Shown: piece by piece, positions 1-64,000 of the stretch
Layout: the number at the start of each line of letters is the position of its first letter
Position numbering within the stretch: the first letter of the stretch is position 1
NCBI RefSeq assembly: GCF_019352895.1
Contig: NZ_JAAAFX010000009.1
Coordinates: 1,403,486 to 1,467,485, forward strand
Direction of reading: 5' to 3'
DNA length: 64,000 bases
Origin: Variovorax boronicumulans
GTDB taxonomy: Bacteria > Pseudomonadota > Gammaproteobacteria > Burkholderiales > Burkholderiaceae_C
Position numbers and translations under genes: made by a program
The notes under the pieces: generated by a model
What the model saw: the letters and a program-made list of their open reading frames with translations, nothing else
What the model was told of the DNA's origin: nothing
Database searches by the model: none

Positions 1-903
1 GGTGCCGACGCGCTGAGCTTCGGTCGCCGCTCGACCGTGAGCCTGTCGGGCGGCTTCGGCGAGATTCGCCTGGGTCGCGACGTCAACGCGACCTTCGTCA
101 ACGACTTCGTGTTCGATCCGCTCGGCGTCAACGGCGTCGGCACCAGCCTGCTCTACCGAGCCGGCACCGTCATGAGCAAGATGGGCGTACCGCCCACGCC
201 GGGGCTCAGCCCGATCCTGGCCAACGCCTACGCGCGCAGCAACAACATGGTGGCTTACCTGCTGCCTGCGAGCCTCGGTGGCTTCTACGGACAGGTGCAG
301 TACGCCTTCGACGAAAAGATCCACTACGGCGCGGGCGGGTTGCCTGCTGCTGGCACCGACGTGCGTTCGGGCCGTTACGTCGGCGGGCGCTTCGGCTACG
401 CCCAGGGGCCGCTGGACGTCGCCCTGGCCGCGAGCCGCAGCACGCTGCTCGACGACCGCGCCGCGGGTCTCACACTGCGGCAGGACACGGTCAACCTCGC
501 CGCCGCCTACGACCTCGGCCCGGCCAAGCTTTTCGCCGAAGTCACGCGCATGGCGAACCGCACGATCGTCACGGGCCCGGTGGTCGGCGCTCCCCGCGAA
601 GTCGATCTCACAGGCTTTCTGTTCGGCGTCAACGTGCCGGTGGGACCGGGCACGATCCGCGCGTCCTATGCGCAGGTCCGCTACGACTACGACGGCGCGA
701 CGACGCCCGATCCCAAGGCCAACCAGTTGGCGCTGAGCTACGTGCACAACCTGTCGAAGCGCACAGCGCTGTACGCAAGCGCGGCCCGCATCCAGAACAA
801 GAACGGCGCGGCCTTGTCGGTGGGCAGCCCGTCGTTCCCGGGTGGAGGTTTCACGCCCAAGAGCTCGACCGGCTACGACCTCGGTCTTCGCCATGCCTTC
901 TGA
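1..903 (+). CDS. Gram-negative porin, 3' part (5' end outside window)
   Basis: The reading frame is open from base 1 and the true start lies upstream, so only the C-terminal 300 residues are visible. The protein alternates short hydrophobic/aromatic strands with polar loops, contains the strand-like segment SGGFGEIRLGRD near its beginning, and ends LGLRHAF. A terminal Phe is the classic signature of an outer-membrane beta-barrel recognised by the BAM complex. The spacing and the phrase GFLFGVNVP are typical of the Burkholderia/Neisseria general porin family (trimeric 16-stranded barrels for small solutes). It overlaps the start of the next gene by 11 bases. Which solute it passes cannot be told from sequence. 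Confidence 0.85.
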   Translation, partial: GADALSFGRRSTVSLSGGFGEIRLGRDVNATFVNDFVFDPLGVNGVGTSLLYRAGTVMSKMGVPPTPGLSPILANAYARSNNMVAYLLPASLGGFYGQVQYAFDEKIHYGAGGLPAAGTDVRSGRYVGGRFGYAQGPLDVALAASRSTLLDDRAAGLTLRQDTVNLAAAYDLGPAKLFAEVTRMANRTIVTGPVVGAPREVDLTGFLFGVNVPVGPGTIRASYAQVRYDYDGATTPDPKANQLALSYVHNLSKRTALYASAARIQNKNGAALSVGSPSFPGGGFTPKSSTGYDLGLRHAF

Positions 904-1930
904 GCCCCTGCGCCCCCGCGCCGGCACGCGGGCCTTGCGCATCGCGATCATCGGAGCGGGGGCGATCGGCGGGCACTTCGCCGCGCAACTGGCCGAGGCC
1001 GGCCACACGGTCAGCCTGCTGGCCCGCGGCGACACGCTCGACGCACTGCGACGACACGGCCTGCGCTACCGCAGCGGCGCCGAGCCGTTGCGCAGCATTG
1101 CGGTGCATGCGACCGACCGGCCCCGCGAGATGGGCTCGCCAGACCTCGTGGTGCTCGCGCTCAAGTCGCAGGTGCTGCCTGCCGTCGCGCCCTCGCTGGC
1201 GCCGCTCCTGGACGGTGGCGCCACGGTGCTGCCGGTCGGCAACGGCCTGCCCTGGTGGTACTTCGGCGTACCCGATCAACCGCTGTCGGGACTTCGACTG
1301 CGCAGCGTGGACCCCGACGGCACCATCGCGCGCACCGTCGCGCTGCCACAGGTGCTTGGTGGCAGCGTGATGGCGTCCTGCCATTGTTCCGCGCCCGGGG
1401 TGGTGGTGCACAGCGCCGGCGGGCGCGTGGTGATCGGCGAGCCGCTGGGCGGCGCCAGCGAACGGGCCGAACATTGGGCCGCGGTGCTGACCAACGCCGG
1501 CCTGACCGCGGCCGTCAGCGAGAACATCCGCGACGACCTGTGGCTCAAGCTGCTGGGCAATGTCTGCGCGAATCCGCTGAGCCTGCTGACTGGCGTGAGC
1601 ACCGACCGGTTGCTCGACGATCCGCGCACGCGTGAACTCTTCGGGCAAATGATGGACGAGTGCATCGACCTGGGGCGACGCCTGGGCCTGCCGGTGGCAA
1701 CGGATTCGACACAGCGCATGGCACAAACGCGCAAGCTCGGAGCCATCAAGACCTCGATGCTGCAAGACCTGGAAGCCGGACGCGAGGTAGAACTCGATGC
1801 GATCCTCGGCGCGGCGCTCGAATGCGCGCAGGCCTTGCAGCAGTCGACGCCCCAGTTGTGCAGCGTTTTCGCGCTGGCCTGCATGCGTGCGCAGCAGGCC
1901 GGCCTGTACAGCGCGCGGGCGCTCGACTGA
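893..1930 (+). CDS. ketopantoate reductase family (PanE/ApbA-like) oxidoreductase
   Basis: The protein has 345 residues. It opens with a Rossmann fold (IAIIGAGAIGGHFAAQLAEAGH, residues about 14-35) carrying the GxGxxG dinucleotide motif. The C-terminal all-helical half has the family phrase DDLWLKLLGNVCANPLS with its catalytic-type Lys and Asn. Known members reduce 2-dehydropantoate to pantoate with NADPH (coenzyme A synthesis), but many paralogues act on other 2-oxo acids. ATG at 893 was chosen because the Rossmann strand follows soon after. The frame stays open upstream only inside the porin gene. The overlap with the porin stop suggests co-transcription. True PanE activity is unproven, hence no symbol. 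Confidence 0.8.
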   Translation: MPSEPLRPRAGTRALRIAIIGAGAIGGHFAAQLAEAGHTVSLLARGDTLDALRRHGLRYRSGAEPLRSIAVHATDRPREMGSPDLVVLALKSQVLPAVAPSLAPLLDGGATVLPVGNGLPWWYFGVPDQPLSGLRLRSVDPDGTIARTVALPQVLGGSVMASCHCSAPGVVVHSAGGRVVIGEPLGGASERAEHWAAVLTNAGLTAAVSENIRDDLWLKLLGNVCANPLSLLTGVSTDRLLDDPRTRELFGQMMDECIDLGRRLGLPVATDSTQRMAQTRKLGAIKTSMLQDLEAGREVELDAILGAALECAQALQQSTPQLCSVFALACMRAQQAGLYSARALD

Positions 1931-2055
1931 GCAAAGTCGGCCGGATCGGCCCGCCCCGCGTCGCAAACTCTCCTACGCCCACACGCGGCACGCTCGCGCA
2001 TGTGGGGCCCTAAGGGTGCACCAGACTGCAAGCTCTGCCACCCGAAGGAGCCGCC

Positions 2056-2223
2056 ATGCCCGCGAAGAAAAAAGGCCTGTACGCCAACATCCACGCCAAG
2101 CAGGAGCGCATCGCGCATGGCAGTGGCGAACACATGCGCAAGCCCGGGGCACCCGGTGCCCCTGGCAAGGAAGACTTCGAGAAGGCCGCCCGGACGGCCA
2201 AGCCGAAGAAGGACGCGCACTGA
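2056..2223 (+). CDS. small basic conserved-type protein (55 aa)
   Basis: This short protein is very rich in Lys, Ala and Gly (MPAKKKGLYANIHAKQERIA at the start, ending KKDAH). A purine-rich ribosome-binding site (gaaggag) lies seven bases before the ATG. The N-terminal pattern KKGLYANIHAKQ(E/K)RI is one I recognise from short proteins of unknown function in many proteobacteria, which argues that it is a real gene despite its size. It has no signal peptide, membrane segment or cysteine. Function unknown. It is followed after 34 bases by another tiny gene on the same strand. Confidence 0.65.
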   Translation: MPAKKKGLYANIHAKQERIAHGSGEHMRKPGAPGAPGKEDFEKAARTAKPKKDAH

Positions 2224-2257
2224 GCGCGCGGCATCCCATCGATCCGGAGGAATCCCC

Positions 2258-2377
2258 ATGAAGAACATCGCCCTCACCGTGCTCGCCTGCATGGCCACGC
2301 TCGCGCTGGCCGCCTGCGACCCCACGCCCAAGACCCCGAAGGCCCTGCAGAGCTACACGCCGACGCTGATGGTCTGA
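2258..2377 (+). CDS. very small lipoprotein (39 aa)
   Basis: A Lys-containing start (MKNIALTV) is followed by a hydrophobic stretch and a clear lipobox LALAAC, so Cys19 would be lipidated and only about 20 residues ([19 protein letters not shown]) would remain at the membrane surface. A good Shine-Dalgarno (ggagg) sits eight bases before ATG. Entericidin-like and other toxin/antitoxin peptides have this shape, but there is no sequence reason to choose that function. Its last 25 bases overlap the end of the convergent helicase gene. Confidence 0.55.
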
Positions 2378-5300
2378 TCCGCGAGCGGTCCGAGCGTCAA
2401 CGCACGCTGCGCGGCCTGCGCCTCGGCCGCATCGAGCGGCACCAACCAGGCGACCTCGCCCGCGATGCTGGTCGCGATCGGCAGCCCGTCGCGCCACAGC
2501 ACACGCGAACCCGCCACGCGCGGCACCTTGGTGCCGTGGACGATCGTGCCCAGCAGGTTGGCCGGGTCGCTGGCCGCGAGCACGATGAAGGCACCGTCGC
2601 CCGGTGTGCGCCGCACCTGACGCATCGCGGCCACCGCCTCGGGCAGCGCGAACTGCTCGCCGGTCAGGCCCGCGATGAAGCGGCCGCCGCGGATCTCGCC
2701 GCGCGCTTCCAGCCGCCGGCACACGCGCACCAGCTCGCGCCAGGGCGGCAGCCATGCGGCCTCGCGTTCGAGCAGGCGCCAGCAGACCACACCGTAGCGC
2801 CGCAGCAATACATGCACGACCTGCTCGTGGGCCTCGGCCGAGCCCGGGTTGGCCGACTCACCCACCGAAGGCGGACGCACCAGCGTCCAGCGCCCTGCAT
2901 CCTCGATGCCGAACAGCGGCACGCGGCGGCGCCGGCGCGTGTCGGCCGAGGCGCGCTTCGAGGCCGGCACCAGCAAGGCGCGCAGCCCGGCATAGCTGTC
3001 GCAGCGCACGCGGCCCTTGGCCACCAGTTCGGTCAGCGCCTCCTCGATCTCGACCGGCAGCAGCCGCGTGCCGCCCGCGATCTCGTCGAAGAAGCAGGCA
3101 CCGTGCTGCTGCAGGTGCGCGGCCACACGCGCGGCGCGCGAGCCCAGCGTCTCGTCGTCGACCGGCGCGGGCGCCAGCCCGGTCCAGAGCGCAGCGCTGC
3201 GGCGCGGCAGCAGCACCACCGGCGTGGCGCGCAACGACAGGCTGCCTGCGCCCTTGCGGCCTTCGCTTGCCGAAGGCCGCAGCCGCGTCCACAGCACGCG
3301 GCCCGCGGTGCACAGGTCGTCGAGCCAGGCGCCCGCGTAGTCGGCCACGCGCGCGGGCAGCAGCTCGGCCTCCCAGATCGGCGCGGGCGCTTCGTAGCCT
3401 TCGAGCTGCGACAGCACGCCCGACAGCGCCTCGGGCCCACGCACGCGCGAGGCCGCGCCCAGGTGCTGCCAGTCGAACAGGAAGCGCGCGAAGTCGCGCG
3501 GTTCCACCGGCTCGATCTCGCGGCGCAGGCGCTTGAGCGTGTAGCGGTGGATGCGCGCGAGCAGATGGCGCTCGCACCATTCGACGACCGGCGTGCCCGG
3601 CGTGAAGCGGCCCTGCAGGACGCTGCCCTCGGTCTGCAGTGCAAGCAAGGCGGCTTCGACCTGTTCCAGCGGCAGGCACAGCGGCTGCGCGAGTTGCGCG
3701 ACCGTGACCGGACCGAGGCCGCCCAAGCGCGAGCGCAGCAGCTCATGTAGCGCGGCCTCGCGGTCCTCGGGGCGCTCGGCATCGGCCGGGGCTTCGATGG
3801 GCGGCTGCATCGGCGCATCGGGCACGATGGCTTGCCACAGCGGCAGGCGTTCGGCCGCGACCCAGAGGCCGCGTGCCGTGCGGCCCTGGCCCCCGACGCG
3901 CACACGCGTCGCGCGGCCCGACTTGGCCAGCGCCGACAACCATTTTTTCCAGTCGGCATGCGATGCGACCTCGTCGTCGCCAACCGCACCCAGCATGCCC
4001 AGCGCCTCGTGCATCTCGTCGCTGCCGCGCGGCTGCGGCCAGGCCTCCTCGCGCACGCCGGCGATGGCTTCGGCATCGAGCTGGCCCACGTCGTCGGCGC
4101 TCTCGGGGTCGGTGTAGCGCCGGTTCTGCACGGCCAGCGTGCGGCGCTCCTCCAGCGGCGCATCGTCGAGGAAGGCGTAGGGCCGCGCGTTCAGCACCTC
4201 CATCGCGAGCGGCGATGGGGCCGGCAGGTCGCGCGCCAGCATGCGCACCTCGCCCGACTCCAGGCGGCGCAGCAGCGCGAGCCAGCCCTCGGCGTCCATC
4301 GCGTCGTGCAGGCAGTCGTCGAGCGTCTGCGCGACCAGCGGATGCGCGGGGATCTCGCGCTCGCCGACGAGGTTCTCGGCGCAGGCCACCTGGTCGGGGA
4401 ACACGGCCGCCAGCAGGTCTTCGGAGCGCATGCGCTGCAGCTGCGGCGCGACCTTGCGGCCGCCGGAAAAGCGCGGCAGCGCGAGCGCGGTGGTCGCGTT
4501 CCAGCGCCAGCGCACGCCGAACAGCGGCGCGTCGAGCAGTGCCTGCACCAGCACGTCGAGCGCCGAATTCGAATGCAGGTAGCGCGCCACCTCGTCGAGC
4601 GGGAAGCTGTGGCTGGTCGCCAGCGAGAGCACGATCGCGTCCTCGGTGGCCGCGGCCTGCAGCTCGAAATTGAAGGTGCGGCAGAAGCGCTTGCGCAAGG
4701 CCAGGCCCCAGGCGCGGTTGAGCCGGCTGCCGAAGGGCGAATGGATCACCAGCTGCATGCCGCCCGAGGCATCGAAGAAGCGCTCCATGACAAGCGTGTG
4801 CTGCGTGGGCAGCATGCCCAGCACGGCCGCGGCGTGCGCGAGGTGCTCGACGATCTGGCGCGCGGCCTCGGCGTCCAGGCCCATCGCGCCGGTCAGCAGC
4901 GTCATTGCCGCCTCGCGACCGCCTTGCACCAGCGCCTGCGCCACCTCCTCGCGCAGCCGCGACACGCCGAAGGACAGCTCGTCGCTGCGCCCCGGTGCCT
5001 CGCCCAGCCAGAAGGGAATGTTGGGCGCGGCGCCGTGCGCGTCTTCCACGCGCACGCGGCCCGGCTCGATCTTGAGGATGCGGTAGCTGGTGTTGCCCAG
5101 CTGGAACACGTCGCCCGCCAGGCTCTCGACCGCGAAGTCTTCGTTGACCGTGCCGATCTTGTCGGCCTGCGGCTCCAGCATCACGGTGTAGTCGCCGGTC
5201 TCGGGGATGGTGCCGCCCGAGGTCAGCGCGGTCATGCGCGCGCCCTTGCGCTCGCGCAGCAGGTGGTTCACCGCGTCACGGTGCACATAGCCGGCGCGCT

Positions 5301-6720
5301 GGCCCTGGCGCGTGGTGAAGCCCTCGGACACCATGCGCACCACCTCCATGAACCGCGCATGCGTGAGCTGCGCATAGGGCCAGGCGCGGCGCACCAACGC
5401 GAAGAGTTCGTCCTCGTGCCATTCGCGGCAGGCGGTCTCGGCCACGATCTGCTGGGCCAGCACGTCGAGCGGCGCGGGCAGCACGCGCAGCGCATCGAGT
5501 TCGCCGCGGCGGATGCAGTCGAGCAGCGCCGCGCACTCGACCAGTTCGTCGCGCGACTGGGGAAAAAGCCGCGCCTTGGGCACGCCGCCCACCGCATGGC
5601 CCGAACGCCCGGCGCGCTGCAGGAAGCTCGCGATCGAGCGCGGCGAGCCCAGCTGGCAGATCAGGTCGACGTCGCCGATGTCCAGGCCCAGCTCGAGCGA
5701 GGCGGTCGCGACCAGCACCTGGAGTTCGCCGCGCTTCAGGCGCTGCTCGGCCTCGAGCCGCGTCTCCTTCGACAGGCTGCCGTGGTGCGCGGCCACCGCT
5801 TCCTTGCCCAGGATCTCGCCCAGGTGCCGCGCCGCGCGCTCGGCCATGCGGCGGGTGTTGACGAAGACCAGCGTGGTCTTGTGCAGCCAGACCAGCTCGG
5901 CCACGCGCGCATAGACCTGCGTCCATTGTTCGTTGGACATCACCGCATCGAGCGGCGTGGGCGGCAGTTCGAGCGCCAGGTCGCGCTGCTTGGCATAGCC
6001 GATGTCGACGAGGGTGCAGTCGGCCGTGCCGTCGGGCCGCAGCGCGCCCGCGCCGACCAGGAAGCGCGCCACCTCCTCGATGGGTTTCTGCGTGGCCGAC
6101 AGGCCGATGCGCACGGGGCGCACACCGCCTTCCGCAATGCACAGGGCCTGCAGCCGTTCGAGCGACAGCGCGAGGTGGCTGCCGCGCTTGCTGGCTGCCA
6201 CGGCATGGATCTCGTCGACGATCACGCTGCGCACCGTCTGGAGCATCTTTCGGCCCGAGACCGAGCCCAGCAAGACGTACAGCGATTCGGGTGTGGTCAC
6301 GAGGATGTGCGGCGGCTTGCGCAGGCTCTGCTGGCGCTCGCGCGGGGGCGTGTCGCCGGTGCGCACGGCCGTGCGGATGTCGACGTCGGGCAGGCCCAGC
6401 GCCGCGAGCTCCGCCCGGATGCCGGCCAGCGGCGCCTCGAGGTTCAGCCGCACGTCGTTGGACAGCGCCTTGAGCGGCGAGACGTAGAGCACCACGGTCT
6501 GGTCGGGCAGCCCGCCTTCGGCGTCGAGCCCGCGCACCACCAGGTCGTCGAGCGCGGCCAGGAAGGCGGTCAGCGTCTTGCCCGAGCCCGTGGGCGCGCC
6601 CACCAGCGTGTCGCAGCGCGCGCGGATCGCGGGCCAGGCGGCGACCTGGGCCGCGGTGGGCGCGGGAAAGGTCCGCTGGAACCAGCGGGCGACGGCGGGG
6701 TGGAAAGCATCGAGCGGCAC
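2353..6720 (-). CDS. lhr: Lhr-type ATP-dependent DEAD/DEAH-box helicase
   Basis: The protein has 1455 residues, close to full-length Lhr (about 1500). Helicase motifs occur in order: Q-motif region FPAPTAAQ (residues 19-26), Walker [10 protein letters not shown] (41-49), DEIH box (169-172), SAT (208-210) and motif [11 protein letters not shown] winged-helix/beta-barrel Lhr core and a long C-terminal half follow (Lhr_C-like domain with HTH repeats). Lhr translocates 3'-5' on single-stranded DNA and unwinds RNA:DNA hybrids. Its role is thought to be in DNA repair or recombination. ATG at 6720 was chosen because the Q-motif follows within 20 residues. It is transcribed alone and is convergent with the small lipoprotein gene. 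Confidence 0.93.
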
Positions 6721-6947
6721 GGCTTCATCACATCAGGGCGGGCGGCGGGATGTCAAGCCGCGGCCCCCGGGCTCGATGCCCGCCGCAGTCGCCTATCCTA
6801 CAAACGCAGTGACGAACTCTTACAAACGTGCTGCGCGCCCGACCCCAGTATGAAAGGGTCGGGACGCTGGCTGCGGCATGGGTTTTCGACACACGCCTTC
6901 CAAGGCCCTTGCCTTCTTCTCATCAACGCCCTGCGCGGAGAGTCCCG

Positions 6948-7862
6948 ATGCCTGCTTCAACGCGACCCGTCGATGCCGACCCGAGCGGGGCACCCGTCGA
7001 CGCCGACCCGAGCGGGGCACCCGTCGACGGTGTCCCGGGCCCCTTCGTCCAGCAAGGCGCAGCGGCCCTTTCGCGGTCTTCTTCGTCCGCATCGTGGGCC
7101 TTGTCGGCCTGGGGCGTCGCCTCCCCCGCGCTTGTGCACACCACGCTGCCGCCGACGGACGCGGCGCATCAAACCACCGTCGACGGCGTGCTGCGCCTGG
7201 CCCTGCACGACCTGCGAAATTCGCTGTCGGCGATCCAGCTCGGCCTCGAATTGCTCGGCCGGCGCGAGGGCCTGCCGCCGCCGTCTCAGCAGCCGCCCTC
7301 TGCCGTGCTGGCGCACATGGACAACGCCGCGCAGCGGGCACAGGCCTCGGTGGTCGAACTGGAAGACCTCACGCGCCTGGCCGCGGGCCGCAGGCTGGCG
7401 GTCTCGCCAGCGCACTTCTCGCTGCACACCGTCGTGCGCGACACGCTCGATGCCTGCCGGCTCATCGTGCCGGGTGTCGTGGTCGAGCACGACCGCCTCG
7501 GCGATGGCGACTGCAGGGGCGATCCGGCCCGCCTGGCGCAATTCCTGGGCCTGGCACTCGAAGAACTTTGCACCGCGGCCACGCCGGCGCGCGTCATCGT
7601 GATCAGCGAGGTCGCGGGCGACCGCTTTCGCATGGCCGTCCATGCCGCGGGCGCGGTCGGCGCCGCGCCGGCTGCGGACGATCCGGCGGCAGCGCCGGCG
7701 CGCGCGCAGGCCCGTCGCCGCGTGCTGCTCCAGGCCATCGCGCAGGCGCATGGCGGCGATGTCGGCTTCGAGGGCGGATACGCTTCGGGGGGCCGATCGG
7801 TCGAGGGCAACTTCTCGCGCCTTGCCGATCCGTCTTCCCCACCCGCACAAGGCCTTCCATGA
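6948..7862 (+). CDS. degenerate histidine-kinase-like / phosphotransferase-like protein
   Basis: The protein has 304 residues. Residues about 82-110 form a dimerisation/phosphoacceptor helix with an H-box (ALHDLRNSLSAIQLGLELL) in which the His is kept. The C-terminal half is shaped like an ATPase domain, but the N-box Asn is absent (region LALEELCTAATP) and no DxGxG or GxGLGL boxes are visible. It therefore looks like a pseudokinase or a ChpT-like phosphotransfer protein rather than an active kinase; this is inference. The first 60 residues are low complexity and contain a repeated PVDADPSGA unit. There are no transmembrane segments. ATG at 6948 follows gcggagag, a plausible ribosome-binding site. 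The stop overlaps the next start (ATGA). Confidence 0.55.
   Translation: MPASTRPVDADPSGAPVDADPSGAPVDGVPGPFVQQGAAALSRSSSSASWALSAWGVASPALVHTTLPPTDAAHQTTVDGVLRLALHDLRNSLSAIQLGLELLGRREGLPPPSQQPPSAVLAHMDNAAQRAQASVVELEDLTRLAAGRRLAVSPAHFSLHTVVRDTLDACRLIVPGVVVEHDRLGDGDCRGDPARLAQFLGLALEELCTAATPARVIVISEVAGDRFRMAVHAAGAVGAAPAADDPAAAPARAQARRRVLLQAIAQAHGGDVGFEGGYASGGRSVEGNFSRLADPSSPPAQGLP
6966..7019 (+). repeat. two 27-bp tandem repeats inside the kinase-like gene
   Basis: Two direct copies, 6966-6992 and 6993-7019, differ at one base (gatgcc versus gacgcc). A third copy starts (cccgtcgac) and then diverges. The unit length is a multiple of three, so the repeat only adds PVDADPSGA units to the N-terminal tail. 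This is a likely site of copy-number variation. Confidence 0.8.
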
Positions 7863-8371
7863 TCACGACCACCGACGACGCACGCCCCACCCACGATGAT
7901 TGGCAACTCCCCTGGCAAGGCGGCTGCCGCTGCGGCCAGGTGCGGCTGCGCATCAGCGCGCCGCCGCTGCTGGCCATGGCCTGCCACTGCACGGGCTGCC
8001 AGCGCATGAGTGCAAGCGCCTTCTCGCTGTCGCTCGCGATCCCCACGCCGGGCTTCGAGGTCACCGCCGGCGAGCCGGTGCTGGGCGGGCTGCATGGCGC
8101 ATCGCACCACTACTTCTGCCCGCACTGCAAGAGCTGGATGTTCACGCGCACCGAGGGCATGGACGCGTTCGTCAACCTGCGCCCGACCATGCTCGACGCG
8201 CACCGATGGTTCGTGCCCTTCGCCGAGACCTGGACCGACGAGAAGCTGCCCTGGGCCTCGACGCCGGCAGTGCACAGCTTCGGCCAGCTGCCGGCGATGG
8301 AAGCTTTCCCTGCATTGATCGAGGCCTATGCGCGGGAAGGCGCGCGGCCCCCAGCCCCGAAACAGGACTGA
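7859..8371 (+). CDS. GFA-family (glutathione-dependent formaldehyde-activating/CENP-V-like) zinc protein
   Basis: The protein has 170 residues and carries the zinc pattern of the GFA/CENP-V fold: GGCRCGQVRL (about 22-31), CHCTGCQ (about 45-51) and CPHCKSW (about 89-95). The prototype binds glutathione and was proposed to speed formaldehyde conjugation; most family members have no proven activity. The start overlaps the stop of the preceding gene as ATGA, so the two are probably translated together. The last codons lie in a hairpin that may end transcription. Confidence 0.85.
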   Translation: MITTTDDARPTHDDWQLPWQGGCRCGQVRLRISAPPLLAMACHCTGCQRMSASAFSLSLAIPTPGFEVTAGEPVLGGLHGASHHYFCPHCKSWMFTRTEGMDAFVNLRPTMLDAHRWFVPFAETWTDEKLPWASTPAVHSFGQLPAMEAFPALIEAYAREGARPPAPKQD

Positions 8372-8381
8372 GGGCCGCGCG
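8341..8381. terminator. hairpin between convergent GFA and tctA genes
   Basis: Perfect 10-base arms CGCGCGGCCC (8341-8350) and GGGCCGCGCG (8372-8381) enclose 21 bases including the GFA stop codon. There is no T-run, so this is at best a weak bidirectional terminator. Confidence 0.4.
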
Positions 8382-8403
8382 GGGTCGGTCCGATCAGGTC
8401 AGG

Positions 8404-9933
8404 TCAGGTCGTTGCCAGGCGCTCGGCCGCATCGAGCGCACGCTTGGCCTTGATCGACTTGCGCACCGTCGACCAGATGGCCCAGCCCAGCATCGCGGCC
8501 GTGCAGGCCAGCAGCGACGCGCTGATCGGGCGCTCGAGGAAGACCATCGCATCGCCGCGCGACAGCAGCATCGCGCGCCGCAGATGCTCTTCCAGCATCG
8601 GGCCCAGGATGTAGCCCAGCAGCAGTGGCGCGGGCTCGAAGCGCAGCACCATCAGCACATAGCCCATGATGCCCAGCGCAGCCACTGAATAGATGTCGAA
8701 GACGTTGTTGTTGACGCTGTACACCCCCAGGGCCACGAACACGATGATGGCCGGGTACATCCAGGCGAAGGGAATGCGCAGCAGTGCGACCCACAGGCCG
8801 ATGGTGGGCAGGTTCAGGATCACCAGCATCAGGTTGCCGATGCCGAAGCTCACGACCAGGCCCCAGAACAGATCGGGCTGCTCGCTGATCAGGTTGGGTC
8901 CGGGCTGGATGCCGTGGATGATCAGTGCGCCCATCATCACGGCCATCACCGCGTCGCCCGGAATGCCCAGCGACAGCGAAGGCACGAAGGCCGTCTGCGC
9001 GGCGGCGTTGTTGGCCGACTCGGGGGCGGTGATGCCCTCGATCGCGCCCTGGCCGAAGCGGCTCGGGTCCTTGGCGACTTTCTTCTCGATCGCATAGGAC
9101 ATGAAGGCCGCGATCGACGGGCCCACGCCCGGCAGCGCGCCCAGGGCCGATCCCAGCGCGGAGCCGCGCATCATCGGCTTGATGGTGGCCTTGAACTCGT
9201 CCTTCGTGGGCACCATCGACTTGAGCGTGACCTTCTCGGGCTTCTGGTTGGTGTCGGCCGAGTTGATGCAGCGCACCACCTCCGCGACGCCGAACAGACC
9301 CATGGCCAGCGCGATCAGGTTGATGCCGTCCATGAGCTCGGGCACGTCGAAGCTGAAGCGCGCGACGCCCGAGTTCACGTCGGTGCCGACCATGCCCAGC
9401 AGCAGGCCGAACACCACCATGCACAGCCCCTTGGCGGCCGAGCCGGCGGTCATCGACGAGGCCGCCACCAGGCCCAGCACCATCATCGAGAAGAACTCGG
9501 CCGGGCCGAACTTCAGGCCGATGCTGGCGATGGCCGGCGAGAACAGCACCAGCAGCACCAGGCCCGACATGGCACCGGCCAGCGAGGCGATGGTGGTCAC
9601 GAACAGCGCGACGCCGGCCTTGCCCTTCTTCGCCATCGGATAGCCGTCGAGGCAGGTCACGGCCGACGAGGGTGTGCCCGGCAGGTTCAGCAGGATGGAG
9701 GCGGTCGAGCCGCCGTACTGCGCGCCGTAGTAGACGCCGGCCAGCATGATGATCGCCGCGGTCGGCGGCATGTGGTAGGTCAGCGGCAGCAGCAGCGAGA
9801 TGGCCGCGAGCGCGCCGATGCCGGGCAGCACGCCGACGACAGTGCCGAGCAGCACGCCGAAGAAGCAGTAGGCGAGCGTGACGGGTTCGGCCGCGACCTG
9901 GAGGCCGAGCCAGAGATTGCTGAGGAGATCCAT
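8404..9933 (-). CDS. tctA: tripartite tricarboxylate transporter, large permease subunit (TctA family)
   Basis: The protein has 509 residues with 10-12 predicted membrane segments. Family hallmarks near the start are GTVVGVLPGIGALAAISLLLP (split here as GTVVGVLPGIG and AAISLLLPLTY) and YGGSTASILLNLPGTPSS with the following CLDGYPM. It is the ion-coupled channel subunit that takes substrate from a periplasmic Bug/TctC receptor. The small subunit gene lies 22 bases upstream. No receptor gene is adjacent, so substrate is unknown; one of the receptors elsewhere in the window could serve it. Bases around the stop carry a short AGGTC direct repeat of no obvious meaning. Confidence 0.93.
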   Translation of the reverse strand: MDLLSNLWLGLQVAAEPVTLAYCFFGVLLGTVVGVLPGIGALAAISLLLPLTYHMPPTAAIIMLAGVYYGAQYGGSTASILLNLPGTPSSAVTCLDGYPMAKKGKAGVALFVTTIASLAGAMSGLVLLVLFSPAIASIGLKFGPAEFFSMMVLGLVAASSMTAGSAAKGLCMVVFGLLLGMVGTDVNSGVARFSFDVPELMDGINLIALAMGLFGVAEVVRCINSADTNQKPEKVTLKSMVPTKDEFKATIKPMMRGSALGSALGALPGVGPSIAAFMSYAIEKKVAKDPSRFGQGAIEGITAPESANNAAAQTAFVPSLSLGIPGDAVMAVMMGALIIHGIQPGPNLISEQPDLFWGLVVSFGIGNLMLVILNLPTIGLWVALLRIPFAWMYPAIIVFVALGVYSVNNNVFDIYSVAALGIMGYVLMVLRFEPAPLLLGYILGPMLEEHLRRAMLLSRGDAMVFLERPISASLLACTAAMLGWAIWSTVRKSIKAKRALDAAERLATT

Positions 9934-9955
9934 GGGTATGTCCGGGGCGTCGGGT

Positions 9956-10402
9956 TCAGTTGCTCCAGGGCCAGATGGGAAGAATCATCTGTAGCGCCAG
10001 GGGGAAGATCAGCGTGGTGAGCAGCGCCACCACGGCGCACACGATCATTCGGGTGCGCAGCGTCATGGCCGAAGGCACCAGCGCCAGCAGCGCGGCCAGG
10101 AAGGATGCGACCACCACGCCCAGGCGTTGCAGCGCCCAGGCGAACACCAGCAGGCTGGCGATGGTCCAGGCCAGGTTGCCCCATTGCACCGTGACGCCGG
10201 CGCCCTTGCGCCACCAGGCCGGCAGCGCGACCAGCAGGCCGAGCACTGCGAGCGTCCAGCCCAGTACCACCGGGAAGTAGCCGGCCCCCATGCGGGCGGA
10301 GGTGCCGAAGTTGTAGCGACTGCCGTAGAGGGCGAAGAACAGGCCGGCAGCCACCATCAGCAGCCCTCCGATCAGGTCGTGGATGTCTCTCGTGATTTTC
10401 AT
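9956..10402 (-). CDS. tctB: tripartite tricarboxylate transporter, small subunit (TctB family)
   Basis: The protein has 148 residues and four hydrophobic segments. It has the TctB-typical opening, a first membrane helix followed by RYNFGTSARMGAGYFPVVLG, where the G-x-G-Y-F-P turn is diagnostic. It pairs with the TctA subunit directly downstream. ATG at 10402 was chosen because DIHDLIGGLLMVAAG then forms the first helix. A longer frame upstream encodes no plausible protein. Confidence 0.88.
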   Translation of the reverse strand: MKITRDIHDLIGGLLMVAAGLFFALYGSRYNFGTSARMGAGYFPVVLGWTLAVLGLLVALPAWWRKGAGVTVQWGNLAWTIASLLVFAWALQRLGVVVASFLAALLALVPSAMTLRTRMIVCAVVALLTTLIFPLALQMILPIWPWSN

Positions 10403-10647
10403 GTTCAGCGGAATGGCGTTGGAGAACGCTCTGGATGGAACAGGTCGACGCGCAGCGTGGGAAGAAGGCGTCGGCGAAGCCCGCCTCGGGGCGCTGAAGT
10501 ACAGGCCGAAGCACCGGGCTGGCGAAAGCTTAGGGGGGCAATTCGGGCATGCCGGCGGCCATTTGTATTGGGATATGTTGAGCCGCGACATCGACACATC
10601 GCATTGCAAGACGCGCGGATGAAGTCCATCGCCCGGCGATAGATTCA

Positions 10648-11232
10648 ATGCCAGCCGATGCCCACCGACCTCACCTTTTCCGCCTGCAGATGACCGCGCA
10701 GGCCCTCCACCCCACCGACGCGCACGACCGGGACGGCAGCGGCATGCGCCTCGACCGGCCGGCCGAATTCCTGTCGGGCGCGGCCTTCAGCGCCTTCGGC
10801 ATCTCCTTTGCCTGCGGCGCCAGCGTGTTCAACCACGAGGCGCCCTCGATGCACTGGGCCGGCGCGTGGCTGCCGCTGCTGGCGGGCCTGCTGATCGCGC
10901 TCACCGGCAACCTGATCATCCTCAAGTCGCTGGCGCTCTGGCGCCTGCAAGCCAGGCCGCTGCCCAGCGCGGGCCGCGCGCTGCTCGGCATCCTGCTGCT
11001 CAGCGGCGTCTTCGCCGCGGCGCTGGGCGCCTGGTCGCCGGCCGGCCTGCCCACCATCGGGCTGCTGGGCGGCATCTACATCGCCGGCTTCGCCGTGTGG
11101 CTCGCGGGCAAGGACGTGCACCTGCGCACCTTCGCCGGCCTGGCCGCGGCGCTGGCCTTCGGCAGCTACCTGGCCTTCGTGGTGGCGCTCGACCTTTCGC
11201 TGCCCGTGTGGCCCACCTTTCTGCACGGATGA
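10648..11232 (+). CDS. TctB-like small integral membrane protein
   Basis: The protein has up to 194 residues with four or five hydrophobic helices after a polar N-terminus. The segment LSGAAFSAFGISFACGASVF followed by HWAGAWLPLLAGLLIALTGN resembles the first two helices of TctB subunits, so it is probably a second, diverged TctB. It is read away from tctB/tctA and is followed after 30 bases by an Rrf2 regulator. The start is uncertain: ATGs at 10648, 10690 and 10744 are in frame and none has a strong ribosome-binding site; the last removes most of the polar tail. No TctA partner lies beside it. Confidence 0.6.
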   Translation: MPADAHRPHLFRLQMTAQALHPTDAHDRDGSGMRLDRPAEFLSGAAFSAFGISFACGASVFNHEAPSMHWAGAWLPLLAGLLIALTGNLIILKSLALWRLQARPLPSAGRALLGILLLSGVFAAALGAWSPAGLPTIGLLGGIYIAGFAVWLAGKDVHLRTFAGLAAALAFGSYLAFVVALDLSLPVWPTFLHG

Positions 11233-11262
11233 ACCTTCCAACGTTTCCAGGAAACCCTCACC

Positions 11263-11781
11263 ATGCGCATTAGCAGCCGCGGACGGCTGGCCGTCGCGGT
11301 CATGATCGACTTCGCCTTGCACCAACGGCACTGGCCCATCTCGCTCAAGGTGCTGAGCCGGCGCCATCGGGTGTCGCTGTCGTTGCTCGAACCCATCGCG
11401 GCCGACCTGCGGCGCCACAGCCTGGTCGAGGCCACGCGCGGGCCCGGCGGCGGCTACGGCCTGAGCCGCGCCGCCACGAACATCTCGGTGGCCGACATCG
11501 TGTTCGCGATCGACGGCTCGATGGACGCCAACCCCGCGCGGCCCACGGGCCGCACCCAGCCCGCGCCCCACTGCGCCACGCACGACCTCTGGGACGGCCT
11601 GCGGCAGAACGTGGTCGACTTCCTGCAATCGGAGTCGCTGCACAAGCTCGCGAGCACGCAACGCCCCTGGGGCTTTCCCGCCACCGCCGAGCCGCTGCAC
11701 AAGGAGCCGCCACCGGCGCCCGCCGCGGTGGCCGTCAACGCACCCAACTCGGTCTTCGACCTGGCCCGTTTCCACGCCTGA
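11263..11781 (+). CDS. Rrf2-family transcriptional regulator
   Basis: The protein has 172 residues. It begins MRISSRGRLAVAVMIDFALH, the Rrf2 start, followed by a winged helix (LKVLSRRHRVSLSLLEPI) and the wing RGPGGGYGLSRAA. In IscR and NsrR three cysteines in the central part bind an iron-sulfur cluster. Here only one remains (HCATHDLW), so cluster binding of the IscR type is unlikely and the protein may sense something else or be cofactor-free. It lies just downstream of the TctB-like gene and is likely co-transcribed. Confidence 0.82.
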   Translation: MRISSRGRLAVAVMIDFALHQRHWPISLKVLSRRHRVSLSLLEPIAADLRRHSLVEATRGPGGGYGLSRAATNISVADIVFAIDGSMDANPARPTGRTQPAPHCATHDLWDGLRQNVVDFLQSESLHKLASTQRPWGFPATAEPLHKEPPPAPAAVAVNAPNSVFDLARFHA

Positions 11782-11795
11782 GCGCGGGCAGGTCG

Positions 11796-13238
11796 CTAGG
11801 CCTTGGCGCGCCGGGGCAGCGTGAGCAGCGCTTCGAGACCGCCCTCGGCCCGGTTGCGCAGCGTGATCGATCCCTCGTGGGCCTGCGCGATCGAACGCGC
11901 GATCGACAGCCCCAGCCCCGACCCGCCCGAGGCCGTGTTGCGCGAGGTGTCGAGCCGCAGGAAGGGCTCGAACACTTCCTCCAGCGAGTCCTCGGGAATG
12001 CCCGGGCCCGCGTCGGCGATGCGGATGCGCAGGGCCTGCGCCGAATCCTCGATGCGGATGTGCGCCGCACCGCCGTACCGGATCGCGTTCTCGATGATGT
12101 TCTGCACGCAGCGCCGCAGGCTGGTGACGTAGGCCGGCAGCGGTGCGCGCGCATGGCCTTCGAGCGTGACCAGTGCGCCCGTTTCCTCGAAGTCGGCGCG
12201 CAGCCCGGCCAGCAGGCTGTCGATGTCCACCGATTGCCGGGGTTCGTTGTGCTCCTCGCCACGGATGTAGTCGAGCGTCGACGAGATCAGCGATTCCATG
12301 TCGCCCAGGTCCTTGCGGAACTTGTCCTGCATCTCGCCGGGCGGCAGGAACTCGGCGCGCAGCCGCATCCGCGTGATGGGCGACCGCAGGTCGTGCGAGA
12401 CCGCGGCCAGGAAGCGCGTGCGCTCGCCGATGTCCTGGATCAGCCGCCGCTGCATGAGATTGAAGGTGCGCGCCGCCTGCCGCACCTCGCGCGGGCCGCT
12501 CTCGACCAGCGGCGGGCTGTGCAGGTCGTGGCCCAGTGCATCGGCCGCATCGGCCAGCCGCCGCAGGGGCCGCAGCGCGAGCCGCACCGCGACCAGCGCG
12601 ATGACCACGAACACCAGGATGCGCAGCACGTAGATGCGCAGCACGTAGTCGGCCACCATGCCGAAGGGCTTGGCCTCGATGCCGCCCTGCGACTCCGAGG
12701 CCGTGACCTCGATCCATTGGCCGTGCAGGCCGGGCATCTCCAGCGCGATGCGGAAATGACCCACCGGCTCGCGCGCGTTGAGCAGCGCCCAGAGATCGGC
12801 CGACTGGCCCGCGTCGTCGGTGAGTTCGGCCGACAGCAGCCTGGCGTCGGCATCGCTGCCCAGCCGGTCGCTGAGCGACTGGCTCAGGATGTCCTGCACG
12901 GTCTCGAGCGTGTTGTCGGGATTGGCCACGGTCGGCATCGGCCCGGGCTGCAGCGTGAGCCGGAAGCGCTCGGAGCCCAGCCAGGCCAGCGTCTGCGGCA
13001 CCGTCTCGGCGGGCAGCCCGCGCAGGATGCGCATCGCGTCGGCCAGCTGGATCGAGACCAGCCGGATCGGCATCTCCATCGCATGGCGGTAGCGCATGTC
13101 GAACCAGACCGAGCTGGTCAGCGCCTGCGCGGCCAGCATGCCCAGCACCAGGATCAGCGCCAGCCGGCCCCACAGCGAACCGGGCCAGGGCACCCAGCGC
13201 CGCCAGCGGCCTTGCGGCGCGGTGTCGGCACCGTCCAT
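11796..13238 (-). CDS. sensor histidine kinase of a two-component pair (EnvZ-like architecture)
   Basis: The protein has 480 residues: membrane helix (about 19-40), periplasmic domain of about 130 residues, second helix near 205-225, HAMP linker, H-box FLAAVSHDLRSPITRMR with the phosphoacceptor His, N-box NIIENAIRYGG, G1 box DAGPGIP, F-box VFEPFLRLD and G2 box GGSGLGLSIA. All catalytic boxes are intact. The start at 13238 is one base after the stop of the response regulator gene, so the pair is one operon. The periplasmic domain does not identify the signal. Confidence 0.92.
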   Translation of the reverse strand: MDGADTAPQGRWRRWVPWPGSLWGRLALILVLGMLAAQALTSSVWFDMRYRHAMEMPIRLVSIQLADAMRILRGLPAETVPQTLAWLGSERFRLTLQPGPMPTVANPDNTLETVQDILSQSLSDRLGSDADARLLSAELTDDAGQSADLWALLNAREPVGHFRIALEMPGLHGQWIEVTASESQGGIEAKPFGMVADYVLRIYVLRILVFVVIALVAVRLALRPLRRLADAADALGHDLHSPPLVESGPREVRQAARTFNLMQRRLIQDIGERTRFLAAVSHDLRSPITRMRLRAEFLPPGEMQDKFRKDLGDMESLISSTLDYIRGEEHNEPRQSVDIDSLLAGLRADFEETGALVTLEGHARAPLPAYVTSLRRCVQNIIENAIRYGGAAHIRIEDSAQALRIRIADAGPGIPEDSLEEVFEPFLRLDTSRNTASGGSGLGLSIARSIAQAHEGSITLRNRAEGGLEALLTLPRRAKA

Positions 13239-13239
13239 C

Positions 13240-13968
13240 TCAGCGCTCCTCCACCACATCGACCGCCATCACGTAGCCCGCATGGCGCACCGTGCGGATC
13301 ATCATGGGCTTGCGCGCATCGTCCTGCAGGCTCACGCGCAGCCGGCTGATGCAGACGTCGATCGCGCGGTCGAAGGGTGCGCGCTCCTTGCCGAACACAT
13401 GCTCGATCAGGAAGTCGCGGCTCAGCGTGCGGTGCGCGTTCTGCAGCAGCAGCCGCAGCACCCGGTAGTCGGAGCCGCCCAGCGACACCACCACGCGCTG
13501 CGGCGACAGCAGCTGGTGGGTGCGCGTGTCCAGCACCCAGCCTGCAAAACGCACCACCGCGGCCTCCTCGGCCTCGCGCGAGGGCGGAAAGCTGTGGATG
13601 CGCCGCAGCACCACCTTGATCCGCGCCAGCAGCTCGCGCGGATCGAAAGGCTTGGGCAGGTAGTCGTCGGCGCCCATCTCGAGCCCGATGATCCGGTCGA
13701 GCAAGGCGCCGCGCGCGGTCAGCAGGATCACGGGCGGGCCGCCCTTGGCATGCAGGTCGCGGCACAGCGAGAGCCCGTCCTCGCCGGGCATCATCACGTC
13801 GAGCACCACCAGCGAGATCGACTGCAGCCCCAGCTGCCGGTGCATCTCGACCCCGTTCGACGCGGTCGCGACCTTGTAGCCGGCATCGGACAGGTAGTCC
13901 GAGAGCAGTTGCCGGATGTCGCCGTCGTCGTCGACGATGAGGATGCGTTCGATGGGGGGTGAGGACAT
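13240..13968 (-). CDS. OmpR/PhoB-family response regulator
   Basis: The protein has 242 residues. The receiver domain has the acidic triad DDD (14-16), the phosphoacceptor in VVLDVMMPGEDG (Asp about 56) and the conserved Lys in LPKPFDPRELLARI. The C-terminal winged helix of the OmpR type ends RTVRHAGYVMAVD. It is the first gene of the two-component operon, directly followed by its kinase. Target genes are not apparent from the neighbourhood. Confidence 0.94.
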   Translation of the reverse strand: MSSPPIERILIVDDDGDIRQLLSDYLSDAGYKVATASNGVEMHRQLGLQSISLVVLDVMMPGEDGLSLCRDLHAKGGPPVILLTARGALLDRIIGLEMGADDYLPKPFDPRELLARIKVVLRRIHSFPPSREAEEAAVVRFAGWVLDTRTHQLLSPQRVVVSLGGSDYRVLRLLLQNAHRTLSRDFLIEHVFGKERAPFDRAIDVCISRLRVSLQDDARKPMMIRTVRHAGYVMAVDVVEER

Positions 13969-14236
13969 GGCGGGTGATGCGATGGGTGAGACCGACGCCG
14001 AGAGGCGCGGGCTGGCCGATCGCCTCGACGGATCGAAGGCGGTGAGGAACAGCAGGGATTTTCAACCAGATCGCGCGCGGGCCCTGGCAGCACCCTATGT
14101 GTTGGGGGGCGATGGGAATCGACTGCGCGCCCGCCAAAGCACCCGGGCCATCCTGCCGCCTTCCTGGGCCACCGATTTCAGATTCCTGGGGCGCGCTTCG
14201 CCGCGGCGCAGCCAGGCCGCATGGGCAAGGCCCTTC

Positions 14237-14644
14237 CTAGGCGTGCCGCCGCACCGCGCCCTGCAGCGTGCGCACGCGGTTCTCCGGCGAGGCCGGCCCC
14301 CAGCCCTGAGGCAACGCATGCAGCACGGCCTTGGCGTCGAGCGAACGGATCGCCACCGAGGTGTCCGCCGGAATGCGCCCCTGCGCCACCATCGCCTCGT
14401 AGCGCAGGGCGCTCACGCGCAGGAAGGACGCGAAGTTGCCGACCTCGCCGCGCGCCGCCACCAGCTCGTCGTACAGCCGCTCGATGAGCTGCACCACGAC
14501 CATGCCGTCGCGCTGCGCGATCTCCTCGAGCACCTGCCAGAACAGGTTCTCGAGCCGGATGCTGGTGACCACGCCATGCAGCCGCACCGAGCGCGTGCGC
14601 GCGTCGTAGCTCTGCGGGTCGGCGCTGATGAAGATCTCGCACAT
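14237..14644 (-). CDS. ribbon-helix-helix domain protein
   Basis: The protein has 135 residues. The N-terminal part (MCEIFISADPQSYDARTRSV, then RLHGVVTSIRLENLFWQVLE) matches the pattern of small ribbon-helix-helix proteins found widely in proteobacteria: a beta strand (VRLHGVVTSIRL) followed by two helices. The family is annotated as putative arylsulfate-sulfotransferase-associated or DNA-binding; no target is known. A strong GGAGG lies six bases before the ATG. It stands alone on the minus strand between the two-component operon and the DJ-1/PfpI gene. Confidence 0.7.
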   Translation of the reverse strand: MCEIFISADPQSYDARTRSVRLHGVVTSIRLENLFWQVLEEIAQRDGMVVVQLIERLYDELVAARGEVGNFASFLRVSALRYEAMVAQGRIPADTSVAIRSLDAKAVLHALPQGWGPASPENRVRTLQGAVRRHA

Positions 14645-14706
14645 GCGGCCTCCTGTGTGGGAATGGTGGGCGACGCTCGCACTGTAGCGCCGCCCACGCG
14701 GGCCCG

Positions 14707-15285
14707 TCAGTGTTCGATGCGCGTGCCCAGCACCACCAGGAACTGCGCGAGCCACGCCGGGTGCGCGGGCCAGGCGGGCGCCGTGACCAGGTTGCGGTCG
14801 GTCACGGCCTGGTCGACCGGAATGCCCACGTACTCCGCGCCGGCCAGTTCCACCTCGACCTGGCAAGCCGGGTACGCCGACACCTTGCGGCCTTTCAGCA
14901 GGCCCGTGGCCGCGAGCAGTTGCGCGCCGTGGCACACGGACGCCACCGGCTTGTCGGTCGCCAGGAAGTGCTTGGCGATCTCGACCACGCGGCTGTGCAT
15001 GCGCAGGTACTCGGGCGCGCGGCCGCCGGGGATGACCAGCGCGTCGTAGGCCTCGGGCTTCACGTCGGCGAAGTTGGCGTTCAGCGTGAAGCGGTGGCCC
15101 GGTTTTTCGCTGTAGGTCTGGGCGCCCTCGAAGTCGTGGATGGCGGTGTGCACCCAGTCGCCGGCCTTCTTGTCGGGCGCCACCGCGTGCACGGTGTGGC
15201 CCACGGCCAGCAGGGTCTGAAAGGGCACCATGGTTTCGTAGTCTTCGGCGTAGTCGCCGCAGAGCATGAGGATCTTGCGAGCCAT
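14707..15285 (-). CDS. DJ-1/PfpI superfamily protein
   Basis: The protein has 192 residues with the glutamine-amidotransferase-like fold: start [14 protein letters not shown], the nucleophile elbow [12 protein letters not shown] (Cys about 118 followed by His) and the conserved [15 protein letters not shown]. Relatives are glyoxalase III/deglycases, peptidases or stress proteins; Cys-His is kept, so it is probably active, but the substrate cannot be read from sequence. A terminal DUF4066-like variation is not seen. The gene is divergent from the 5'-nucleotidase gene. Confidence 0.87.
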
Positions 15286-15296
15286 CGGGGTTGTCT

Positions 15297-15437
15297 CCTT
15301 CGAATGAGGTGTTGAATGCGCCCCGGCATGGACATGCGGGCCGTCGCCGCATTATTCGAAGGCGGCGGGCGCAGCGGGTAGCAGCCGGCTGTGACCGCGC
15401 GATGCCGGCTTCGACGCGCGCGTCATCACGCGGTCAC
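15297..15437. promoter_or_regulatory. two spaced inverted repeats in the divergent intergenic region
   Basis: CCTTCGAAT (15297-15305) and ATTCGAAGG (15354-15362) are perfect 9-base inverted copies 48 bases apart. GTGACCGCG (15391-15399) and CGCGGTCAC (15429-15437) are another perfect pair 29 bases apart. The first pair brackets the upstream region of the DJ-1/PfpI gene, the second lies before the nucleotidase gene. They could be regulator sites; no matching regulator is adjacent. Confidence 0.35.
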
Positions 15438-15481
15438 GCGGCTGCCCGACCATCCCTCTCCCCCTACCTTGGAGCCCGGAG

Positions 15482-17263
15482 ATGCGCCTGCGCTGGCGAA
15501 AGCCCTGGCCCGTCGGCGTCCTGCTGATGGCGGCGCTGGCCGCCTGCAGCACGCCGCCCGTAGAAGAAGGCGCCCGGCCCTCGCTGACCCTCAAGCTGAT
15601 CGCCTTCAACGACCTCCACGGCAACCTGGAACCGCCCAGGCTGGCCATCGCCGCGCCCTCCTCCACCGGCGGCACGGTGGCCGTGCCCGCGGGCGGCGCG
15701 GCCTACCTCGCCACGGCCATCGCGGCGCTCAAGGCGAAGAACCCGCAGCACGCGGTGGTCTCGGCCGGCGACATGATCGGCGCCTCGCCGCTGGTGTCGG
15801 CGCTGTTCCTCGACGAGCCGACCATCGAAGCGGTGAACGCGATGGGCATCGACTTCAACGCGGTCGGCAACCACGAGTTCGACAAGGGCCAGGCCGAGCT
15901 GCTGCGCATGCAGCATGGCGGCTGCGCGGCATACACGGCGCTTGCGCCCTGCCAGGTGAACACCGCCTTCCCCGGCGCCAACTTCGGGTTTCTGGCGGCC
16001 AACACGGTCAAGCGTGATGGCACGACGCTGTTCCCGGCCACGGGGCTCAAGACCTTCAGGCAGGGCGAGGCCCAGGTCACGGTGGGCTTCATCGGCCTGA
16101 CGCTCAAGGCCACGCCGACGGCGGTCACGCCCGCGGGGGTGGCGGGACTTGCGTTCAGGGACGAGGCCGACACGGCCAATGCGCTGATCCCGGGCCTGCG
16201 CGCGCAGGGCGCCGACGTGATCGTGGTGGTGATGCACGAGGGCGGCACCACCACCGTGGGCTACAACGACAAAAGCTGCGCCGGGCTCAGCGGCAACGTG
16301 CGGCCGATCCTCGACCGGCTCGACCCGCGCGTCGACGTGGTGATCTCCGGCCACACGCACAGCGCCTATGTCTGCGATTACGGCCGGATCAACCCGGCCA
16401 GGCCTTTCCTGCTGACCAGCGCGGGCCAGTACGGCACGCTGCTCACCGACATCGACCTGGTGGTCGACACGACGACCCGCAAGGTCACGGCCAGGTCGGC
16501 GAACAACCTGATCGTGCAGGGCGAGGCCTTCATGCGCGGCGCGGACACGGTGGCGCTGAGCGAGCAATACCCGCGCTTCCGGAAGAACGCCGAGATCGAC
16601 GCCTTGATCGCGCGCTACCGCACCGTCGCGGCGCCGCTGGTGCAGCGCGTGGTGGGCCGGCTCAGCGCGCCGGCCAGCCGCGCACCCACTCCCTCGCGCG
16701 AGAGCGTGCTGGGCAACCTGATCGCCGATTCGCAGCTGGCCGCCACCGCGCCCGCGGCCAAGGGCGGCGCGCAGATCGCGTTCATGAATCCGGGCGGCGT
16801 GCGCGCGGACCTGGTGCCCGGTGCGAGCGGCGGCGTGCGCTACGGCCAGCTGTTCAGCGTGCAGCCCTTCGGCAACAGCCTGGTGGTGAAGACCCTGACC
16901 GGCACGCAGATCCGCGCCCTGCTCGAGCAGCAGTTCGCCAGCGGCACCAACACGCTGGCCACGCCGCGCGTGCTCATGCCCTCGCGCGGCTTCCGCTACC
17001 GCTACGACCTGTCGCGCCCGGCCGGCGCGCGCATCGAGGGCATGACGCTCGATGGCGTGCCGCTGGCCGATGGCAGCACCTACCGCGTGACCATGAACAG
17101 CTTCCTGGCCAGCGGCGGCGACAACTTCACGGTGTTCAACCAGGGCATCGACTTGCTGGGCGGCGACCTGGACATCGATGCCTTCGAGGCCTACCTGCAG
17201 GCCCACCCGGCGCTCGTGCCGCCCGCGGCCGACCGCATCACCGCGATCGGCACGGCCCGCTGA
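15482..17263 (+). CDS. periplasmic bifunctional metallophosphatase/5'-nucleotidase lipoprotein
   Basis: The protein has 593 residues. An N-terminal signal ends in the lipobox LAAC (Cys near 22), so it is membrane-anchored. The metallophosphatase domain shows AFNDLHGNLEP, SAGDMIGASPL, GNHEFDKG and GHTHSAY, which carry the two-metal ligands. The C-terminal UshA-type nucleotide-binding domain shows GNLIADSQLA, NPGGVRADL and SVQPFGNSLV. It would dephosphorylate extracellular nucleotides for salvage and phosphate supply. It is a monocistronic-looking gene, closely convergent with the TetR gene. Confidence 0.92.
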   Translation: MRLRWRKPWPVGVLLMAALAACSTPPVEEGARPSLTLKLIAFNDLHGNLEPPRLAIAAPSSTGGTVAVPAGGAAYLATAIAALKAKNPQHAVVSAGDMIGASPLVSALFLDEPTIEAVNAMGIDFNAVGNHEFDKGQAELLRMQHGGCAAYTALAPCQVNTAFPGANFGFLAANTVKRDGTTLFPATGLKTFRQGEAQVTVGFIGLTLKATPTAVTPAGVAGLAFRDEADTANALIPGLRAQGADVIVVVMHEGGTTTVGYNDKSCAGLSGNVRPILDRLDPRVDVVISGHTHSAYVCDYGRINPARPFLLTSAGQYGTLLTDIDLVVDTTTRKVTARSANNLIVQGEAFMRGADTVALSEQYPRFRKNAEIDALIARYRTVAAPLVQRVVGRLSAPASRAPTPSRESVLGNLIADSQLAATAPAAKGGAQIAFMNPGGVRADLVPGASGGVRYGQLFSVQPFGNSLVVKTLTGTQIRALLEQQFASGTNTLATPRVLMPSRGFRYRYDLSRPAGARIEGMTLDGVPLADGSTYRVTMNSFLASGGDNFTVFNQGIDLLGGDLDIDAFEAYLQAHPALVPPAADRITAIGTAR

Positions 17264-17272
17264 GCGGGTCGC

Positions 17273-17869
17273 TCAGCGCGGCTCGGCCACGGCGCGGATC
17301 AGGCGCGTGGCCGGCGCGACCAGCGCGCGCAGGTCGCTCGAGCGGTCCTGCTCCACCGCTTCGAGGATCAGCTCGTTGATGCCGCCGACCACCGCCAGCG
17401 CGAGTTCGGGCGACAGGCGCGCGCCGCCGTCCGAGCCCGTGGCCAGCGCCACGAAGCTCGCGATCTGGGCATTGACCTTGCGGCGCACCGCGAGCCCGGC
17501 CAGCCCCAGGCCCAGGATCTCGACGAACAGCGTCTTGAGCAGCACCGGGTCCTGCGCGAGGAAGTCGAGGTAGGCCATGACGGCATGCTCGACCTGCGTC
17601 TGCCAGGGCTGCAGCGGATCGACCGCGGCGCTCAGCACGCCCAGCGCCTGCTCGCTCGCGGATTCGTAGAGCGCGATCAGGCAGTCGGCCTTGGTCGCGA
17701 AATGCTCGTAGAAGCTGCGCCGCGACACCGCGGCCTCGCGCACGATGTCGGCGATGGTCGTGTCGGCATAGCCCTTGGCCGCCACCGCCTTCGCCATGCC
17801 TTCGAGCAGGCGGTAGTGGTGCGCGTGCTGCAGCTCGGCGCTTTCGGAGGCGGTGTCGGTGGACGTCAT
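17273..17869 (-). CDS. TetR-family transcriptional regulator
   Basis: The protein has 198 residues. The HTH is typical: AKGYADTTIADIVREAAVSR, then RSFYEHFATKADCLIALYES. The C-terminal ligand domain gives no specific hint. ATG at 17869 was chosen; the frame continues upstream but only across the operator region. It is divergent from the metal-hydrolase gene, with two matching 16-bp palindromes between them, so it most likely represses both itself and that gene. Confidence 0.92.
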   Translation of the reverse strand: MTSTDTASESAELQHAHHYRLLEGMAKAVAAKGYADTTIADIVREAAVSRRSFYEHFATKADCLIALYESASEQALGVLSAAVDPLQPWQTQVEHAVMAYLDFLAQDPVLLKTLFVEILGLGLAGLAVRRKVNAQIASFVALATGSDGGARLSPELALAVVGGINELILEAVEQDRSSDLRALVAPATRLIRAVAEPR

Positions 17870-17892
17870 GCGGCCTGATTGTCGAAAGGGTT

Positions 17893-17908
17893 GGTACTTG
17901 ACAGTACC
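17893..17908. promoter_or_regulatory. TetR operator 1
   Basis: Perfect inverted repeat GGTACTTGACAGTACC with 6-base arms GGTACT/AGTACC and a 4-base centre. It contains the TTGACA of the promoter for the plus-strand gene. A second copy with the same GGTAC-N6-GTACC core is 37 bases away. Confidence 0.75.
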
Positions 17909-17926
17909 AGATCGCGAGTCCACGAT
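17898..17926 (+). promoter_or_regulatory. sigma-70 promoter candidate for the metal-hydrolase gene
   Basis: Consensus -35 TTGACA (17898-17903), 17-base spacer, weak -10 CACGAT (17921-17926). The -35 sits inside operator 1, and operator 2 covers the expected start of transcription, a layout expected for repression. Confidence 0.5.
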
Positions 17927-17929
17927 GAC

Positions 17930-17945
17930 GGTACGCAAACGTACC
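17930..17945. promoter_or_regulatory. TetR operator 2
   Basis: Perfect inverted repeat GGTACGCAAACGTACC with arms GGTACG/CGTACC and a 4-base centre. The GGTAC...GTACC core is the same as in operator 1. Confidence 0.75.
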
Positions 17946-17980
17946 AACATTCATTGCCAGCCCTCATTTCCCGAAGCACC

Positions 17981-18817
17981 ATGACCGATCTCGTCGTCCG
18001 CCGCCTGCTCATCGACCTGAAGCCCCCGTTCGCGCGCGACTGGTGCGGCGGCGATGCCTTCTCGAGCGCCGTCTTCAATGCGCTCTCGATGAGCTTCCCC
18101 TACGGCGAGCAGTTCTTCATCGACGCGGTGCGCGACACGGTCGACATGCTGGCGCCCGAGCTGCAAGCGCGGCACAAGGCCGAGGTCAAGGGCTTCATCG
18201 GCCAGGAGGCCACGCACCGCCGCATCCATGCGCTGTTCAACGAACAGCTCGAACGCCAGGGCCTGGTCGACCACTGGACGCCACGCGCCATGGCCCGCAT
18301 GAAGACGCTCGAAGGCAACGATCCGCGGCATGCGCTGGCGATCACCGCGGCGACCGAGCACTTCACCGCGATGTTCGCCGACTGGCTGCTGGCCCATCCG
18401 CAGGTGCTCGACGGTGCCGAGCCGCGCCTGCGGACGATGTGGTTCTGGCACAGCGCGGAGGAATCCGAGCACAAGAACACGGCCTTCGACCTCTACGCCG
18501 CAGCGGCGGGCTCGCAGGCCTGGCGCACCCGCTGGTTCCGGCGCGTGACGATGATCTTCCTGACCGACCTCGCACGCCAGACCGTGACCAACCTGCGCCA
18601 CGAGGGCCAGCTGTGGAAGCTGTCGACCTGGCGCAGCGCGGCGCGCATCCTGCTCGGGCGCGACGGCCTGCTGCGCAGCAACCTCCCGTCCTGGCGCGCC
18701 TACTTCCGAGCGGACTTCCATCCCTCGCAGCACGACAGCGACCTGGCCGGGCGCTGGCTGGCGGACAACGCCGCGATGTTCGAGCCGGTGAATGCGCTGC
18801 GCCCGGCGGCGAGCTGA
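17981..18817 (+). CDS. predicted metal-dependent hydrolase (PF10118-type, ferritin-like helices)
   Basis: The protein has 278 residues and is mainly helical. Metal-binding-type Glu/His pairs recur: GQEATHRRIH, ATEHFTAMFA and FWHSAEESEHKNTAFDLY. This arrangement of E-x-x-H pairs on helices matches the uncharacterised Metal_hydrol family (PF10118), which resembles di-iron proteins such as AurF. Substrate unknown. ATG at 17981 was chosen because it follows the operator region and begins the conserved part (MTDLVVRRLLIDL). TetR control suggests induction by a small, perhaps lipophilic, molecule. Confidence 0.82.
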   Translation: MTDLVVRRLLIDLKPPFARDWCGGDAFSSAVFNALSMSFPYGEQFFIDAVRDTVDMLAPELQARHKAEVKGFIGQEATHRRIHALFNEQLERQGLVDHWTPRAMARMKTLEGNDPRHALAITAATEHFTAMFADWLLAHPQVLDGAEPRLRTMWFWHSAEESEHKNTAFDLYAAAAGSQAWRTRWFRRVTMIFLTDLARQTVTNLRHEGQLWKLSTWRSAARILLGRDGLLRSNLPSWRAYFRADFHPSQHDSDLAGRWLADNAAMFEPVNALRPAAS

Positions 18818-18866
18818 AGGCCCCCTTCCTTCCTTCCTTCCTGCCCGCCACGCCACGGCCTGCGCA

Positions 18867-19343
18867 CTACGGCCGTCGGGGGCTGCCCGGCGCGACCAGC
18901 CCGCGCCTTTCGATGGGCGTCGAGAAGACGATGGACGTGCGCGTCTCGCCATAGCCGTTGATCGTGCCGATGAAGCGCTCGAGATCGGCGAGGCCCGTGG
19001 CCACCACCGTCATCACATAGGAATCGGCCCCGGCGACGTGGTGGCACTCGAGCACCTCGGGCGCCTTGCGCAAGCGCTCCAGCAGCGGCTTCTTGCCGGG
19101 CTGGGTGGCCGTGATGCCGATGATGGCCTTGACCGGGTAGCCGAGCTTGGCGGCATCGAGTGCGACCGTGAAGCGCTGCGCGATGCCCGACTCCTGCAGC
19201 CGCTTGAGCCGCTCCGCCGTCGCGGCCACCGACAGGCCCGTGGCCTCGGCCAGCGTCTTCAACGGCGCGCGTGCATCGTGCTGCAGCGCCCGCAGCAGGC
19301 ACCAGGCGGCATCGTCCAGTTCGTGATGGGGTGTTCTTGCCAT
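18867..19343 (-). CDS. Lrp/AsnC-family transcriptional regulator
   Basis: The protein has 158 residues: an N-terminal HTH (LDDAAWCLLRALQHDARAPL followed by KTLAEATGLSVAATAERLKRL) and a C-terminal RAM ligand-binding domain (PVKAIIGITATQPGKK and AGADSYVMTVVATGLADLER). Relatives sense amino acids. It is divergent from a LysE-type amino acid exporter, a standard arrangement in which the regulator induces the exporter when its amino acid accumulates. A palindrome lies five bases upstream of its start. Confidence 0.93.
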   Translation of the reverse strand: MARTPHHELDDAAWCLLRALQHDARAPLKTLAEATGLSVAATAERLKRLQESGIAQRFTVALDAAKLGYPVKAIIGITATQPGKKPLLERLRKAPEVLECHHVAGADSYVMTVVATGLADLERFIGTINGYGETRTSIVFSTPIERRGLVAPGSPRRP

Positions 19344-19347
19344 CGAC

Positions 19348-19365
19348 GCATTTCACCAGAAATGC
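19348..19365. promoter_or_regulatory. AsnC-type operator candidate
   Basis: GCATTTCACCAGAAATGC has perfect 7-base arms (GCATTTC/GAAATGC) and a 4-base centre. It lies just upstream of the regulator start and between the divergent regulator and exporter genes. Confidence 0.55.
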
Positions 19366-19467
19366 AACGGCGTCCGGGCGACTGGGCCGGAAGAATGCGC
19401 TGTCTCGGCACGGGCTCTCACCGCATGATCGATGGCGTTTCCATACCTCCATCCCTTCTTGCACCCG

Positions 19468-20061
19468 ATGCCCGACATCCAGAACTACGGCAGCTTCATC
19501 GCTGCCATCCTCGTGTTCCAGGCTGTGCCCGGCGCCGGCACGATCGCGATCCTCGATGCCACGGCCCGCGACGGCCGACGCGCGGGCATGGCCGCCGTGC
19601 TGGGCACGCTGGCCGGCGACTTCCTGTTCATGCTCGCCGCGGCCGCCGGCCTGGCCGCGCTGCTGCAGGCCCATCCCCTGTTGTTCCACGCGCTGCGCTG
19701 GTCCGGCGTGGCCTACCTGGGCTGGCTGGGCGTGCAACTCCTGCGCAGCCGACCAAGCGCAGAAGGGTCGACGCCCGCCCGCCCGCAGACCGCCAGGGTG
19801 TATTTCCGCCGCGCGTTCATGGTGAGCCTGACCAACCCCAAGGTCATGCTGTTCTTCGTGGCCTTCTTTCCGTTGTTCCTGCGGCCCGATGCGTCCGCGC
19901 TCACGCTGCCCGTGATGATGCTGCACGTGACCGCGCTGAGCCTGGCCTACCAGGGCACGCTGGTGCTGGCGGGCAACCTCGTCGCGCGGCGCGTGGCGAC
20001 GCGGCTCGCGGGCCTGGTGCTGGTCGCGCTGGGCGTGCGGCTCGCAAGCGACATCCGCTGA
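19468..20061 (+). CDS. LysE/RhtB-family amino acid exporter
   Basis: The protein has 197 residues with six hydrophobic segments. The family start is clear (MPDIQNYGSFIAAILVFQAV followed by PGAGTIAILDATARDGRRAG, the PGP/PGA-type turn of LysE proteins), and FMVSLTNPKVMLFFVAFFP marks the central conserved Asn-Pro-Lys. ATG at 19468 is preferred to one 36 bases upstream because it places the family start at residue 1. Likely exports an amino acid or homoserine-like compound under control of the divergent AsnC-type regulator. Ends four bases before the convergent YdiJ-type gene. Confidence 0.88.
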   Translation: MPDIQNYGSFIAAILVFQAVPGAGTIAILDATARDGRRAGMAAVLGTLAGDFLFMLAAAAGLAALLQAHPLLFHALRWSGVAYLGWLGVQLLRSRPSAEGSTPARPQTARVYFRRAFMVSLTNPKVMLFFVAFFPLFLRPDASALTLPVMMLHVTALSLAYQGTLVLAGNLVARRVATRLAGLVLVALGVRLASDIR

Positions 20062-20065
20062 GCGT

Positions 20066-23000
20066 TCAGGCGCCGCGCCGTACCCTCTCCAGCAGAACCT
20101 CGACCGGATGCCGCAACCGCCGGCCGCGCAGGCGATCGACCTGGCTGCGGCACGAATAACCCGTCGCCAGCAGCTCGCCGCTCGCGGCGTTGTCGAGCAA
20201 CGGGCCCCATGACTGCTCGAAGATCACTTTCGATGTCGAGAGGTTGCGCGCCTCGTGGCCGTAGGTGCCCGACATGCCGCAGCAACCGCTGGCCTGGCTG
20301 CACAACGCGAGGCCTGCGCGCGCGAACACGGGCATCCAGAGCGCGGTCGCGGCCGGCGCATTGGTCTTCTCGGTGCAATGTGCGAGCAGCCGAAACACAT
20401 CGCCGGCATCGACGGCGGCTTGCTGCGGCAGCGCGCCCAGCAGCCATTCCTGTGGCAACAACACCTCGGGTGCGGCCTCCATGCCCTCGAGCTTGCGGTA
20501 CTCCTGCCGATAGACCAGGGTCATCGCGGGGTCGAGTCCGAGCAGCGGCAGGCCACTGCGGGCCAGCGCGGCCAGCATCGCGGCATTGCGGCGCGCGGCG
20601 CGGTCGAAGGCGCCAAGGAAACCCTGCACCTGCAGCGGCTTGCCGTTCGGGCGGAAGGGCGCGAGCCACACGGTGTAGCCGAGCCGCGCCACGAGTTCGA
20701 TGAAGGCCGCGAACACCGGCGTCTCGAAATGGCGGGTGAAAGCGTCCTGCACCAGCACCACGCTGCGTGCGCGCGCTACGCTGTCCAGGCGCGCCAGCGC
20801 GGCCGGCGTGGCATGGCGCACGCCCCACCGACGCGCCATGGCGCGGAAGTCGAAGCGGCTGAGCAAGGGGCTGTCGACCATCCCGGCGCAGCCTTCGAGC
20901 TGGCGGCGCACCCAGGGCGCGGCCATCACTGCGTTGTAGATCACGGGCGCACGGGCCAGCCAGGGCACCGTGTATTCGAGCGAGCCGATCAGGTAGTCCT
21001 TCAGCGGTCGCAGATAGCGCGCGTGGTAGAGGTCGAGGAAGCGCGCGCGGAACTCCGGCACGTTGACCTTGACCGGGCACTGGCCCGCGCAGGATTTGCA
21101 GGCCAGGCAGCCGGCCATGGCCTCGTAGACCTCGTGCGAGAAATCGTCGGCGGCGCTCTCGCGACCCTGCGTACGCGCGTGGCTGCGGCGCCAGCGGGCG
21201 GGCAGGCCAACCAGAAAACCAGGCTGTCGTGCGGCAGCCTGAAGCACATCGACACCAGCCTCGCCTTGCAGACGCAGCCACTCGCGCAGCAGTGACGCGC
21301 GGCCTTTGGGCGAATGGCGACGTTCGCGCGTGCCCTTCCACGACGGGCACATCGCATCGTCGGGGTCGACGTTGTAGCAGGCGCCGTTGCCGTTGCAATG
21401 CACAGCCGTCCCATAGCTCTGCCACACGCGCTCGTCGATCCGGCGGTCGGCCTGGCCGCGCATTGGCACCTCGTCGATGCGCAGCAGTTGCGCGCCGCTG
21501 GCCGCGGGCGTGGCGATCTTGCCGGGGTTGAGCTGGTTGTACGGATCGAAGGCCGCCTTGAGTTCCTGCAGCGACGCGTAGAGCGGCCCGAAGAAGGCCG
21601 GCGCGTACTCGGAGCGCACGCCCTTGCCATGCTCGCCCCAGAGCAGGCCGCCGTATTTTTGCGTGAGCCGCGCGACCGCGTCCGAAATCGGTCGCACCAG
21701 CGCAGCCTGCGCCGGGTCCTTCATGTCGAGCGCCGGCCGTACGTGCAACACGCCGGCATCGACGTGGCCAAACATGCCGTAGCTCAACCCGTGGCCGTCA
21801 AGCAGCGCGCGGAATTCGGCGATGTAGTCGGCCAGGTGTTCTGGCGGCACGGCGGTGTCTTCCACGAAAGGCTGCGGCCGCGCCTCGCCCTGCACGTTGC
21901 CCAGCAGTCCGACCGCGCGCTTTCGCATGCCGTAGACCTTCCCGACCGCCGCATGCCCCGAGGCCAGCGTGTGTCCCAGCCGCCGCACGCTGCGCTCGGT
22001 GCGCAGGTGTTCGACGAAATCGGCCACGCGGCACGCGACCTCGTCTTCGGCATCGCCGCTGAACTCGACCAGGTTGATGCCCAGCGTCTCGCTCTCATCG
22101 CCATCGGCGGGAAAGTAGCGCGCCACGTCCTGCCAGACGATGTCCTGCATGGCGAGCCCCAGCACGCGCGAGTCGACGGTCTCGATCGACAGCGGGCGGT
22201 GCGCCATCAGCGCCTGCGCGTCACGCAGCGCGTCCATGAAGCTCGCGTAACGCACGTTGACCAGCACCGCATGGCCCGGAATGGGCAGCAGGTCGAGTTC
22301 CACCTCGACGATCAGGCCCAGCGAGCCCTCAGCGCCGCAGAGCACGCTGTTGAGGTTGAAGCGCCCGTCGGGCTCGCGCAGATGGGCCAGGTCGTAGCCG
22401 GTCAGGCAGCGGTTGAGTCGGGGAAAGCGCTCTTCGATCAGCGCTGCCTGCGTGCGCGCGATGCGGTGCGCGCATCGCCAGGCATCGCCCAGGCGGCCGG
22501 GCTGCGCCAGCCGCAGCGCGAGTTCGGCTTCGTCGACCGCCATGCTGGTGAAACGCTCGCCGCCCAGCAGCACGGTGTCGAGCGCATGCACGTGGTCGCG
22601 GGTCTTGCCGTAGGTGCAGCTGCCCTGCCCGCTCGCATCGGTGCTGACCATGCCGCCGATGGTCGCGCGGTTCGAGGTGGACAGCTCGGGCGCGAAGAAC
22701 AGGCCGTGCGGCTTGAGCGCGGCGTTGAGCTGGTCCTTGACCACGCCGGCCTGCACGCGCGCGCGTCGCCGCCCGGCATCGATCCAGAGGATGCGGTTCA
22801 TGTGGCGCGACAGGTCCACCACCACGCCGTCGGTCAGCGACTGGCCGTTGGTGCCGGTGCCGCCGCCGCGCGGCCCGAGTGCGACGCGGCGGAACGCGGG
22901 GCGGTCGACCACCTGCGCGAGCCGCACCACATCGTTGGCATCGCGCGGGAACACCACCGCCTGCGGCAGGCGTTGGTAGATCGAGTTGTCGGTCGACAGC

Positions 23001-23134
23001 ACGGTACGGTCGGCGTGGCGCGTGCTGATCTCGCCACGGAAGCCCGCTTCCGCCAGCGCCGCCAGGAAGTCACGGTAGACCGAGGCCAGCGTCGCGGGCG
23101 GCGCGACGTGGGCGATCACGGGGGCGTGCGCCAC
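20066..23134 (-). CDS. ydiJ: YdiJ-type FAD/Fe-S D-2-hydroxyacid (D-2-hydroxyglutarate) dehydrogenase
   Basis: The protein has 1022 residues, the same length and order as E. coli YdiJ (1018). There is an N-terminal FAD-binding PCMH domain (ALGPRGGGTGTNGQSLTDGV) and a FAD-oxidase C-terminal domain ending in YNQLNPGK. Two cysteine clusters follow: CNGNGACYNV, DPDDAMCPSW, and CLACKSCAGQCPVKVNVPEF. A C-terminal CCG domain shows AHCTEKTN and ASGCCGMSG. YdiJ oxidises D-2-hydroxyglutarate to 2-oxoglutarate and feeds electrons to the respiratory chain. It starts with GTG one base after the stop of the preceding aldehyde dehydrogenase gene, so translation is probably coupled. Confidence 0.9.
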   Translation of the reverse strand: MAHAPVIAHVAPPATLASVYRDFLAALAEAGFRGEISTRHADRTVLSTDNSIYQRLPQAVVFPRDANDVVRLAQVVDRPAFRRVALGPRGGGTGTNGQSLTDGVVVDLSRHMNRILWIDAGRRRARVQAGVVKDQLNAALKPHGLFFAPELSTSNRATIGGMVSTDASGQGSCTYGKTRDHVHALDTVLLGGERFTSMAVDEAELALRLAQPGRLGDAWRCAHRIARTQAALIEERFPRLNRCLTGYDLAHLREPDGRFNLNSVLCGAEGSLGLIVEVELDLLPIPGHAVLVNVRYASFMDALRDAQALMAHRPLSIETVDSRVLGLAMQDIVWQDVARYFPADGDESETLGINLVEFSGDAEDEVACRVADFVEHLRTERSVRRLGHTLASGHAAVGKVYGMRKRAVGLLGNVQGEARPQPFVEDTAVPPEHLADYIAEFRALLDGHGLSYGMFGHVDAGVLHVRPALDMKDPAQAALVRPISDAVARLTQKYGGLLWGEHGKGVRSEYAPAFFGPLYASLQELKAAFDPYNQLNPGKIATPAASGAQLLRIDEVPMRGQADRRIDERVWQSYGTAVHCNGNGACYNVDPDDAMCPSWKGTRERRHSPKGRASLLREWLRLQGEAGVDVLQAAARQPGFLVGLPARWRRSHARTQGRESAADDFSHEVYEAMAGCLACKSCAGQCPVKVNVPEFRARFLDLYHARYLRPLKDYLIGSLEYTVPWLARAPVIYNAVMAAPWVRRQLEGCAGMVDSPLLSRFDFRAMARRWGVRHATPAALARLDSVARARSVVLVQDAFTRHFETPVFAAFIELVARLGYTVWLAPFRPNGKPLQVQGFLGAFDRAARRNAAMLAALARSGLPLLGLDPAMTLVYRQEYRKLEGMEAAPEVLLPQEWLLGALPQQAAVDAGDVFRLLAHCTEKTNAPAATALWMPVFARAGLALCSQASGCCGMSGTYGHEARNLSTSKVIFEQSWGPLLDNAASGELLATGYSCRSQVDRLRGRRLRHPVEVLLERVRRGA

Positions 23135-23135
23135 C

Positions 23136-24581
23136 TCAGGCCAGCGTGTAGGCCGTCTTCACGGTGGTGAAGAATTCCTGCGCGTAGCGTCCCTGCTCGC
23201 GCGGCCCGTAGCTGCTGGCCTTGCGCCCGCCGAAGGGCACGTGGTAGTCCACGCCGGCCGTCGGCAGGTTGACCATCACCATGCCGCTCTGCGCATGGCG
23301 CTTGAAGTGCACGGCGTGCCGCAGGCTGCTGGTGGCGATGCCCGCCGACAGCCCGAAGGGCGTGTCGTTGGCCACGGCCAGGGCCTCGTCGTAGTCCTTC
23401 ACACGGATCACGCTGGCGACCGGGCCGAACACCTCCTCGCGGTTGATGCGCATGGCCGGCGTGGTGTCGGTCAGCAGCGTGGGCGTGACGAAGAAGCCGG
23501 TCTTTCCGCTGCCGCTGTGGCATTGCGCGGCGCCACCGCCGGCCGCAAGCGTCGCGCCCTCCTCGCGTGCGATGTCGATGTAGCGCAGGTCCTGCGCCAG
23601 CTGCGCCTCGCTGGCGGCCGGGCCGACGTCGGTGCCGGCATGCAAGGCATCGCCCACGCGCAGGCCCGCCATGCGCTCGCGCATCGCCGCGACGAAGCGG
23701 TCGTGGATGCCCTCGGTCACGATGAGCCGGCTCGAGGCCGTGCAGCGCTGCCCCGTCGAGAAGAAGGCGCTCTGCACGCAGAGCTCGACCGCCTGCGCGA
23801 GATCGGCATCGTCGAGCACCACCTGCGGGTTCTTGCCGCCCATCTCGAGCTGCACCTTGGCGCCGCGCTCGGCGCATTGCAGCGCGATCCGGCGCCCCAC
23901 TTCCACCGAGCCGGTGAAGCTGAGCGCGGCGATGCCAGGGTGTTGCACCAGCGGGTCGCCGATCACGCTGCCGCGGCCCATCACGAGGTTGAACACGCCC
24001 GAGGGGATGCCGCTGCGATGGATGATCTCCGCCAGGGTCCAGGCCGAACCCGGCACCAGGTCGGCCGGCTTGAAGACCACGCAATTGCCGAAGGCCAGCG
24101 CAGGCGCGATCTTCCAGGCCGGGATCGCGATCGGGAAGTTCCAGGGCGTGATCAGCCCCACCACGCCCATGGGCTCGCGCGTGATGTCCACGCCCACGCC
24201 GGTCCGCACCGAGGGCAGCGTCTCGCCCGACAGCCGCAGGCATTCGCCGGCAAAGAACTTGAAGATCTGGCCCGAACGCGTGACCTCGCCGATCGCCTCG
24301 GGCCGGGTCTTGCCCTCCTCGCGTGCGAGCAGCACGCCGAGTTCTTCACGCCGCGCAAGGATCTCGGCGCCGATCCGGTCGAGCGCATCGCTGCGCGCCT
24401 GGATGCTGCCCGTGGACCAGGCCGGGAACGCGGCCTGCGCCGCGGCTACGGCCGCGTCGAGCTGCGCGGCATCGGCCTGCGCGTATTCGCCAATCAAGTC
24501 GGCGGTGTCCGAGGGGTTGCGGTTCTGGCCGCGCTGCGGGCCTGCGATCCATTCGCCGGCGATGAGGTTGTCGAAGGGCAT
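23136..24581 (-). CDS. NAD(P)-dependent aldehyde dehydrogenase, 2-oxoglutarate-semialdehyde dehydrogenase-like
   Basis: The protein has 481 residues. ALDH landmarks: NFPIAIPAWKIAPALAFGN, FTGSVEVGRRIA, catalytic Glu in LEMGGKNPQVVLDDAD, and nucleophile Cys in FFSTGQRCTASSR. The opening NLIAGEWIAGPQRGQNRNPS with DTADLIGEYAQ resembles 2-oxoglutarate-semialdehyde dehydrogenases of pentose and hydroxyproline degradation, which make 2-oxoglutarate. This fits the neighbour that also yields 2-oxoglutarate. Substrate is inferred, not proven. The start at 24581 lies 17 bases after the stop of the preceding gene. Confidence 0.85.
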   Translation of the reverse strand: MPFDNLIAGEWIAGPQRGQNRNPSDTADLIGEYAQADAAQLDAAVAAAQAAFPAWSTGSIQARSDALDRIGAEILARREELGVLLAREEGKTRPEAIGEVTRSGQIFKFFAGECLRLSGETLPSVRTGVGVDITREPMGVVGLITPWNFPIAIPAWKIAPALAFGNCVVFKPADLVPGSAWTLAEIIHRSGIPSGVFNLVMGRGSVIGDPLVQHPGIAALSFTGSVEVGRRIALQCAERGAKVQLEMGGKNPQVVLDDADLAQAVELCVQSAFFSTGQRCTASSRLIVTEGIHDRFVAAMRERMAGLRVGDALHAGTDVGPAASEAQLAQDLRYIDIAREEGATLAAGGGAAQCHSGSGKTGFFVTPTLLTDTTPAMRINREEVFGPVASVIRVKDYDEALAVANDTPFGLSAGIATSSLRHAVHFKRHAQSGMVMVNLPTAGVDYHVPFGGRKASSYGPREQGRYAQEFFTTVKTAYTLA

Positions 24582-24598
24582 GTGTCGTTCGTGCGGAT

Positions 24599-25552
24599 TC
24601 AGGGGACCGGCGTGACCAGGGGCCGGCCGATGAAATGAGCGTCGGCGTTCTCGAGGAAGCGCAACACCGAGGCATGGATCGCCTGCGGCGAGATGCCGCC
24701 GATGTGCGGCGTGAGCACCGCGTTGTCGAAGGCCAGCAGCGGCGCGGGTGGCGTCGGCTCGTTCTCGTACACGTCGAGCGCGACGGCCCAGATGCGCTGC
24801 TCGCGCAGCGCGTCGGCCACCGCGTCGGTGTCGACCAGGGTGCCGCGCGCGATATTGACCAGCACACCCTGCGGGCCCAGTGCATCGAGCACCTCGCGGT
24901 CGACGATGTGATAGGTCGCCTTGCCGCCGGGCGCGGCGATCACGAGGAAATCGCACCAGGCCGCGAGACTGTGGATGTCGTCGAACCACTGGAAGCCGGT
25001 CTCGTCGCGCCGGGTGCGGCTGTGATAGCCGATCTCCATGTCGAAGCCGAGTGCGCGCTGGGCAATCTTCCTGCCGATGGCGCCGAGGCCGAAGATCCCC
25101 ATGCGGCGGCCGCTGACATGCGGCGGACGCGGAATATCGTCGCGCCACAACCCGTGGCGCACGCCGTTGTTGAGGAATGGCAGCCGCCGGATGGCCGCCA
25201 GCAGGATCGTCATCGCATGGTCGGCCACCGCGGCGTCGTTGGTGCCGGCCGCGTTGCACACCGGGATGCCACGAGCCCGCGCGGCATCGAGCGCCACGTT
25301 CTCGAAGCCCACACCCACGGTGCATATCAGCTCCAGCCGGGGCAGCGCCGCGATTTCCTCGGCCAGCAGGCCGTTGGTACCGTTGGTCAGCACCACGCGG
25401 ATGTCCTGGCCACGCGCGGCAATCTGCGCCGCGCCGTTGCTGCGGTCGGCGCCCAGCTTCTCGTTGGGCGCATAGAGGGTGTCGAAGCGTTCGGCCACCA
25501 GCGCGCGGTGCTCTTCGGAAAGAAAGACGAGGACGAGAAGAAGGGGCTTCAT
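24599..25552 (-). CDS. D-isomer-specific 2-hydroxyacid dehydrogenase
   Basis: The protein has 317 residues. NAD-binding motif MGIFGLGAIGRKIAQRALGF (GxGxxG), the signature VNIARGTLVDTDAV, and catalytic His in LTPHIGGISPQAI. Family members interconvert 2-oxo and D-2-hydroxy acids (glyoxylate/hydroxypyruvate reductase, phosphoglycerate dehydrogenase). Together with the D-2-hydroxyacid oxidase downstream, a D-2-hydroxy acid intermediate is likely. ATG at 25552 was chosen since strand MKPLLLVLVFLSEEHRALV follows. Confidence 0.87.
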   Translation of the reverse strand: MKPLLLVLVFLSEEHRALVAERFDTLYAPNEKLGADRSNGAAQIAARGQDIRVVLTNGTNGLLAEEIAALPRLELICTVGVGFENVALDAARARGIPVCNAAGTNDAAVADHAMTILLAAIRRLPFLNNGVRHGLWRDDIPRPPHVSGRRMGIFGLGAIGRKIAQRALGFDMEIGYHSRTRRDETGFQWFDDIHSLAAWCDFLVIAAPGGKATYHIVDREVLDALGPQGVLVNIARGTLVDTDAVADALREQRIWAVALDVYENEPTPPAPLLAFDNAVLTPHIGGISPQAIHASVLRFLENADAHFIGRPLVTPVP

Positions 25553-25596
25553 TGAGGAACGGGGAAAAGTCGGAAGGAAATGAACGGTACAGGGCC

Positions 25597-26562
25597 TCAG
25601 TCGACGCGAGCACCCGAGAGCTTCACCAGCTTGCCCCACTTGTCGATTTCGACCGCGAGGTTGGCCTTGAATTCTGCGGGCGTGTTGCCGACCGGTGTCG
25701 AACCCTGGTCGGCCAGCACCTTGCGCATCCCCGGGTCCTGCAGGATCTTGGCGATGGCGGTGTTCAGCCGCGTCACGACCGCAGCCGGTGTGCCGGCGGG
25801 CGCGAACACGCCGTTCCACAGCACCACGTCGAAGCCGGGCAGCGCTTCGTGGATCGCCGGCACATCGGGCAGGCGCGGTGAGCGGGCCTTGGTGGTCACG
25901 CCCAGCGCGCGCAGCTTGCCGCTGTCGATGTAGGGCAGCACCTCCACCAGCGGCGAAAACACCGCCTGGATCTGGCCACCCAGCAGGTCCGCATTGGCCG
26001 GCGCACCGCCCTTGTAGGGTACGTGCACCATGTCGCCCTGCGCCATGCTGTTGAACAGTGCGCCTGACAGGTGCTGCGAAGTCCCATTGCCGGCGGAGCC
26101 GAAGTTGACCGTGCCCTTTTTCTGGCGCACGTAGTCAACGAACTCCTGCAGGTTCCTGGCAGGCACGGCGTTGTTGACCATCAGCACGTTGGGAATCAGC
26201 GCGACCTGCGAAACCGGAATCAGGTCCTTCTGCAAGTCGAAGCCCATGTTCTTGTAGAGCGACACGTTGGTCGCGATGGTGCTGGTCGACATCAGCAGCG
26301 TGTAGCCGTCGGGCGTGGCCTTGGCCACGTAGGCGCCGCCGATGTTGCCGCCCGCCCCGGCCCGGTTGTCGACGATCACGCTCTGGCCCAGCTCGGTGCC
26401 CAGCTTCTCCGCCACCAGCCGTGCCGTGGTGTCGGTGCTACCGCCGGCCGCCAGTGGCACGACGAGCGTGATGGTGCGTTCAGGCCACTGGGCATGGGCG
26501 GCGAAGCCCGCCAGTCCGATGGCGGCGCTCAGCAGGAGCTTGGAGAAGAGGGTCTTGGTCAT
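25597..26562 (-). CDS. Bug-family tripartite tricarboxylate transporter substrate-binding protein
   Basis: The protein has 321 residues with a cleavable signal peptide (cut near AHAQWPER). The Bug signatures are all present: [45 protein letters not shown], and [19 protein letters not shown]. These periplasmic receptors hand carboxylates or similar compounds to TctAB. No permease genes lie nearby, so it would use a permease elsewhere (possibly the TctAB at 8.4-10.4 kb). Its ligand is likely the substrate of the surrounding catabolic genes. Confidence 0.93.
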
Positions 26563-26612
26563 GCGTTGTCTCTGTTTTTTTGAAGATGGAAAGCGTCAGC
26601 GGCAGTGCGGTG

Positions 26613-27194
26613 TCAGCGCTGGCCGTCGCCCACGGAGATCTTGTCGGCGCGCAGGCCGCCCAGGCGTTCGTGCACGCGGCTGCCGGTGGACATCACCAGC
26701 GCGTACAGCAGTTCGTCGGGGCGCGGGCTGTCGATCGCGCCCACATCCATCGTGCTGAAGTGGCTGCGCACATAGCACGCCTCGACGTGGTGCAGCGGGA
26801 TCTGCAGGCGCGTGCCGGCCGAGGCGACGACCTTGGCGGCGGGCACGATGGACTTGGCATGCGGCAGGTTCGCACGCATCGGCCAGCCGCCGGCCTCGTG
26901 CCAGATGGCGCCGTGCTCGAGCTCGCCGTTGAGGCCCACGATCGCGCCCTTGCCGTAGGCCTGGATCTTGTCCGCGCCACCCAGTGCCTCGAGCAGTTCG
27001 GGTACCAGCGTCTCGGCCATCACCGTGGCGTCCTTGACCAGCTGCGAGAGGTCCTCGACATAGCGGCCCGCATAGGGGTTGTGCAGCACGACGGCGATGC
27101 AGCCCATCTTGATGGGGTCGGTGCGTGCCGGGCCGCCTTCGTGGTAGATCGATTCGACGGTCAGCAGCTTCTTGCGGATCTTGATGAGGGACAT
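26613..27194 (-). CDS. amino acid synthesis family protein (DUF1185)
   Basis: The protein has 193 residues with the DUF1185 pattern: KKLLTVESIYHEGGP, AVVLHNPYAGRYVEDLSQL, YGKGAIVGLNGELEHGAIWH and MDVGAIDSPRPDELLYALVM. Structures of relatives show a hexameric or trimeric fold related to putative amino acid biosynthesis proteins, but no reaction is established. It is often found, as here, between Bug receptors and dehydrogenases, which suggests a catabolic role. Located in the middle of the minus-strand cluster. Confidence 0.85.
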   Translation of the reverse strand: MSLIKIRKKLLTVESIYHEGGPARTDPIKMGCIAVVLHNPYAGRYVEDLSQLVKDATVMAETLVPELLEALGGADKIQAYGKGAIVGLNGELEHGAIWHEAGGWPMRANLPHAKSIVPAAKVVASAGTRLQIPLHHVEACYVRSHFSTMDVGAIDSPRPDELLYALVMSTGSRVHERLGGLRADKISVGDGQR

Positions 27195-27255
27195 GGTGTT
27201 TCCTTTGAGTGGGTAAGTGAAGAAGAGAGGAAAGAAAAAGAGGAGGAGAGGCGCT

Positions 27256-28206
27256 CTATTGCGGCTGCATGCCGGCGTCCTTGAACACCTTCCCCCACTT
27301 GGCGATGTCGGTGTCGATCAGTCGACCGAATTCCTGCGCGCTCGAAGGCTTGGGCGCGAGGCCGGCGTTCTCGAAGCGCTTCTGCACACCGGGATCGGCC
27401 AGCACCTCGCGCAGCGCGGTGTTGATGCGCTGCACGATGGCGGCCGGGGCGCCCGCCGGGGCCGCCATGCCGAACCAGACCGTGAGGTCGAAATCGGGCA
27501 GGCCGGCCTCGGCCAGCGAAGGCACTTCCGGGGCGAGCGGCGAGCGCGTCTTAGAGGTCACGCCCAGCGCGGTCACGCGGCCGGCGCGCGACTGCTGCAG
27601 GCCGTTGACCAGGTCGGCGATGGTGAAGTGCACGACACCGCCGATCAGGTCGGTCATCACCTGCGGCACGCCGCGGTAGGCCACGGGCATCGCTTCGAAA
27701 CCGCCCATCGACACCACCTGCGCCGCGCAAAGCTGGGCACTGCCCGAGCCGTAGCCGTACGACAGCTTGCCCGGATGGGCCCGGCCATAGGCGATCAGTT
27801 CCTGCAGATTCCTGACCGGCAGCTCTTTCGAGGCCACCAGCATGAAGGGCGCATCGGCGATCGTGCCGATCGGTGTGAAGTCCTTGCGCGGGTCGTACTG
27901 CAGGGCCTTGAAGGCGCTCACGTTGCTGGCGCCCGTGCTCACGCCGACCATGAACAGCGTGTAGCCATCGGGCGCGGCCTTGACGGCCGAGACCGTGCCC
28001 ACGATGCCGTTGGCGCCCGCGAGGTTGTCGACCACCACCGGCTGGCCCAGCTTGCCCGCCATGCCGTCGCTGAGCGCACGCGCCACCACGTCGGTGATGC
28101 TGCCCGCAGGGAACGGCACGACCAGGCGGATCGGCTTTTCGGGGAAGGCGGCAAGTGCCAGCAGCGGCAGCGCGCAAGCCATGGCGGCGAGGAGTTTCTT
28201 CATCAT
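27256..28206 (-). CDS. second Bug-family substrate-binding protein of the cluster
   Basis: The protein has 316 residues with a signal peptide (MMKKLLAAMACALPLLALAA). Bug motifs: FPEKPIRLVVPFPAGSITDV, VVVDNLAGANGIVG, KAAPDGYTLFMVG and VAYRGVPQVMTDLIGG. It is only moderately similar to the other receptor in this cluster (both were read side by side), so the two may bind different compounds. Tandem ATGs at 28206 and 28203 make the exact start ambiguous by one codon. Confidence 0.92.
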   Translation of the reverse strand: MMKKLLAAMACALPLLALAAFPEKPIRLVVPFPAGSITDVVARALSDGMAGKLGQPVVVDNLAGANGIVGTVSAVKAAPDGYTLFMVGVSTGASNVSAFKALQYDPRKDFTPIGTIADAPFMLVASKELPVRNLQELIAYGRAHPGKLSYGYGSGSAQLCAAQVVSMGGFEAMPVAYRGVPQVMTDLIGGVVHFTIADLVNGLQQSRAGRVTALGVTSKTRSPLAPEVPSLAEAGLPDFDLTVWFGMAAPAGAPAAIVQRINTALREVLADPGVQKRFENAGLAPKPSSAQEFGRLIDTDIAKWGKVFKDAGMQPQ

Positions 28207-28216
28207 TGTGTCGCCG

Positions 28217-29104
28217 TCAATCCGCGGCCTGGCCGAACTGCACGCCGGCCCACTGCTCGAAATGGCGGATCGGGAACACGTTGTCCTGTTGGCCGTCGCC
28301 CTGCGTGATCGCGAAGGCCAGGAACTGACGGGCCGCGGGGCTGACCAGCATCGGGGCGCCGATCTTCTCGGCCTCGTCGATGCACATCTTGATGTCCTTG
28401 TGCAGCAGCTCGGTGGTGAAGCGGACCGGGAAGCTGCGGTCGAGCACGCACTGCGGAATGCGCTCGAGCGTGGCGAAGGAGCGGCCGCTCGACACGTTGA
28501 GCACGTCGAGCATGGTCTTGGCATCGAGCCCGGCCTTGACGCCGTAGACCAGCGCCTCGCAGCTTGCCACCATGCTGGTCGCGTAGAGCGTGTTGTTGAT
28601 GATCTTCATGGTCTGGCCCAGGCTCGGGTCGGCGCCCAGGTAGAAGATGTTCTTGCCGATGGCGCGCAGCAGCGGCTCGATCTCCGCATAGGTGGCCTCC
28701 GGGCCGGCCGGCATCACGGCCAGCGTGCCCTTCTCGGCGGCCACGGTACCGCCGCTGACCGGTGCGCCGACCATCGCGATCCCGTGCGTCTTCAGCAGCG
28801 CCTCGATCTCCTTCGTGACCGAGGGGCCGGTGGTGGAGAGATCGACCACGATGCGCACCGCGCTGCCCTGCGCCACCTCGGCCGCCACGTCGGCGACGAT
28901 GCGCGGCATCGGGAGACACAGCAGCACGATCTCGGTTTCCGAGGCCAGCGCCTTCGCGCTCGGCATGCCGGTGGCGCCCTTGGCCACCAGGCGCTGCTGC
29001 ATGGCGTCGCTGCGGTCGTGCACCAGCAGTTCGTGGCCGGCCGCGAGCAGCCGCGTGCCGAAATGCACGCCGATGTTGCCCAATCCGATGAGTCCGATTT
29101 TCAT
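28217..29104 (-). CDS. 3-hydroxyisobutyrate dehydrogenase-family oxidoreductase
   Basis: The protein has 295 residues. Rossmann motif KIGLIGLGNIGVHFGTRL, catalytic-region signature VDLSTTGPSVTKEIE, substrate loop GAPVSGGTVAAEKGTLAVMP, and the catalytic Lys in TMKIINNTLYATSM. The family includes 2-hydroxy-3-oxopropionate (tartronate semialdehyde) reductase, 3-hydroxyisobutyrate dehydrogenase and others; this one is more distant from the mmsB at 40-41 kb and probably acts on another beta-hydroxy acid. It lies between rraA-like and Bug genes. Confidence 0.88.
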   Translation of the reverse strand: MKIGLIGLGNIGVHFGTRLLAAGHELLVHDRSDAMQQRLVAKGATGMPSAKALASETEIVLLCLPMPRIVADVAAEVAQGSAVRIVVDLSTTGPSVTKEIEALLKTHGIAMVGAPVSGGTVAAEKGTLAVMPAGPEATYAEIEPLLRAIGKNIFYLGADPSLGQTMKIINNTLYATSMVASCEALVYGVKAGLDAKTMLDVLNVSSGRSFATLERIPQCVLDRSFPVRFTTELLHKDIKMCIDEAEKIGAPMLVSPAARQFLAFAITQGDGQQDNVFPIRHFEQWAGVQFGQAAD

Positions 29105-29234
29105 GTTGTCTGTCCTGCGATGTCTGGAAGGTGGAGGGACGGGTGCGCGAGCGCGCGACTCGCCCCCGGCAGCGGCCGAAGTGGCCGCCGCGATGTGGGG
29201 GATTTCAAGGAGGGGCGGCTGTGCGCCCGCGAGC

Positions 29235-29918
29235 TCAGTATTCGGACGCGTAGCCCAGGCGCTGGAGCGCCCCGTCGACCCACGAGGTGTCGAGCGAGCC
29301 GGCCGCGATCTGGGCGATCGTGAGCTTCTCCTGCTCGTTCTTGTCGTGCGCCGCGGCATAGATGGCCTCGGCCTGGCCCTTCGGCACGCAGAGCACGCCG
29401 TCGGCATCGCCCACGATCAGGTCGCCGGGCTCTATGACCATGCCGTCGATGGCGATCGCCACGTTGATCTGGCCCGGGCCGTCCTTGTAGGGACCGCGGT
29501 GGGTCACGCCGGCGGCGTAGACCGGGAATCGTGAGGCGCGCAGCGTGTCGGCGTCGCGGATGGCGCCATTGATCACGATGCCCGCGATGCCGCGGCTCGC
29601 CGCGTAGCCGGTCATGAGCTCGCCCATGATGGCGTTGGTGAGGTCGCCGCCGGCATCGACCACGATCACGTCGCCCGGCTTCGCCAGGTCCAGTGCCTTG
29701 TGCGCCAGCAGGTTGTCGCCGGGTCGCGTCTTGACCGTGAAAGCCGGACCCGACAGGGCACCGCCCGCATGCATCGGCCGCAGCCGGGGACCGGCCGCGG
29801 TGATGCGCTGCATGCAGTCGCTGATGTTGGCCACGGGAATCGCGCGGAAGCGCTCGGCCAGCGCGGCCGGTACCTGGGCGCGTCGCTTGAAGATCTGGAT
29901 CGGCGGGTTCTGGCTCAT
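29235..29918 (-). CDS. RraA-family protein, probable 4-hydroxy-2-oxo-acid (HMG/CHA-type) aldolase
   Basis: The protein has 227 residues. It has GDVIVVDAGGDLTNAIMGEL and the metal/substrate loop GIVINGAIRDADTLRASRFP (Arg and Asp conserved in the aldolases), then GVTHRGPYKDGPGQINVAIA. Similar proteins split 4-hydroxy-4-methyl-2-oxoglutarate or 4-carboxy-4-hydroxy-2-oxoadipate to pyruvate plus pyruvate/oxaloacetate and decarboxylate oxaloacetate. It is the first gene of the minus-strand catabolic cluster. E. coli RraA itself binds RNase E, but the longer form and catabolic context favour an enzyme. Confidence 0.82.
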   Translation of the reverse strand: MSQNPPIQIFKRRAQVPAALAERFRAIPVANISDCMQRITAAGPRLRPMHAGGALSGPAFTVKTRPGDNLLAHKALDLAKPGDVIVVDAGGDLTNAIMGELMTGYAASRGIAGIVINGAIRDADTLRASRFPVYAAGVTHRGPYKDGPGQINVAIAIDGMVIEPGDLIVGDADGVLCVPKGQAEAIYAAAHDKNEQEKLTIAQIAAGSLDTSWVDGALQRLGYASEY

Positions 29919-29948
29919 GGTCTGTGTCTCTTTGCGTTGTCTCGAATG

Positions 29949-29969
29949 GGTTCCGCCGTGTGCGGAACC
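29949..29969. promoter_or_regulatory. perfect inverted repeat in the leader of the rraA-like operon
   Basis: GGTTCCGC (29949-29956) and GCGGAACC (29962-29969) are exact 8-base inverted copies around CGTGT, 31 bases upstream of the rraA-like start. It may be an operator or a leader hairpin. Confidence 0.45.
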
Positions 29970-30030
29970 GATGGACGCAAATCTAAGACGCAGGCCCCGG
30001 CGCGGCCAGTGCTGCATGTGCGGTGGGGTA

Positions 30031-30043
30031 TAGCCTGAGGTTA
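30031..30043. promoter_or_regulatory. LysR-type T-N11-A box candidate
   Basis: TAGCCTGAGGTTA is a 13-base dyad (TA.CCT.AGG.TA) in T-N11-A form, between the end of the LysR gene and the rraA-like operon, about 113 bases upstream of its start. Confidence 0.45.
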
Positions 30044-30067
30044 AGCCCCGGGTTTACCAGCAGCCGC

Positions 30068-30982
30068 TCAGAAGTCCGGCGAGGCCGGGGCCGCGGTGTC
30101 GGTGGCGGGTTCCGTGAGCAGCTCCACGAACTTGTCCGCATGCGTCTTGCGCGTGTCGAACACCGAGCGCACCACGCTGGGTGTGAGCCGGATCTCGTCG
30201 ACCAGCGGCAGCACCTGGAGGTCGATCCAGTCGACGCCGGCCACCGTGAACTCGTCGACCATCGCGATGCCCGCGCCGGAACGCACCAGCGAGCAGGCCA
30301 CGTCGGTCTGATGGATATGGATGCGCGATTCGAGCGTGACCTCGGCCTTGCGGAAGGCGGCCGCGACCAGCTGGCCGAACGGGATGCTCGGGTGATGCGC
30401 GATCAGCGTGTAGCGCGCGAGGTCGGCGATCGACACCGCCGCCAGCTGCGCCAGCTCGTGGCCACGCGGCACCACGCAGACCATGCGGCCCTCGGTGAAG
30501 GGTTGGACCGTGAGGTTGGGATGCTCGAGCGGCAGCACCGACACCGCCAGGTCCACCTTGTTGCTCAGCACCTCCTGCGCCATGCTGTTGAGCAGGGTCG
30601 TGTGGTAGTTGACGCGGATGTTCGGGTAGCGCTGCACGAAGCGGGTGATGACTTGCGGCATCAGGCTGCGGCTCAGGCACGGGCTGGACGAGATGTTGAG
30701 CGTGCCCGAGGGTCCCTGCGCCAGGCCGCGCGCGAAGTCGTCGACCCGCAGCGCCTGCTGGTAGAACTCGTCGACCTCGCGGAACAGAGCCTCGCCTTCG
30801 GGCGTGGGCACCAGCTTGCCCTTGATGCGGTTGAACAGCGCGAGGCCCAGCGTCTGCTCCGTATGCGAAACGATCCGGCTGATGGCCGGCTGCGAGGTGA
30901 ACAGCAGCTTGGCCGCGCCGTTGATGGACCCCGTGAGCATGACGGCCCGGAAGACCTCCATCTGCCGCAATCTGAACTTCAT
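30068..30982 (-). CDS. LysR-family transcriptional regulator
   Basis: The protein has 304 residues. It starts MKFRLRQMEVFRAVMLTGSI with the HTH continuing NGAAKLLFTSQPAISRIVSH, typical of LysR. The C-terminal periplasmic-binding-like domain occupies residues 90-300. ATG at 30982 is preferred over one 30 bases upstream because it gives the standard LysR start. It lies directly upstream of, and on the same strand as, the catabolic cluster, so it is probably its activator. The effector is presumably the cluster's substrate. Confidence 0.92.
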   Translation of the reverse strand: MKFRLRQMEVFRAVMLTGSINGAAKLLFTSQPAISRIVSHTEQTLGLALFNRIKGKLVPTPEGEALFREVDEFYQQALRVDDFARGLAQGPSGTLNISSSPCLSRSLMPQVITRFVQRYPNIRVNYHTTLLNSMAQEVLSNKVDLAVSVLPLEHPNLTVQPFTEGRMVCVVPRGHELAQLAAVSIADLARYTLIAHHPSIPFGQLVAAAFRKAEVTLESRIHIHQTDVACSLVRSGAGIAMVDEFTVAGVDWIDLQVLPLVDEIRLTPSVVRSVFDTRKTHADKFVELLTEPATDTAAPASPDF

Positions 30983-31086
30983 GTGTCTCTCCCCCTCCCT
31001 GGAGGTCGGCACCGGCCGGCCCTTCCGAAGGGCGGGAAAGATAGCACGTGCCTCGCGGGCGCCGTGCGCTTCAGCCCTGCGCGCGC

Positions 31087-31590
31087 TCAGTCTTTGGCTG
31101 TGCGACGTTCGCCGCGCCGACCCCGGTCCGCCTTCGGCAGCACCGCCGCTTCGGCCATGCGCTCGGCCCGCGCCTGCAGGCGCTGCAGTGCGGTATCGAA
31201 ACGCTCGGCCTCGGCCGTCGCCAGCGCCGCCGCGAGTTCGGCGTTGATCGCGCTCACCAGCGGAAACAGTTCGTCGTAGAGCGCGCGGCCGCGCTCGGTC
31301 AGTCGCAGCGTGACCTGGCGGCGGTCGCTGGCCAGCGCCACGCGTGACACCAGGGCCTTGGCCACCAGCGAGCCGACCGCCTTCGAGGTGCGGGCGCGGT
31401 CGAGCTCGGCATGGGCGGCCAACTGCGACGAGCTCAATTCACCCAATCCCGCCAGCGTGACCAGCATGCGCCACTCGCGCCGCGTGATGCCGAAGCGGCC
31501 CTCGCACAGGCGCGTGACCATGCGGCCGGTCACGGCCATCAGGCGCGACAGGCGGTACAGGAGGAGCGCGTCCAGCGGTGGCGGGGTCAT
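31087..31590 (-). CDS. MarR-family transcriptional regulator
   Basis: The protein has 167 residues. Winged helix: FGITRREWRMLVTLAGLGEL followed by SSSQLAAHAELDRARTSKAV and the wing ALASDRRQVTLRLTERGRAL. ATG at 31590 gives a normal MarR length; an open frame upstream runs through the promoter region and is not used. Divergent from a Bug receptor-sulfatase-GAF run; the palindrome at 31642-31663 between them suits a MarR dimer. Confidence 0.9.
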   Translation of the reverse strand: MTPPPLDALLLYRLSRLMAVTGRMVTRLCEGRFGITRREWRMLVTLAGLGELSSSQLAAHAELDRARTSKAVGSLVAKALVSRVALASDRRQVTLRLTERGRALYDELFPLVSAINAELAAALATAEAERFDTALQRLQARAERMAEAAVLPKADRGRRGERRTAKD

Positions 31591-31641
31591 GGTCGGCAAG
31601 AAAAATGCGGCCGAAAGGCGGCCGTTAGGGGTTAGTCCCGA

Positions 31642-31663
31642 CGATGGTTGATTTGATCCATCG
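31642..31663. promoter_or_regulatory. MarR operator candidate
   Basis: CGATGG (31642-31647) and CCATCG (31658-31663) are exact inverted arms around a 10-base AT-rich centre (TTGATTTGAT). It lies 52 bases from the marR start and 79 bases from the Bug receptor start. Confidence 0.5.
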
Positions 31664-31741
31664 ACTGTAGCCTCGCCAGAATCGCCAGCGTCGGCCTTGC
31701 GTCCACGACGGCCTCGCCCCCACACCACGGAGATTTCCTTC

Positions 31742-32740
31742 ATGACCACGCCCTTCTCTTCCACCCTGCGCCTCACGCGCCGCATGGCCGGCCTCGTGGC
31801 CGTTGCCGGCCTGTTCGCGGCCGGCATGACGGGCGCGCATGCCCAGGCCCAGCTCGACAGCCCGCTGCGCATCGTGGTCGGCTACGCCCCGGGCGGCGCC
31901 ACCGATCGCGTGGCGCGGATCGTGGGCGACAAGCTGGCCGCGAAGCTGGGCGTGCCGGTCGTGGTCGACAACAAGCCCGGCGCGGGCGGCCGGCTGGCCG
32001 CGCAGCAGGTGAAGAACACACCGGCCAACCAGAACGTGCTGATGCTGGCCAACCCCGCGGTGATGGTGGTGGCGCCGCTGGTCTTCAAGGACAACGGCTA
32101 CGACGCCGAGCGCGACTTCGTGCCGGTCTCGCATGTCAACGACTACGACTTCGCGCTGGCCGTGTCGCCCACGCTGCCGGTGCGCGAGCTGAGCCATCTG
32201 CTGGCCTGGATGCGCGCCAACCCCGGCCAGGCCAATGTCGGCGTGCCCGCGACCGGCAGCCTGCCGCACTTCTTCGCGCTGATGGTGGGCGAGAAGGCCA
32301 AGGTGCAGACACAGGTGATCGGCTACCGCGGCTCGGCGCCGCTGCTCAACGACCTGCTGGGCGGCCAGGTGCCGGTGGCGATCGACACCTCCGACGTGGT
32401 GCTGCCGCAGCACGAGGCCGGCAAGCTGCGCATCCTCGCGCTGTCGGGCGCGCAGCGTTCGCCCTTCGCGCCCAAGATCCCGACCTTCAAGGAAGCCGGC
32501 CTGGACCTGGCCGCCACCGGCTGGAACACCTTCTTCGCGCCCGCGACCATGCCGCGCGACAAGGTCGACAAGCTGTCGCGGCTGATCCATGAAGTGATGC
32601 AGGACCCGGACACCGCGCGCCGCTTCAAGGACGCGCTGATGACCCCGGTGGTCAGCACGCAGGCGCAGACCGCGGCCATGCTCAAGGCCTACCGCGCGCA
32701 ATGGGCGCCGGTGGTGCAGAAGTCCGGCTACCAGCCATGA
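31742..32740 (+). CDS. Bug-family substrate-binding protein beside a sulfatase
   Basis: The protein has 332 residues with a long signal peptide (cut near AHAQAQLD). Bug motifs: LRIVVGYAPGGATDRVARIV, VVVDNKPGAGGRLAAQQ, VIGYRGSAPLLNDLLGGQVP. The stop overlaps the start of the sulfatase gene (ATGA), so receptor and sulfatase are translationally coupled. Its ligand may therefore be a sulfate ester or the compound released from one; this is inference from context only. Confidence 0.93.
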   Translation: MTTPFSSTLRLTRRMAGLVAVAGLFAAGMTGAHAQAQLDSPLRIVVGYAPGGATDRVARIVGDKLAAKLGVPVVVDNKPGAGGRLAAQQVKNTPANQNVLMLANPAVMVVAPLVFKDNGYDAERDFVPVSHVNDYDFALAVSPTLPVRELSHLLAWMRANPGQANVGVPATGSLPHFFALMVGEKAKVQTQVIGYRGSAPLLNDLLGGQVPVAIDTSDVVLPQHEAGKLRILALSGAQRSPFAPKIPTFKEAGLDLAATGWNTFFAPATMPRDKVDKLSRLIHEVMQDPDTARRFKDALMTPVVSTQAQTAAMLKAYRAQWAPVVQKSGYQP

Positions 32741-34053
32741 CGCGGCCCAACATCGTCTTCATCGTCGCCGACGACCTGGGCTACGCCGACCTCGGCTGCT
32801 ACGGCGGGCGCGACGCGGCGTTCGGCCCGGTGTCGCCGGTGCTCGACGGCCTGGCGGCGAAGGGCCTGAAGCTCACGCAGGGCTACGCCAACTCGCCCGT
32901 GTGCTCGCCCACGCGCTTCGCGATGATCACCGCGCGCTACCAGTACCGGTTGCGCGGCGCGGCCGAAGAGCCGATCCGCAGCGACAGCCGCGGCAGCACC
33001 GCGCTGGGGCTGCCGCCCGAGCACCCGACGCTGCCCTCGCTGCTGCGCGCCGGCGGCTACCGCACCGCGCTGATCGGCAAGTGGCACCTGGGCTATCCGC
33101 CGCACTTCGGACCGCTGCGCTCGGGCTATGAAGAGTTCTTCGGGCCGTTGTCGGGCGGGGTCGACTACTTCACGCACTGCGATTCCTCGGGCCGCCACGA
33201 CCTCTGGGACGGCGAAGAGGATGCGCAGCACGAGGCCTACCTCACCGACCTGCTGTCGCGGCGCGCGGTCGACTACGTCGAGCGCATGGCGCAACAGGAC
33301 GCCCCCTTCTTCCTGAGCCTGCACTACACCGCGCCGCACTGGCCCTGGGAGACACGCGACGATGCCGACAAGGCGCCGGCGGTCAAGGACAACCTGTTCG
33401 ACCTCGCGGGCGGCAACATCCACGTCTACCGCCGCATGGTCCATCACATGGACGAGGGCATCGGCCAGCTGATGGCTGCGCTCGAGAAGCACGGCCTGGC
33501 CGAGAACACGCTGGTGGTCTTCACCAGCGACAACGGCGGCGAACGCTTCTCCGACAGCTGGCCGCTGGTGGGCGGCAAGATGGACCTGACCGAGGGCGGC
33601 ATCCGCGTGCCCTGGATCGCGCACTGGCCCGCGGTGATCGCACCCGGCGGCGAGAGCCGGCAGCTGTGCATGACCATGGACTGGTCGGCCACCATGCTCG
33701 ATGCCGCGGGCGTGTCGGCCGCGCCCGGCTACGCGCTCGACGGCGTGTCGCTGATGCCGGTGCTGCGCGACGCGGCCCACCGCTTCGACCGCCCGCTGCA
33801 CTGGCGCATGAACCACCGCGGCCAGCAGGCGCTGCGCCATGGCGACTGGAAGTACCTGCGCGTGGACGGCAACGAGTACCTGTTCAACATCCCGGCCGAC
33901 GAACGCGAGCGCGCCAACCAGGCGCGGCGCGAACCCGGGCGGCTCGCGCAGATGCGCGCCGACTGGGAGGCCTGGAACGCCAGCATGCCGGCGATTCCGG
34001 CGGATGCGACGGTGAGCCTGGGGTATTCGGTGAAGGACATGCCGCAGCGCTGA
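32737..34053 (+). CDS. sulfatase (arylsulfatase A-type, type I formylglycine enzyme)
   Basis: The protein has 438 residues. The metal-binding start is PNIVFIVADDLGYADLGCYG, and the key motif CSPTR (residues about 56-60) has the Cys that is converted to formylglycine. Further active-site features are LIGKWHLG, HYTAPHWPWE and VFTSDNGGE, then GGKMDLTEGGIRVPWIA. It would cleave sulfate esters. No signal peptide is visible, so it seems cytoplasmic, which fits the upstream receptor importing the ester. A formylglycine-generating enzyme is not seen in the window. Confidence 0.93.
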   Translation: MTRPNIVFIVADDLGYADLGCYGGRDAAFGPVSPVLDGLAAKGLKLTQGYANSPVCSPTRFAMITARYQYRLRGAAEEPIRSDSRGSTALGLPPEHPTLPSLLRAGGYRTALIGKWHLGYPPHFGPLRSGYEEFFGPLSGGVDYFTHCDSSGRHDLWDGEEDAQHEAYLTDLLSRRAVDYVERMAQQDAPFFLSLHYTAPHWPWETRDDADKAPAVKDNLFDLAGGNIHVYRRMVHHMDEGIGQLMAALEKHGLAENTLVVFTSDNGGERFSDSWPLVGGKMDLTEGGIRVPWIAHWPAVIAPGGESRQLCMTMDWSATMLDAAGVSAAPGYALDGVSLMPVLRDAAHRFDRPLHWRMNHRGQQALRHGDWKYLRVDGNEYLFNIPADERERANQARREPGRLAQMRADWEAWNASMPAIPADATVSLGYSVKDMPQR

Positions 34054-34077
34054 GCCCCATGGCCCTAGACTCGCCGC

Positions 34078-34746
34078 ATGCCGATGCCCACCCGTTTCCA
34101 CAAAGAGCGCGCTCTGCGCGCCGCCGGGGTGCCGGTGCAGCCCTACCCCTTGCCGACGCGTGCCGACGACGAGCCGCAGGCCGTGGCCGACCGGCGCTTC
34201 CTCGATGCCTGCGCGGCCTGGGACGCCGAGATCGACCGGCATTACCTGCAGCTGACGCAGCAGTTGCCGGCCACCCTCCCGAGCCCCGACGTCCAGGCCT
34301 TCCTCGACCGTTGCGCCGGCCAGGGCCTCAAGGCCGCACTGGCCGATCTCAACGGCCGCGTGCCGCACCGCTACACCGCGCTGTACCGGCTCGAAGACGC
34401 GCAGCTGAAGAACGTCGAGCTCATCGACAAGGCGGGCGAGTTGCGCCCCGAGTTCCTGGCCTCGGTGCCGCTGACCGACAGCTTCTGCCAGTTCGTGCTG
34501 CGCGACGGTGCCTTCCTGACCGAGGATTCGGCACGGGACGAACGGCTCGACGGCCATCCCTACAAGGGCGTGATGGTGGCCTACCACGGCGTGCCGGTGA
34601 TCGACGGCGCGGGCGAGCTCTTCGGCTCGCTGTGCCATTTCGATGTGCAGGTGCAGCCGCTGAGCGATGCCGAGTTCGCGCACCTGCAGGGCGTGGCCCA
34701 GGCACTGGCCCGGGTGATGCCGGGAAAGGCCCCTACAACACCTTGA
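34078..34746 (+). CDS. GAF-domain protein
   Basis: The protein has 222 residues. The second half is a GAF domain: VPLTDSFCQFVLRDGAFLTE followed by DSARDERLDGHPYKGVMVAY and GVPVIDGAGELFGSLCHFDV. The first 70 residues are helical and unassigned. There is no output domain, so it may bind a small molecule and act through a partner. It follows the sulfatase gene by 24 bases and overlaps the end of the convergent anti-sigma gene by 14 bases. Confidence 0.75.
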   Translation: MPMPTRFHKERALRAAGVPVQPYPLPTRADDEPQAVADRRFLDACAAWDAEIDRHYLQLTQQLPATLPSPDVQAFLDRCAGQGLKAALADLNGRVPHRYTALYRLEDAQLKNVELIDKAGELRPEFLASVPLTDSFCQFVLRDGAFLTEDSARDERLDGHPYKGVMVAYHGVPVIDGAGELFGSLCHFDVQVQPLSDAEFAHLQGVAQALARVMPGKAPTTP

Positions 34747-35485
34747 CCGCGCGCCCGATGAACTGGATCGGCCCGGTCGGCCGGTCCAGCGGCGAGCCGT
34801 TGGCCGGCTCCAGCGTGAGCTCGAACAGCTGGTTGGCCTCCAGCGGCGGCAGCTTGTCGAGCGCCACGCGCAGCGGCTGGCCCGGCGTGACCAGGCCCAG
34901 CGACACCGGGCCGCGCCAGGCGTCGGCCTTGGTCCAGAACTGCAGCGACTTGTCGCTCGGCACCGCGACCGTGCCCAGCGGGATCAGGCTCAGCTGCTCC
35001 TGCTGACGGCCGCCGGTCTGCACCACCCAGCCGGGCGCCTTGTCCTGCGGCGCGACCAGCACCACCATGTACTGCGGCACCGCGGGCGCCTGCACGCGCA
35101 GCACCAGCACGGCGGCCATCACGGCCGCGGCCGCGAAGCCGGAGCCCGCCAGGCCGCGCCAGAGGTTCAGATTGTTCCACCAGCCCTGCACGCCCGACAC
35201 CGCGCGGCGCGTGTTCGCCGATACGGAGGCCGCCGAGGGCCGCACGCTGGCCTCGATGCGCTGCCACAGCGAAGGCGAAGGCTCCACGGGTTCGGCCAGC
35301 GCGGTCAGCGGATGCAGGCGCTGCGCCCAGGCATCGACGGCATCGCGCAGCGCGGGCTCGCCCGCCATGCGCGACTCGACCTCGCGGCGGCGGGCCGCAG
35401 AAAGCGTGCCCAGCACGTACTCGCCCGCAAGTGCCTGCAGGGCATCGTCGTCGTTGGCGGCATCGAAGGGATGGTTCGGGTTCAT
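34733..35485 (-). CDS. anti-sigma factor (RskA-type, membrane-bound)
   Basis: The protein has 250 residues. The cytoplasmic N-terminal part has the anti-sigma pattern ALAGEYVLGTLSAARRREVE followed by SRMAGEPALRDAVDAWAQRL. One membrane helix follows (AGSGFAAAAVMAAVLVLRVQ, near 112-131), and a periplasmic RskA-type C-terminal domain contains KAPGWVVQTGGRQQ and LFELTLEPANGSP. It lacks the zinc-binding HxxxCxxC motif. Its start overlaps the sigma factor's stop (ATGA), the usual coupling for a sigma/anti-sigma pair. Confidence 0.88.
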   Translation of the reverse strand: MNPNHPFDAANDDDALQALAGEYVLGTLSAARRREVESRMAGEPALRDAVDAWAQRLHPLTALAEPVEPSPSLWQRIEASVRPSAASVSANTRRAVSGVQGWWNNLNLWRGLAGSGFAAAAVMAAVLVLRVQAPAVPQYMVVLVAPQDKAPGWVVQTGGRQQEQLSLIPLGTVAVPSDKSLQFWTKADAWRGPVSLGLVTPGQPLRVALDKLPPLEANQLFELTLEPANGSPLDRPTGPIQFIGRAVKVL

Positions 35486-36045
35486 GTCATGCACTCGCGC
35501 AGCGCGCGCATGCCGCGCTGGATCCAGGCCTTGACGGTGCCCAGCGGGGTCTTCGTGCGCTCGGCGATCTCGCCGTGCGAGCAGCCGTCGACATAGGCCA
35601 GCACGATGCATTCGCGCCGCCCGGGCTCCAGCTGGTCGAGGCAACCGTCGAGACGGCCGAGCTCGACGCGGGTCTCGGCCGCATCGCGTGTCGTCGCATG
35701 GTGGTCCACCGCCATTCCGTCCTCGAGCGCCGTCGCGGTCTCTTCGTCGACCGGCACGTCGCGCGCGTTGTTGCGAACCCAACTCAGCGCGGCATTGCGC
35801 ACCACGCTGTAGATCCAGCCGCGGCCCGCGCCGCGTGCCGCATCGAAGGTGCCGGCGCGCTGCCAGATCGCGACGAAGGCGTCGTGCAGCACGTCTTCGG
35901 CGTACTGCCGCTGCCGCACGATGCGCAGCGCCACGCCCAGCAGGTAGCGGCTCTCGCGCGCGTAGATCCGTGCGAGCGCGGCCTGGTCGCCCCCGGCGCA
36001 GGCGACGAGCGCGGCTTCGTAGTCGAAATCGTCGGGAGCGGGCAA
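35482..36045 (-). CDS. ECF-type RNA polymerase sigma factor (SigK-like)
   Basis: The protein has 187 residues. Region 2 is at about 25-95 (YLLGVALRIVRQRQYAEDVL then HDAFVAIWQRAGTFD, and GWIYSVVRNAALSWVR). Region 4 is at about 130-180 (LEPGRRECIVLAYVDGCSHG and EIAERTKTPLGTVKAWIQRG). The anti-sigma gene follows with a 4-base overlap. Promoters it would read are not identified here; the DUF3455 and ferritin-like genes upstream are candidate targets by proximity. Confidence 0.92.
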   Translation of the reverse strand: MPAPDDFDYEAALVACAGGDQAALARIYARESRYLLGVALRIVRQRQYAEDVLHDAFVAIWQRAGTFDAARGAGRGWIYSVVRNAALSWVRNNARDVPVDEETATALEDGMAVDHHATTRDAAETRVELGRLDGCLDQLEPGRRECIVLAYVDGCSHGEIAERTKTPLGTVKAWIQRGMRALRECMT

Positions 36046-36129
36046 GGCGTGGAGGTGAAGGTCGAAGGAGCCCGGATATTAGTCGAGCCCGTCGCCCTCA
36101 GACCCGAATGCCCTTGCCGCACCGGCCGG

Positions 36130-36705
36130 TCAGGCGGCCTTCCAGAAGATGTAGTCGGCCTGGTACTTGACGGTCGTCTTCTGGCCCTTGTTCATCGGCG
36201 TGCAGGGCGTCGCAGCTGGTGCCACGCCGCCGGTCAGCGCGACGCGCTGGATGTAGGTCACGCCGGTCATCGCGCCCGAGCCCATCGCGGGATTGGCCTT
36301 GACCAGTTGGAACGGCAGGCTGGTCGGGCCCGAGGGCGCGACCGCGAGCTGCGTGGCCGTGAGCTTGGAACCGTCGTTCGCTTCCCAGGTGGCCGGCGGG
36401 CCGTAGTACTTGCCCACCTGCTTGCCCGCGCGATCGTTGAGCACCGCGTTGGGGCCGACGAAGACCCATTCGGTCTGGCCGGGCATGTTGGCCTTGTCGC
36501 GGCATTCGTAGGTGATGTCGCCCACGCCCACGGTTTCCCACGCCACCTTGTTGCCGGCCGGCACCTGGATGCTCGGCGGCAGGCTCGTCTGCGAGAACGT
36601 GGACATGGTGCCCATGTTGTTCATCGAGCCGCAGGCGGCGAGGACGGCGGCGGAAGCCACGAGCGCGGTCACGGCGACGGGACGGAAGGAAGTCAGTTGA
36701 CGCAT
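36130..36705 (-). CDS. DUF3455 lipoprotein
   Basis: The protein has 191 residues. The lipobox AVLAAC gives Cys at about 25, so it is exported and lipidated. The body matches DUF3455: LPPSIQVPAGNKVAWETVGV, DITYECRDK, EWVFVGPNAVLNDRAGKQVG and a conserved paired Cys at ATPCTPMNKG. Function unknown; homologues commonly lie near ECF sigma genes. ATG at 36705 was chosen because the signal peptide starts there and GGAG (cttggaagctccttgg read on the minus strand) precedes it. Confidence 0.85.
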   Translation of the reverse strand: MRQLTSFRPVAVTALVASAAVLAACGSMNNMGTMSTFSQTSLPPSIQVPAGNKVAWETVGVGDITYECRDKANMPGQTEWVFVGPNAVLNDRAGKQVGKYYGPPATWEANDGSKLTATQLAVAPSGPTSLPFQLVKANPAMGSGAMTGVTYIQRVALTGGVAPAATPCTPMNKGQKTTVKYQADYIFWKAA

Positions 36706-37029
36706 GGGAAGCTCCTTGGAAGTTTCGGGTGGGCAGCCGTTTTCTGTGCTGCTGCAGGTACTACCCACCAGACACCGCTTTGGATGCAGCAGCTCGCAAA
36801 TATTTTTTCGCGTCGCTTCTCATTGGGGATTCGCGCGTAAACCCTGGGTGCGCGGCAACGCCTGCTTACCAGTGGCTGCATCCGTTGCCGCATCGCCAGC
36901 CGTACCCCCTGCAGGGCGAGCGGCTGCTTGTCGGTCGCCCCATCCGTTCCGCGGTGCATGTCGCACCGCGGTGGTCAACGTTGTTGCGGTGACTGCATCG
37001 GAAACGAAGCGCGCCGCTCAGGAGATGTG
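36706..37029. other. 324-bp divergent intergenic region with a perfect inverted repeat
   Basis: No gene found. It contains CCGCGGTGC (36949-36957) and GCACCGCGG (36963-36971), exact 9-base inverted copies around ATGTC, 59 bases upstream of the ferritin-like gene. It also contains an AT-rich patch (aaatattttttcg, about 36797) within otherwise GC-rich DNA, a likely promoter area for one of the flanking genes. No sigma-70 pair with good spacing was identified with confidence. Confidence 0.5.
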
Positions 37030-38010
37030 ATGCTTGGAATTCCTGTGACTCTGGACCTCTTGCAAAAACGCACCGAGAAGCTCGCCGACCGGCGCCGCTT
37101 CTTCCGCAAGGGCGGCGGCTTCGCGGTGGGCATGGCGGGCGGCGCGATCCTCGCGGCCTGCGGTGGCGGTGGCGGCAACGCGATCGGCCAGGCCACGCCG
37201 AATGGCGGCGGCCCCAGCGATATCGACATCCTCAACTTCGCGTTGAACCTCGAATACCTCGAGGCGCAGTTCTACCAGTACGCGGTGTTCGGCACCGGCC
37301 TGCCCGAGAGCCAGCTGGGCGGCAGCGGTAAGCGCGGCGCGGTGCGGGGCGGCCATGCGGTGCCCTTCAAGGACCCGGTGGTGGCGCAGTACGCCCGCGA
37401 GATCGCCAAGGACGAGGCCGACCACGTGCGCTTCCTGCGCAGCGTGCTGGGCAGCGCCGCGGTGGCGCAGCCCGACATCGACGTGAGCGCCGACATGAAC
37501 GGCGCCTTCTCGTCGGCGGCGCGCGCGGCCGGGTTGATCAAGGCGGGCGAGGCCTTCGACCCCTATGCCAGCGACGAGGCCTTCCTGTTCGGTGCCTTCA
37601 TCTTCGAGGACGTGGGCGTGACCGCGTACAAGGGCGCGGCCCCGCTGATCGCCAACAAGACCTACCTCGAGGCCGCCGCCGGCATCCTCGCGGCAGAGGC
37701 CTACCACGCGGGGCTGGTGCGCACGGTGCTGTACGCGAAGGGCATCGAGACGCCTTCGCTGCGCACCGGTGCCGATGCGATCTCGAACGCGCGCGATTCG
37801 CTGGACAACTCGATCGACGACGACCAGGGCATCACCGGCACGGCCGACATGTCGAACATCGTGCCGCTCGACGACAACGGCATCGCCTACAGCCGCAGTC
37901 CGGGCGACGTGCTCAACATCGTCTACCTGACGCCCACCGCGGCCGACAAGGGCGGCTTCTTCCCGAGCGGCGTCAACGGCACGCTGAACCTGAGCTCGGC
38001 CTTCGCTTGA
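37030..38010 (+). CDS. exported ferritin-like protein (desiccation-related Pcc13-62 type)
   Basis: The protein has 326 residues. The N-terminus has DRRRFFRKGGGFAVGMAGGA ending in LAACGG, a Tat-like twin-arginine start that also carries a lipobox, so it is exported. Ferritin-like helices follow: ALNLEYLEAQFYQYAVFGTG, REIAKDEADHVRFLRSVLGS and AAGILAAEAYHAGLVRTVLY, with Glu/His pairs placed as in di-iron or catalase-like proteins. Plant and bacterial relatives are induced by dehydration. Start ATG at 37030 follows caggag. The gene ends in a strong hairpin. Confidence 0.87.
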   Translation: MLGIPVTLDLLQKRTEKLADRRRFFRKGGGFAVGMAGGAILAACGGGGGNAIGQATPNGGGPSDIDILNFALNLEYLEAQFYQYAVFGTGLPESQLGGSGKRGAVRGGHAVPFKDPVVAQYAREIAKDEADHVRFLRSVLGSAAVAQPDIDVSADMNGAFSSAARAAGLIKAGEAFDPYASDEAFLFGAFIFEDVGVTAYKGAAPLIANKTYLEAAAGILAAEAYHAGLVRTVLYAKGIETPSLRTGADAISNARDSLDNSIDDDQGITGTADMSNIVPLDDNGIAYSRSPGDVLNIVYLTPTAADKGGFFPSGVNGTLNLSSAFA

Positions 38011-38016
38011 GCCATG

Positions 38017-38049
38017 GGCGGCGGACGCGCAGCTTGCGCGTCCGCCGCC
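38017..38049 (+). terminator. 15-bp-stem hairpin after the ferritin-like gene
   Basis: Perfect arms GGCGGCGGACGCGCA (38017-38031) and TGCGCGTCCGCCGCC (38035-38049) with a 3-base loop; a further CATGG/CCATG pairing is possible with one bulged G. No T-run follows. Its position also shows that the in-frame ATG at 38014 is not a usable start for the next gene. Confidence 0.65.
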
Positions 38050-38082
38050 ATGACCTTCCGCACCCTGCCCCAGGAGTCGACC

Positions 38083-39018
38083 ATGGACCTGCCTTCGCTG
38101 CCCGTTGCCCCTTCTGCCGCCACCGTCGATGCGGGCCGGCCTGCACCGCCGCACCACCCGTGGCGACGCAGGATCGGCTTCGCCATCGTGCTGGCCGGCG
38201 CCGCGGCACTCGCCTGGCAGGCCGCGCAGGCCATCGACGGCAGCGACCCGCGCATGCGCGGCGCGATCCTCGGCGGGCTGTTCGCCGCCTTCGCGACCGC
38301 GCTGGGCACCGTGCCCGTGCTGCTGTCGCAACAATTCTCCCAACGCACCTACGACAGCATGCTGGGCTTCGGCGCCGGCGTGATGCTGGCCGCCAGTTCG
38401 TTCTCCCTGGTGATCCCCGCGCTGTCCGCCGCCAAGGCCCAGGGCGCGGGCGGCTGGGGCGCGGGCGGCATCGTGGGCATGGGCATCCTGCTCGGTGCCG
38501 CGGCGCTGCTGGCCATCGACCGGCTCGTGCCGCACGAGCACTTCGTCAAGGGCCTCGAGGGCCCGCAGGCGCGTGCGCTCAAGCGCGTGTGGCTGTTCGT
38601 GCTCGCGATCTCGCTGCACAACCTGCCCGAAGGCCTGGCCATCGGCGTGGCCTTCGCGGGCTCCGACCCGGTGGGCGCGACCGCGCTCGCGACCGGCATC
38701 TCGATCCAGGACGTGCCCGAAGGCATGGTGGTGGCGCTCGCCTTGCGCAGCGTGGGCTACGGCCGCTGGATGTCGGCCGGGCTGGGCGTGTTGTCCGGCC
38801 TGGTCGAGCCGATCGCGGCCGTGTTCGGCGCGGCCGTCATCGGCATCTCGGCGAGCCTGCTGCCCTGGGGCCTGGCGCTGGCCGCGGGCGCGATGCTGTT
38901 CGTGATCAGCCACGAGATCATTCCCGAATCGCACCGCAAGGGGCACGAGGCCTATGCGACCGGCGGGTTGATGCTGGGCTTCGTGGTGATGATGCTGCTG
39001 GACACGGCGCTGGCCTGA
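38083..39018 (+). CDS. ZIP-family divalent metal transporter
   Basis: The protein has 311 residues with eight hydrophobic segments. The ZIP signature ISLHNLPEGLAIGVAFAGSD (His-Asn-x-Pro-Glu-Gly of helix 4) and its helix-5 counterpart SIQDVPEGMVVALALRS are clear. It would import zinc or another divalent metal. ATG at 38083 was chosen: it has caggag seven bases before it and lies beyond the terminator hairpin that covers the earlier ATG. ATG at 38050 remains possible. Confidence 0.9.
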   Translation: MDLPSLPVAPSAATVDAGRPAPPHHPWRRRIGFAIVLAGAAALAWQAAQAIDGSDPRMRGAILGGLFAAFATALGTVPVLLSQQFSQRTYDSMLGFGAGVMLAASSFSLVIPALSAAKAQGAGGWGAGGIVGMGILLGAAALLAIDRLVPHEHFVKGLEGPQARALKRVWLFVLAISLHNLPEGLAIGVAFAGSDPVGATALATGISIQDVPEGMVVALALRSVGYGRWMSAGLGVLSGLVEPIAAVFGAAVIGISASLLPWGLALAAGAMLFVISHEIIPESHRKGHEAYATGGLMLGFVVMMLLDTALA

Positions 39019-39127
39019 GGGCCGCTTGCGAACGCCGGCCCGACGACGGTGCTTCAGGCGCTTTTCCTGCATGGGGCGCGCCATGCGCCGCTTAGGGTCT
39101 GGGCTTCCTCCTCACCGACATCGCACC

Positions 39128-39679
39128 ATGCCCGCTCGCCATCCCACACACGAGATCGACGTCTGGTCGGTCAAAGGCCGCTTCCAGCACCTGATCTTCA
39201 GTCCCAAGGGCGCGATCGAGGGCCTGATGATCGACACCCAGGGCGTGCCCACGCAGTTCGTCACCGATGCGCAGGACCCCGGCACCGTGGCCTTGTTCGG
39301 CGCGTTGCAGGTGGGCCAGAAGCTGGTCGTCGAAGGCACCCAGGCGCCGCCTTCGCCCAAGGGAGAGGCCTCGCACACCGTGTACCGCTTCGAGCGCCTG
39401 GCCAGCGTCGACGACCAGCCGCCGCAGCCCGCGCCTTCGCACGAGGGCACCAAGGGCACGGTCGTCCGCTTCAACCATGCCAGGCATGGCGAGGCCAACG
39501 GCGTGGTACTGGACAACGGCGACTTCGTGCACACGCGCCCGGATGGCCTGGCGGCGCTGGGCCTGCAGGTCGGCGACTGGGTCGCGGCCGAAGGCTCGGC
39601 ACGCGCACTGGTCACCGGCAGCGGGCGCGTGATCGAGGCGGTGCGTGTCAACGACCAGCCGGTGGCGCGGGACCATTGA
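39128..39679 (+). CDS. hypothetical protein (183 aa)
   Basis: Not recognised. The protein is soluble with no signal peptide and is built of two beta-rich parts: GRFQHLIFSPKGAIEGLMID near the start and GTKGTVVRFNHARHGEANGV later, each followed by a segment of the form LQVGxxVxxEG (LQVGQKLVVEG and LQVGDWVAAEG). The internal repeat suggests two copies of a small barrel, perhaps OB-like nucleic-acid or ligand-binding folds; this is inference from the repeated pattern. The frame is open upstream, but ATG at 39128 gives the first credible start. Confidence 0.6.
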   Translation: MPARHPTHEIDVWSVKGRFQHLIFSPKGAIEGLMIDTQGVPTQFVTDAQDPGTVALFGALQVGQKLVVEGTQAPPSPKGEASHTVYRFERLASVDDQPPQPAPSHEGTKGTVVRFNHARHGEANGVVLDNGDFVHTRPDGLAALGLQVGDWVAAEGSARALVTGSGRVIEAVRVNDQPVARDH

Positions 39680-39851
39680 GCCGCACCCATGACCGTCGGC
39701 GCGGGTGCTGTGGGCCGCGTCCCACGTCGCGATGCGACTTCGACCGAGCATCCATTCACGGCCTCACTGCGTATTCAGGCTACGCGCGCATCGCGATGTC
39801 GCGCGGGGCCTCTTCTTTCCCTTTTTCTTCACTCGTCCTTCAGGAGCTCTC

Positions 39852-40169
39852 ATGAACAAGTTCATCACCGCCACGGCCATCGGCCTGTTCGCCTTCGCCG
39901 CCCACGCCCAATCCAACCCGCCGGGCGCACCGGTGCCGCCGAACACCCCGGGCTATGCCACCGGCAAGTCCGAGATGGCGGGCGAAGCGCGCAAGAACAA
40001 CCGTCCGCAGGGCCAGGTGAAAGGTCCGGCCGGCGACGCACCGCGCACGCCCGAAGGCGGCGCGATCGGCACCGACCGCGCGGCCGTGGCCGGCGAGAAG
40101 CGCGCCGAAACGCGCGACCAGCGCCGTCCGGGCAAGCGCCAGTCGATGCAGGGCGGTACGCCCAAGTAA
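39852..40169 (+). CDS. small exported hydrophilic protein (105 aa)
   Basis: A signal peptide (MNKFITATAIGLFAFAAHAQ, cleavage after AHA) precedes an 85-residue tail rich in Pro, Gly, Ala, Arg and Lys (NNRPQGQVKGPAGDA and KRAETRDQRRPGKRQS). It has no cysteine and no predicted structure. A clear caggag ribosome-binding site precedes ATG at 39852. Homologues in Burkholderiales are annotated as cell-envelope proteins, with no known role. Its tail looks disordered and strongly basic, so it may bind polyanions; this is a guess. Confidence 0.7.
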   Translation: MNKFITATAIGLFAFAAHAQSNPPGAPVPPNTPGYATGKSEMAGEARKNNRPQGQVKGPAGDAPRTPEGGAIGTDRAAVAGEKRAETRDQRRPGKRQSMQGGTPK

Positions 40170-40183
40170 GCAGACAGGTCCGA

Positions 40184-40205
40184 ACCCGCCGCCGCGGCAG
40201 CGGGT
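40184..40205. terminator. hairpin between convergent small-protein gene and mmsB
   Basis: ACCCGC (40184-40189) and GCGGGT (40200-40205) are exact inverted arms; the pairing extends inward imperfectly through CGCCGCGGCA. No T-run on either side, so efficiency is uncertain. Confidence 0.4.
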
Positions 40206-40210
40206 CAGGG

Positions 40211-41107
40211 TCAGGGCCGGGTCTGGACCAGCTTGATCACGCTCGAGAAATCAAGCGCGCCGTGGCCGGCCAGGCTGTGTGCCGCATACAGGTTGCGCGC
40301 CAGGCCGCCCAGCGGCGTGGCGGCGCGCACCGCGGCAGCGTTCTCCTGCGCCAAGCCCAGGTCCTTGAGCATCAGGTCGGTGCCGAAGCCCCCCGCGTAG
40401 TTCTTCGACGCGGGCGCGGTTTCCATCACGCCCGGCAGCGGGTTGTACTTCTCGAGCGCCCAGTTGCCGCCCGAGCTGCGCCGCATGATCTCCGACAGCA
40501 CCTTGGGGTCGAGTCCGTTCGCCACGCCGAGCGCGATGGCTTCGGAGGTGCCGATCATCAGGATGCCCAGCAGCATGTTGTTGCAGATTTTCGCGGTCTG
40601 GCCCGCACCGGCCGCGCCTGCGTGGAAGATGTTCGCGCCCATCTTCTCCAGCACCGGACGCGCGCGTTCGAGGTCGGCCTCGCTGCCGCCCACCATGAAG
40701 GTCAGCGTGCCGGCGATGGCACCGCCCGTGCCGCCCGAGACCGGCGCATCGATCACGGCCACGCCTCGCTTCGCGGCAGCCTCGGCCACCTTGCGCGAGG
40801 TCGCGGCGGCGATGGTGCTGCTGTCGATCACCAGCGTGCCGGGCGCAATCTTCTCGAGGATGCCGGGCTGGCCATTGCCACCCAGGTAGAGCCCTTCGAC
40901 GTGCGCGCTGGCCGGCAGCATGCTGACCACGATCTCCACGCCCTCGAGCGTGGCCGCGGCGGACGCGGCGATCGGCAGGCCCTCGGCCGCGAACTTCGCG
41001 CAGGCGTCCTTCGACAGGTCGAAGGCGCTGAGCGCGTGGCCAGCCTTGTGCAGGTTCAGGGCCATCGGGCCGCCCATGTTGCCGAGTCCGATGAATGCGA
41101 TCTTCAT
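40211..41107 (-). CDS. mmsB: 3-hydroxyisobutyrate dehydrogenase
   Basis: The protein has 298 residues, the usual length. NAD-binding start KIAFIGLGNMGGPMALNLHK, signature VIDSSTIAAATSRKVAEAA, substrate loop IDAPVSGGTGGAIAGTLTFM, and catalytic Lys in AKICNNMLLGILMIGTSEA. It oxidises 3-hydroxyisobutyrate to methylmalonate semialdehyde in valine breakdown. It is the last gene of the operon headed by mmsA; an inverted-repeat element separates it from the hydrolase gene. Confidence 0.93.
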   Translation of the reverse strand: MKIAFIGLGNMGGPMALNLHKAGHALSAFDLSKDACAKFAAEGLPIAASAAATLEGVEIVVSMLPASAHVEGLYLGGNGQPGILEKIAPGTLVIDSSTIAAATSRKVAEAAAKRGVAVIDAPVSGGTGGAIAGTLTFMVGGSEADLERARPVLEKMGANIFHAGAAGAGQTAKICNNMLLGILMIGTSEAIALGVANGLDPKVLSEIMRRSSGGNWALEKYNPLPGVMETAPASKNYAGGFGTDLMLKDLGLAQENAAAVRAATPLGGLARNLYAAHSLAGHGALDFSSVIKLVQTRP

Positions 41108-41146
41108 TGCTTGTCTCCAGGTTGTTTGAATGCGGGGACGGGGACA

Positions 41147-41249
41147 GGACGCAGAGGACGCGAAGGTTGCGCAGAGGACGCAAAAGAATCCTTCAGAATT
41201 TTTTACCCTTCTGCGTCCTCTGCGAAAGCTCTGCGCCTTCTGCGTCCGA
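41147..41249. repeat. nested imperfect inverted-repeat element between operon genes
   Basis: The 17-base word CGCAGAGGACGCAAAAG (41170-41186) pairs with CTTCTGCGTCCTCTGCG (41208-41224) with a single mismatch. An outer copy of the same word (GGACGCAGAGGACGCGAAGG, from 41147) pairs imperfectly with CTCTGCGCCTTCTGCGTCC (41230-41248). It is unlike the surrounding coding DNA and lies between the HIBYL-CoA hydrolase and mmsB genes, so it may fold in the operon mRNA and change downstream expression, or be a dispersed intergenic element. Confidence 0.65.
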
Positions 41250-41261
41250 CTGCCCGATGTC

Positions 41262-42377
41262 TCAGGTCAGCCCGACCAGCTCCGGTGCCATCTCGCCGCG
41301 CACGCGCAGGTGGTCCTCGACGAAGGCCGGCGTGACCTCGGCCAGCGTGGCGGGATTCCACTTCGGGTTGCGGTCCTTGTCGACCAGCACCGCGCGGATG
41401 CCTTCGGCGAAGTCGGCATGGGCACAGAAGCCCAGCGAGGCCCAGTACTCGAGGCGGAACACTTCCGCCAGCGACATGCGCGGCACGCGCTGCCACAGCG
41501 CCCACGACAGCGCGACCGAGCTCGGCGCGCCCTTGGCATAGGTCTTCACAGCGGTCTGCAGCCACGGGTCGTCGCTCTGCAGCGCGCGCAGGCGCTGGTC
41601 GATGTCAAGCAGGTCCTCACCGGCCAGCGTGGCGTTGATCAGGTCATAGTGCTCGCGCAGCTTCGAGGCGGGCACCGCGGCGCCCTCGCCTGCCTGCGCC
41701 AGCAGCTTCGACATCAACGCACGGTCGGCCTCTGGCGTGCCCTTCCAGGCCGCGGTGGTGATGGCTTCGAGCACCTGCGCCTTGGCCGCGTGCGGCACCA
41801 GCACGTCGGCCAGGCCCGCGAAGATCGCGTCGGCGCCATTGACCTGCGCGGCCGTGAACGCGAGGAACAGGCCGGTGCGGCCCGGCGCGCGGCGCAGGAA
41901 CCAGCTGCCGCCCACGTCGGGGTACAGGCCGATGTTGACCTCGGGCATCGCGACGCGGCTGCCGTCGGTCACCACGCGGTGCGTGCAGCCTGCCATCAGG
42001 CCCACGCCGCCGCCCATCACGATGCCGTGGCCCCAGCAGACCAGCGGCTTGGGGAAGGTGTGGATCAGGTGGTCGAGCTCGTATTCCTCGCCGAAGAAGC
42101 GCTCGGCGTATTCGTTGCGCCCGGCCTTGCAGTCCAGCAGCGTCTGGTAGAGCTGGCGCAGGTCGCCGCCGGCGCAGAAGGCCTTCTCGCCGGCCGCGTC
42201 CATCAGCACGCCGACGATGCCCGCATCGGCCGCCCATCTGCGCAGCTGCGGCGTGAGCAGGCGCACCATGTCGACCGACAGCGCATTCAGCGAGGCGGGT
42301 GCGTTGAGCGTGGCGATGCCGAAGCGCTGGCCGTTGGCGGTCGGGATTTCCTTGAAGAGAACAACTGGTTCGGTCAT
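41262..42377 (-). CDS. 3-hydroxyisobutyryl-CoA hydrolase (enoyl-CoA hydratase superfamily)
   Basis: The protein has 371 residues, longer than ordinary enoyl-CoA hydratases and matching the hydrolase subfamily. Oxyanion loop KAFCAGGDLRQLYQ, glycine-rich GIVMGGGVGLMAGCTHRVVT, and the subfamily phrase MPEVNIGLYPDVGGSWFLRR with its catalytic acidic residues. It would release 3-hydroxyisobutyrate from its CoA ester, the substrate of the mmsB product next door. Both an upstream acyl-CoA dehydrogenase and mmsA support the valine pathway. Confidence 0.88.
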   Translation of the reverse strand: MTEPVVLFKEIPTANGQRFGIATLNAPASLNALSVDMVRLLTPQLRRWAADAGIVGVLMDAAGEKAFCAGGDLRQLYQTLLDCKAGRNEYAERFFGEEYELDHLIHTFPKPLVCWGHGIVMGGGVGLMAGCTHRVVTDGSRVAMPEVNIGLYPDVGGSWFLRRAPGRTGLFLAFTAAQVNGADAIFAGLADVLVPHAAKAQVLEAITTAAWKGTPEADRALMSKLLAQAGEGAAVPASKLREHYDLINATLAGEDLLDIDQRLRALQSDDPWLQTAVKTYAKGAPSSVALSWALWQRVPRMSLAEVFRLEYWASLGFCAHADFAEGIRAVLVDKDRNPKWNPATLAEVTPAFVEDHLRVRGEMAPELVGLT

Positions 42378-42413
42378 TGGGATTTCTTTGAGAGGGAAGA
42401 CAAACGGTGATTC

Positions 42414-43568
42414 TTACCGGATGTCGGCATCGCCTTCGAGCAGCTTGCGCGCCACGATGACCCGCATGATCTCGTTGGTGCCTTCGAGGATCTGGTGCAC
42501 GCGCGTGTCGCGCACCAGGCGCTCCAGCGGGAATTCGGCCAGGTAGCCGTAGCCGCCATGCAGCTGCAGCGCGTCGTTGCAGACGTTGAAGCCCGCATCG
42601 GTCGCGAAGCGCTTGGCCATCGCGCAGTAGGTGCTGGCGTCGGGGTGCGCGGCATCGAGCTTGCTCGCGGCCATGCGCACCATCTGGCGCGCCGCGACAA
42701 GTTCGGTCGCCATGTCGGCCAGCTTGAACTGCAGCGCCTGGAAGCTCGCGAGCGGCTTGCCGAACTGCTGGCGGTCGTGCAGGTAGCCGCGCGCCGCGTT
42801 CAGCGCGCCCTGGGCCGCGCCCACCGAGCAGGTCGCGATGTTGATGCGCCCGCCGTCGAGCCCCTTCATCGCGATGCGGAAGCCCTCGCCCTCGGCGCCC
42901 AGCAGGTGGTCGGCCGGCACGCGCACGTTGTCGAAGCTGATGGTGCGCGTGGGCTGGCTGTTCCAGCCCATCTTGTGCTCCTTCTTGCCGTAGCTCACGC
43001 CCGGTGCGTCGGCCGGCACCGCGAAGGCCGAGATGCCGCCCGCGCCGCCACCGCCGGTGCGCGCCATCAGCACCAGCACGTCGGTTGCGCCCGCGCCCGA
43101 GATGAAGGCCTTGCCGCCGTTGATCACGTACGCGCCGCCCTGCAGTTCGGCGCGCGTCTTGAGCGAGCCCGCATCCGAGCCCGCGCCGGGTTCGGTCAGG
43201 CAGTACGAGGCCAGCTTGCGGCCGCTGGTCAGGTCCTCGCCCCAGGTCTTGCACACCGCCTCGGTGCCCCAGGTGCCGAGCATCCAGGTCGCCATGTTGT
43301 GGATGGTGATGAAGGCCGTGGTCGAAGGGTCGACCGCGGCCATCTCCTCGAACACCAGCGTGGCGTCGAGCCGCGGCAGCGCGAGCCCGCCCACGCGCTC
43401 GGGCGCGTAGAGGCCGCAGAAGCCCAGCTCGCCGGCCTTGGCGATGGCGTCCTTGGGGAAGAAGGACTCGGCATCCCAGCGCGCGGCGTGGGGTGCGAAT
43501 TCGGCCGCGGCGAAGGCGCGCGCGGTCTGGGCAAAGGCGTTCTGTTCTTCGGACAGTTCGAAATTCAT
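42414..43568 (-). CDS. acyl-CoA dehydrogenase, probably isobutyryl-CoA dehydrogenase
   Basis: The protein has 384 residues. Family signatures: CLTEPGAGSDAGSLKTRAEL, GGKAFISGAGATDVL, and the C-terminal catalytic-base region LHGGYGYLAEFPLERLVRDT with RVHQILEGTNEIMRVIVAR. It is a FAD flavoprotein passing electrons to ETF. The pathway context (mmsA, hydrolase, mmsB) suggests isobutyryl-CoA as the substrate. Its start overlaps the stop of the LprI-like gene as ATGA. A separate crotonase-type hydratase for methacrylyl-CoA is not in the cluster. Confidence 0.9.
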   Translation of the reverse strand: MNFELSEEQNAFAQTARAFAAAEFAPHAARWDAESFFPKDAIAKAGELGFCGLYAPERVGGLALPRLDATLVFEEMAAVDPSTTAFITIHNMATWMLGTWGTEAVCKTWGEDLTSGRKLASYCLTEPGAGSDAGSLKTRAELQGGAYVINGGKAFISGAGATDVLVLMARTGGGGAGGISAFAVPADAPGVSYGKKEHKMGWNSQPTRTISFDNVRVPADHLLGAEGEGFRIAMKGLDGGRINIATCSVGAAQGALNAARGYLHDRQQFGKPLASFQALQFKLADMATELVAARQMVRMAASKLDAAHPDASTYCAMAKRFATDAGFNVCNDALQLHGGYGYLAEFPLERLVRDTRVHQILEGTNEIMRVIVARKLLEGDADIR

Positions 43569-43957
43569 TGTTGACGACCCTTCCAGAGATCGAGTGCGGC
43601 GGTGCGTTCGCGGGTCGACTGTTCAAGGCAGGTGTAGAACTCCAGCGGCCAGATCGAGCCGCCTTCGCTGCCCTTCGAGGCCGTCTTGCAACCGGGATCG
43701 CGGCCCTTGAGCCAGGCGCGCTGCTCGTTGCGCAAGGCCGTGCGCACCTGCGGCGACAGCGACTTCATGACCTCGCCGTAACGGATGTTGAGCGCCACGT
43801 CGGCGGCGCGGTAGTCGCGCACCGCGCAGGCGTTCATCTGCATCTGGTTGCCGTCGGGCCGGCAGTCCTGCGGGTTCGCGTCGTCGGCCGCCTGCGCGCC
43901 CGCGGCGCACAGCAGCATGGCCGACGCCGCCACCGCAGCGCGGAGCGCGCCCCTCAC
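43565..43957 (-). CDS. LprI/DUF1311-type periplasmic protein inside the valine operon
   Basis: The protein has 130 residues, starts at GTG (overlapping the mmsA stop as GTGA) and has a signal peptide (cut after AGAQA). The DUF1311 pattern is clear: [20 protein letters not shown] then [26 protein letters not shown] and a late [17 protein letters not shown], with four spaced cysteines likely forming two disulfides. Some relatives inhibit lysozyme. Its overlap with genes on both sides means it is translated as part of the valine operon, an unexpected place for such a protein. The GTG start was chosen because it alone gives a normal signal peptide. Confidence 0.8.
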
Positions 43958-45477
43958 TTGAGGCTGATCGTCGTGTTGACGCCCTGGCTCACGGTGCTGT
44001 CGTCGAACCATCGCGCCGTGACCGTCTTGGTCTGCGTGTAGAACATGATGACCTGCTTGCCGTACGGGCCCAGGTCGCCGAGCTTGGAGGCACGCGAACC
44101 GGTGAAGGAGAACATCGGGACCGGCACCGGGATCGGCACGTTGATGCCGACCTGGCCGACGTCGATGTCTTCCTGGAACTTGCGTGCCGCGGCGCCCGAC
44201 TGGGTGAAGATCGCGGTGCCGTTGCCGTTGGGGTTGCTGTTGATCAGTTCGATGGCTTCGTCGATGGTCTCGGCATCGGCGATGCACAGCACCGGGCCGA
44301 AGACTTCCTGGTCATAGATGGTCATGCCGGGCTTCACGCCGGTGAAGATCGTCGGGCCGACGAAGTTGCCCTTCTCGTAGCCGGGCACGGTCGGCTTGCG
44401 GCCGTCGAGCACCAGCTTCGCACCGTCGGCTTCGCCGCGTTCGATCAGGCTGTTCACGCGGTCGAAGGCGGCGCAGGACACCAGCGGGCCCACGTCCACG
44501 CCCTTGTCGGTGCCGGCGCCGATCTTCAGCGTCTTGGCCTTGGCGATCAGTTCGGGCACCCAGTTGCGCGCCTCGCCCACCAGCACCGCGACCGACACCG
44601 CCATGCAGCGTTGGCCCGCGGCGCCGAAGCTCGCGCCGGCCAGGGCATTGAGCGTCTGCTCCTTGTTGGCGTCGGGCATCACGATGGCGTGGTTCTTCGC
44701 GCCCATCATGCATTGGGCGCGCTTGCCGGCCAGCGTGGCGCGGTTGTAGACGTGCGTTCCGACCTTGGTCGAGCCGACGAAGCTGATCGCCTTGATGTCC
44801 TTGTGGTCGCAGATGCCGTTGACGATCGCTTCGCCGCCATGGACCACGTTGAGCACGCCGGGCGGCACGCCGGCTTCGAGCGCCAGTTCGCACAGGCGCA
44901 TCGTGACCATCGGGTCCTGCTCGGACGGCTTGAGCACGAAGGTATTGCCGGTGACGATGGCCATCGGGAACATCCACAGCGGGATCATCGCGGGGAAGTT
45001 GAACGGCGTGATGCCCGCGCACACGCCCAGCGGCTGCAGCAGCGTGTACGTGTCGACGCCGTTGGCCACGTTGTTGGCCAGCTCGCCGAGCTGCAGGTTG
45101 CCGATGTTCGAGGCGTGCTCGACCACTTCGAGGCCGCGGAACACGTCGCCTTCTGCATCGGGCAGGGTCTTGCCCTGTTCGGCCGTGAGGATCGCGGCCA
45201 GTTCGCCCATGTTCTCGCGGATGAGCTGCTGCAGCTTGAGGAAGATGCGCGCGCGTGCGCCCAGGGGCGTCTTGCGCCAGGTCTTGAAGGCTTCCTTGGC
45301 CGAGGCCACGGCGGCGTCGAGCTCGGCCGGCGTGGCGAAGGGCACGCGGGCCAGCACCTGTTGCGTGGCCGGGTTGACGACGTCGCGCCACTCGGTGGTC
45401 TTCGACTCGACGAACTTGCCGCCGATGAGCAGCTTGACGGTGGTGACCTGGGTGGTCGGCGTGGTGGTGGCGTCCAT
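43954..45477 (-). CDS. mmsA: CoA-acylating methylmalonate-semialdehyde dehydrogenase
   Basis: The protein has 507 residues. Characteristic sequence: [60 protein letters not shown], and the nucleophile region [19 protein letters not shown], with Cys about 293. Unlike ordinary aldehyde dehydrogenases the general-base Glu is replaced (MGAKNHA instead of ELGGK), as expected for the CoA-acylating type. It converts methylmalonate semialdehyde to propionyl-CoA. It is the first gene of the operon, divergent from a LysR regulator. Confidence 0.95.
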
Positions 45478-45533
45478 GGTGTTGTCTCCGGGTGAATGCG
45501 TACGTTGCAGCCGGCCATCCTAGCTTTGCACTT

Positions 45534-45574
45534 TTGCGATGGCAATAGACAAATATGCACCCACGATCTGCATA
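45534..45574. promoter_or_regulatory. divergent promoter region with LysR-type dyads
   Basis: TATGCA (45554-45559) and TGCATA (45569-45574) form a perfect 6-base dyad with a 9-base centre, and TTGC/GCAA (45534-45537, 45542-45545) form a shorter dyad beside it. Both lie between mmsA and the divergent LysR gene, where an autoregulatory LysR site would be expected. Confidence 0.5.
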
Positions 45575-45584
45575 ATCGCAACGC

Positions 45585-46467
45585 ATGGACTGGGACAACC
45601 TGCGCTTCTTCCTCGAACTCGCACGCTCGGGCACGCTGCAGAGCGCGGCCCGCCGGCTGGCGGTCGATCACACCACCGTGGCGCGGCGCATCCAGGCGCT
45701 CGAGAAGCAGGTCGGCTCGCCGCTGTTCGCGCGCGAGGCCGGCGGCCACCGGCTCACCGAGGCCGGCCGGCGCCTGCAACCGCAGGTCGAGGCGATGGAG
45801 GGCGCGTTCCGCACCGTCGAGCGCGCGGCGCCGGCCTCGCACGAGGGGCTGTCGGGCGTGGTGCGGGTCGGGGTCACCGAGGGCTTCGGCACCGTGGTGC
45901 TGGCGCCGCAGCTGGCGGGCTTCGCGCGCCAGCATCCGCGGCTGGTGATCGACCTGCTGGCCATGCCGCGGGTGGTGCACCTGTCGCGGCGCGAGGCCGA
46001 CATCGTGATTTCGCTCGAGCGCCCGGCGCGTGGCCCGGTCGTGGTGAGCAGGCTCACCGACTACACGCTGCGGCTCTATGCCTCGAGGACCTATCTCGCC
46101 CAGCACGGCCCGATCCGGGCGCGCGAGGACCTGCAGGGCCACAGCTTCATCGGCTATGTCGACGACCTGCTGTTCAGCAAGGAGCTGCAGTACCTCGACG
46201 AACTGCACAAGCCCGACATGTTCGCGCTGCGCAGCACCAGCATCCTGGCGCAGCATGCGGCCACCGCGGCGGGGCACGGCATCGCGGTGCTGCCGGCCTT
46301 CGTCGCCGAGCGCGACACTTCGCTCAGGCCGGTGCTGCCAGCGCTGGCGCACTTCACGCGCACCTTCTGGATGTCGATGCCGGCCGAGACCAAGCACCTG
46401 GCGCGCATGCAGGCGGTGTGGAACTTCCTGCGCGAGACGGTCGAGAGTCAGCGCGGCGTGTTGCAGC

Positions 46468-46484
<17 letters not shown>
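45585..46484 (+). CDS. LysR-family regulator divergent from mmsA
   Basis: The protein has 299 residues. Start MDWDNLRFFLELARSGTLQS then AARRLAVDHTTVARRIQALE: the HTH has the D-H-T-T-V-A-R-R variant typical of the subfamily that controls amino acid or aldehyde catabolism. Divergence from mmsA with dyads between suggests it controls the valine operon. Its last 17 bases overlap the end of the convergent sigma-54 activator gene. Confidence 0.92.
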
Positions 46485-47826
<1,342 letters not shown>

Positions 47827-47833
47827 GGCCGAA

Positions 47834-49147
47834 CTAGAAGGAGAAGGGAATGCGCGCAGTGAGCGTGAGATCGGGCGTATCCCGTGTCAGGCCGGCCCCG
47901 ACCGAGATGTTCACCGTCCGCTTCGCGTCGTAGCGGTAGGAGTAGCCCAGCATCAGCGTGGCGAGCTGCGTGCGCACCGAGCCCGGCACCGGCAGGCCGT
48001 TCTGCTTGACGCGGCCGACCGAGTTCAGGTCGACGCCGATGCTGAACGAGGACTTGTCGTTGAGCGCCAGGCCCATGCCGAAGTTCATGCCGAGGATGTC
48101 GCCGGCCTTGAAGTCGCCGAGAAACTCGCGCGCGCCGTCGCGCACTTCGCGGCTCACGTTGCTGCGCTTGAAGTTGTGCGCATAGCTGAAGCTGCCGAAG
48201 AACACCACCGGGTCCGAGGGGAACAGCCAGGTAAGGCCGGGCTGCAGCGTGTAGAAGCCCGAGCCCGTGGGCAGGTCCAGCGGCAGGCCGGTGCCGGTGG
48301 TGTTGCCGACGCAGCGCGTGACGCAGTCGGTGACCACCTCGAACGGGTCCTTGCCGGTACGCGACTTGAAGCGCAACGTGCCGATCATGTAGGGCGTCGA
48401 TGCGTCGCCCTCGTTGAGCTGGTAGCGCGCCGTGACCTCGGCATCGCCAAGGCTGCGGCCGCTGGTCTCGAACACGTTGTCGATGGCCGAGCCGGTGAAG
48501 ATCTCCCGGCTGACGGTCGAGTTCGACCGGTAGACATAGGGCACCCGCGCCTCGATCTCGAAGCGGTTGGTGATGCCGAAGCGTCCGGTGAGCGCACTGG
48601 TGAGCGTGTTCTGCTTGACCTGCCGGACGTCGACCAGGCCGATCAGCAGCGACGGGATGATGGTGTAGCCGACCAGCGCCACCTGGTTGCTCGACGAGTA
48701 GGCGTACTGGAGCGAAGGCTCGAGCACCATCGAGCCCTTGGGCGTGAGGATGCCTGGCTGCTCGAACAGCGGCGCCACATTGAGCCGCGCATCCTGGCTC
48801 GGCGCCTGGCCGACCTGGATCGCACGGGGCGGCGCGCTCACGACCGGCCGGCTATCGACCGCCACCGTGGCCGCGGTCGCCGCCGCGGTGGCACGGTCGG
48901 AGGCGTTCCTGTTTTCCGCCAGCGAGCGCTCGAGTTCCCCGTAGCGCGATTCCTGCTGGGCCATGGACTGCTTCAGCGCCTCGATCTCGCGAGCCTGCTC
49001 GGCGACCTGGCGCTGCAGTTCCGTCAGCGCGGATGACGACGGCGCTCGGCGCGGCGTTGGCGGGGCCTGCTGCGCCTCGACGACCCCCCAGGCGGTCGCG
49101 GCGCTCATGCAGAGGACCCAGTTTCTCAAGGCTCTTGGTTGTTGCAT
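47834..49147 (-). CDS. FapF-like outer-membrane beta-barrel with N-terminal coiled coil
   Basis: The protein has 437 residues. Signal peptide (cut near VVEAQQ), then a heptad-patterned coiled coil (ALTELQRQVAEQAREIEALK then QSMAQQESRYGELERSLAEN, residues about 40-80), an Ala/Thr linker, and a beta-barrel of about 310 residues ending LTARIPFSF with terminal Phe. The barrel resembles the phenol-degradation meta-pathway/transporter family. An N-terminal coiled coil before a C-terminal barrel is the architecture of FapF, the trimeric pore that exports Fap amyloid in Pseudomonas. Start ATG at 49147 gives the signal peptide. Co-directional with the sigma-54 activator. Confidence 0.78.
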   Translation of the reverse strand: MQQPRALRNWVLCMSAATAWGVVEAQQAPPTPRRAPSSSALTELQRQVAEQAREIEALKQSMAQQESRYGELERSLAENRNASDRATAAATAATVAVDSRPVVSAPPRAIQVGQAPSQDARLNVAPLFEQPGILTPKGSMVLEPSLQYAYSSSNQVALVGYTIIPSLLIGLVDVRQVKQNTLTSALTGRFGITNRFEIEARVPYVYRSNSTVSREIFTGSAIDNVFETSGRSLGDAEVTARYQLNEGDASTPYMIGTLRFKSRTGKDPFEVVTDCVTRCVGNTTGTGLPLDLPTGSGFYTLQPGLTWLFPSDPVVFFGSFSYAHNFKRSNVSREVRDGAREFLGDFKAGDILGMNFGMGLALNDKSSFSIGVDLNSVGRVKQNGLPVPGSVRTQLATLMLGYSYRYDAKRTVNISVGAGLTRDTPDLTLTARIPFSF

Positions 49148-49212
49148 GCCAGCCCTCACACTTCTTTTTGGAACTTTCGTTGCAACGGATGCTATCGAGC
49201 CAAGTTCCCGCA

Positions 49213-49241
49213 TATTTACTTCTGCTAGAAATAATTGTTAA
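49213..49241 (-). promoter_or_regulatory. sigma-70 promoter candidate for the pore/activator operon
   Basis: On the minus strand, TTAACA (49241-49236; five of six matches to the -35 consensus), a 17-base spacer, and TAAATA (49218-49213). Transcription would start about 60 bases before the beta-barrel ATG. Confidence 0.45.
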
Positions 49242-49440
49242 CTTTTGTTCCTTACTACTTTGACACCTTGTTTCCGGTTTGAAAGGATCAATTAATCATG
49301 TTTACTCAAGCAACGGTTTGATCTGCAATTCGGCCTATTCCGAACGCGATAGTCCCGGCGACGCGACAAAATTTTTAACACGCCCAAACAACCAAGCCAT
49401 TGATTCAAAAGGATTTCAGTCCGAGTCCTTCCGATTTTCA

Positions 49441-49458
49441 TGTCACATCAATGTGACA
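49441..49458. promoter_or_regulatory. activator-binding palindrome (upstream activating site candidate)
   Basis: TGTCACATCAATGTGACA has perfect 8-base arms (TGTCACAT/ATGTGACA) around CA. It lies 74 bases before the -24/-12 promoter, the right distance for an enhancer site of the neighbouring sigma-54 activator. Confidence 0.7.
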
Positions 49459-49531
49459 AGATCCGCCGAATTCAGGATGTTGGAAGCTGTAAAACAACCC
49501 AATTTTCGTCGTCACCTGCAGCCAAAAGTAT

Positions 49532-49547
49532 TGGCATTGAATTTGCA
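49532..49547 (+). promoter_or_regulatory. sigma-54 (-24/-12) promoter
   Basis: TGGCATTGAATTTGCA matches TGGCAC-N5-TTGCA with the invariant GG (49533-49534) and GC (49545-49546) at the required spacing. The predicted transcription start is about 49558, leaving a leader of about 55 bases before the fibre gene ATG with its ttggagac ribosome-binding site. Confidence 0.8.
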
Positions 49548-49613
49548 TTGAGCAAACCGTTGCGCATCTGCACAACTCTTGGCTCGAAATTCAACCAACC
49601 TTTTGGAGACTTC

Positions 49614-50897
49614 ATGAACAAGACACTTCTGGCTTCGGCCATCGCGCTCGGCCTCGGATTCGCCTCCACGGCCGTGCTGGCTGACATCACGCAGTCGGGA
49701 ACCGGTGCCAACGCGGCCGACGACGCACGCGCCTGGCAGGACAACAGTTCGGACTCCAGCACCAGTACCAAGACCGACACCAAGACGAACACCAACACCA
49801 AGACCACCACCACCACCAAGACCGACTCCAGCACGAACCTGCGCACCAGCGACAGCCGCGACCAGAGCACCAACCGCAACTCCGGCGCTGCCCGCGCGGC
49901 TGCCGATCGCTCGGTGGCGCTCAACAATGGCTCGACCGGCACCTTCTCGAATGCCTTCAACGTCACTACGGCCACGGCCAGCAGCACACTCAGTGGCGTG
50001 GTCACCGGCAACACGGTGCACGGCATCGGCAACTACGCCTACAACACCGGCTCGGCGGCAGGCGCCACCGGCCAGGGTGGTTATGGCGGCACGGGACGGG
50101 GCGGCACGGCCGAAGGTGCGGGTGTCGGCGGCAACGGTGCCGTGGGCACCGGCGCCGTGGGCGCGACCGGCGGCAGTTCTTCCAACGGTGCCATCAGCCA
50201 CGGCAGTGCCACCAACGGCAGCGCCTCGGCCGGCGACGGCGGCAGGGGCTCGGGCGGCAGCGCCTCGGGCAGCAACTCCAGCGGCTCGGCCACGGCCAAC
50301 GGCGCCGGCGGCGGCGGCGGTGGTGGCGGCAGCGGCAGCGGCGGCAACGGGGGCATGACCGGCAGCAGCGGCAACGCCAACGGTGGCGGCCTGATCGCCA
50401 GCGGCGACGGCGGCACCAGCGGCAACACCGGCACGGGCGGCGCAGGCGGCACGGGCACCGGCACGGGCGCAGCGGGTGGTGCGGGTGGGACCGGCGGCTC
50501 GCCGATGACCGCCAACACCGGGCCGCGCACGGCCGGCAACGGCACCGGCGGCGCCGGCGGCGCGGCCACCAACGGCAGTGCCACCAACGGGAACGCCAGC
50601 AACGGCAACAACACGGCCGGCAACGGCGGTGCGGGCGGCAGCGGCACGGGCGGCGCCGGCGGCGCGGGCAGCGGCGGCACCAACACCGCGATGGGCGGCA
50701 CCGGTGGCGTCGGCCAGGGCGGCACTGGTGGCGCCGGCGGCACCAACACCGTGAGCGCGGGGACCTTCAACATGTCCAACACGATGACTTCGGTCGGGCA
50801 ATCGGCCGCCGGCATCATGATCGCCAACCAGCAGAGCGGGATCAGCAGCCTGGTGCAGCAGAGCGTCAACGTCCAGGCCAACCTGAGCGTGCGCTGA
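49614..50897 (+). CDS. Gly/Ser/Asn/Thr-rich exported fibre-type protein
   Basis: The protein has 427 residues with a signal peptide (MNKTLLASAIALGLGFASTA, cut after VLA). Then come a Thr/Lys/Asn/Asp low-complexity stretch (TKTDTKTNTNTKTTTTTKTD), a region with paired Asn and Gly (STLSGVVTGNTVHGIGNYAY), about 230 residues of Gly-Gly-x, Asn-Gly-Ser and Ala-Thr-Asn-Gly units, and a 48-residue ordered tail (NQQSGISSLVQQSVNVQANL). It has no cysteine. Composition, export signal and neighbours point to an extracellular structural subunit, in the position of FapB/FapC. PE-PGRS proteins share the composition but not the setting. Expressed from the sigma-54 promoter. Confidence 0.8.
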   Translation: MNKTLLASAIALGLGFASTAVLADITQSGTGANAADDARAWQDNSSDSSTSTKTDTKTNTNTKTTTTTKTDSSTNLRTSDSRDQSTNRNSGAARAAADRSVALNNGSTGTFSNAFNVTTATASSTLSGVVTGNTVHGIGNYAYNTGSAAGATGQGGYGGTGRGGTAEGAGVGGNGAVGTGAVGATGGSSSNGAISHGSATNGSASAGDGGRGSGGSASGSNSSGSATANGAGGGGGGGGSGSGGNGGMTGSSGNANGGGLIASGDGGTSGNTGTGGAGGTGTGTGAAGGAGGTGGSPMTANTGPRTAGNGTGGAGGAATNGSATNGNASNGNNTAGNGGAGGSGTGGAGGAGSGGTNTAMGGTGGVGQGGTGGAGGTNTVSAGTFNMSNTMTSVGQSAAGIMIANQQSGISSLVQQSVNVQANLSVR

Positions 50898-50907
50898 GTC
50901 GCTGCCG

Positions 50908-50946
50908 GGTCCTTGGCGGCGCGCCCACCGCGCGCCGCCAAGGACC
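50908..50946 (+). terminator. 17-bp-stem hairpin after the fibre gene
   Basis: Perfect arms GGTCCTTGGCGGCGCGC (50908-50924) and GCGCGCCGCCAAGGACC (50930-50946) with loop CCACC, followed by GTGTCTTTCC. Likely a partial terminator or mRNA-end stabiliser that makes the fibre mRNA more abundant than the downstream genes. Confidence 0.75.
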
Positions 50947-50971
50947 GTGTCTTTCCTCTCGAGGAGCCATC

Positions 50972-51343
50972 ATGCGTACCACGTCCCTGCGGCGCGGCCT
51001 GGCAACGGCGGCGATCGCGCTGCTGCCGGCTCTGCTGCCCTTCCCGCTCGCGGCCCAGACCGGCCATCGAGCGCCCGATCCCGCAGCCGCGCGCCCGGCC
51101 TTCGCCGCACCCGTGGATGCCTCGGCACTGGCCACCATACGGGGCGGTCACGAACTCACGCAGAACGACATGCGGCTCGACGGCGTGACCGCCGGCAACA
51201 CCGCGAGCCAGGTCACGACCGGCGCCAACACGATCTCCACGGGCGCGTTCTCGGGCATGGCCGGCTTGCCGCTGGTGGTGCAGAACTCGGGGGCGAACGT
51301 GCTGATCCAGAACGCCGTGATCGTCAACGTGAAGATGCAATAG
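50972..51343 (+). CDS. small exported protein with Arg-Gly-Gly motif (FapE/minor-subunit position)
   Basis: The protein has 123 residues with a signal peptide (cut near PLAAQT). Residues 49-59 read DASALATIRGG, followed by HELTQNDMRLDGVTAGNTAS and a tail GLPLVVQNSGANVLIQNAVI. The tail pattern (hydrophobic, Gln-Asn-Ser-Gly, Val-Leu-Ile-Gln) resembles the end of the preceding fibre protein. The Leu-x-x-Ile-Arg-Gly-Gly motif recurs in the protein two genes downstream. Function unrecognised by name; likely a minor subunit or a nucleator. A good ribosome-binding site (cgaggag) precedes the ATG. Confidence 0.72.
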   Translation: MRTTSLRRGLATAAIALLPALLPFPLAAQTGHRAPDPAAARPAFAAPVDASALATIRGGHELTQNDMRLDGVTAGNTASQVTTGANTISTGAFSGMAGLPLVVQNSGANVLIQNAVIVNVKMQ

Positions 51344-51370
51344 CGGCTTTCAAGCCGCCTGGAGTGCCCC

Positions 51371-52066
51371 ATGTCGCCTCTGCGCCTTCTGTGCCCCGCC
51401 GCCCTGCTCTGCCTGGCGGCCTCGGGCACCGGCCTGGCCCAGGACCGCGCGGTCCGGCTGACCGAGATGGGGGGCGCGAGCTATGCGGTCCCGGTGCGCA
51501 GCATGCAGCAGATCAAGCAGGCCGGCACGCTGCTGCAGCAGTACGACTTCAGCTGCGGCTCGGCCGCCGTCGCGACGCTGCTGACACACCACTACGGCCG
51601 CACGACCTCCGAACAGGAAGTGTTCGAGCAGATGTTCGCGGCCGGCGACCAGGACAAGATCCGGCGCGAGGGCTTCTCGCTGCTCGACATGAAGCGCTTC
51701 CTGCACACGAGGGGCTTTGAAGCCGACGGTTTCCAGCAGCCGCTCGACAAGCTGCGCGAGTCCGGCGTGCCGGCGATCGCCCTGATCACGGAGAACGGTT
51801 ACCACCACTTCGTGGTCGTGAAGGGGCTGGACAACGAGCGCGTGCTGATCGGTGACCCGGCCAACGGCACGCGCGCGATGGCGCGCGCCGCCTTCGAGGC
51901 GCAGTGGAAGCAGAAGCTGCTCTTCGTGGTCCACAACCGGATGGAGATCGCACGCTTCAACCTCGCGTCCGACTGGCGCGCCGCGCCCGCGGCGCCGCTG
52001 GCCTCGGGCCTGCTGCGCGATGCACTGCTCAATTCGATGCCCAGAAACGGGCCGGGACAGTTCTGA
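51371..52066 (+). CDS. exported C39-family cysteine peptidase (FapD-like)
   Basis: The protein has 231 residues with a signal peptide (cut near LAQDRA), so it is periplasmic. The C39 active site is complete: QQYDFSCGSAAVATLL with nucleophile Cys62 and preceding Gln, NGYHHFVVVKGL with His146, and LIGDPANGTRAM with Asp162. Bacteriocin-processing C39 domains sit on ABC transporters and cut after Gly-Gly, but this one stands alone, as does FapD. It ends with ATGA overlap into the next gene. Confidence 0.85.
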   Translation: MSPLRLLCPAALLCLAASGTGLAQDRAVRLTEMGGASYAVPVRSMQQIKQAGTLLQQYDFSCGSAAVATLLTHHYGRTTSEQEVFEQMFAAGDQDKIRREGFSLLDMKRFLHTRGFEADGFQQPLDKLRESGVPAIALITENGYHHFVVVKGLDNERVLIGDPANGTRAMARAAFEAQWKQKLLFVVHNRMEIARFNLASDWRAAPAAPLASGLLRDALLNSMPRNGPGQF

Positions 52067-52635
52067 TGAACACCGCACACACCCCCGCCCGCCTGGCCCT
52101 GACCCTGCTGCTGGCCATGGGCGCCGCAGCCGCGGCGAACGCACAGCCCGGCAAGGCGCCCGCCGCGGACCGGACGACCTGGATGACCGTCGGCGACGCC
52201 ACGCTGGAGCGGATGCGCGGCGGCTTCGACCTGGGCGGCGGGCTGATGGTGTCTTTCGGCATCAGCCGCTCGATCACGGTCAACGGCGTGCTGCTGGCCG
52301 CGATCACCTTCAACGTGCCGGACGTGGCGCGCATCACGCCGGTCCAGGCCGCGGCCCTCGAGCGGCAGATGAACAGCGCCAACCTGGTCCAGGTCGGCCC
52401 GAACAACAGCGTGGTGGCGACAACCGGCGTGGCGGGGGCAGCTGGCGTGGCAGGGGCAGCCGGTGTGGCGGCGCCGACCAGCCTGCCGGCGGCTGCGACC
52501 GTGGTCCAGAACACCCTGGACAACCAGAGCATCCAGACCCGCACGCTGATCGACACCACGACCAACGCCATGAGCCTGGCCAAGAGCATCAATGCGGCGG
52601 GCGCCCTGCGCGATGCGCTGCTGCGCGGGCGCTGA
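52066..52635 (+). CDS. second small exported protein with Arg-Gly-Gly motif
   Basis: The protein has 189 residues with a signal peptide (cut near ANAQPG). Residues 43-53 read GDATLERMRGG, matching the motif in the 123-residue protein. Then FDLGGGLMVSFGISRSITVN, an Ala/Gly/Val repeat (TGVAGAAGVAGAAGVAA), and a tail VVQNTLDNQSIQTRTLIDTT resembling an amyloid-associated helix/strand segment. It starts within the C39 gene's stop, so it is made with the peptidase and could be its substrate. Possibly a fibre anchor or FapE analogue. Confidence 0.72.
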   Translation: MNTAHTPARLALTLLLAMGAAAAANAQPGKAPAADRTTWMTVGDATLERMRGGFDLGGGLMVSFGISRSITVNGVLLAAITFNVPDVARITPVQAAALERQMNSANLVQVGPNNSVVATTGVAGAAGVAGAAGVAAPTSLPAAATVVQNTLDNQSIQTRTLIDTTTNAMSLAKSINAAGALRDALLRGR

Positions 52636-52653
52636 GGGTGGGCAAGGCCGCGT

Positions 52654-53076
52654 TCAATCGACGCCGCGGCAGGCCGCGCGCACGATGCGCGCGGTCGGAT
52701 TGGGCGACATCCCGAGGAAGTTCATGGGCTTGGGCGCCTTCTGGTAGTCGACTTCCTTGAGCACCGGCCCCTGCCACAGGGGCTGGGCATGGAAGCTCAC
52801 ACGCCGGTACTCGGCGCGGCCGGCGCGGCAATCGAAGGCCACCTCGGACACATAGGAACGATAGGGCAAGCCCTCCCAGTTCTTGCGCGGGCCCGCGCGG
52901 CTCACGCGCACGCTCATCACCCGTACATCGCCGTCGCTGCGGGCCGCCAGGGGATCGACCTCGACCGTCTCGGCGCCAGGGTCCGACCGATTGCCGACCA
53001 CGGTGAACCAGGTGGCCTGCGCCTGCACAAAGGTCGACACGACCCACACGAGAGTTCCGACCCACCACAGCTTCAC
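52654..53076 (-). CDS. surface-adhesin-E-like exported protein
   Basis: The protein has 140 residues with a signal peptide (cut near VQAQAT). It has a beta-sandwich pattern with ETVEVDPLAARSDGDVRVMS and YVSEVAFDCRAGRAEYRRVS and a late Cys likely forming a disulfide with the first. This matches the Adhesin_E family, first described from Haemophilus surface proteins, but widespread forms are simple exported proteins of unknown role. It is convergent with the fibre operon, so it need not belong to it. Confidence 0.7.
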   Translation of the reverse strand: MKLWWVGTLVWVVSTFVQAQATWFTVVGNRSDPGAETVEVDPLAARSDGDVRVMSVRVSRAGPRKNWEGLPYRSYVSEVAFDCRAGRAEYRRVSFHAQPLWQGPVLKEVDYQKAPKPMNFLGMSPNPTARIVRAACRGVD

Positions 53077-53141
53077 GCTGATTCCTTGTTGCTGAACGAT
53101 GCGGTGCCGATTCTAGTCAGCGCGCGCGCTTCGACTGGCGC

Positions 53142-54521
53142 TCAGGGCCACGCGGCGGCGTGGCTGCCGGGCGGCATCGACGGCCGCGGCCAGCCCGCCG
53201 GCGTGCGCGCCAACAAGGCGCTGTGGCGCACCGAGCGCAAGGCGCCGAAGCCCGAGGCCGAGGTCTCGAGCAGGGGCGCGATGTCGGGCTTGGCCGCAGC
53301 GAGCCCACCCTCGATTCGGCCCAGCCCGCGCAGCCATTGCCCGGTCTGCGCCAGCGACACCTGCACGTGCCAGCTGCCGCCTTCGCGCTGCTGCCGGCGC
53401 AGGGCCGTCGCGGCACCGAAGGCCATGAGGTAGCCCGTGGCCTCGTCGAGGATCTGCATGGGCATGGGGCGGGGCTTGCCATCGCCCGCGGCCTCGCCCT
53501 CGGCATGGTTGAAACCCATCGCGGTCTGCACCAGCGAATCGAAGCCGCGCCGGCCGGCCCAGGGGCCCTGCGTGCCGTAAGCGGTGAGCGAGACATAGAC
53601 GATGCCGGGCCGCAGCACGGCCAGTTCGGCCGGGCCGAAGCCCAGCGTGGCCAGGCCACCGGGCCGGTAGCCCTGCGAGAACACATGGGCCTCGGCCACG
53701 AGCCCGCGCAAGGTGGTGCGGCCCGCGTCGCCTTGCAGATCGACATGGGCCGACAGCTTGCCGCGGCTGGTCTCGGCGATGGCCTCGATGTTGGGCAGGT
53801 TCGGCGAGTTGGTCAGCAGCACGTCCGCGCCATGGGCCGCCAGCGCGCGCCCGCCGACCGGGCCGGCCAGGATGCGCGTGAGGTCGAGCACGCGCAAGCC
53901 GCTCAACGGGCGCTGGTCCTCGCGCAGCGGCGGTAGGGTGCGTGGCGCCGCCTCGCCGATGCGCTCGATGGTGAACAACGGCTGCGATGCGATCGCCTGC
54001 CCCTGGGGCGTGGCGTCCCAGTCGGCGAAACGGCGCAGCGCGGTCGCGACCAGGCCGCGTTCGGCCGCGGCGGTCTCGAAATCGATGGCGCGCCAGTTCA
54101 GGAGCGCCTGCTCGGCATCGGCGCGCGTGGCGGTCGCTGCATCGAGCCCCAGCAGCTGGAGCGCACCCTCTCGATGGTGTTTGAAATTGGCATGGATGCG
54201 CACATGGCCGTCGGCGCAGCGGTAGAGGCCGGAGAAGGCATCCCACAGATCGGGCACGCGACCGTCGAGGCTGAACCAGCCGGTGCACTCGAGGGCCGCA
54301 TGGGCCATGTCGACCGCCACCTGCTGGCGCGGCACGCCGCGCTGGTGGCCCAGTTCGCAAGCCGCGAGCGCGGCCGCGGCGATGGTGCTCTGCGCCGCGG
54401 CACCCACGGCGAAGGACGAGGGCAGCACCGGGTCGGCGCCCGCCAACTGCGCGAAAGCCAGCGCCTCCTCGGGCAGCGCCGCCTGCCGCCAGAGGCTCTC
54501 CAGTGTGTGCCTTGCATTCAT
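53142..54521 (-). CDS. CaiB/BaiF-family CoA-transferase
   Basis: The protein has 459 residues. The family III CoA-transferase core is LRVLDLTRILAGPVGGRALA and AHGADVLLTNSPNLPNIE. Further on lie GYRPGGLATLGFGPAELAVL and the late HVQVSLAQTGQWLRGLGRIE. The N-terminal 150 residues have a second, degenerate repeat-like copy, so the protein is somewhat longer than single-domain members. Members transfer CoA between organic acids; the substrate is not indicated. Confidence 0.87.
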   Translation of the reverse strand: MNARHTLESLWRQAALPEEALAFAQLAGADPVLPSSFAVGAAAQSTIAAAALAACELGHQRGVPRQQVAVDMAHAALECTGWFSLDGRVPDLWDAFSGLYRCADGHVRIHANFKHHREGALQLLGLDAATATRADAEQALLNWRAIDFETAAAERGLVATALRRFADWDATPQGQAIASQPLFTIERIGEAAPRTLPPLREDQRPLSGLRVLDLTRILAGPVGGRALAAHGADVLLTNSPNLPNIEAIAETSRGKLSAHVDLQGDAGRTTLRGLVAEAHVFSQGYRPGGLATLGFGPAELAVLRPGIVYVSLTAYGTQGPWAGRRGFDSLVQTAMGFNHAEGEAAGDGKPRPMPMQILDEATGYLMAFGAATALRRQQREGGSWHVQVSLAQTGQWLRGLGRIEGGLAAAKPDIAPLLETSASGFGALRSVRHSALLARTPAGWPRPSMPPGSHAAAWP

Positions 54522-54545
54522 CGTTCGCCCCTGCTCGCCAAGAAG

Positions 54546-56843
54546 CTATCGAAGCTCGAAAGTCTGCTGCTTCACGGCCTCGGAATCCAGGCCGACCTGC
54601 ACGTTGAAGGCACCGGGCTCGGCCACGTTCTGCAGTTGCGCGTTGAAGAAGCGCAGCTTGGATTCGTCGATCGTGAAACGCACCGTCTGCTGCTCGCCGG
54701 GCTGCAGCATGAGCTTGCGGAAATCCTTGAGCTCCTTGACCGGGCGCACCACCGAGGCGGCCACGTCCTGGATGTAGAGCTGCACCACGGTCTCGCCCGC
54801 GCGCTGGCCGGTGTTCTTCACGTTGATGGCCGCTTCGATCCTGCCGTTGCGGGCCATGGTCGGCCCCGACAGCACCACGTCGGACAGTGCGAAGTCGGTG
54901 TAGCTCAGGCCATAGCCGAAAGGGTACAGCGGACCGTTGGTCTCCTCGAAGTACTGCGAGGTGTAGTTGCCCGGCTTGCCCACGGTGAAGGGCCGGCCCA
55001 GGCGGGCATGGTTGTAGTAGGTCGGGATCTGGCCGACCGAGCGCGGGAAGGAGATGGGGAGCTTGCCCGAGGGGTTGTAGTCGCCGAACAGCACGTCGGC
55101 GATCGCGTGGCCGCCTTCGGTGCCGGTGTACCAGGTCTCGAGGATGGCATCGGCCTCCTGCTGCTCGCGCTGCAGCGCCAGCGGGCGGCCGTTCATCAGC
55201 ACCAGCACGAGCGGCTTGCCGGTGGCCTTGAGCGCGGTGATCAGGTCGCGCTGGCTCTGCGGGAGGTCGAGGCTGGTGCGGCTCGACGATTCGTGCGACA
55301 TGCCGCGCGCCTCGCCCACGGCGGCGACGACCACGTCGCTCTGCCGCGCGGCGGCCACGGCCTCCTCGATCATCGCGGCCGGGCTGCGCTTGTCCTGCAC
55401 GACCTCGGGCGTGTCCCAGTTGAGGAAGTTCAGGTACTTGACGATGGCCTCGTCGTTGGTGATGTTGGCGCCGCGTGCATAGACCACGCGCCCTTGCGTG
55501 CCGACGGCCGCGTTCAGGCCGGTGCGCAGCGTGACGGCGTTCTTCGAGTTGCCGGCGGCCGACCAGCTGCCCAGCATGTCGATCGGCGCATCGGCCAGCG
55601 GACCGACCAGCGCAATGGTCTTCGACTTCGCGAGCGGCAGGGCGCTGTTGCGGTTCTCGAGCAGCACCATCGACTTGCGCGCCACCTCGCGCGCCGCCGG
55701 GCGGTGCAGGCGGCTCTCGGCGTCGAGGTCCGCCGGATCGTCCTTGGCCACGCCGATGCGCAGGTAGGGGTTGTGGAACAGGCCCATGTCGTACTTGGCG
55801 CCCAGCACCTCGCGCACCGCGCTGTCGATCTCGCCGGTCGTGACCTCGCCCGACTGCACCAGGCCGGGCAGCTCCTTCAGGTAGACCGAATCGGCCATGC
55901 TCAGGTCGATGCCATTCTTGATCGCGAGCCTGGCGGCCTCGCGCTCGTCCTTGGCCACGCCATGGCGCATGAGCTCGACGATCGCGCCGTGGTCGCTCAC
56001 GGTCACGCCCTTGAAGCCCCAGTCCTTGCGCAGCAGGTCCTGCATGAGCCAGGTGTTGGAGGTGGCCGGCACGCCGTTGATGGAGTTGAGCGCCACCATC
56101 ACACCGCCCGCGCCGGCATCGATCGCGGCGCGGTACGGCGGCAGGTAGTCCTGGTACATGCGCATCGGGCTCATGTCGACCGTGTTGTAGTCGCGCCCGC
56201 CCTCGACCGCGCCGTACAGCGCGAAGTGCTTGACGCTGGTCATGATGCGGTCGGCCGGCACCGGCAGCGAGCCCTGAAAGCCCTTGACCGTGGCGCGCGC
56301 GATCTCGGACACCAGGTACGGGTCTTCGCCGAAGCCCTCGGAGGTGCGACCCCAGCGCGGGTCGCGCGCGATGTCGACCATGGGCGCGAAGGTCATGTCG
56401 ACCGAATCGCCGGCTGCTTCCTTGGCGGCGGTGCGTGCCATCAGGCTCACGGCCGCCATATCCCAGCTCGAGGCCAGGCCCAGGCCGATCGGGAAGGTGG
56501 TGCGATGGCCATGGATCACGTCGTAGGCGAAGAACATCGGGATCTTCAGCCGGCCTTTCATGGCCGCGTCCTGCAGCAGCCGGTTGTGCGGGCGGTTGAC
56601 CGAGTTGAAGGTGCCGCCCACGCGACCGGCGGTGATCTCCTCGGCGAGTTGCGCGATGGGCATCTCGGGGCCGATGCTGATCAGGCGCAGCTGGCCGATT
56701 TTTTCATCGAGGCTCATCTTTCCCACGATGTCGGCAATGAAGGCACTCTTGTTGTTCAGCGCTGCGGGATCGTGTTGGGCGAAGGCCAGCGGGCTGGCCA
56801 GGCCGGCCGCGACGGCCAGCAGAAACGACATCTTCAAAATCAA
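54546..56843 (-). CDS. bglX: periplasmic beta-glucosidase, GH3 family
   Basis: The protein has 765 residues, as in E. coli BglX, with a signal peptide (cut near AFAQHD). The GH3 N-domain has KIGQLRLISIGPEMPIAQLA and the nucleophile region VTVSDHGAIVELMRHGVAKD with Asp. The second domain and a C-terminal fibronectin III-like domain (QRAGETVVQLYIQDVAASVV) follow. It hydrolyses beta-glucosides in the periplasm. The gene is divergent from opgG, so it may trim osmoregulated periplasmic glucans; this link is inferred. Confidence 0.92.
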   Translation of the reverse strand: MILKMSFLLAVAAGLASPLAFAQHDPAALNNKSAFIADIVGKMSLDEKIGQLRLISIGPEMPIAQLAEEITAGRVGGTFNSVNRPHNRLLQDAAMKGRLKIPMFFAYDVIHGHRTTFPIGLGLASSWDMAAVSLMARTAAKEAAGDSVDMTFAPMVDIARDPRWGRTSEGFGEDPYLVSEIARATVKGFQGSLPVPADRIMTSVKHFALYGAVEGGRDYNTVDMSPMRMYQDYLPPYRAAIDAGAGGVMVALNSINGVPATSNTWLMQDLLRKDWGFKGVTVSDHGAIVELMRHGVAKDEREAARLAIKNGIDLSMADSVYLKELPGLVQSGEVTTGEIDSAVREVLGAKYDMGLFHNPYLRIGVAKDDPADLDAESRLHRPAAREVARKSMVLLENRNSALPLAKSKTIALVGPLADAPIDMLGSWSAAGNSKNAVTLRTGLNAAVGTQGRVVYARGANITNDEAIVKYLNFLNWDTPEVVQDKRSPAAMIEEAVAAARQSDVVVAAVGEARGMSHESSSRTSLDLPQSQRDLITALKATGKPLVLVLMNGRPLALQREQQEADAILETWYTGTEGGHAIADVLFGDYNPSGKLPISFPRSVGQIPTYYNHARLGRPFTVGKPGNYTSQYFEETNGPLYPFGYGLSYTDFALSDVVLSGPTMARNGRIEAAINVKNTGQRAGETVVQLYIQDVAASVVRPVKELKDFRKLMLQPGEQQTVRFTIDESKLRFFNAQLQNVAEPGAFNVQVGLDSEAVKQQTFELR

Positions 56844-57154
56844 TCCCTTTCAGATGGTGAGCCGCAAAGCCGGTCTTGGCCGACAGGCTCGCGCAATCGG
56901 CGATGCTAAGCTAAGCGCATGTTGGCGAGGCGATCACGCCTCGTTGCCGAAGCCTTCGCATTTCATGCTCATCGCCCGCGCAATTCCTCCTACACAGTCG
57001 GGCCTTTCAAGCGTCGAAGCCACGGTTCCCGACGCATGAACGCCACGACCTCGAGTGTGGCGGAGCCTCCCGCGGATTCTTGTCGGGAATCACCGCGAGT
57101 TCATCGCACCGCACCCGCACCTCTGCCTTCCACCTGCCTCGCAGACACCACTTC
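56844..57154. other. 311-bp intergenic region between bglX and opgG
   Basis: No gene found. One hairpin, CGAGGCG (56926-56932) and CGCCTCG (56937-56943), has perfect 7-base arms around ATCA. No promoter could be assigned with confidence in this GC-rich stretch. Confidence 0.4.
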
Positions 57155-58819
57155 ATGACTTCCAAGCCCAACGCCCCACTGAAGAAGACGCCGTCGCTCC
57201 CCCTGCTGTGCGCAGGCGCCCTCGCCTCCCTGCTGTGCGCCGGCCAGGCCCAGGCCTTCTCGCTCGACGACGTGACCGCCAAGGCGCGCGCGCTGATGGA
57301 GCAGCCCTATGCGGCGCGCGCCAACAACCTGCCGCCGGTCTTCAGCGGCATGCAGTTCGCCGACTACCAGAAGATGCAACCGCGCGCCGACCGCTTCGAG
57401 TGGCGCGACCAGGCCACGCCCTTCCGCCTGAACTTCTATCACCAGGGCATGCACTTCAATGCGCCCGTGCGCATCAACGAGATCAACGGCGACACGGTGC
57501 AGGAGATCAAGTACGACCCCGAGCGCTTCGACTTCGGCAACCTGAACTTCGACAAGGGCGCGACCAGCACGCTGGGCTATGCGGGCTTTCGCGTGCTCTA
57601 CCCGATCAACCAGGCGGGCAAGAACGACGAGATCATGAGCTTCCTGGGCGCGAGCTACTTCCGCGTGGTCGGCAAGGGCCAGGTCTACGGCCTGTCGGCG
57701 CGCGGGCTGTCGATCGACACCGCGCCGCCCGGCGGCGAGGAGTTTCCCGACTTCCGCGAGTTCTGGGTGCAGCGACCCTCGGGCACGGACAAGCAGATCG
57801 TGATCTACGCGCTGCTCGATTCGCCACGCGCCACCGGCGCCTACCAGTTCATCCTCACGCCCGGCGGCAAGGATGCGGTGGTCGACGTGCAGGCCAACGT
57901 CTTCGTGCGCGGCGACATCAAGACGCTGGGCGTGGCGCCGCTGACCAGCATGTTCCTCTACGGCCCGAACCAGCAGTCGGACCTGAAGCGCAACTTCCGC
58001 CCGGCCATCCACGACTCCAACGGCCTCGCCATCCAGACCGGCAGCGGCGAATGGCTGTGGCGTCCGCTGAACAATCCGAAGAACCTCGCGATCAGCACCT
58101 TCACGGTCGAGAACCCGAAGGGCTTCGGCCTGCTGCAGCGCGGCCACGAGTTCTGGCGCTATGAAGACCTCAAGGACCGCTACGACCTGCGGCCCAGCGC
58201 CTGGATCGAACCGCAGGGCAACTGGGGCAAGGGCAAGGTCACGCTGATGGAGATCCCCACGCCCGACGAGACCAACGACAACATCGTGGCCTTCTGGACC
58301 CCCGACGAGCCCACGCGCAAGGGCCAGGCCCTGCAGTTCGCCTACCGCATGCACTGGACCACCGACGAGCCCGCGCTGCACGGCCAGGACAACGCCTGGG
58401 TGCGCCAGACCTTCCACACCGACGGCGAGCAGCTGCAGGCCAACCTGATCCGCGCGTTCGACGGCAGCAGCGCCTTCCTGATCGACTTCGAGGGCCCGGT
58501 GCTGGCCAAGCTGCCGCCCGACACGCCGGTCAGCGCGCTGGTGAGCGTGGGCGACAACGCCGAACTGCTGGAGAACACGGTGCAGCGCAATCCCGCCATC
58601 AAGGGCGTGCGCGTGTCGCTGCGGGTGAAGGTGAAGAACCCGGCGCTGCCGGTGGAGATGCGCGCCGCGCTGATGCAGGGCGACAAGCCGTTGAGCGAGA
58701 CCTGGAGCTACCAGCTGCCGCCGAATCCGCAGGCGGTGGTGCCGCCCGTGGCACCGGCGGTGACGCCAGTGGCACCTGCTGCAACCCCCGCACCGGCGGC
58801 ACCACAGCCCGCCTCCTGA
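57155..58819 (+). CDS. opgG: glucan biosynthesis protein G
   Basis: The protein has 554 residues with a signal peptide (cut near QAQAFS). The OpgG/D domain shows [60 protein letters not shown] and [20 protein letters not shown] Pro/Ala/Val-rich tail (about 30 residues) follows the Ig-like C-terminal domain. It is a periplasmic protein that shapes osmoregulated periplasmic glucans made by the membrane synthase OpgH; opgH is not in the window. Start ATG at 57155 gives the signal peptide. Confidence 0.92.
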
Positions 58820-58829
58820 GCAAGGGAGG

Positions 58830-58858
58830 CCGGAGCCGCCGAGGGCGGGCGGCTCCGG
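58830..58858. terminator. 11-bp-stem hairpin between convergent opgG and CoA-transferase genes
   Basis: CCGGAGCCGCC (58830-58840) and GGCGGCTCCGG (58848-58858) pair perfectly around GAGGGCG. It lies between two convergent stops, so it could serve both directions. No T-run. Confidence 0.6.
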
Positions 58859-58865
58859 GGCAGGA

Positions 58866-59504
58866 TCAGCGGATCAGCTGAACGCCGGTCTTGGCCTGCA
58901 GGGTCTCGAAGCTCACGCCGTCGGCGAGTTCGACCAGCTTCAGGCCCTCGGGCGTCACGTCCAACACGGCCAGGTCGGTGATGATCCGGTCGACCACGGC
59001 CACGCCGGTCAGCGGCAGCGTGCACTCTTCGAGGATCTTCAGGTCCTCGGTGCCGTCCTTCTTCTTCGCGACGTGCTCCATCAGCACGATCACGCGCTTG
59101 ACGCCGGCCACCAGGTCCATGGCGCCGCCCATGCCCTTGACCATCTTGCCCGGGATCATCCAGTTGGCCAGGTCGCCCTTGGCGCTGACCTGCATCGCGC
59201 CCAGGATCGACAGGTTGATCTTGCCGCCGCGGATCATCGCGAAGCTTTCATGGCTGCCGAAGATGGCCGAGCCGGGAATCGTCGTGACGGTCTGCTTGCC
59301 AGCGTTGATCAGGTCGGCGTCGACGTTGTCCTCGGTCGGGAAGGCGCCGATACCCAGCATGCCGTTCTCGCTCTGCAGCCAGACTTCCTTGGTGCCCGTG
59401 TGGTTGGCCACCAGCGTCGGGATGCCGATGCCGAGGTTCACGTAGAAGCCGTCTTCGAGTTCCTGGGCCGCGCGTGCGGCCATCTGGTCTTGGGTCCAGG
59501 GCAT
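58866..59504 (-). CDS. scoB: 3-oxoacid CoA-transferase subunit B
   Basis: The protein has 212 residues. Start [20 protein letters not shown], signature [13 protein letters not shown], and the active-site Glu in [12 protein letters not shown]. The middle contains [20 protein letters not shown], a well-known scoB sequence. It transfers CoA from succinyl-CoA to a 3-oxoacid together with subunit A. Its start is one base after the subunit A stop. Confidence 0.92.
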
Positions 59505-59505
59505 C

Positions 59506-60321
59506 TCAGGCTCCTTCTTTCTTGCTGACGGGGACGGTGGGCACGGGCACTTCGCTGCCGGCGGCGGCCTGCGCGATGGCGGCCTGCGCCTCGACCTTGG
59601 CAGCCGCGGCATCGACCGGTGCGGCCGCGCTCACGGTGCGCTTCTCGATGCGCTTCTCGGGGTTGGCGTTGAGCACGATGCGGTGCACGTAGATGCCCGG
59701 CAGGTGGATGTCGTCGGGGCCCAGCTCGCCGACTTCGACGATCTTCTCGACCTCGACGATGCAGACCTTGCCGGCCATCGCGGCCGCGGGGTTGAAATTG
59801 CGCGCCGTGAGGCGGAAGCGCAGGTTGCCCGACTTGTCGGCCACGTCGGCCTTGACCAGTGCCACGTCGGGCACCAGCGAGCGTTCCATCACGTAGGTCT
59901 CGCCGTCGAACTCGCGCAGTTCCTTGCCCTCGGCCACCTGCGTGCCCACGCCGGTCTTGGTGAAGAAGGCCGGGATGCCCGCGCCGCCGGCGCGCAGCTT
60001 CTCGGCCAGCGTGCCCTGGGGCGTGAATTCGAGCTCGAGCTCCTTGGCCAGGAACTGACGCTCGAACTCCTTGTTCTCGCCCACGTAGCTGGCGATCATC
60101 TTCTTGATCTGCCGGGTCTCGAGCAGCTTGCCGAGGCCGAAGCCGTCGACGCCCGCGTTGTTCGAGACCACCGTCAGGTTCTGCACGTTGCTGTCCTTGA
60201 GCGCATCGATGAGCGCTTCAGGGATGCCGCAGAGGCCGAAGCCGCCGACGGCGAGCATCTGGTCGTCGGCGACGACGCCGGCCAGCGCCTCCTTGGCGGA
60301 GGCATAGATCTTGTTCACCAT
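59506..60321 (-). CDS. scoA: 3-oxoacid CoA-transferase subunit A with Ala-rich C-terminal extension
   Basis: The protein has 271 residues. Start [20 protein letters not shown], glycine-rich CoA loop [35 protein letters not shown] and [20 protein letters not shown]. The last 40 residues ([20 protein letters not shown]) are unusually Ala-rich and absent from the usual family length of about 230; probably a flexible tail. Divergent from a PAS-LuxR regulator. Confidence 0.92.
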
Positions 60322-60377
60322 GGGTCGTGATCCTCGCGAGCTGAGTGAAAGAAGGAATGAAGAAAGAGCCTCCGACG

Positions 60378-60403
60378 ATACTACGTACCCGCATACGTAG
60401 TAT
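60378..60403. promoter_or_regulatory. 26-bp operator between CoA-transferase operon and its PAS-LuxR regulator
   Basis: ATACTACGTA (60378-60387) and TACGTAGTAT (60394-60403) are perfect 10-base arms around CCCGCA. It ends six bases before the regulator ATG, so it would block or organise that gene's own initiation as well as the divergent operon's promoter. Confidence 0.75.
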
Positions 60404-60409
60404 TTCGTA

Positions 60410-61021
60410 ATGGAGACACCTGAGCAGACCCGCGCACCCCCGGCCGCCCCCGGCCTCGGCGCCATCGACTACCGGCTGGCCTTCGAGCACGCGCCGGTGG
60501 GCATGGTGCTGTCGCGCAACCGCACCATGGTCGATTGCAACCAGCGGCTGTGCGAGATGTTCGGTGCCGCGCGCGAGACGCTGGTGGGCCAGTCCTTCCA
60601 GGTGCTCTATCCCAGCGTGGCCGAGTTCGAGCGCATCGGCAAGCGCATGGTGCCGATCCTCAATCACGTCGGCCGCTACGCCGACAACCGCATGATGCGG
60701 CGGCTCGGGAGCCTGCATGGCGCCTTTGCGGGCGAGACCTTCTGGTGCCACGTGACCGGCCATGCGCTCAACCGCGCCGCACCGCACGAGGCCGGCATCT
60801 GGACCTTCGAGGACCTGGGCTCGCGTCGCAGCGCCAAGGCCGAACTCACGCCGCGCGAACGCGAGGTCGCGGCGCAGGTGATGCAGGGCCTGACCTCCAA
60901 GGAGATCGGCCGCGTGCTGGGCATCAGCCACCGCACGGTCGAGCTGCACCGCGCGCGGCTGATGCGCAAGTACGCGGCCGCCACCACGGCCGAGCTGGTG
61001 CAGAAGCTGATGGCCGGCTGA
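60410..61021 (+). CDS. PAS domain-LuxR HTH transcriptional regulator
   Basis: The protein has 203 residues. PAS domain at about 20-135 (YRLAFEHAPVGMVLSRNRTM and NQRLCEMFGAARETLVGQSF). The LuxR/GerE HTH is at about 143-200 (LTPREREVAAQVMQGLTSKE then IGRVLGISHRTVELHRARLM). There is no receiver domain, so it probably senses a ligand or redox state through PAS. It is divergent from scoAB with a palindrome between, so control of that operon is likely. No ribosome-binding site is visible upstream of ATG 60410, raising the chance of a leaderless mRNA. Confidence 0.88.
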   Translation: METPEQTRAPPAAPGLGAIDYRLAFEHAPVGMVLSRNRTMVDCNQRLCEMFGAARETLVGQSFQVLYPSVAEFERIGKRMVPILNHVGRYADNRMMRRLGSLHGAFAGETFWCHVTGHALNRAAPHEAGIWTFEDLGSRRSAKAELTPREREVAAQVMQGLTSKEIGRVLGISHRTVELHRARLMRKYAAATTAELVQKLMAG

Positions 61022-61183
61022 ACGCCGGCAGCGGCCTCGCCCTCGCCGGGCGCGATGCAGGGTGACGAAAATCACGCGCCGATGGTGCGACACACACGCG
61101 TACAACTCGGCGGTCAACAGAAAGATCACCGGGGCGTTGGTTGGGGCATGCACGTCTTTCCGTGCGTACCTGGAGATGCAACC

Positions 61184-61546
61184 TTGAAAAAAGCTCTGAT
61201 CCTGTTGGCTGTCGGTACCGTCTTCACCGCCTCGGTCTTCGCGCAGAAGGCCCCCACAGCGCCCGCTGCCATGAGCCCCGCGCCCGCAGCCCAGATGGCA
61301 CCCGCAGCACCGGCTGCACCGGCTGCACCGGCTGCACCGGCCACCGCTCCCGCGGCCAAGCCCATGGCGACCGCCGCTGCCGCGGCGCCTGCACCGGGCG
61401 CCACCGCCGGCCAGGTCTGGGTCAATGGCAAGGTCTACCACTGCCCCAGCGACAAGTACTTCGGCAAGACCAAGCAGGGTTCGTACATGTCCGAGGCCGA
61501 TGCCAAGGCCAAGGGCGCGCACGTGGCGCACGGCAAGGCCTGCTGA
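61184..61546 (+). CDS. small exported Ala/Pro-repeat protein with C-terminal Cys motif
   Basis: The protein has 120 residues. TTG at 61184 was chosen: it lies after tggag and gives a perfect signal peptide ([20 protein letters not shown]), whereas ATGs upstream add about 12-43 unsuitable residues. An Ala-Pro-Ala repeat ([12 protein letters not shown]) fills the middle. The end is an ordered 45-residue domain ([20 protein letters not shown] then [20 protein letters not shown]) with two cysteines. This domain occurs in small exported proteins of Burkholderiales, function unknown. Confidence 0.75.
61307..61341 (+). repeat. 9-bp tandem repeat (about four copies) encoding Ala-Pro-Ala
   Basis: Unit GCACCGGCT, copies at 61307, 61316, 61325 and 61334 (last copy ends cc). 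The unit is a multiple of three, so length changes stay in frame. Confidence 0.85.
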
Positions 61547-61557
61547 CCTGCGTGTCC

Positions 61558-61589
61558 TCAGGCAAGTCCGCTCATCCGGGCTTGCCTGA
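61558..61589 (+). terminator. hairpin after the small Ala/Pro-repeat gene
   Basis: TCAGGCAAG (61558-61566) and CTTGCCTGA (61581-61589) are perfect 9-base arms around a 14-base loop that can pair partly (TCCG/CGGG). No T-run. Confidence 0.6.
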
Positions 61590-61695
61590 ACCGAGGTGCA
61601 CGGCGCATGCAACAAGTTGAATCGGTTGCAACGGTTTCAGCGGGAGCCCTGCGCCTACACCCGCGTGCCGAGCGCCTGTGCACCATCGTCGGCAC

Positions 61696-63288
61696 ATGCT
61701 CCATCGACGACACTTCATTGCCGCCAGTGGCAGCGCACTGACCCTCGCCTCCCTGGGACTTCCTGCCGACGCACTCGCGGCCACCGGGCTTCAGCTCGGT
61801 CCTCCCAGCCCCTTCTCCTTCGACCGGCTCGCCGCCCTGGCCGAGTCGCTGGCCTCCAGGCCTTTCGTCGCCGCCGCACCCTTGCCGGCCGGCGTGCTCG
61901 AGCGCATCGACTACGAAGCCCACGGCAAGATCCGCTTCGACACCGACAGCGCGCTGTTCCGCGACGGCCCGGGCAACTTCCCCGTCACCTTCTTCCACCT
62001 CGGGCGCTTCTTCCCGACGCCGGTGCACATGCACCTGCTGGAGACGGCGGCGGGCGACGCCTTTTCGCGCGAGATCCTCTATGACCCGGGCTACTTCGAC
62101 ATGCCGGCCGACAGCCCGGCGCGCAAGCTGCCGCCGGGCGCGGGCTTCGCGGGCTTCCGCTTCCAGGAAAGCCGGCTCGGCGACCCGAAGCAGCTGGACT
62201 GGAAGAAGAACGACTGGGTGGCCTTCCTCGGCGCCTCGTACTTCCGCGCCATCGGCGAGCTCTACCAGTACGGCCTGTCGGCGCGCGGCATCGCGATCGA
62301 CGTGGCCGAGCCCGACCGGCCCGAAGAGTTTCCGGCCTTCACCCGCTTCTACTTCGAGCCTTCGGCACCGGGCAGCACCAGCGTCACGGTCCATGCGCTG
62401 CTCGAGGGACCGAGCATCACCGGTGCCTACCGCTTCGTGATGGAGCGCACGAAGGCCGTGCGGATGGACGTCGAGTGCCGGCTCTTCCTGCGGCGCGACG
62501 TGGCACGGCTGGGCATCGCGCCCTTGACCTCCATGTACTGGTTTTCGGAGACGCATCCCAGCAGCATCGACTGGCGCCCGGAGGTGCACGACTCCGACGG
62601 CCTGGCGATGTGGAGCGGTGGCGGCGAGCGCATCTGGCGCCCGCTCAACAACCCGGAGCAGACCACCGCTTCGGCCTTCGTCGACACCCGGCCGCGCGGC
62701 TTCGGGCTGCTGCAGCGCGACCGCGCGTTCGAGCACTACCTCGACGGCGTGCACTACGAGAAGCGCCCCAGCCTCTGGGTCGAGCCCATGGGCGATTGGG
62801 GCGAAGGCGCCGTGCAACTCATCGAGATCCAGACCGACGACGAGATCCACGACAACACGGTCGCCTTCTGGGTGCCCAAGGCGCCGGCCACGGCCGGCTC
62901 GCGGTTCGCGTTGCGTTACCGGCTGCACTGGACCGACGTGGAGCCCTACCCTTCGCCGCTGGCGCGCTGCGTGGCCACGCGCACCGGCCGCGGCGGCCAG
63001 CCCGGGCAGCCGCGGCCCGCGGGCGTGCGCAAGTTCATGGTCGAGTTCCTCGGCGGCCCGCTGGCCGCGCTGCCGACCGGCACCAGGCCCGAGCTGGTGC
63101 TGACCACTTCACGCGGCAAGTTCTCCTACCTGTTCGCCGAGGCCGTGCCCAACGGCGTGCCCGGCCACTGGCGCGCGCAGTTCGACTTCACGGCCGACGG
63201 CAAGGAGACGGTCGACATGCGGCTCTATCTCAAGAGCGGCGATCAGACGCTGTCGGAAACCTGGCTGTACCAGCACCATCCCGCGTAG
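61696..63288 (+). CDS. opgD: glucan biosynthesis protein D (OpgD-like, Tat-exported)
   Basis: The protein has 530 residues. The start MLHRRHFIAASGSALTLASL contains the Tat motif RRHFIA, as in OpgD, unlike the Sec signal of OpgG. The shared domain has NFPVTFFHLGRFFPTPVHMH, LGASYFRAIGELYQYGLSAR and LFLRRDVARLGIAPLTSMYW, with WRPLNNPEQTT, and it ends SETWLYQHHPA. GTG at 61678 is also possible, adding six residues. It would act on periplasmic glucans alongside OpgG; the two are paralogues about 3 kb apart. Confidence 0.9.
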   Translation: MLHRRHFIAASGSALTLASLGLPADALAATGLQLGPPSPFSFDRLAALAESLASRPFVAAAPLPAGVLERIDYEAHGKIRFDTDSALFRDGPGNFPVTFFHLGRFFPTPVHMHLLETAAGDAFSREILYDPGYFDMPADSPARKLPPGAGFAGFRFQESRLGDPKQLDWKKNDWVAFLGASYFRAIGELYQYGLSARGIAIDVAEPDRPEEFPAFTRFYFEPSAPGSTSVTVHALLEGPSITGAYRFVMERTKAVRMDVECRLFLRRDVARLGIAPLTSMYWFSETHPSSIDWRPEVHDSDGLAMWSGGGERIWRPLNNPEQTTASAFVDTRPRGFGLLQRDRAFEHYLDGVHYEKRPSLWVEPMGDWGEGAVQLIEIQTDDEIHDNTVAFWVPKAPATAGSRFALRYRLHWTDVEPYPSPLARCVATRTGRGGQPGQPRPAGVRKFMVEFLGGPLAALPTGTRPELVLTTSRGKFSYLFAEAVPNGVPGHWRAQFDFTADGKETVDMRLYLKSGDQTLSETWLYQHHPA

Positions 63289-63306
63289 CGCACGTGGCGC
63301 ACCGTG

Positions 63307-63786
63307 TCAGGCGCGGGCCTTGTGGCGCCGGCCGGCCTTGCCGCGCGGCTTGGCGGCGGGCTTCGGCGCCATGCCCAGTGCCGCCCGGGCCAGCGCATCG
63401 GCCTCGGCGTTGCGGTGCCGCGGTATCCATTGCAGCGCCACGCGCTCGAAGGACGCGAGCAGCGCGCGCGCCTCGTCGAACAGATCCGCCAGCCGCTCGA
63501 TCGGCTTGACGGCGCGCCCCCCCAGCTGTTCGACCAGGATGCTGTTGTCGCTGTAGACCTGCACCGCCGCGGCCCCCTGCGCCCGTGCGGCCAGCAAGGC
63601 CTCGGTCAATGCCCGCAGTTCGGCCTCGTTGTTGCAGCCGACCGAGTGCGTGGCGCGCGACAGCGCATGGCGCGAGCCGTCGGGCGCGATCAGCAGCGCG
63701 CCCAGGCCCATGCGGCCGGGGTTGGGCACGGCGCTGCCGTCGCAATAGACGGTCCAGGCGGGGGAATCTGAAACAGGAACGGCCAT
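63307..63786 (-). CDS. ribonuclease HI-like protein
   Basis: The protein has 159 residues. The RNase H fold residues are present: TVYCDGSAVPNPGRMGLGAL (Asp), NNEAELRALTEALLAARAQG (Glu), QVYSDNSILVEQLGG (Asp) and PRHRNAEADALARAALGM (His and Asp). It differs from housekeeping RnhA in lacking the basic protrusion and having a Lys/Arg/Pro/Ala-rich tail (KPAAKPRGKAGRRHKARA). Cleavage of RNA in RNA:DNA hybrids is likely but the housekeeping gene is probably elsewhere. Start ATG at 63786 avoids a short unlikely extension. Confidence 0.85.
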   Translation of the reverse strand: MAVPVSDSPAWTVYCDGSAVPNPGRMGLGALLIAPDGSRHALSRATHSVGCNNEAELRALTEALLAARAQGAAAVQVYSDNSILVEQLGGRAVKPIERLADLFDEARALLASFERVALQWIPRHRNAEADALARAALGMAPKPAAKPRGKAGRRHKARA

Positions 63787-63856
63787 GCACCACGCTACCA
63801 GATGAACAGCCACAGTTCGGGCCGCACGTGAAATGCGAAACGGTTAGATTGCGCGC

Positions 63857-64000
63857 ATGCAAGAACTCCTGTCCCTGGCCACCGCGCATGGCGTCACGGT
63901 GGTCTTCCTGGCCACGCTCGCCGCCCGCCTCGGCGTGCCGGTGCCGGCCTCGGCCGTGCTGGTGGTGGCCGGCGGGCTGGCGGCCATGGGGCAGATCCCG
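63857..64000 (+). CDS. DedA-family membrane protein, 5' part (truncated by window end)
   Basis: The 48 visible residues read MQELLSLATAHGVTVVFLAT then LAARLGVPVPASAVLVVAGG, a hydrophobic start ending in the DedA-type turn L-G-x-P-x-P followed by GGLAAMGQIP. DedA proteins are multi-spanning inner-membrane proteins linked to lipid carrier recycling and proton motive force. The stop is outside the window. Confidence 0.7.
   Translation, partial: MQELLSLATAHGVTVVFLATLAARLGVPVPASAVLVVAGGLAAMGQIP

Follow-up and report, generated by a model that had tools for sequence, protein, structure and literature searches.

A probable VpsR-type activator site and sigma-54 promoter in the control region of a Fap-like amyloid operon of Variovorax boronicumulans

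Only in a few bacteria has it been worked out in detail how functional-amyloid secretion systems are switched on. In Variovorax boronicumulans (genome of 6.53 Mb), the gene of a repetitive secreted protein lies divergent to the genes of a FapF-like pore and of a regulator, which raises the question of how the fibre genes are switched on. The locus was analysed in a window of 64,000 nucleotides, the whole stretch of DNA under consideration, which is part of contig C3. The stretch between the divergent genes is very probably the control region of a Fap-like amyloid operon, where a VpsR-type activator would drive a sigma-54 fibre promoter from a palindrome. The features are listed in Table 1.

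Table 1 Features of the Fap-like locus, with positions in the window
Feature	Position	Strand	Evidence or remark
Activator: VpsR, sigma-54-interacting AAA+ and Fis-type HTH domains	46468..47826	-	PF20161 E 1e-13, PF00158 E 5e-68, PF02954 E 2e-8
FapF-like outer-membrane amyloid transporter (pore)	47834..49147	-	PDB FapF 5o67 E 7e-33
Probable upstream activating sequence TGTCACATCAATGTGACA = TGTCACAT-CA-ATGTGACA	49441..49458	.	inverted repeat, conserved
Sigma-54 -24/-12 element TGGCATTGAATTTGCA	49532..49547	+	GG-N10-GC, TGGCAC-N5-TTGC context
Ribosome-binding site GGAG of the fibre gene	49605..49608	+	GGAG before ATG in aligned rows reaching there
Fibre gene: signal peptide, Gly/Ala/Asn/Thr-rich repetitive secreted protein	49614..50897	+	
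Small secreted protein, putative minor subunit or accessory factor	50972..51343	+	
FapD-like C39 peptidase	51371..52066	+	PF03412 E 2e-23, over cut-off
Protein at FapE position	52066..52635	+	putative FapE, by position

The best solved relatives of the pore are the FapF structures PDB 5o65, 5o67 and 5o68 (E 9e-32 to 7e-33), and the match to 5o67 spans pore residues 122-437. Against the NCBIfam FapF model the pore reaches 159 bits, under the equivalog cut-off of 700, and the peptidase reaches 125.9 bits against NCBIfam C39_FapD, under the equivalog cut-off of 330. The fibre and the small protein have no Pfam or NCBIfam match at E 0.01, FapC and FapB included; stretches of the fibre protein, often the C-terminus, find matches in relatives. 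The genes do not form a single fapABCDEF operon, as pore and activator are divergent from the fibre, small-protein, FapD-like and FapE-like genes. Missed equivalog cut-offs, a fibre without a family match and a divergent layout are the reasons for the term Fap-like instead of canonical Fap. Judged from the sequence, it is a Fap-like amyloid secretion system. With the classical fapABCDEF system, as described in the available part of PMC3792158, it shares the FapF-like pore, the FapD-like C39 peptidase and a secreted repetitive fibre protein. Unlike in the classical system, no fapA is recognised, the fibre lacks a family match and the pore is split off and divergent; the same part of the source gives a separation of fapF in 4 of 16 genera.

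The activator has 452 residues and is encoded 7 bases beyond the pore gene. A sequence-only reading of the window had placed it adjacent to the promoter; it does belong to the same cluster, but the pore gene lies between. That reading had included neither amyloid secretion of the Fap-like type, nor the VpsR domain of the activator, nor the three boxes of most relatives that are described below. All three activator domains exceed the Pfam cut-offs, and the protein is the sole VpsR-domain match in its own genome. VpsR of Vibrio cholerae has a homologous N-terminal domain (PF20161; PDB 7y19, E 9e-4) and a homologous AAA+ domain (PDB 7v2b). Among 15 aligned activators, the loop motif reads GSFTGA in the window, L042-L044, L010 and L011 and GAFTGA in the remaining nine, and the HTH is among the most conserved parts. 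The host genome contains one rpoN gene (TIGR02395, 422 bits).

Upstream of the fibre gene, TGGCATTGAATTTGCA carries GG and GC at the -24/-12 spacing, as had been read from it earlier, and it is conserved in relatives. It is the sole exact match to TGGCAYNNNNNTTGCW in the 64-kb window, against an expectation of 0.12 from shuffles, and at least one exact match occurs in 12 of 100 window shuffles. With one mismatch allowed, five matches to the promoter pattern are found against 3.88 expected, which is no excess. The match within the window is therefore weak on its own, and the case rests on conservation in relatives. A fibre transcription start is predicted at about 49558. A second -24/-12-like match, TGGAACTTTCGTTGCA at 49169-49184 (plus strand, score 0.89), occurs in the window and L042 only and was attributed to chance. 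A terminator-like stem at 49521-49535 was rejected, with 0.6 expected by chance.

The palindrome TGTCACATCAATGTGACA is composed of two perfect 8-bp arms with a CA centre, and its centre lies about 108 bases 5' of the predicted start. An 18-bp perfect palindrome 74 bases upstream had been proposed at this place; the repeat itself is confirmed, but 16 of the 18 positions pair, and 73 bases separate it from the -24 element. No further copy with up to three mismatches is present in the 64-kb window, its own reverse strand aside. Six other copies with one or two mismatches occur in the same genome; none has a -24/-12 site scoring at least 0.9 within 500 bases (scores of 0.81-0.86 occur), and no second target of the palindrome was found among them. 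The closest of these copies, TGTCACATCGATGTCACA (C10:360554-360571, L002:1501-1518), has one mismatch and is located between ppx-like and pstS-like genes, as read from open frames. It resembles a Pho-box direct repeat, and we take it to be no enhancer of the fibre system. CRP- and NtrC-type readings of the palindrome were rejected on comparison of the half-sites.

To relatives of the window, the comparison was extended at the levels of genus, family and class. Of 100 genomes from the genus, 30 contain a pore relative. The first round consisted of 33 loci, namely the window, 30 genus regions (one genome gave two), Noviherbaspirillum L010 and Herminiimonas L011; L068 and L069, whose contigs end inside the pore gene, and L050, which has no fibre gene, were left out of its counts. 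All 30 first-round loci that contain the fibre gene have a strong -24/-12 site ahead of its ATG. The GC of this site is located 66-79 bases 5' of the ATG in 26 of them; an earlier ATG was taken in that placement for L052, L053, L054 and L070, where the distance from the start of the site to the ATG is 80-89 bases. The pore gene of L050 (G063:C97) is FapF-like and additional to a full locus elsewhere in the same genome. L050 shows neither palindrome nor -24/-12 element, and no activator or fibre gene was found in the stretch around its pore. In L071 (G005:C1:3504945-3506239) the pore matches as two overlapping pieces and not as one frame, which indicates a broken gene or an assembly error.

At the family level, a search with a profile of pore proteins found 21 of 250 genomes and 15 of 141 genera, own genome included, and the loci of 18 of the 20 other genomes were analysed. 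The activator-pore pair is found in tandem in eight of them (L095-L102), with the fibre side divergent in seven; the contig of L095 stops before the fibre gene. In L102 the small-protein, FapD and FapE genes are divergent, tblastn gave no fibre match, and the fibre start was set at a signal-peptide-like ATG. The activator is turned against the pore in L103, L104 and L107. Seven of the 18 loci are without an activator match in the analysed stretch, five of these being distant pore relatives of 25-26% identity.

The palindrome is found at up to one, two and three mismatches in 9, 27 and 36 of 36 fibre upstream regions, or in 10, 28 and 37 of 37 loci with the window included, close relatives being counted. 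Shuffles of the 37 regions predict 0.00, 0.09 and 0.90 regions, respectively. Across the 37 regions, the start of the -24/-12 site lies 77-106 bases from the fibre ATG. L046 and L048 are counted among them with an ATG that is too early, and both have sigma-54 sites. Two further loci stand outside this set: L095, with its contig end before the fibre gene, which has one perfect box and one with two mismatches, and L103, whose boxes were missed by the two-mismatch scan and found only with a weight matrix. Palindrome and -24/-12 element are thus both conserved beside orthologues of the activator, the observation on which the sequence-only reading had proposed to be judged. This pattern supports its proposal of a sigma-54 fibre promoter and of a palindrome further upstream as activating site, to which the activator would probably bind.

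The weight matrix was symmetrised and built from the best box per locus, so that the other boxes were not part of its training. With it, three boxes are found in 31 of 37 loci. Counted from where the -24 element begins, they mostly sit at about -365, -240 and -139, within ranges of -342 to -384, -217 to -260 and -117 to -148. A permissive threshold of 7.5 bits applied to this count; of the resulting 93 boxes, nine stay below 10 bits, and six of these nine are innermost ones. L099 has two boxes. One strong box is found in the window (-91), L042 (-91), L043 (-104), L044 (-104) and L102 (-127), with an additional weak second box in L044. In a background comparison of 36 loci, the window omitted, 106 positions of at least 7.5 bits occur in 20.8 kb of fibre upstream regions versus 8 in 399.7 kb of flanking DNA; the respective numbers are 93 versus 2 at 10 bits or more and 82 versus 0 at 13 bits or more. 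The single box of the window is probably a reduced form in its own clade, a direction of change deduced from its rarity. Differences between box spacings are often close to whole helical turns (R 0.53-0.64 for distinct spacings), which is suggestive only, as the loci are related and neighbouring spacing values are interdependent, so that the statistic is not independent evidence.

Rearranged loci bear on whether the module follows the fibre gene. In L103, pore and activator face apart and the fibre gene is on the far side of the activator. The fibre ATG (7711) is preceded by two boxes, which score 17.2 and 19.5 bits, and no box of at least 10 bits exists elsewhere in the locus, the intergenic region of pore and activator included. 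A by-eye -24/-12 candidate, AGGTATCGTTCTTGCG, lies 81 bases 5' of this ATG with a score of 0.75, and a better match (0.94) is found at 7306, upstream of the boxes. This weak -24/-12 part slightly reduces the confidence in activator-driven control of the fibre promoter. An activator without any box is found in L104 and L107, whose fibre genes are outside the analysed stretch. The loci in which no activator was found (L105, L106, L108-L112 and L050) are without a box of at least 10 bits.

Six held-out records (three Cupriavidus, Aeromonas, Photobacterium, Vibrio) were examined after the box pattern had been fixed. The Cupriavidus records L165, L167 and L170 are megaplasmids with a colinear gene order from fibre to pore. 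C. metallidurans CH34, C. campinensis and Cupriavidus sp. EM10 each have one generalised box and, downstream of it, a -24/-12-like site scoring 0.87 that precedes the fibre match; box and site are 138, 137 and 137 bases apart, respectively. In CH34 this site starts 131 bases 5' of the fibre ATG, versus 77-106 in the 37 loci. In none of the three do the analysed 17 kb, from about 3 kb ahead of the box to 8 kb past the pore, contain an activator; a VpsR-domain regulator is encoded 58-71 kb off on the same replicon, to which the search was limited. The Aeromonas, Photobacterium and Vibrio records, three of the six, contain no generalised box. A similar activator is present in the Aeromonas and Photobacterium records, and the former also has a -24/-12 site of 0.97.

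In the class as a whole, 69 of 369 genomes have NCBIfam FapF matches. Twenty loci were taken from the stronger of these matches and are therefore a non-random sample. An enhancer-binding protein similar to the activator is found in 18 of the 20, within about 7 kb on either side of the pore; that of L149 is only partial at a contig end, and L146 and L162 have none in the stretch. The VpsR cut-off is reached by 11 of the 15 class-level activators that were tested with their N-terminus, while L152 is just under it and L151, L157 and L158 have no match. The pattern TGTnnCR-N4-YGnnACA, which was drawn up after inspection of some class-level loci, has 11 matches in 294,176 bases versus 0.6 expected, in 10 of the 20 loci. 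Four of these ten loci (L147, L149, L151 and L157) had no part in drawing up the pattern, as they were inspected only later; the first two of them belong to one genus. Ten of the 11 matches are located 70-170 bases before a -24/-12-like site (at least 0.78) facing fap genes, compared with a rate of 0.11 for random positions, and five of those ten sites score at least 0.9 (random rate 0.005). The pattern is absent from the other ten loci and is thus widespread but not universal, or has drifted. Slightly favoured is the view that Fap-like amyloids of Beta- and Gammaproteobacteria share a module of VpsR-type enhancer-binding protein, TGTnnCR-N4-YGnnACA and sigma-54 promoter, commonly with three spaced enhancers in Burkholderiales and collapsed to a single near-perfect site in one Variovorax clade.

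Control of the fibre promoter by the activator has some observations against it besides L103, namely the GSFTGA loop of the window in place of GAFTGA, the class-level loci and held-out records that lack the box, the boxless L104 and L107, and the Cupriavidus records with no activator close by. Other explanations of the two elements have to be weighed against it. The -24/-12 element could be real and the palindrome a site for a different regulator (repressor or global factor), with the activator acting via another site or promoter. In line with this are the box kept by the three Cupriavidus records, whose analysed 17 kb contain no activator, and the half-sites GTCA and TGAC, which also occur in the boxes of other regulators. 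Such a regulator is nevertheless unlikely: the boxes start 91-384 bases 5' of the -24 element, a distance covered by the classical enhancer range, and do not lie across the promoter; they are nearly confined to fibre promoter regions and are missing, at 10 bits, from the eight loci in which no activator was found; and the HTH belongs to the best conserved parts of the activator. The palindrome might instead serve autoregulation of the divergent pore/activator operon and not the fibre genes. It does lie within the shared intergenic region, and in 28 of 31 three-box loci a distance of 102-176 bases separates the outermost box from the aligned start of the pore gene. The arrangement of L103, with its boxes before the fibre gene and none between pore and activator, makes this quite improbable, together with the Cupriavidus box upstream of the fibre gene in a colinear order. 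Dual control of the fibre and pore sides by the palindrome may occur.

The VpsR-like N-terminal domain of the activator would also suit a protein that works with sigma-70 as VpsR does, the -24/-12 element being a relic; VpsR acts without RpoN according to the part of PMC5552954 considered here. The strong conservation of the element, the GSFTGA or GAFTGA loop kept in 15 of 15 aligned activators and the lack of a sigma-70 consensus match in 49100-49650 leave very little room for such a relic. Coincidence of a chance -24/-12 match and a chance palindrome could appeal to the equally good promoter matches in the window shuffles given above, but is refuted by conservation and spacing across the loci to the point of being hardly credible.

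With control of the fibre promoter by the activator as the preferred reading, sigma-54 RNA polymerase would wait at the -24/-12 element in a closed complex. The activator would bind the palindrome as a dimer via its Fis-type HTH, oligomerise, loop to the promoter and open the complex by ATP hydrolysis. The fibre, small-protein, FapD-like and FapE-like genes would thereby be switched on together. This order of binding, looping and ATP-driven opening is textbook knowledge for enhancer-binding proteins. By analogy with BrfA, BerB and VpsR, c-di-GMP may be the likeliest signal for the activator, a proposal with roughly even chances.

The regulatory principle is known, since an RpoN promoter and the adjacent BrfA already control fap in Pseudomonas fluorescens. 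As far as the consulted part of PMC9207406 goes, the -24/-12 promoter of fapA-E in strain PF07 was mapped by 5'-RACE and is RpoN-dependent, and fap expression needs BrfA, a Fis-family enhancer-binding protein encoded beside the fap genes. A further study of P. fluorescens likewise found fap expression to be increased by RpoN (PMC8202526, seen in excerpt). The locus described here likewise has an RpoN-type promoter before the fibre operon and a regulator encoded nearby, BrfA being likened by its description only. The gene order differs: in PF07 it is fapABCDEF with brfA downstream and reversed, whereas here pore and activator diverge from the fibre, small-protein, FapD and FapE genes. The main texts of PMC9207406 and PMC13101488 do not mention a palindrome, an upstream activating site or VpsR. 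In Burkholderia cenocepacia, BerB binds c-di-GMP and drives the sigma-54 promoter of berA, a regulator of the biofilm matrix (PMC5552954, in the part available). Its target is thus an exopolysaccharide regulator gene, whereas it is an amyloid fibre operon here; BerB sites were mapped by footprint, and the term "inverted repeat" does not occur in the main text of that article. VpsR differs in its independence of RpoN, as stated in the same part of PMC5552954, from the present locus with its conserved -24/-12 element.

In the partly accessible literature that was searched, no paper on the palindrome, the three-enhancer array or the module in Variovorax was identified. The palindrome, its three-copy array and their breadth look new, with Guo 2024 (Microbiol Res 287:127864, on BrfA) outside the comparison. 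A conserved enhancer motif at an amyloid promoter offers a sequence handle to find and time amyloid expression in many environmental species, and it links this expression to VpsR-type regulators, some of which sense c-di-GMP. Natural promoters with one and three boxes would allow a test of how enhancer number sets the switch.

Pore and activator would be transcribed divergently from another promoter, and with a separate promoter the secretion machinery and the activator can exist before the fibre subunit. A sigma-70 promoter had been assigned to this operon on the earlier reading; a consensus scan of 49100-49650 finds no match (0.5 expected by chance), which leaves that assignment unsupported. 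Nor does the minus strand of the same region contain a sigma-54 site at up to one mismatch or with a score of at least 0.75. On the strand of the pore operon, the window's clade has only a -10-like TAGnAT, and the main Variovorax clade a weak TTGnnn-N17/18-TAnnCT, both read by eye. In PF07, fapF is expressed unlike fapA-E and is not induced alongside them, which fits a separate control of the pore (PMC9207406, same part as above). In many rows of the main clade, TAnnCT is preceded on the minus strand by conserved sequence around TTACnTTTGTTTnCAACTTG, which does not appear in the window's clade.
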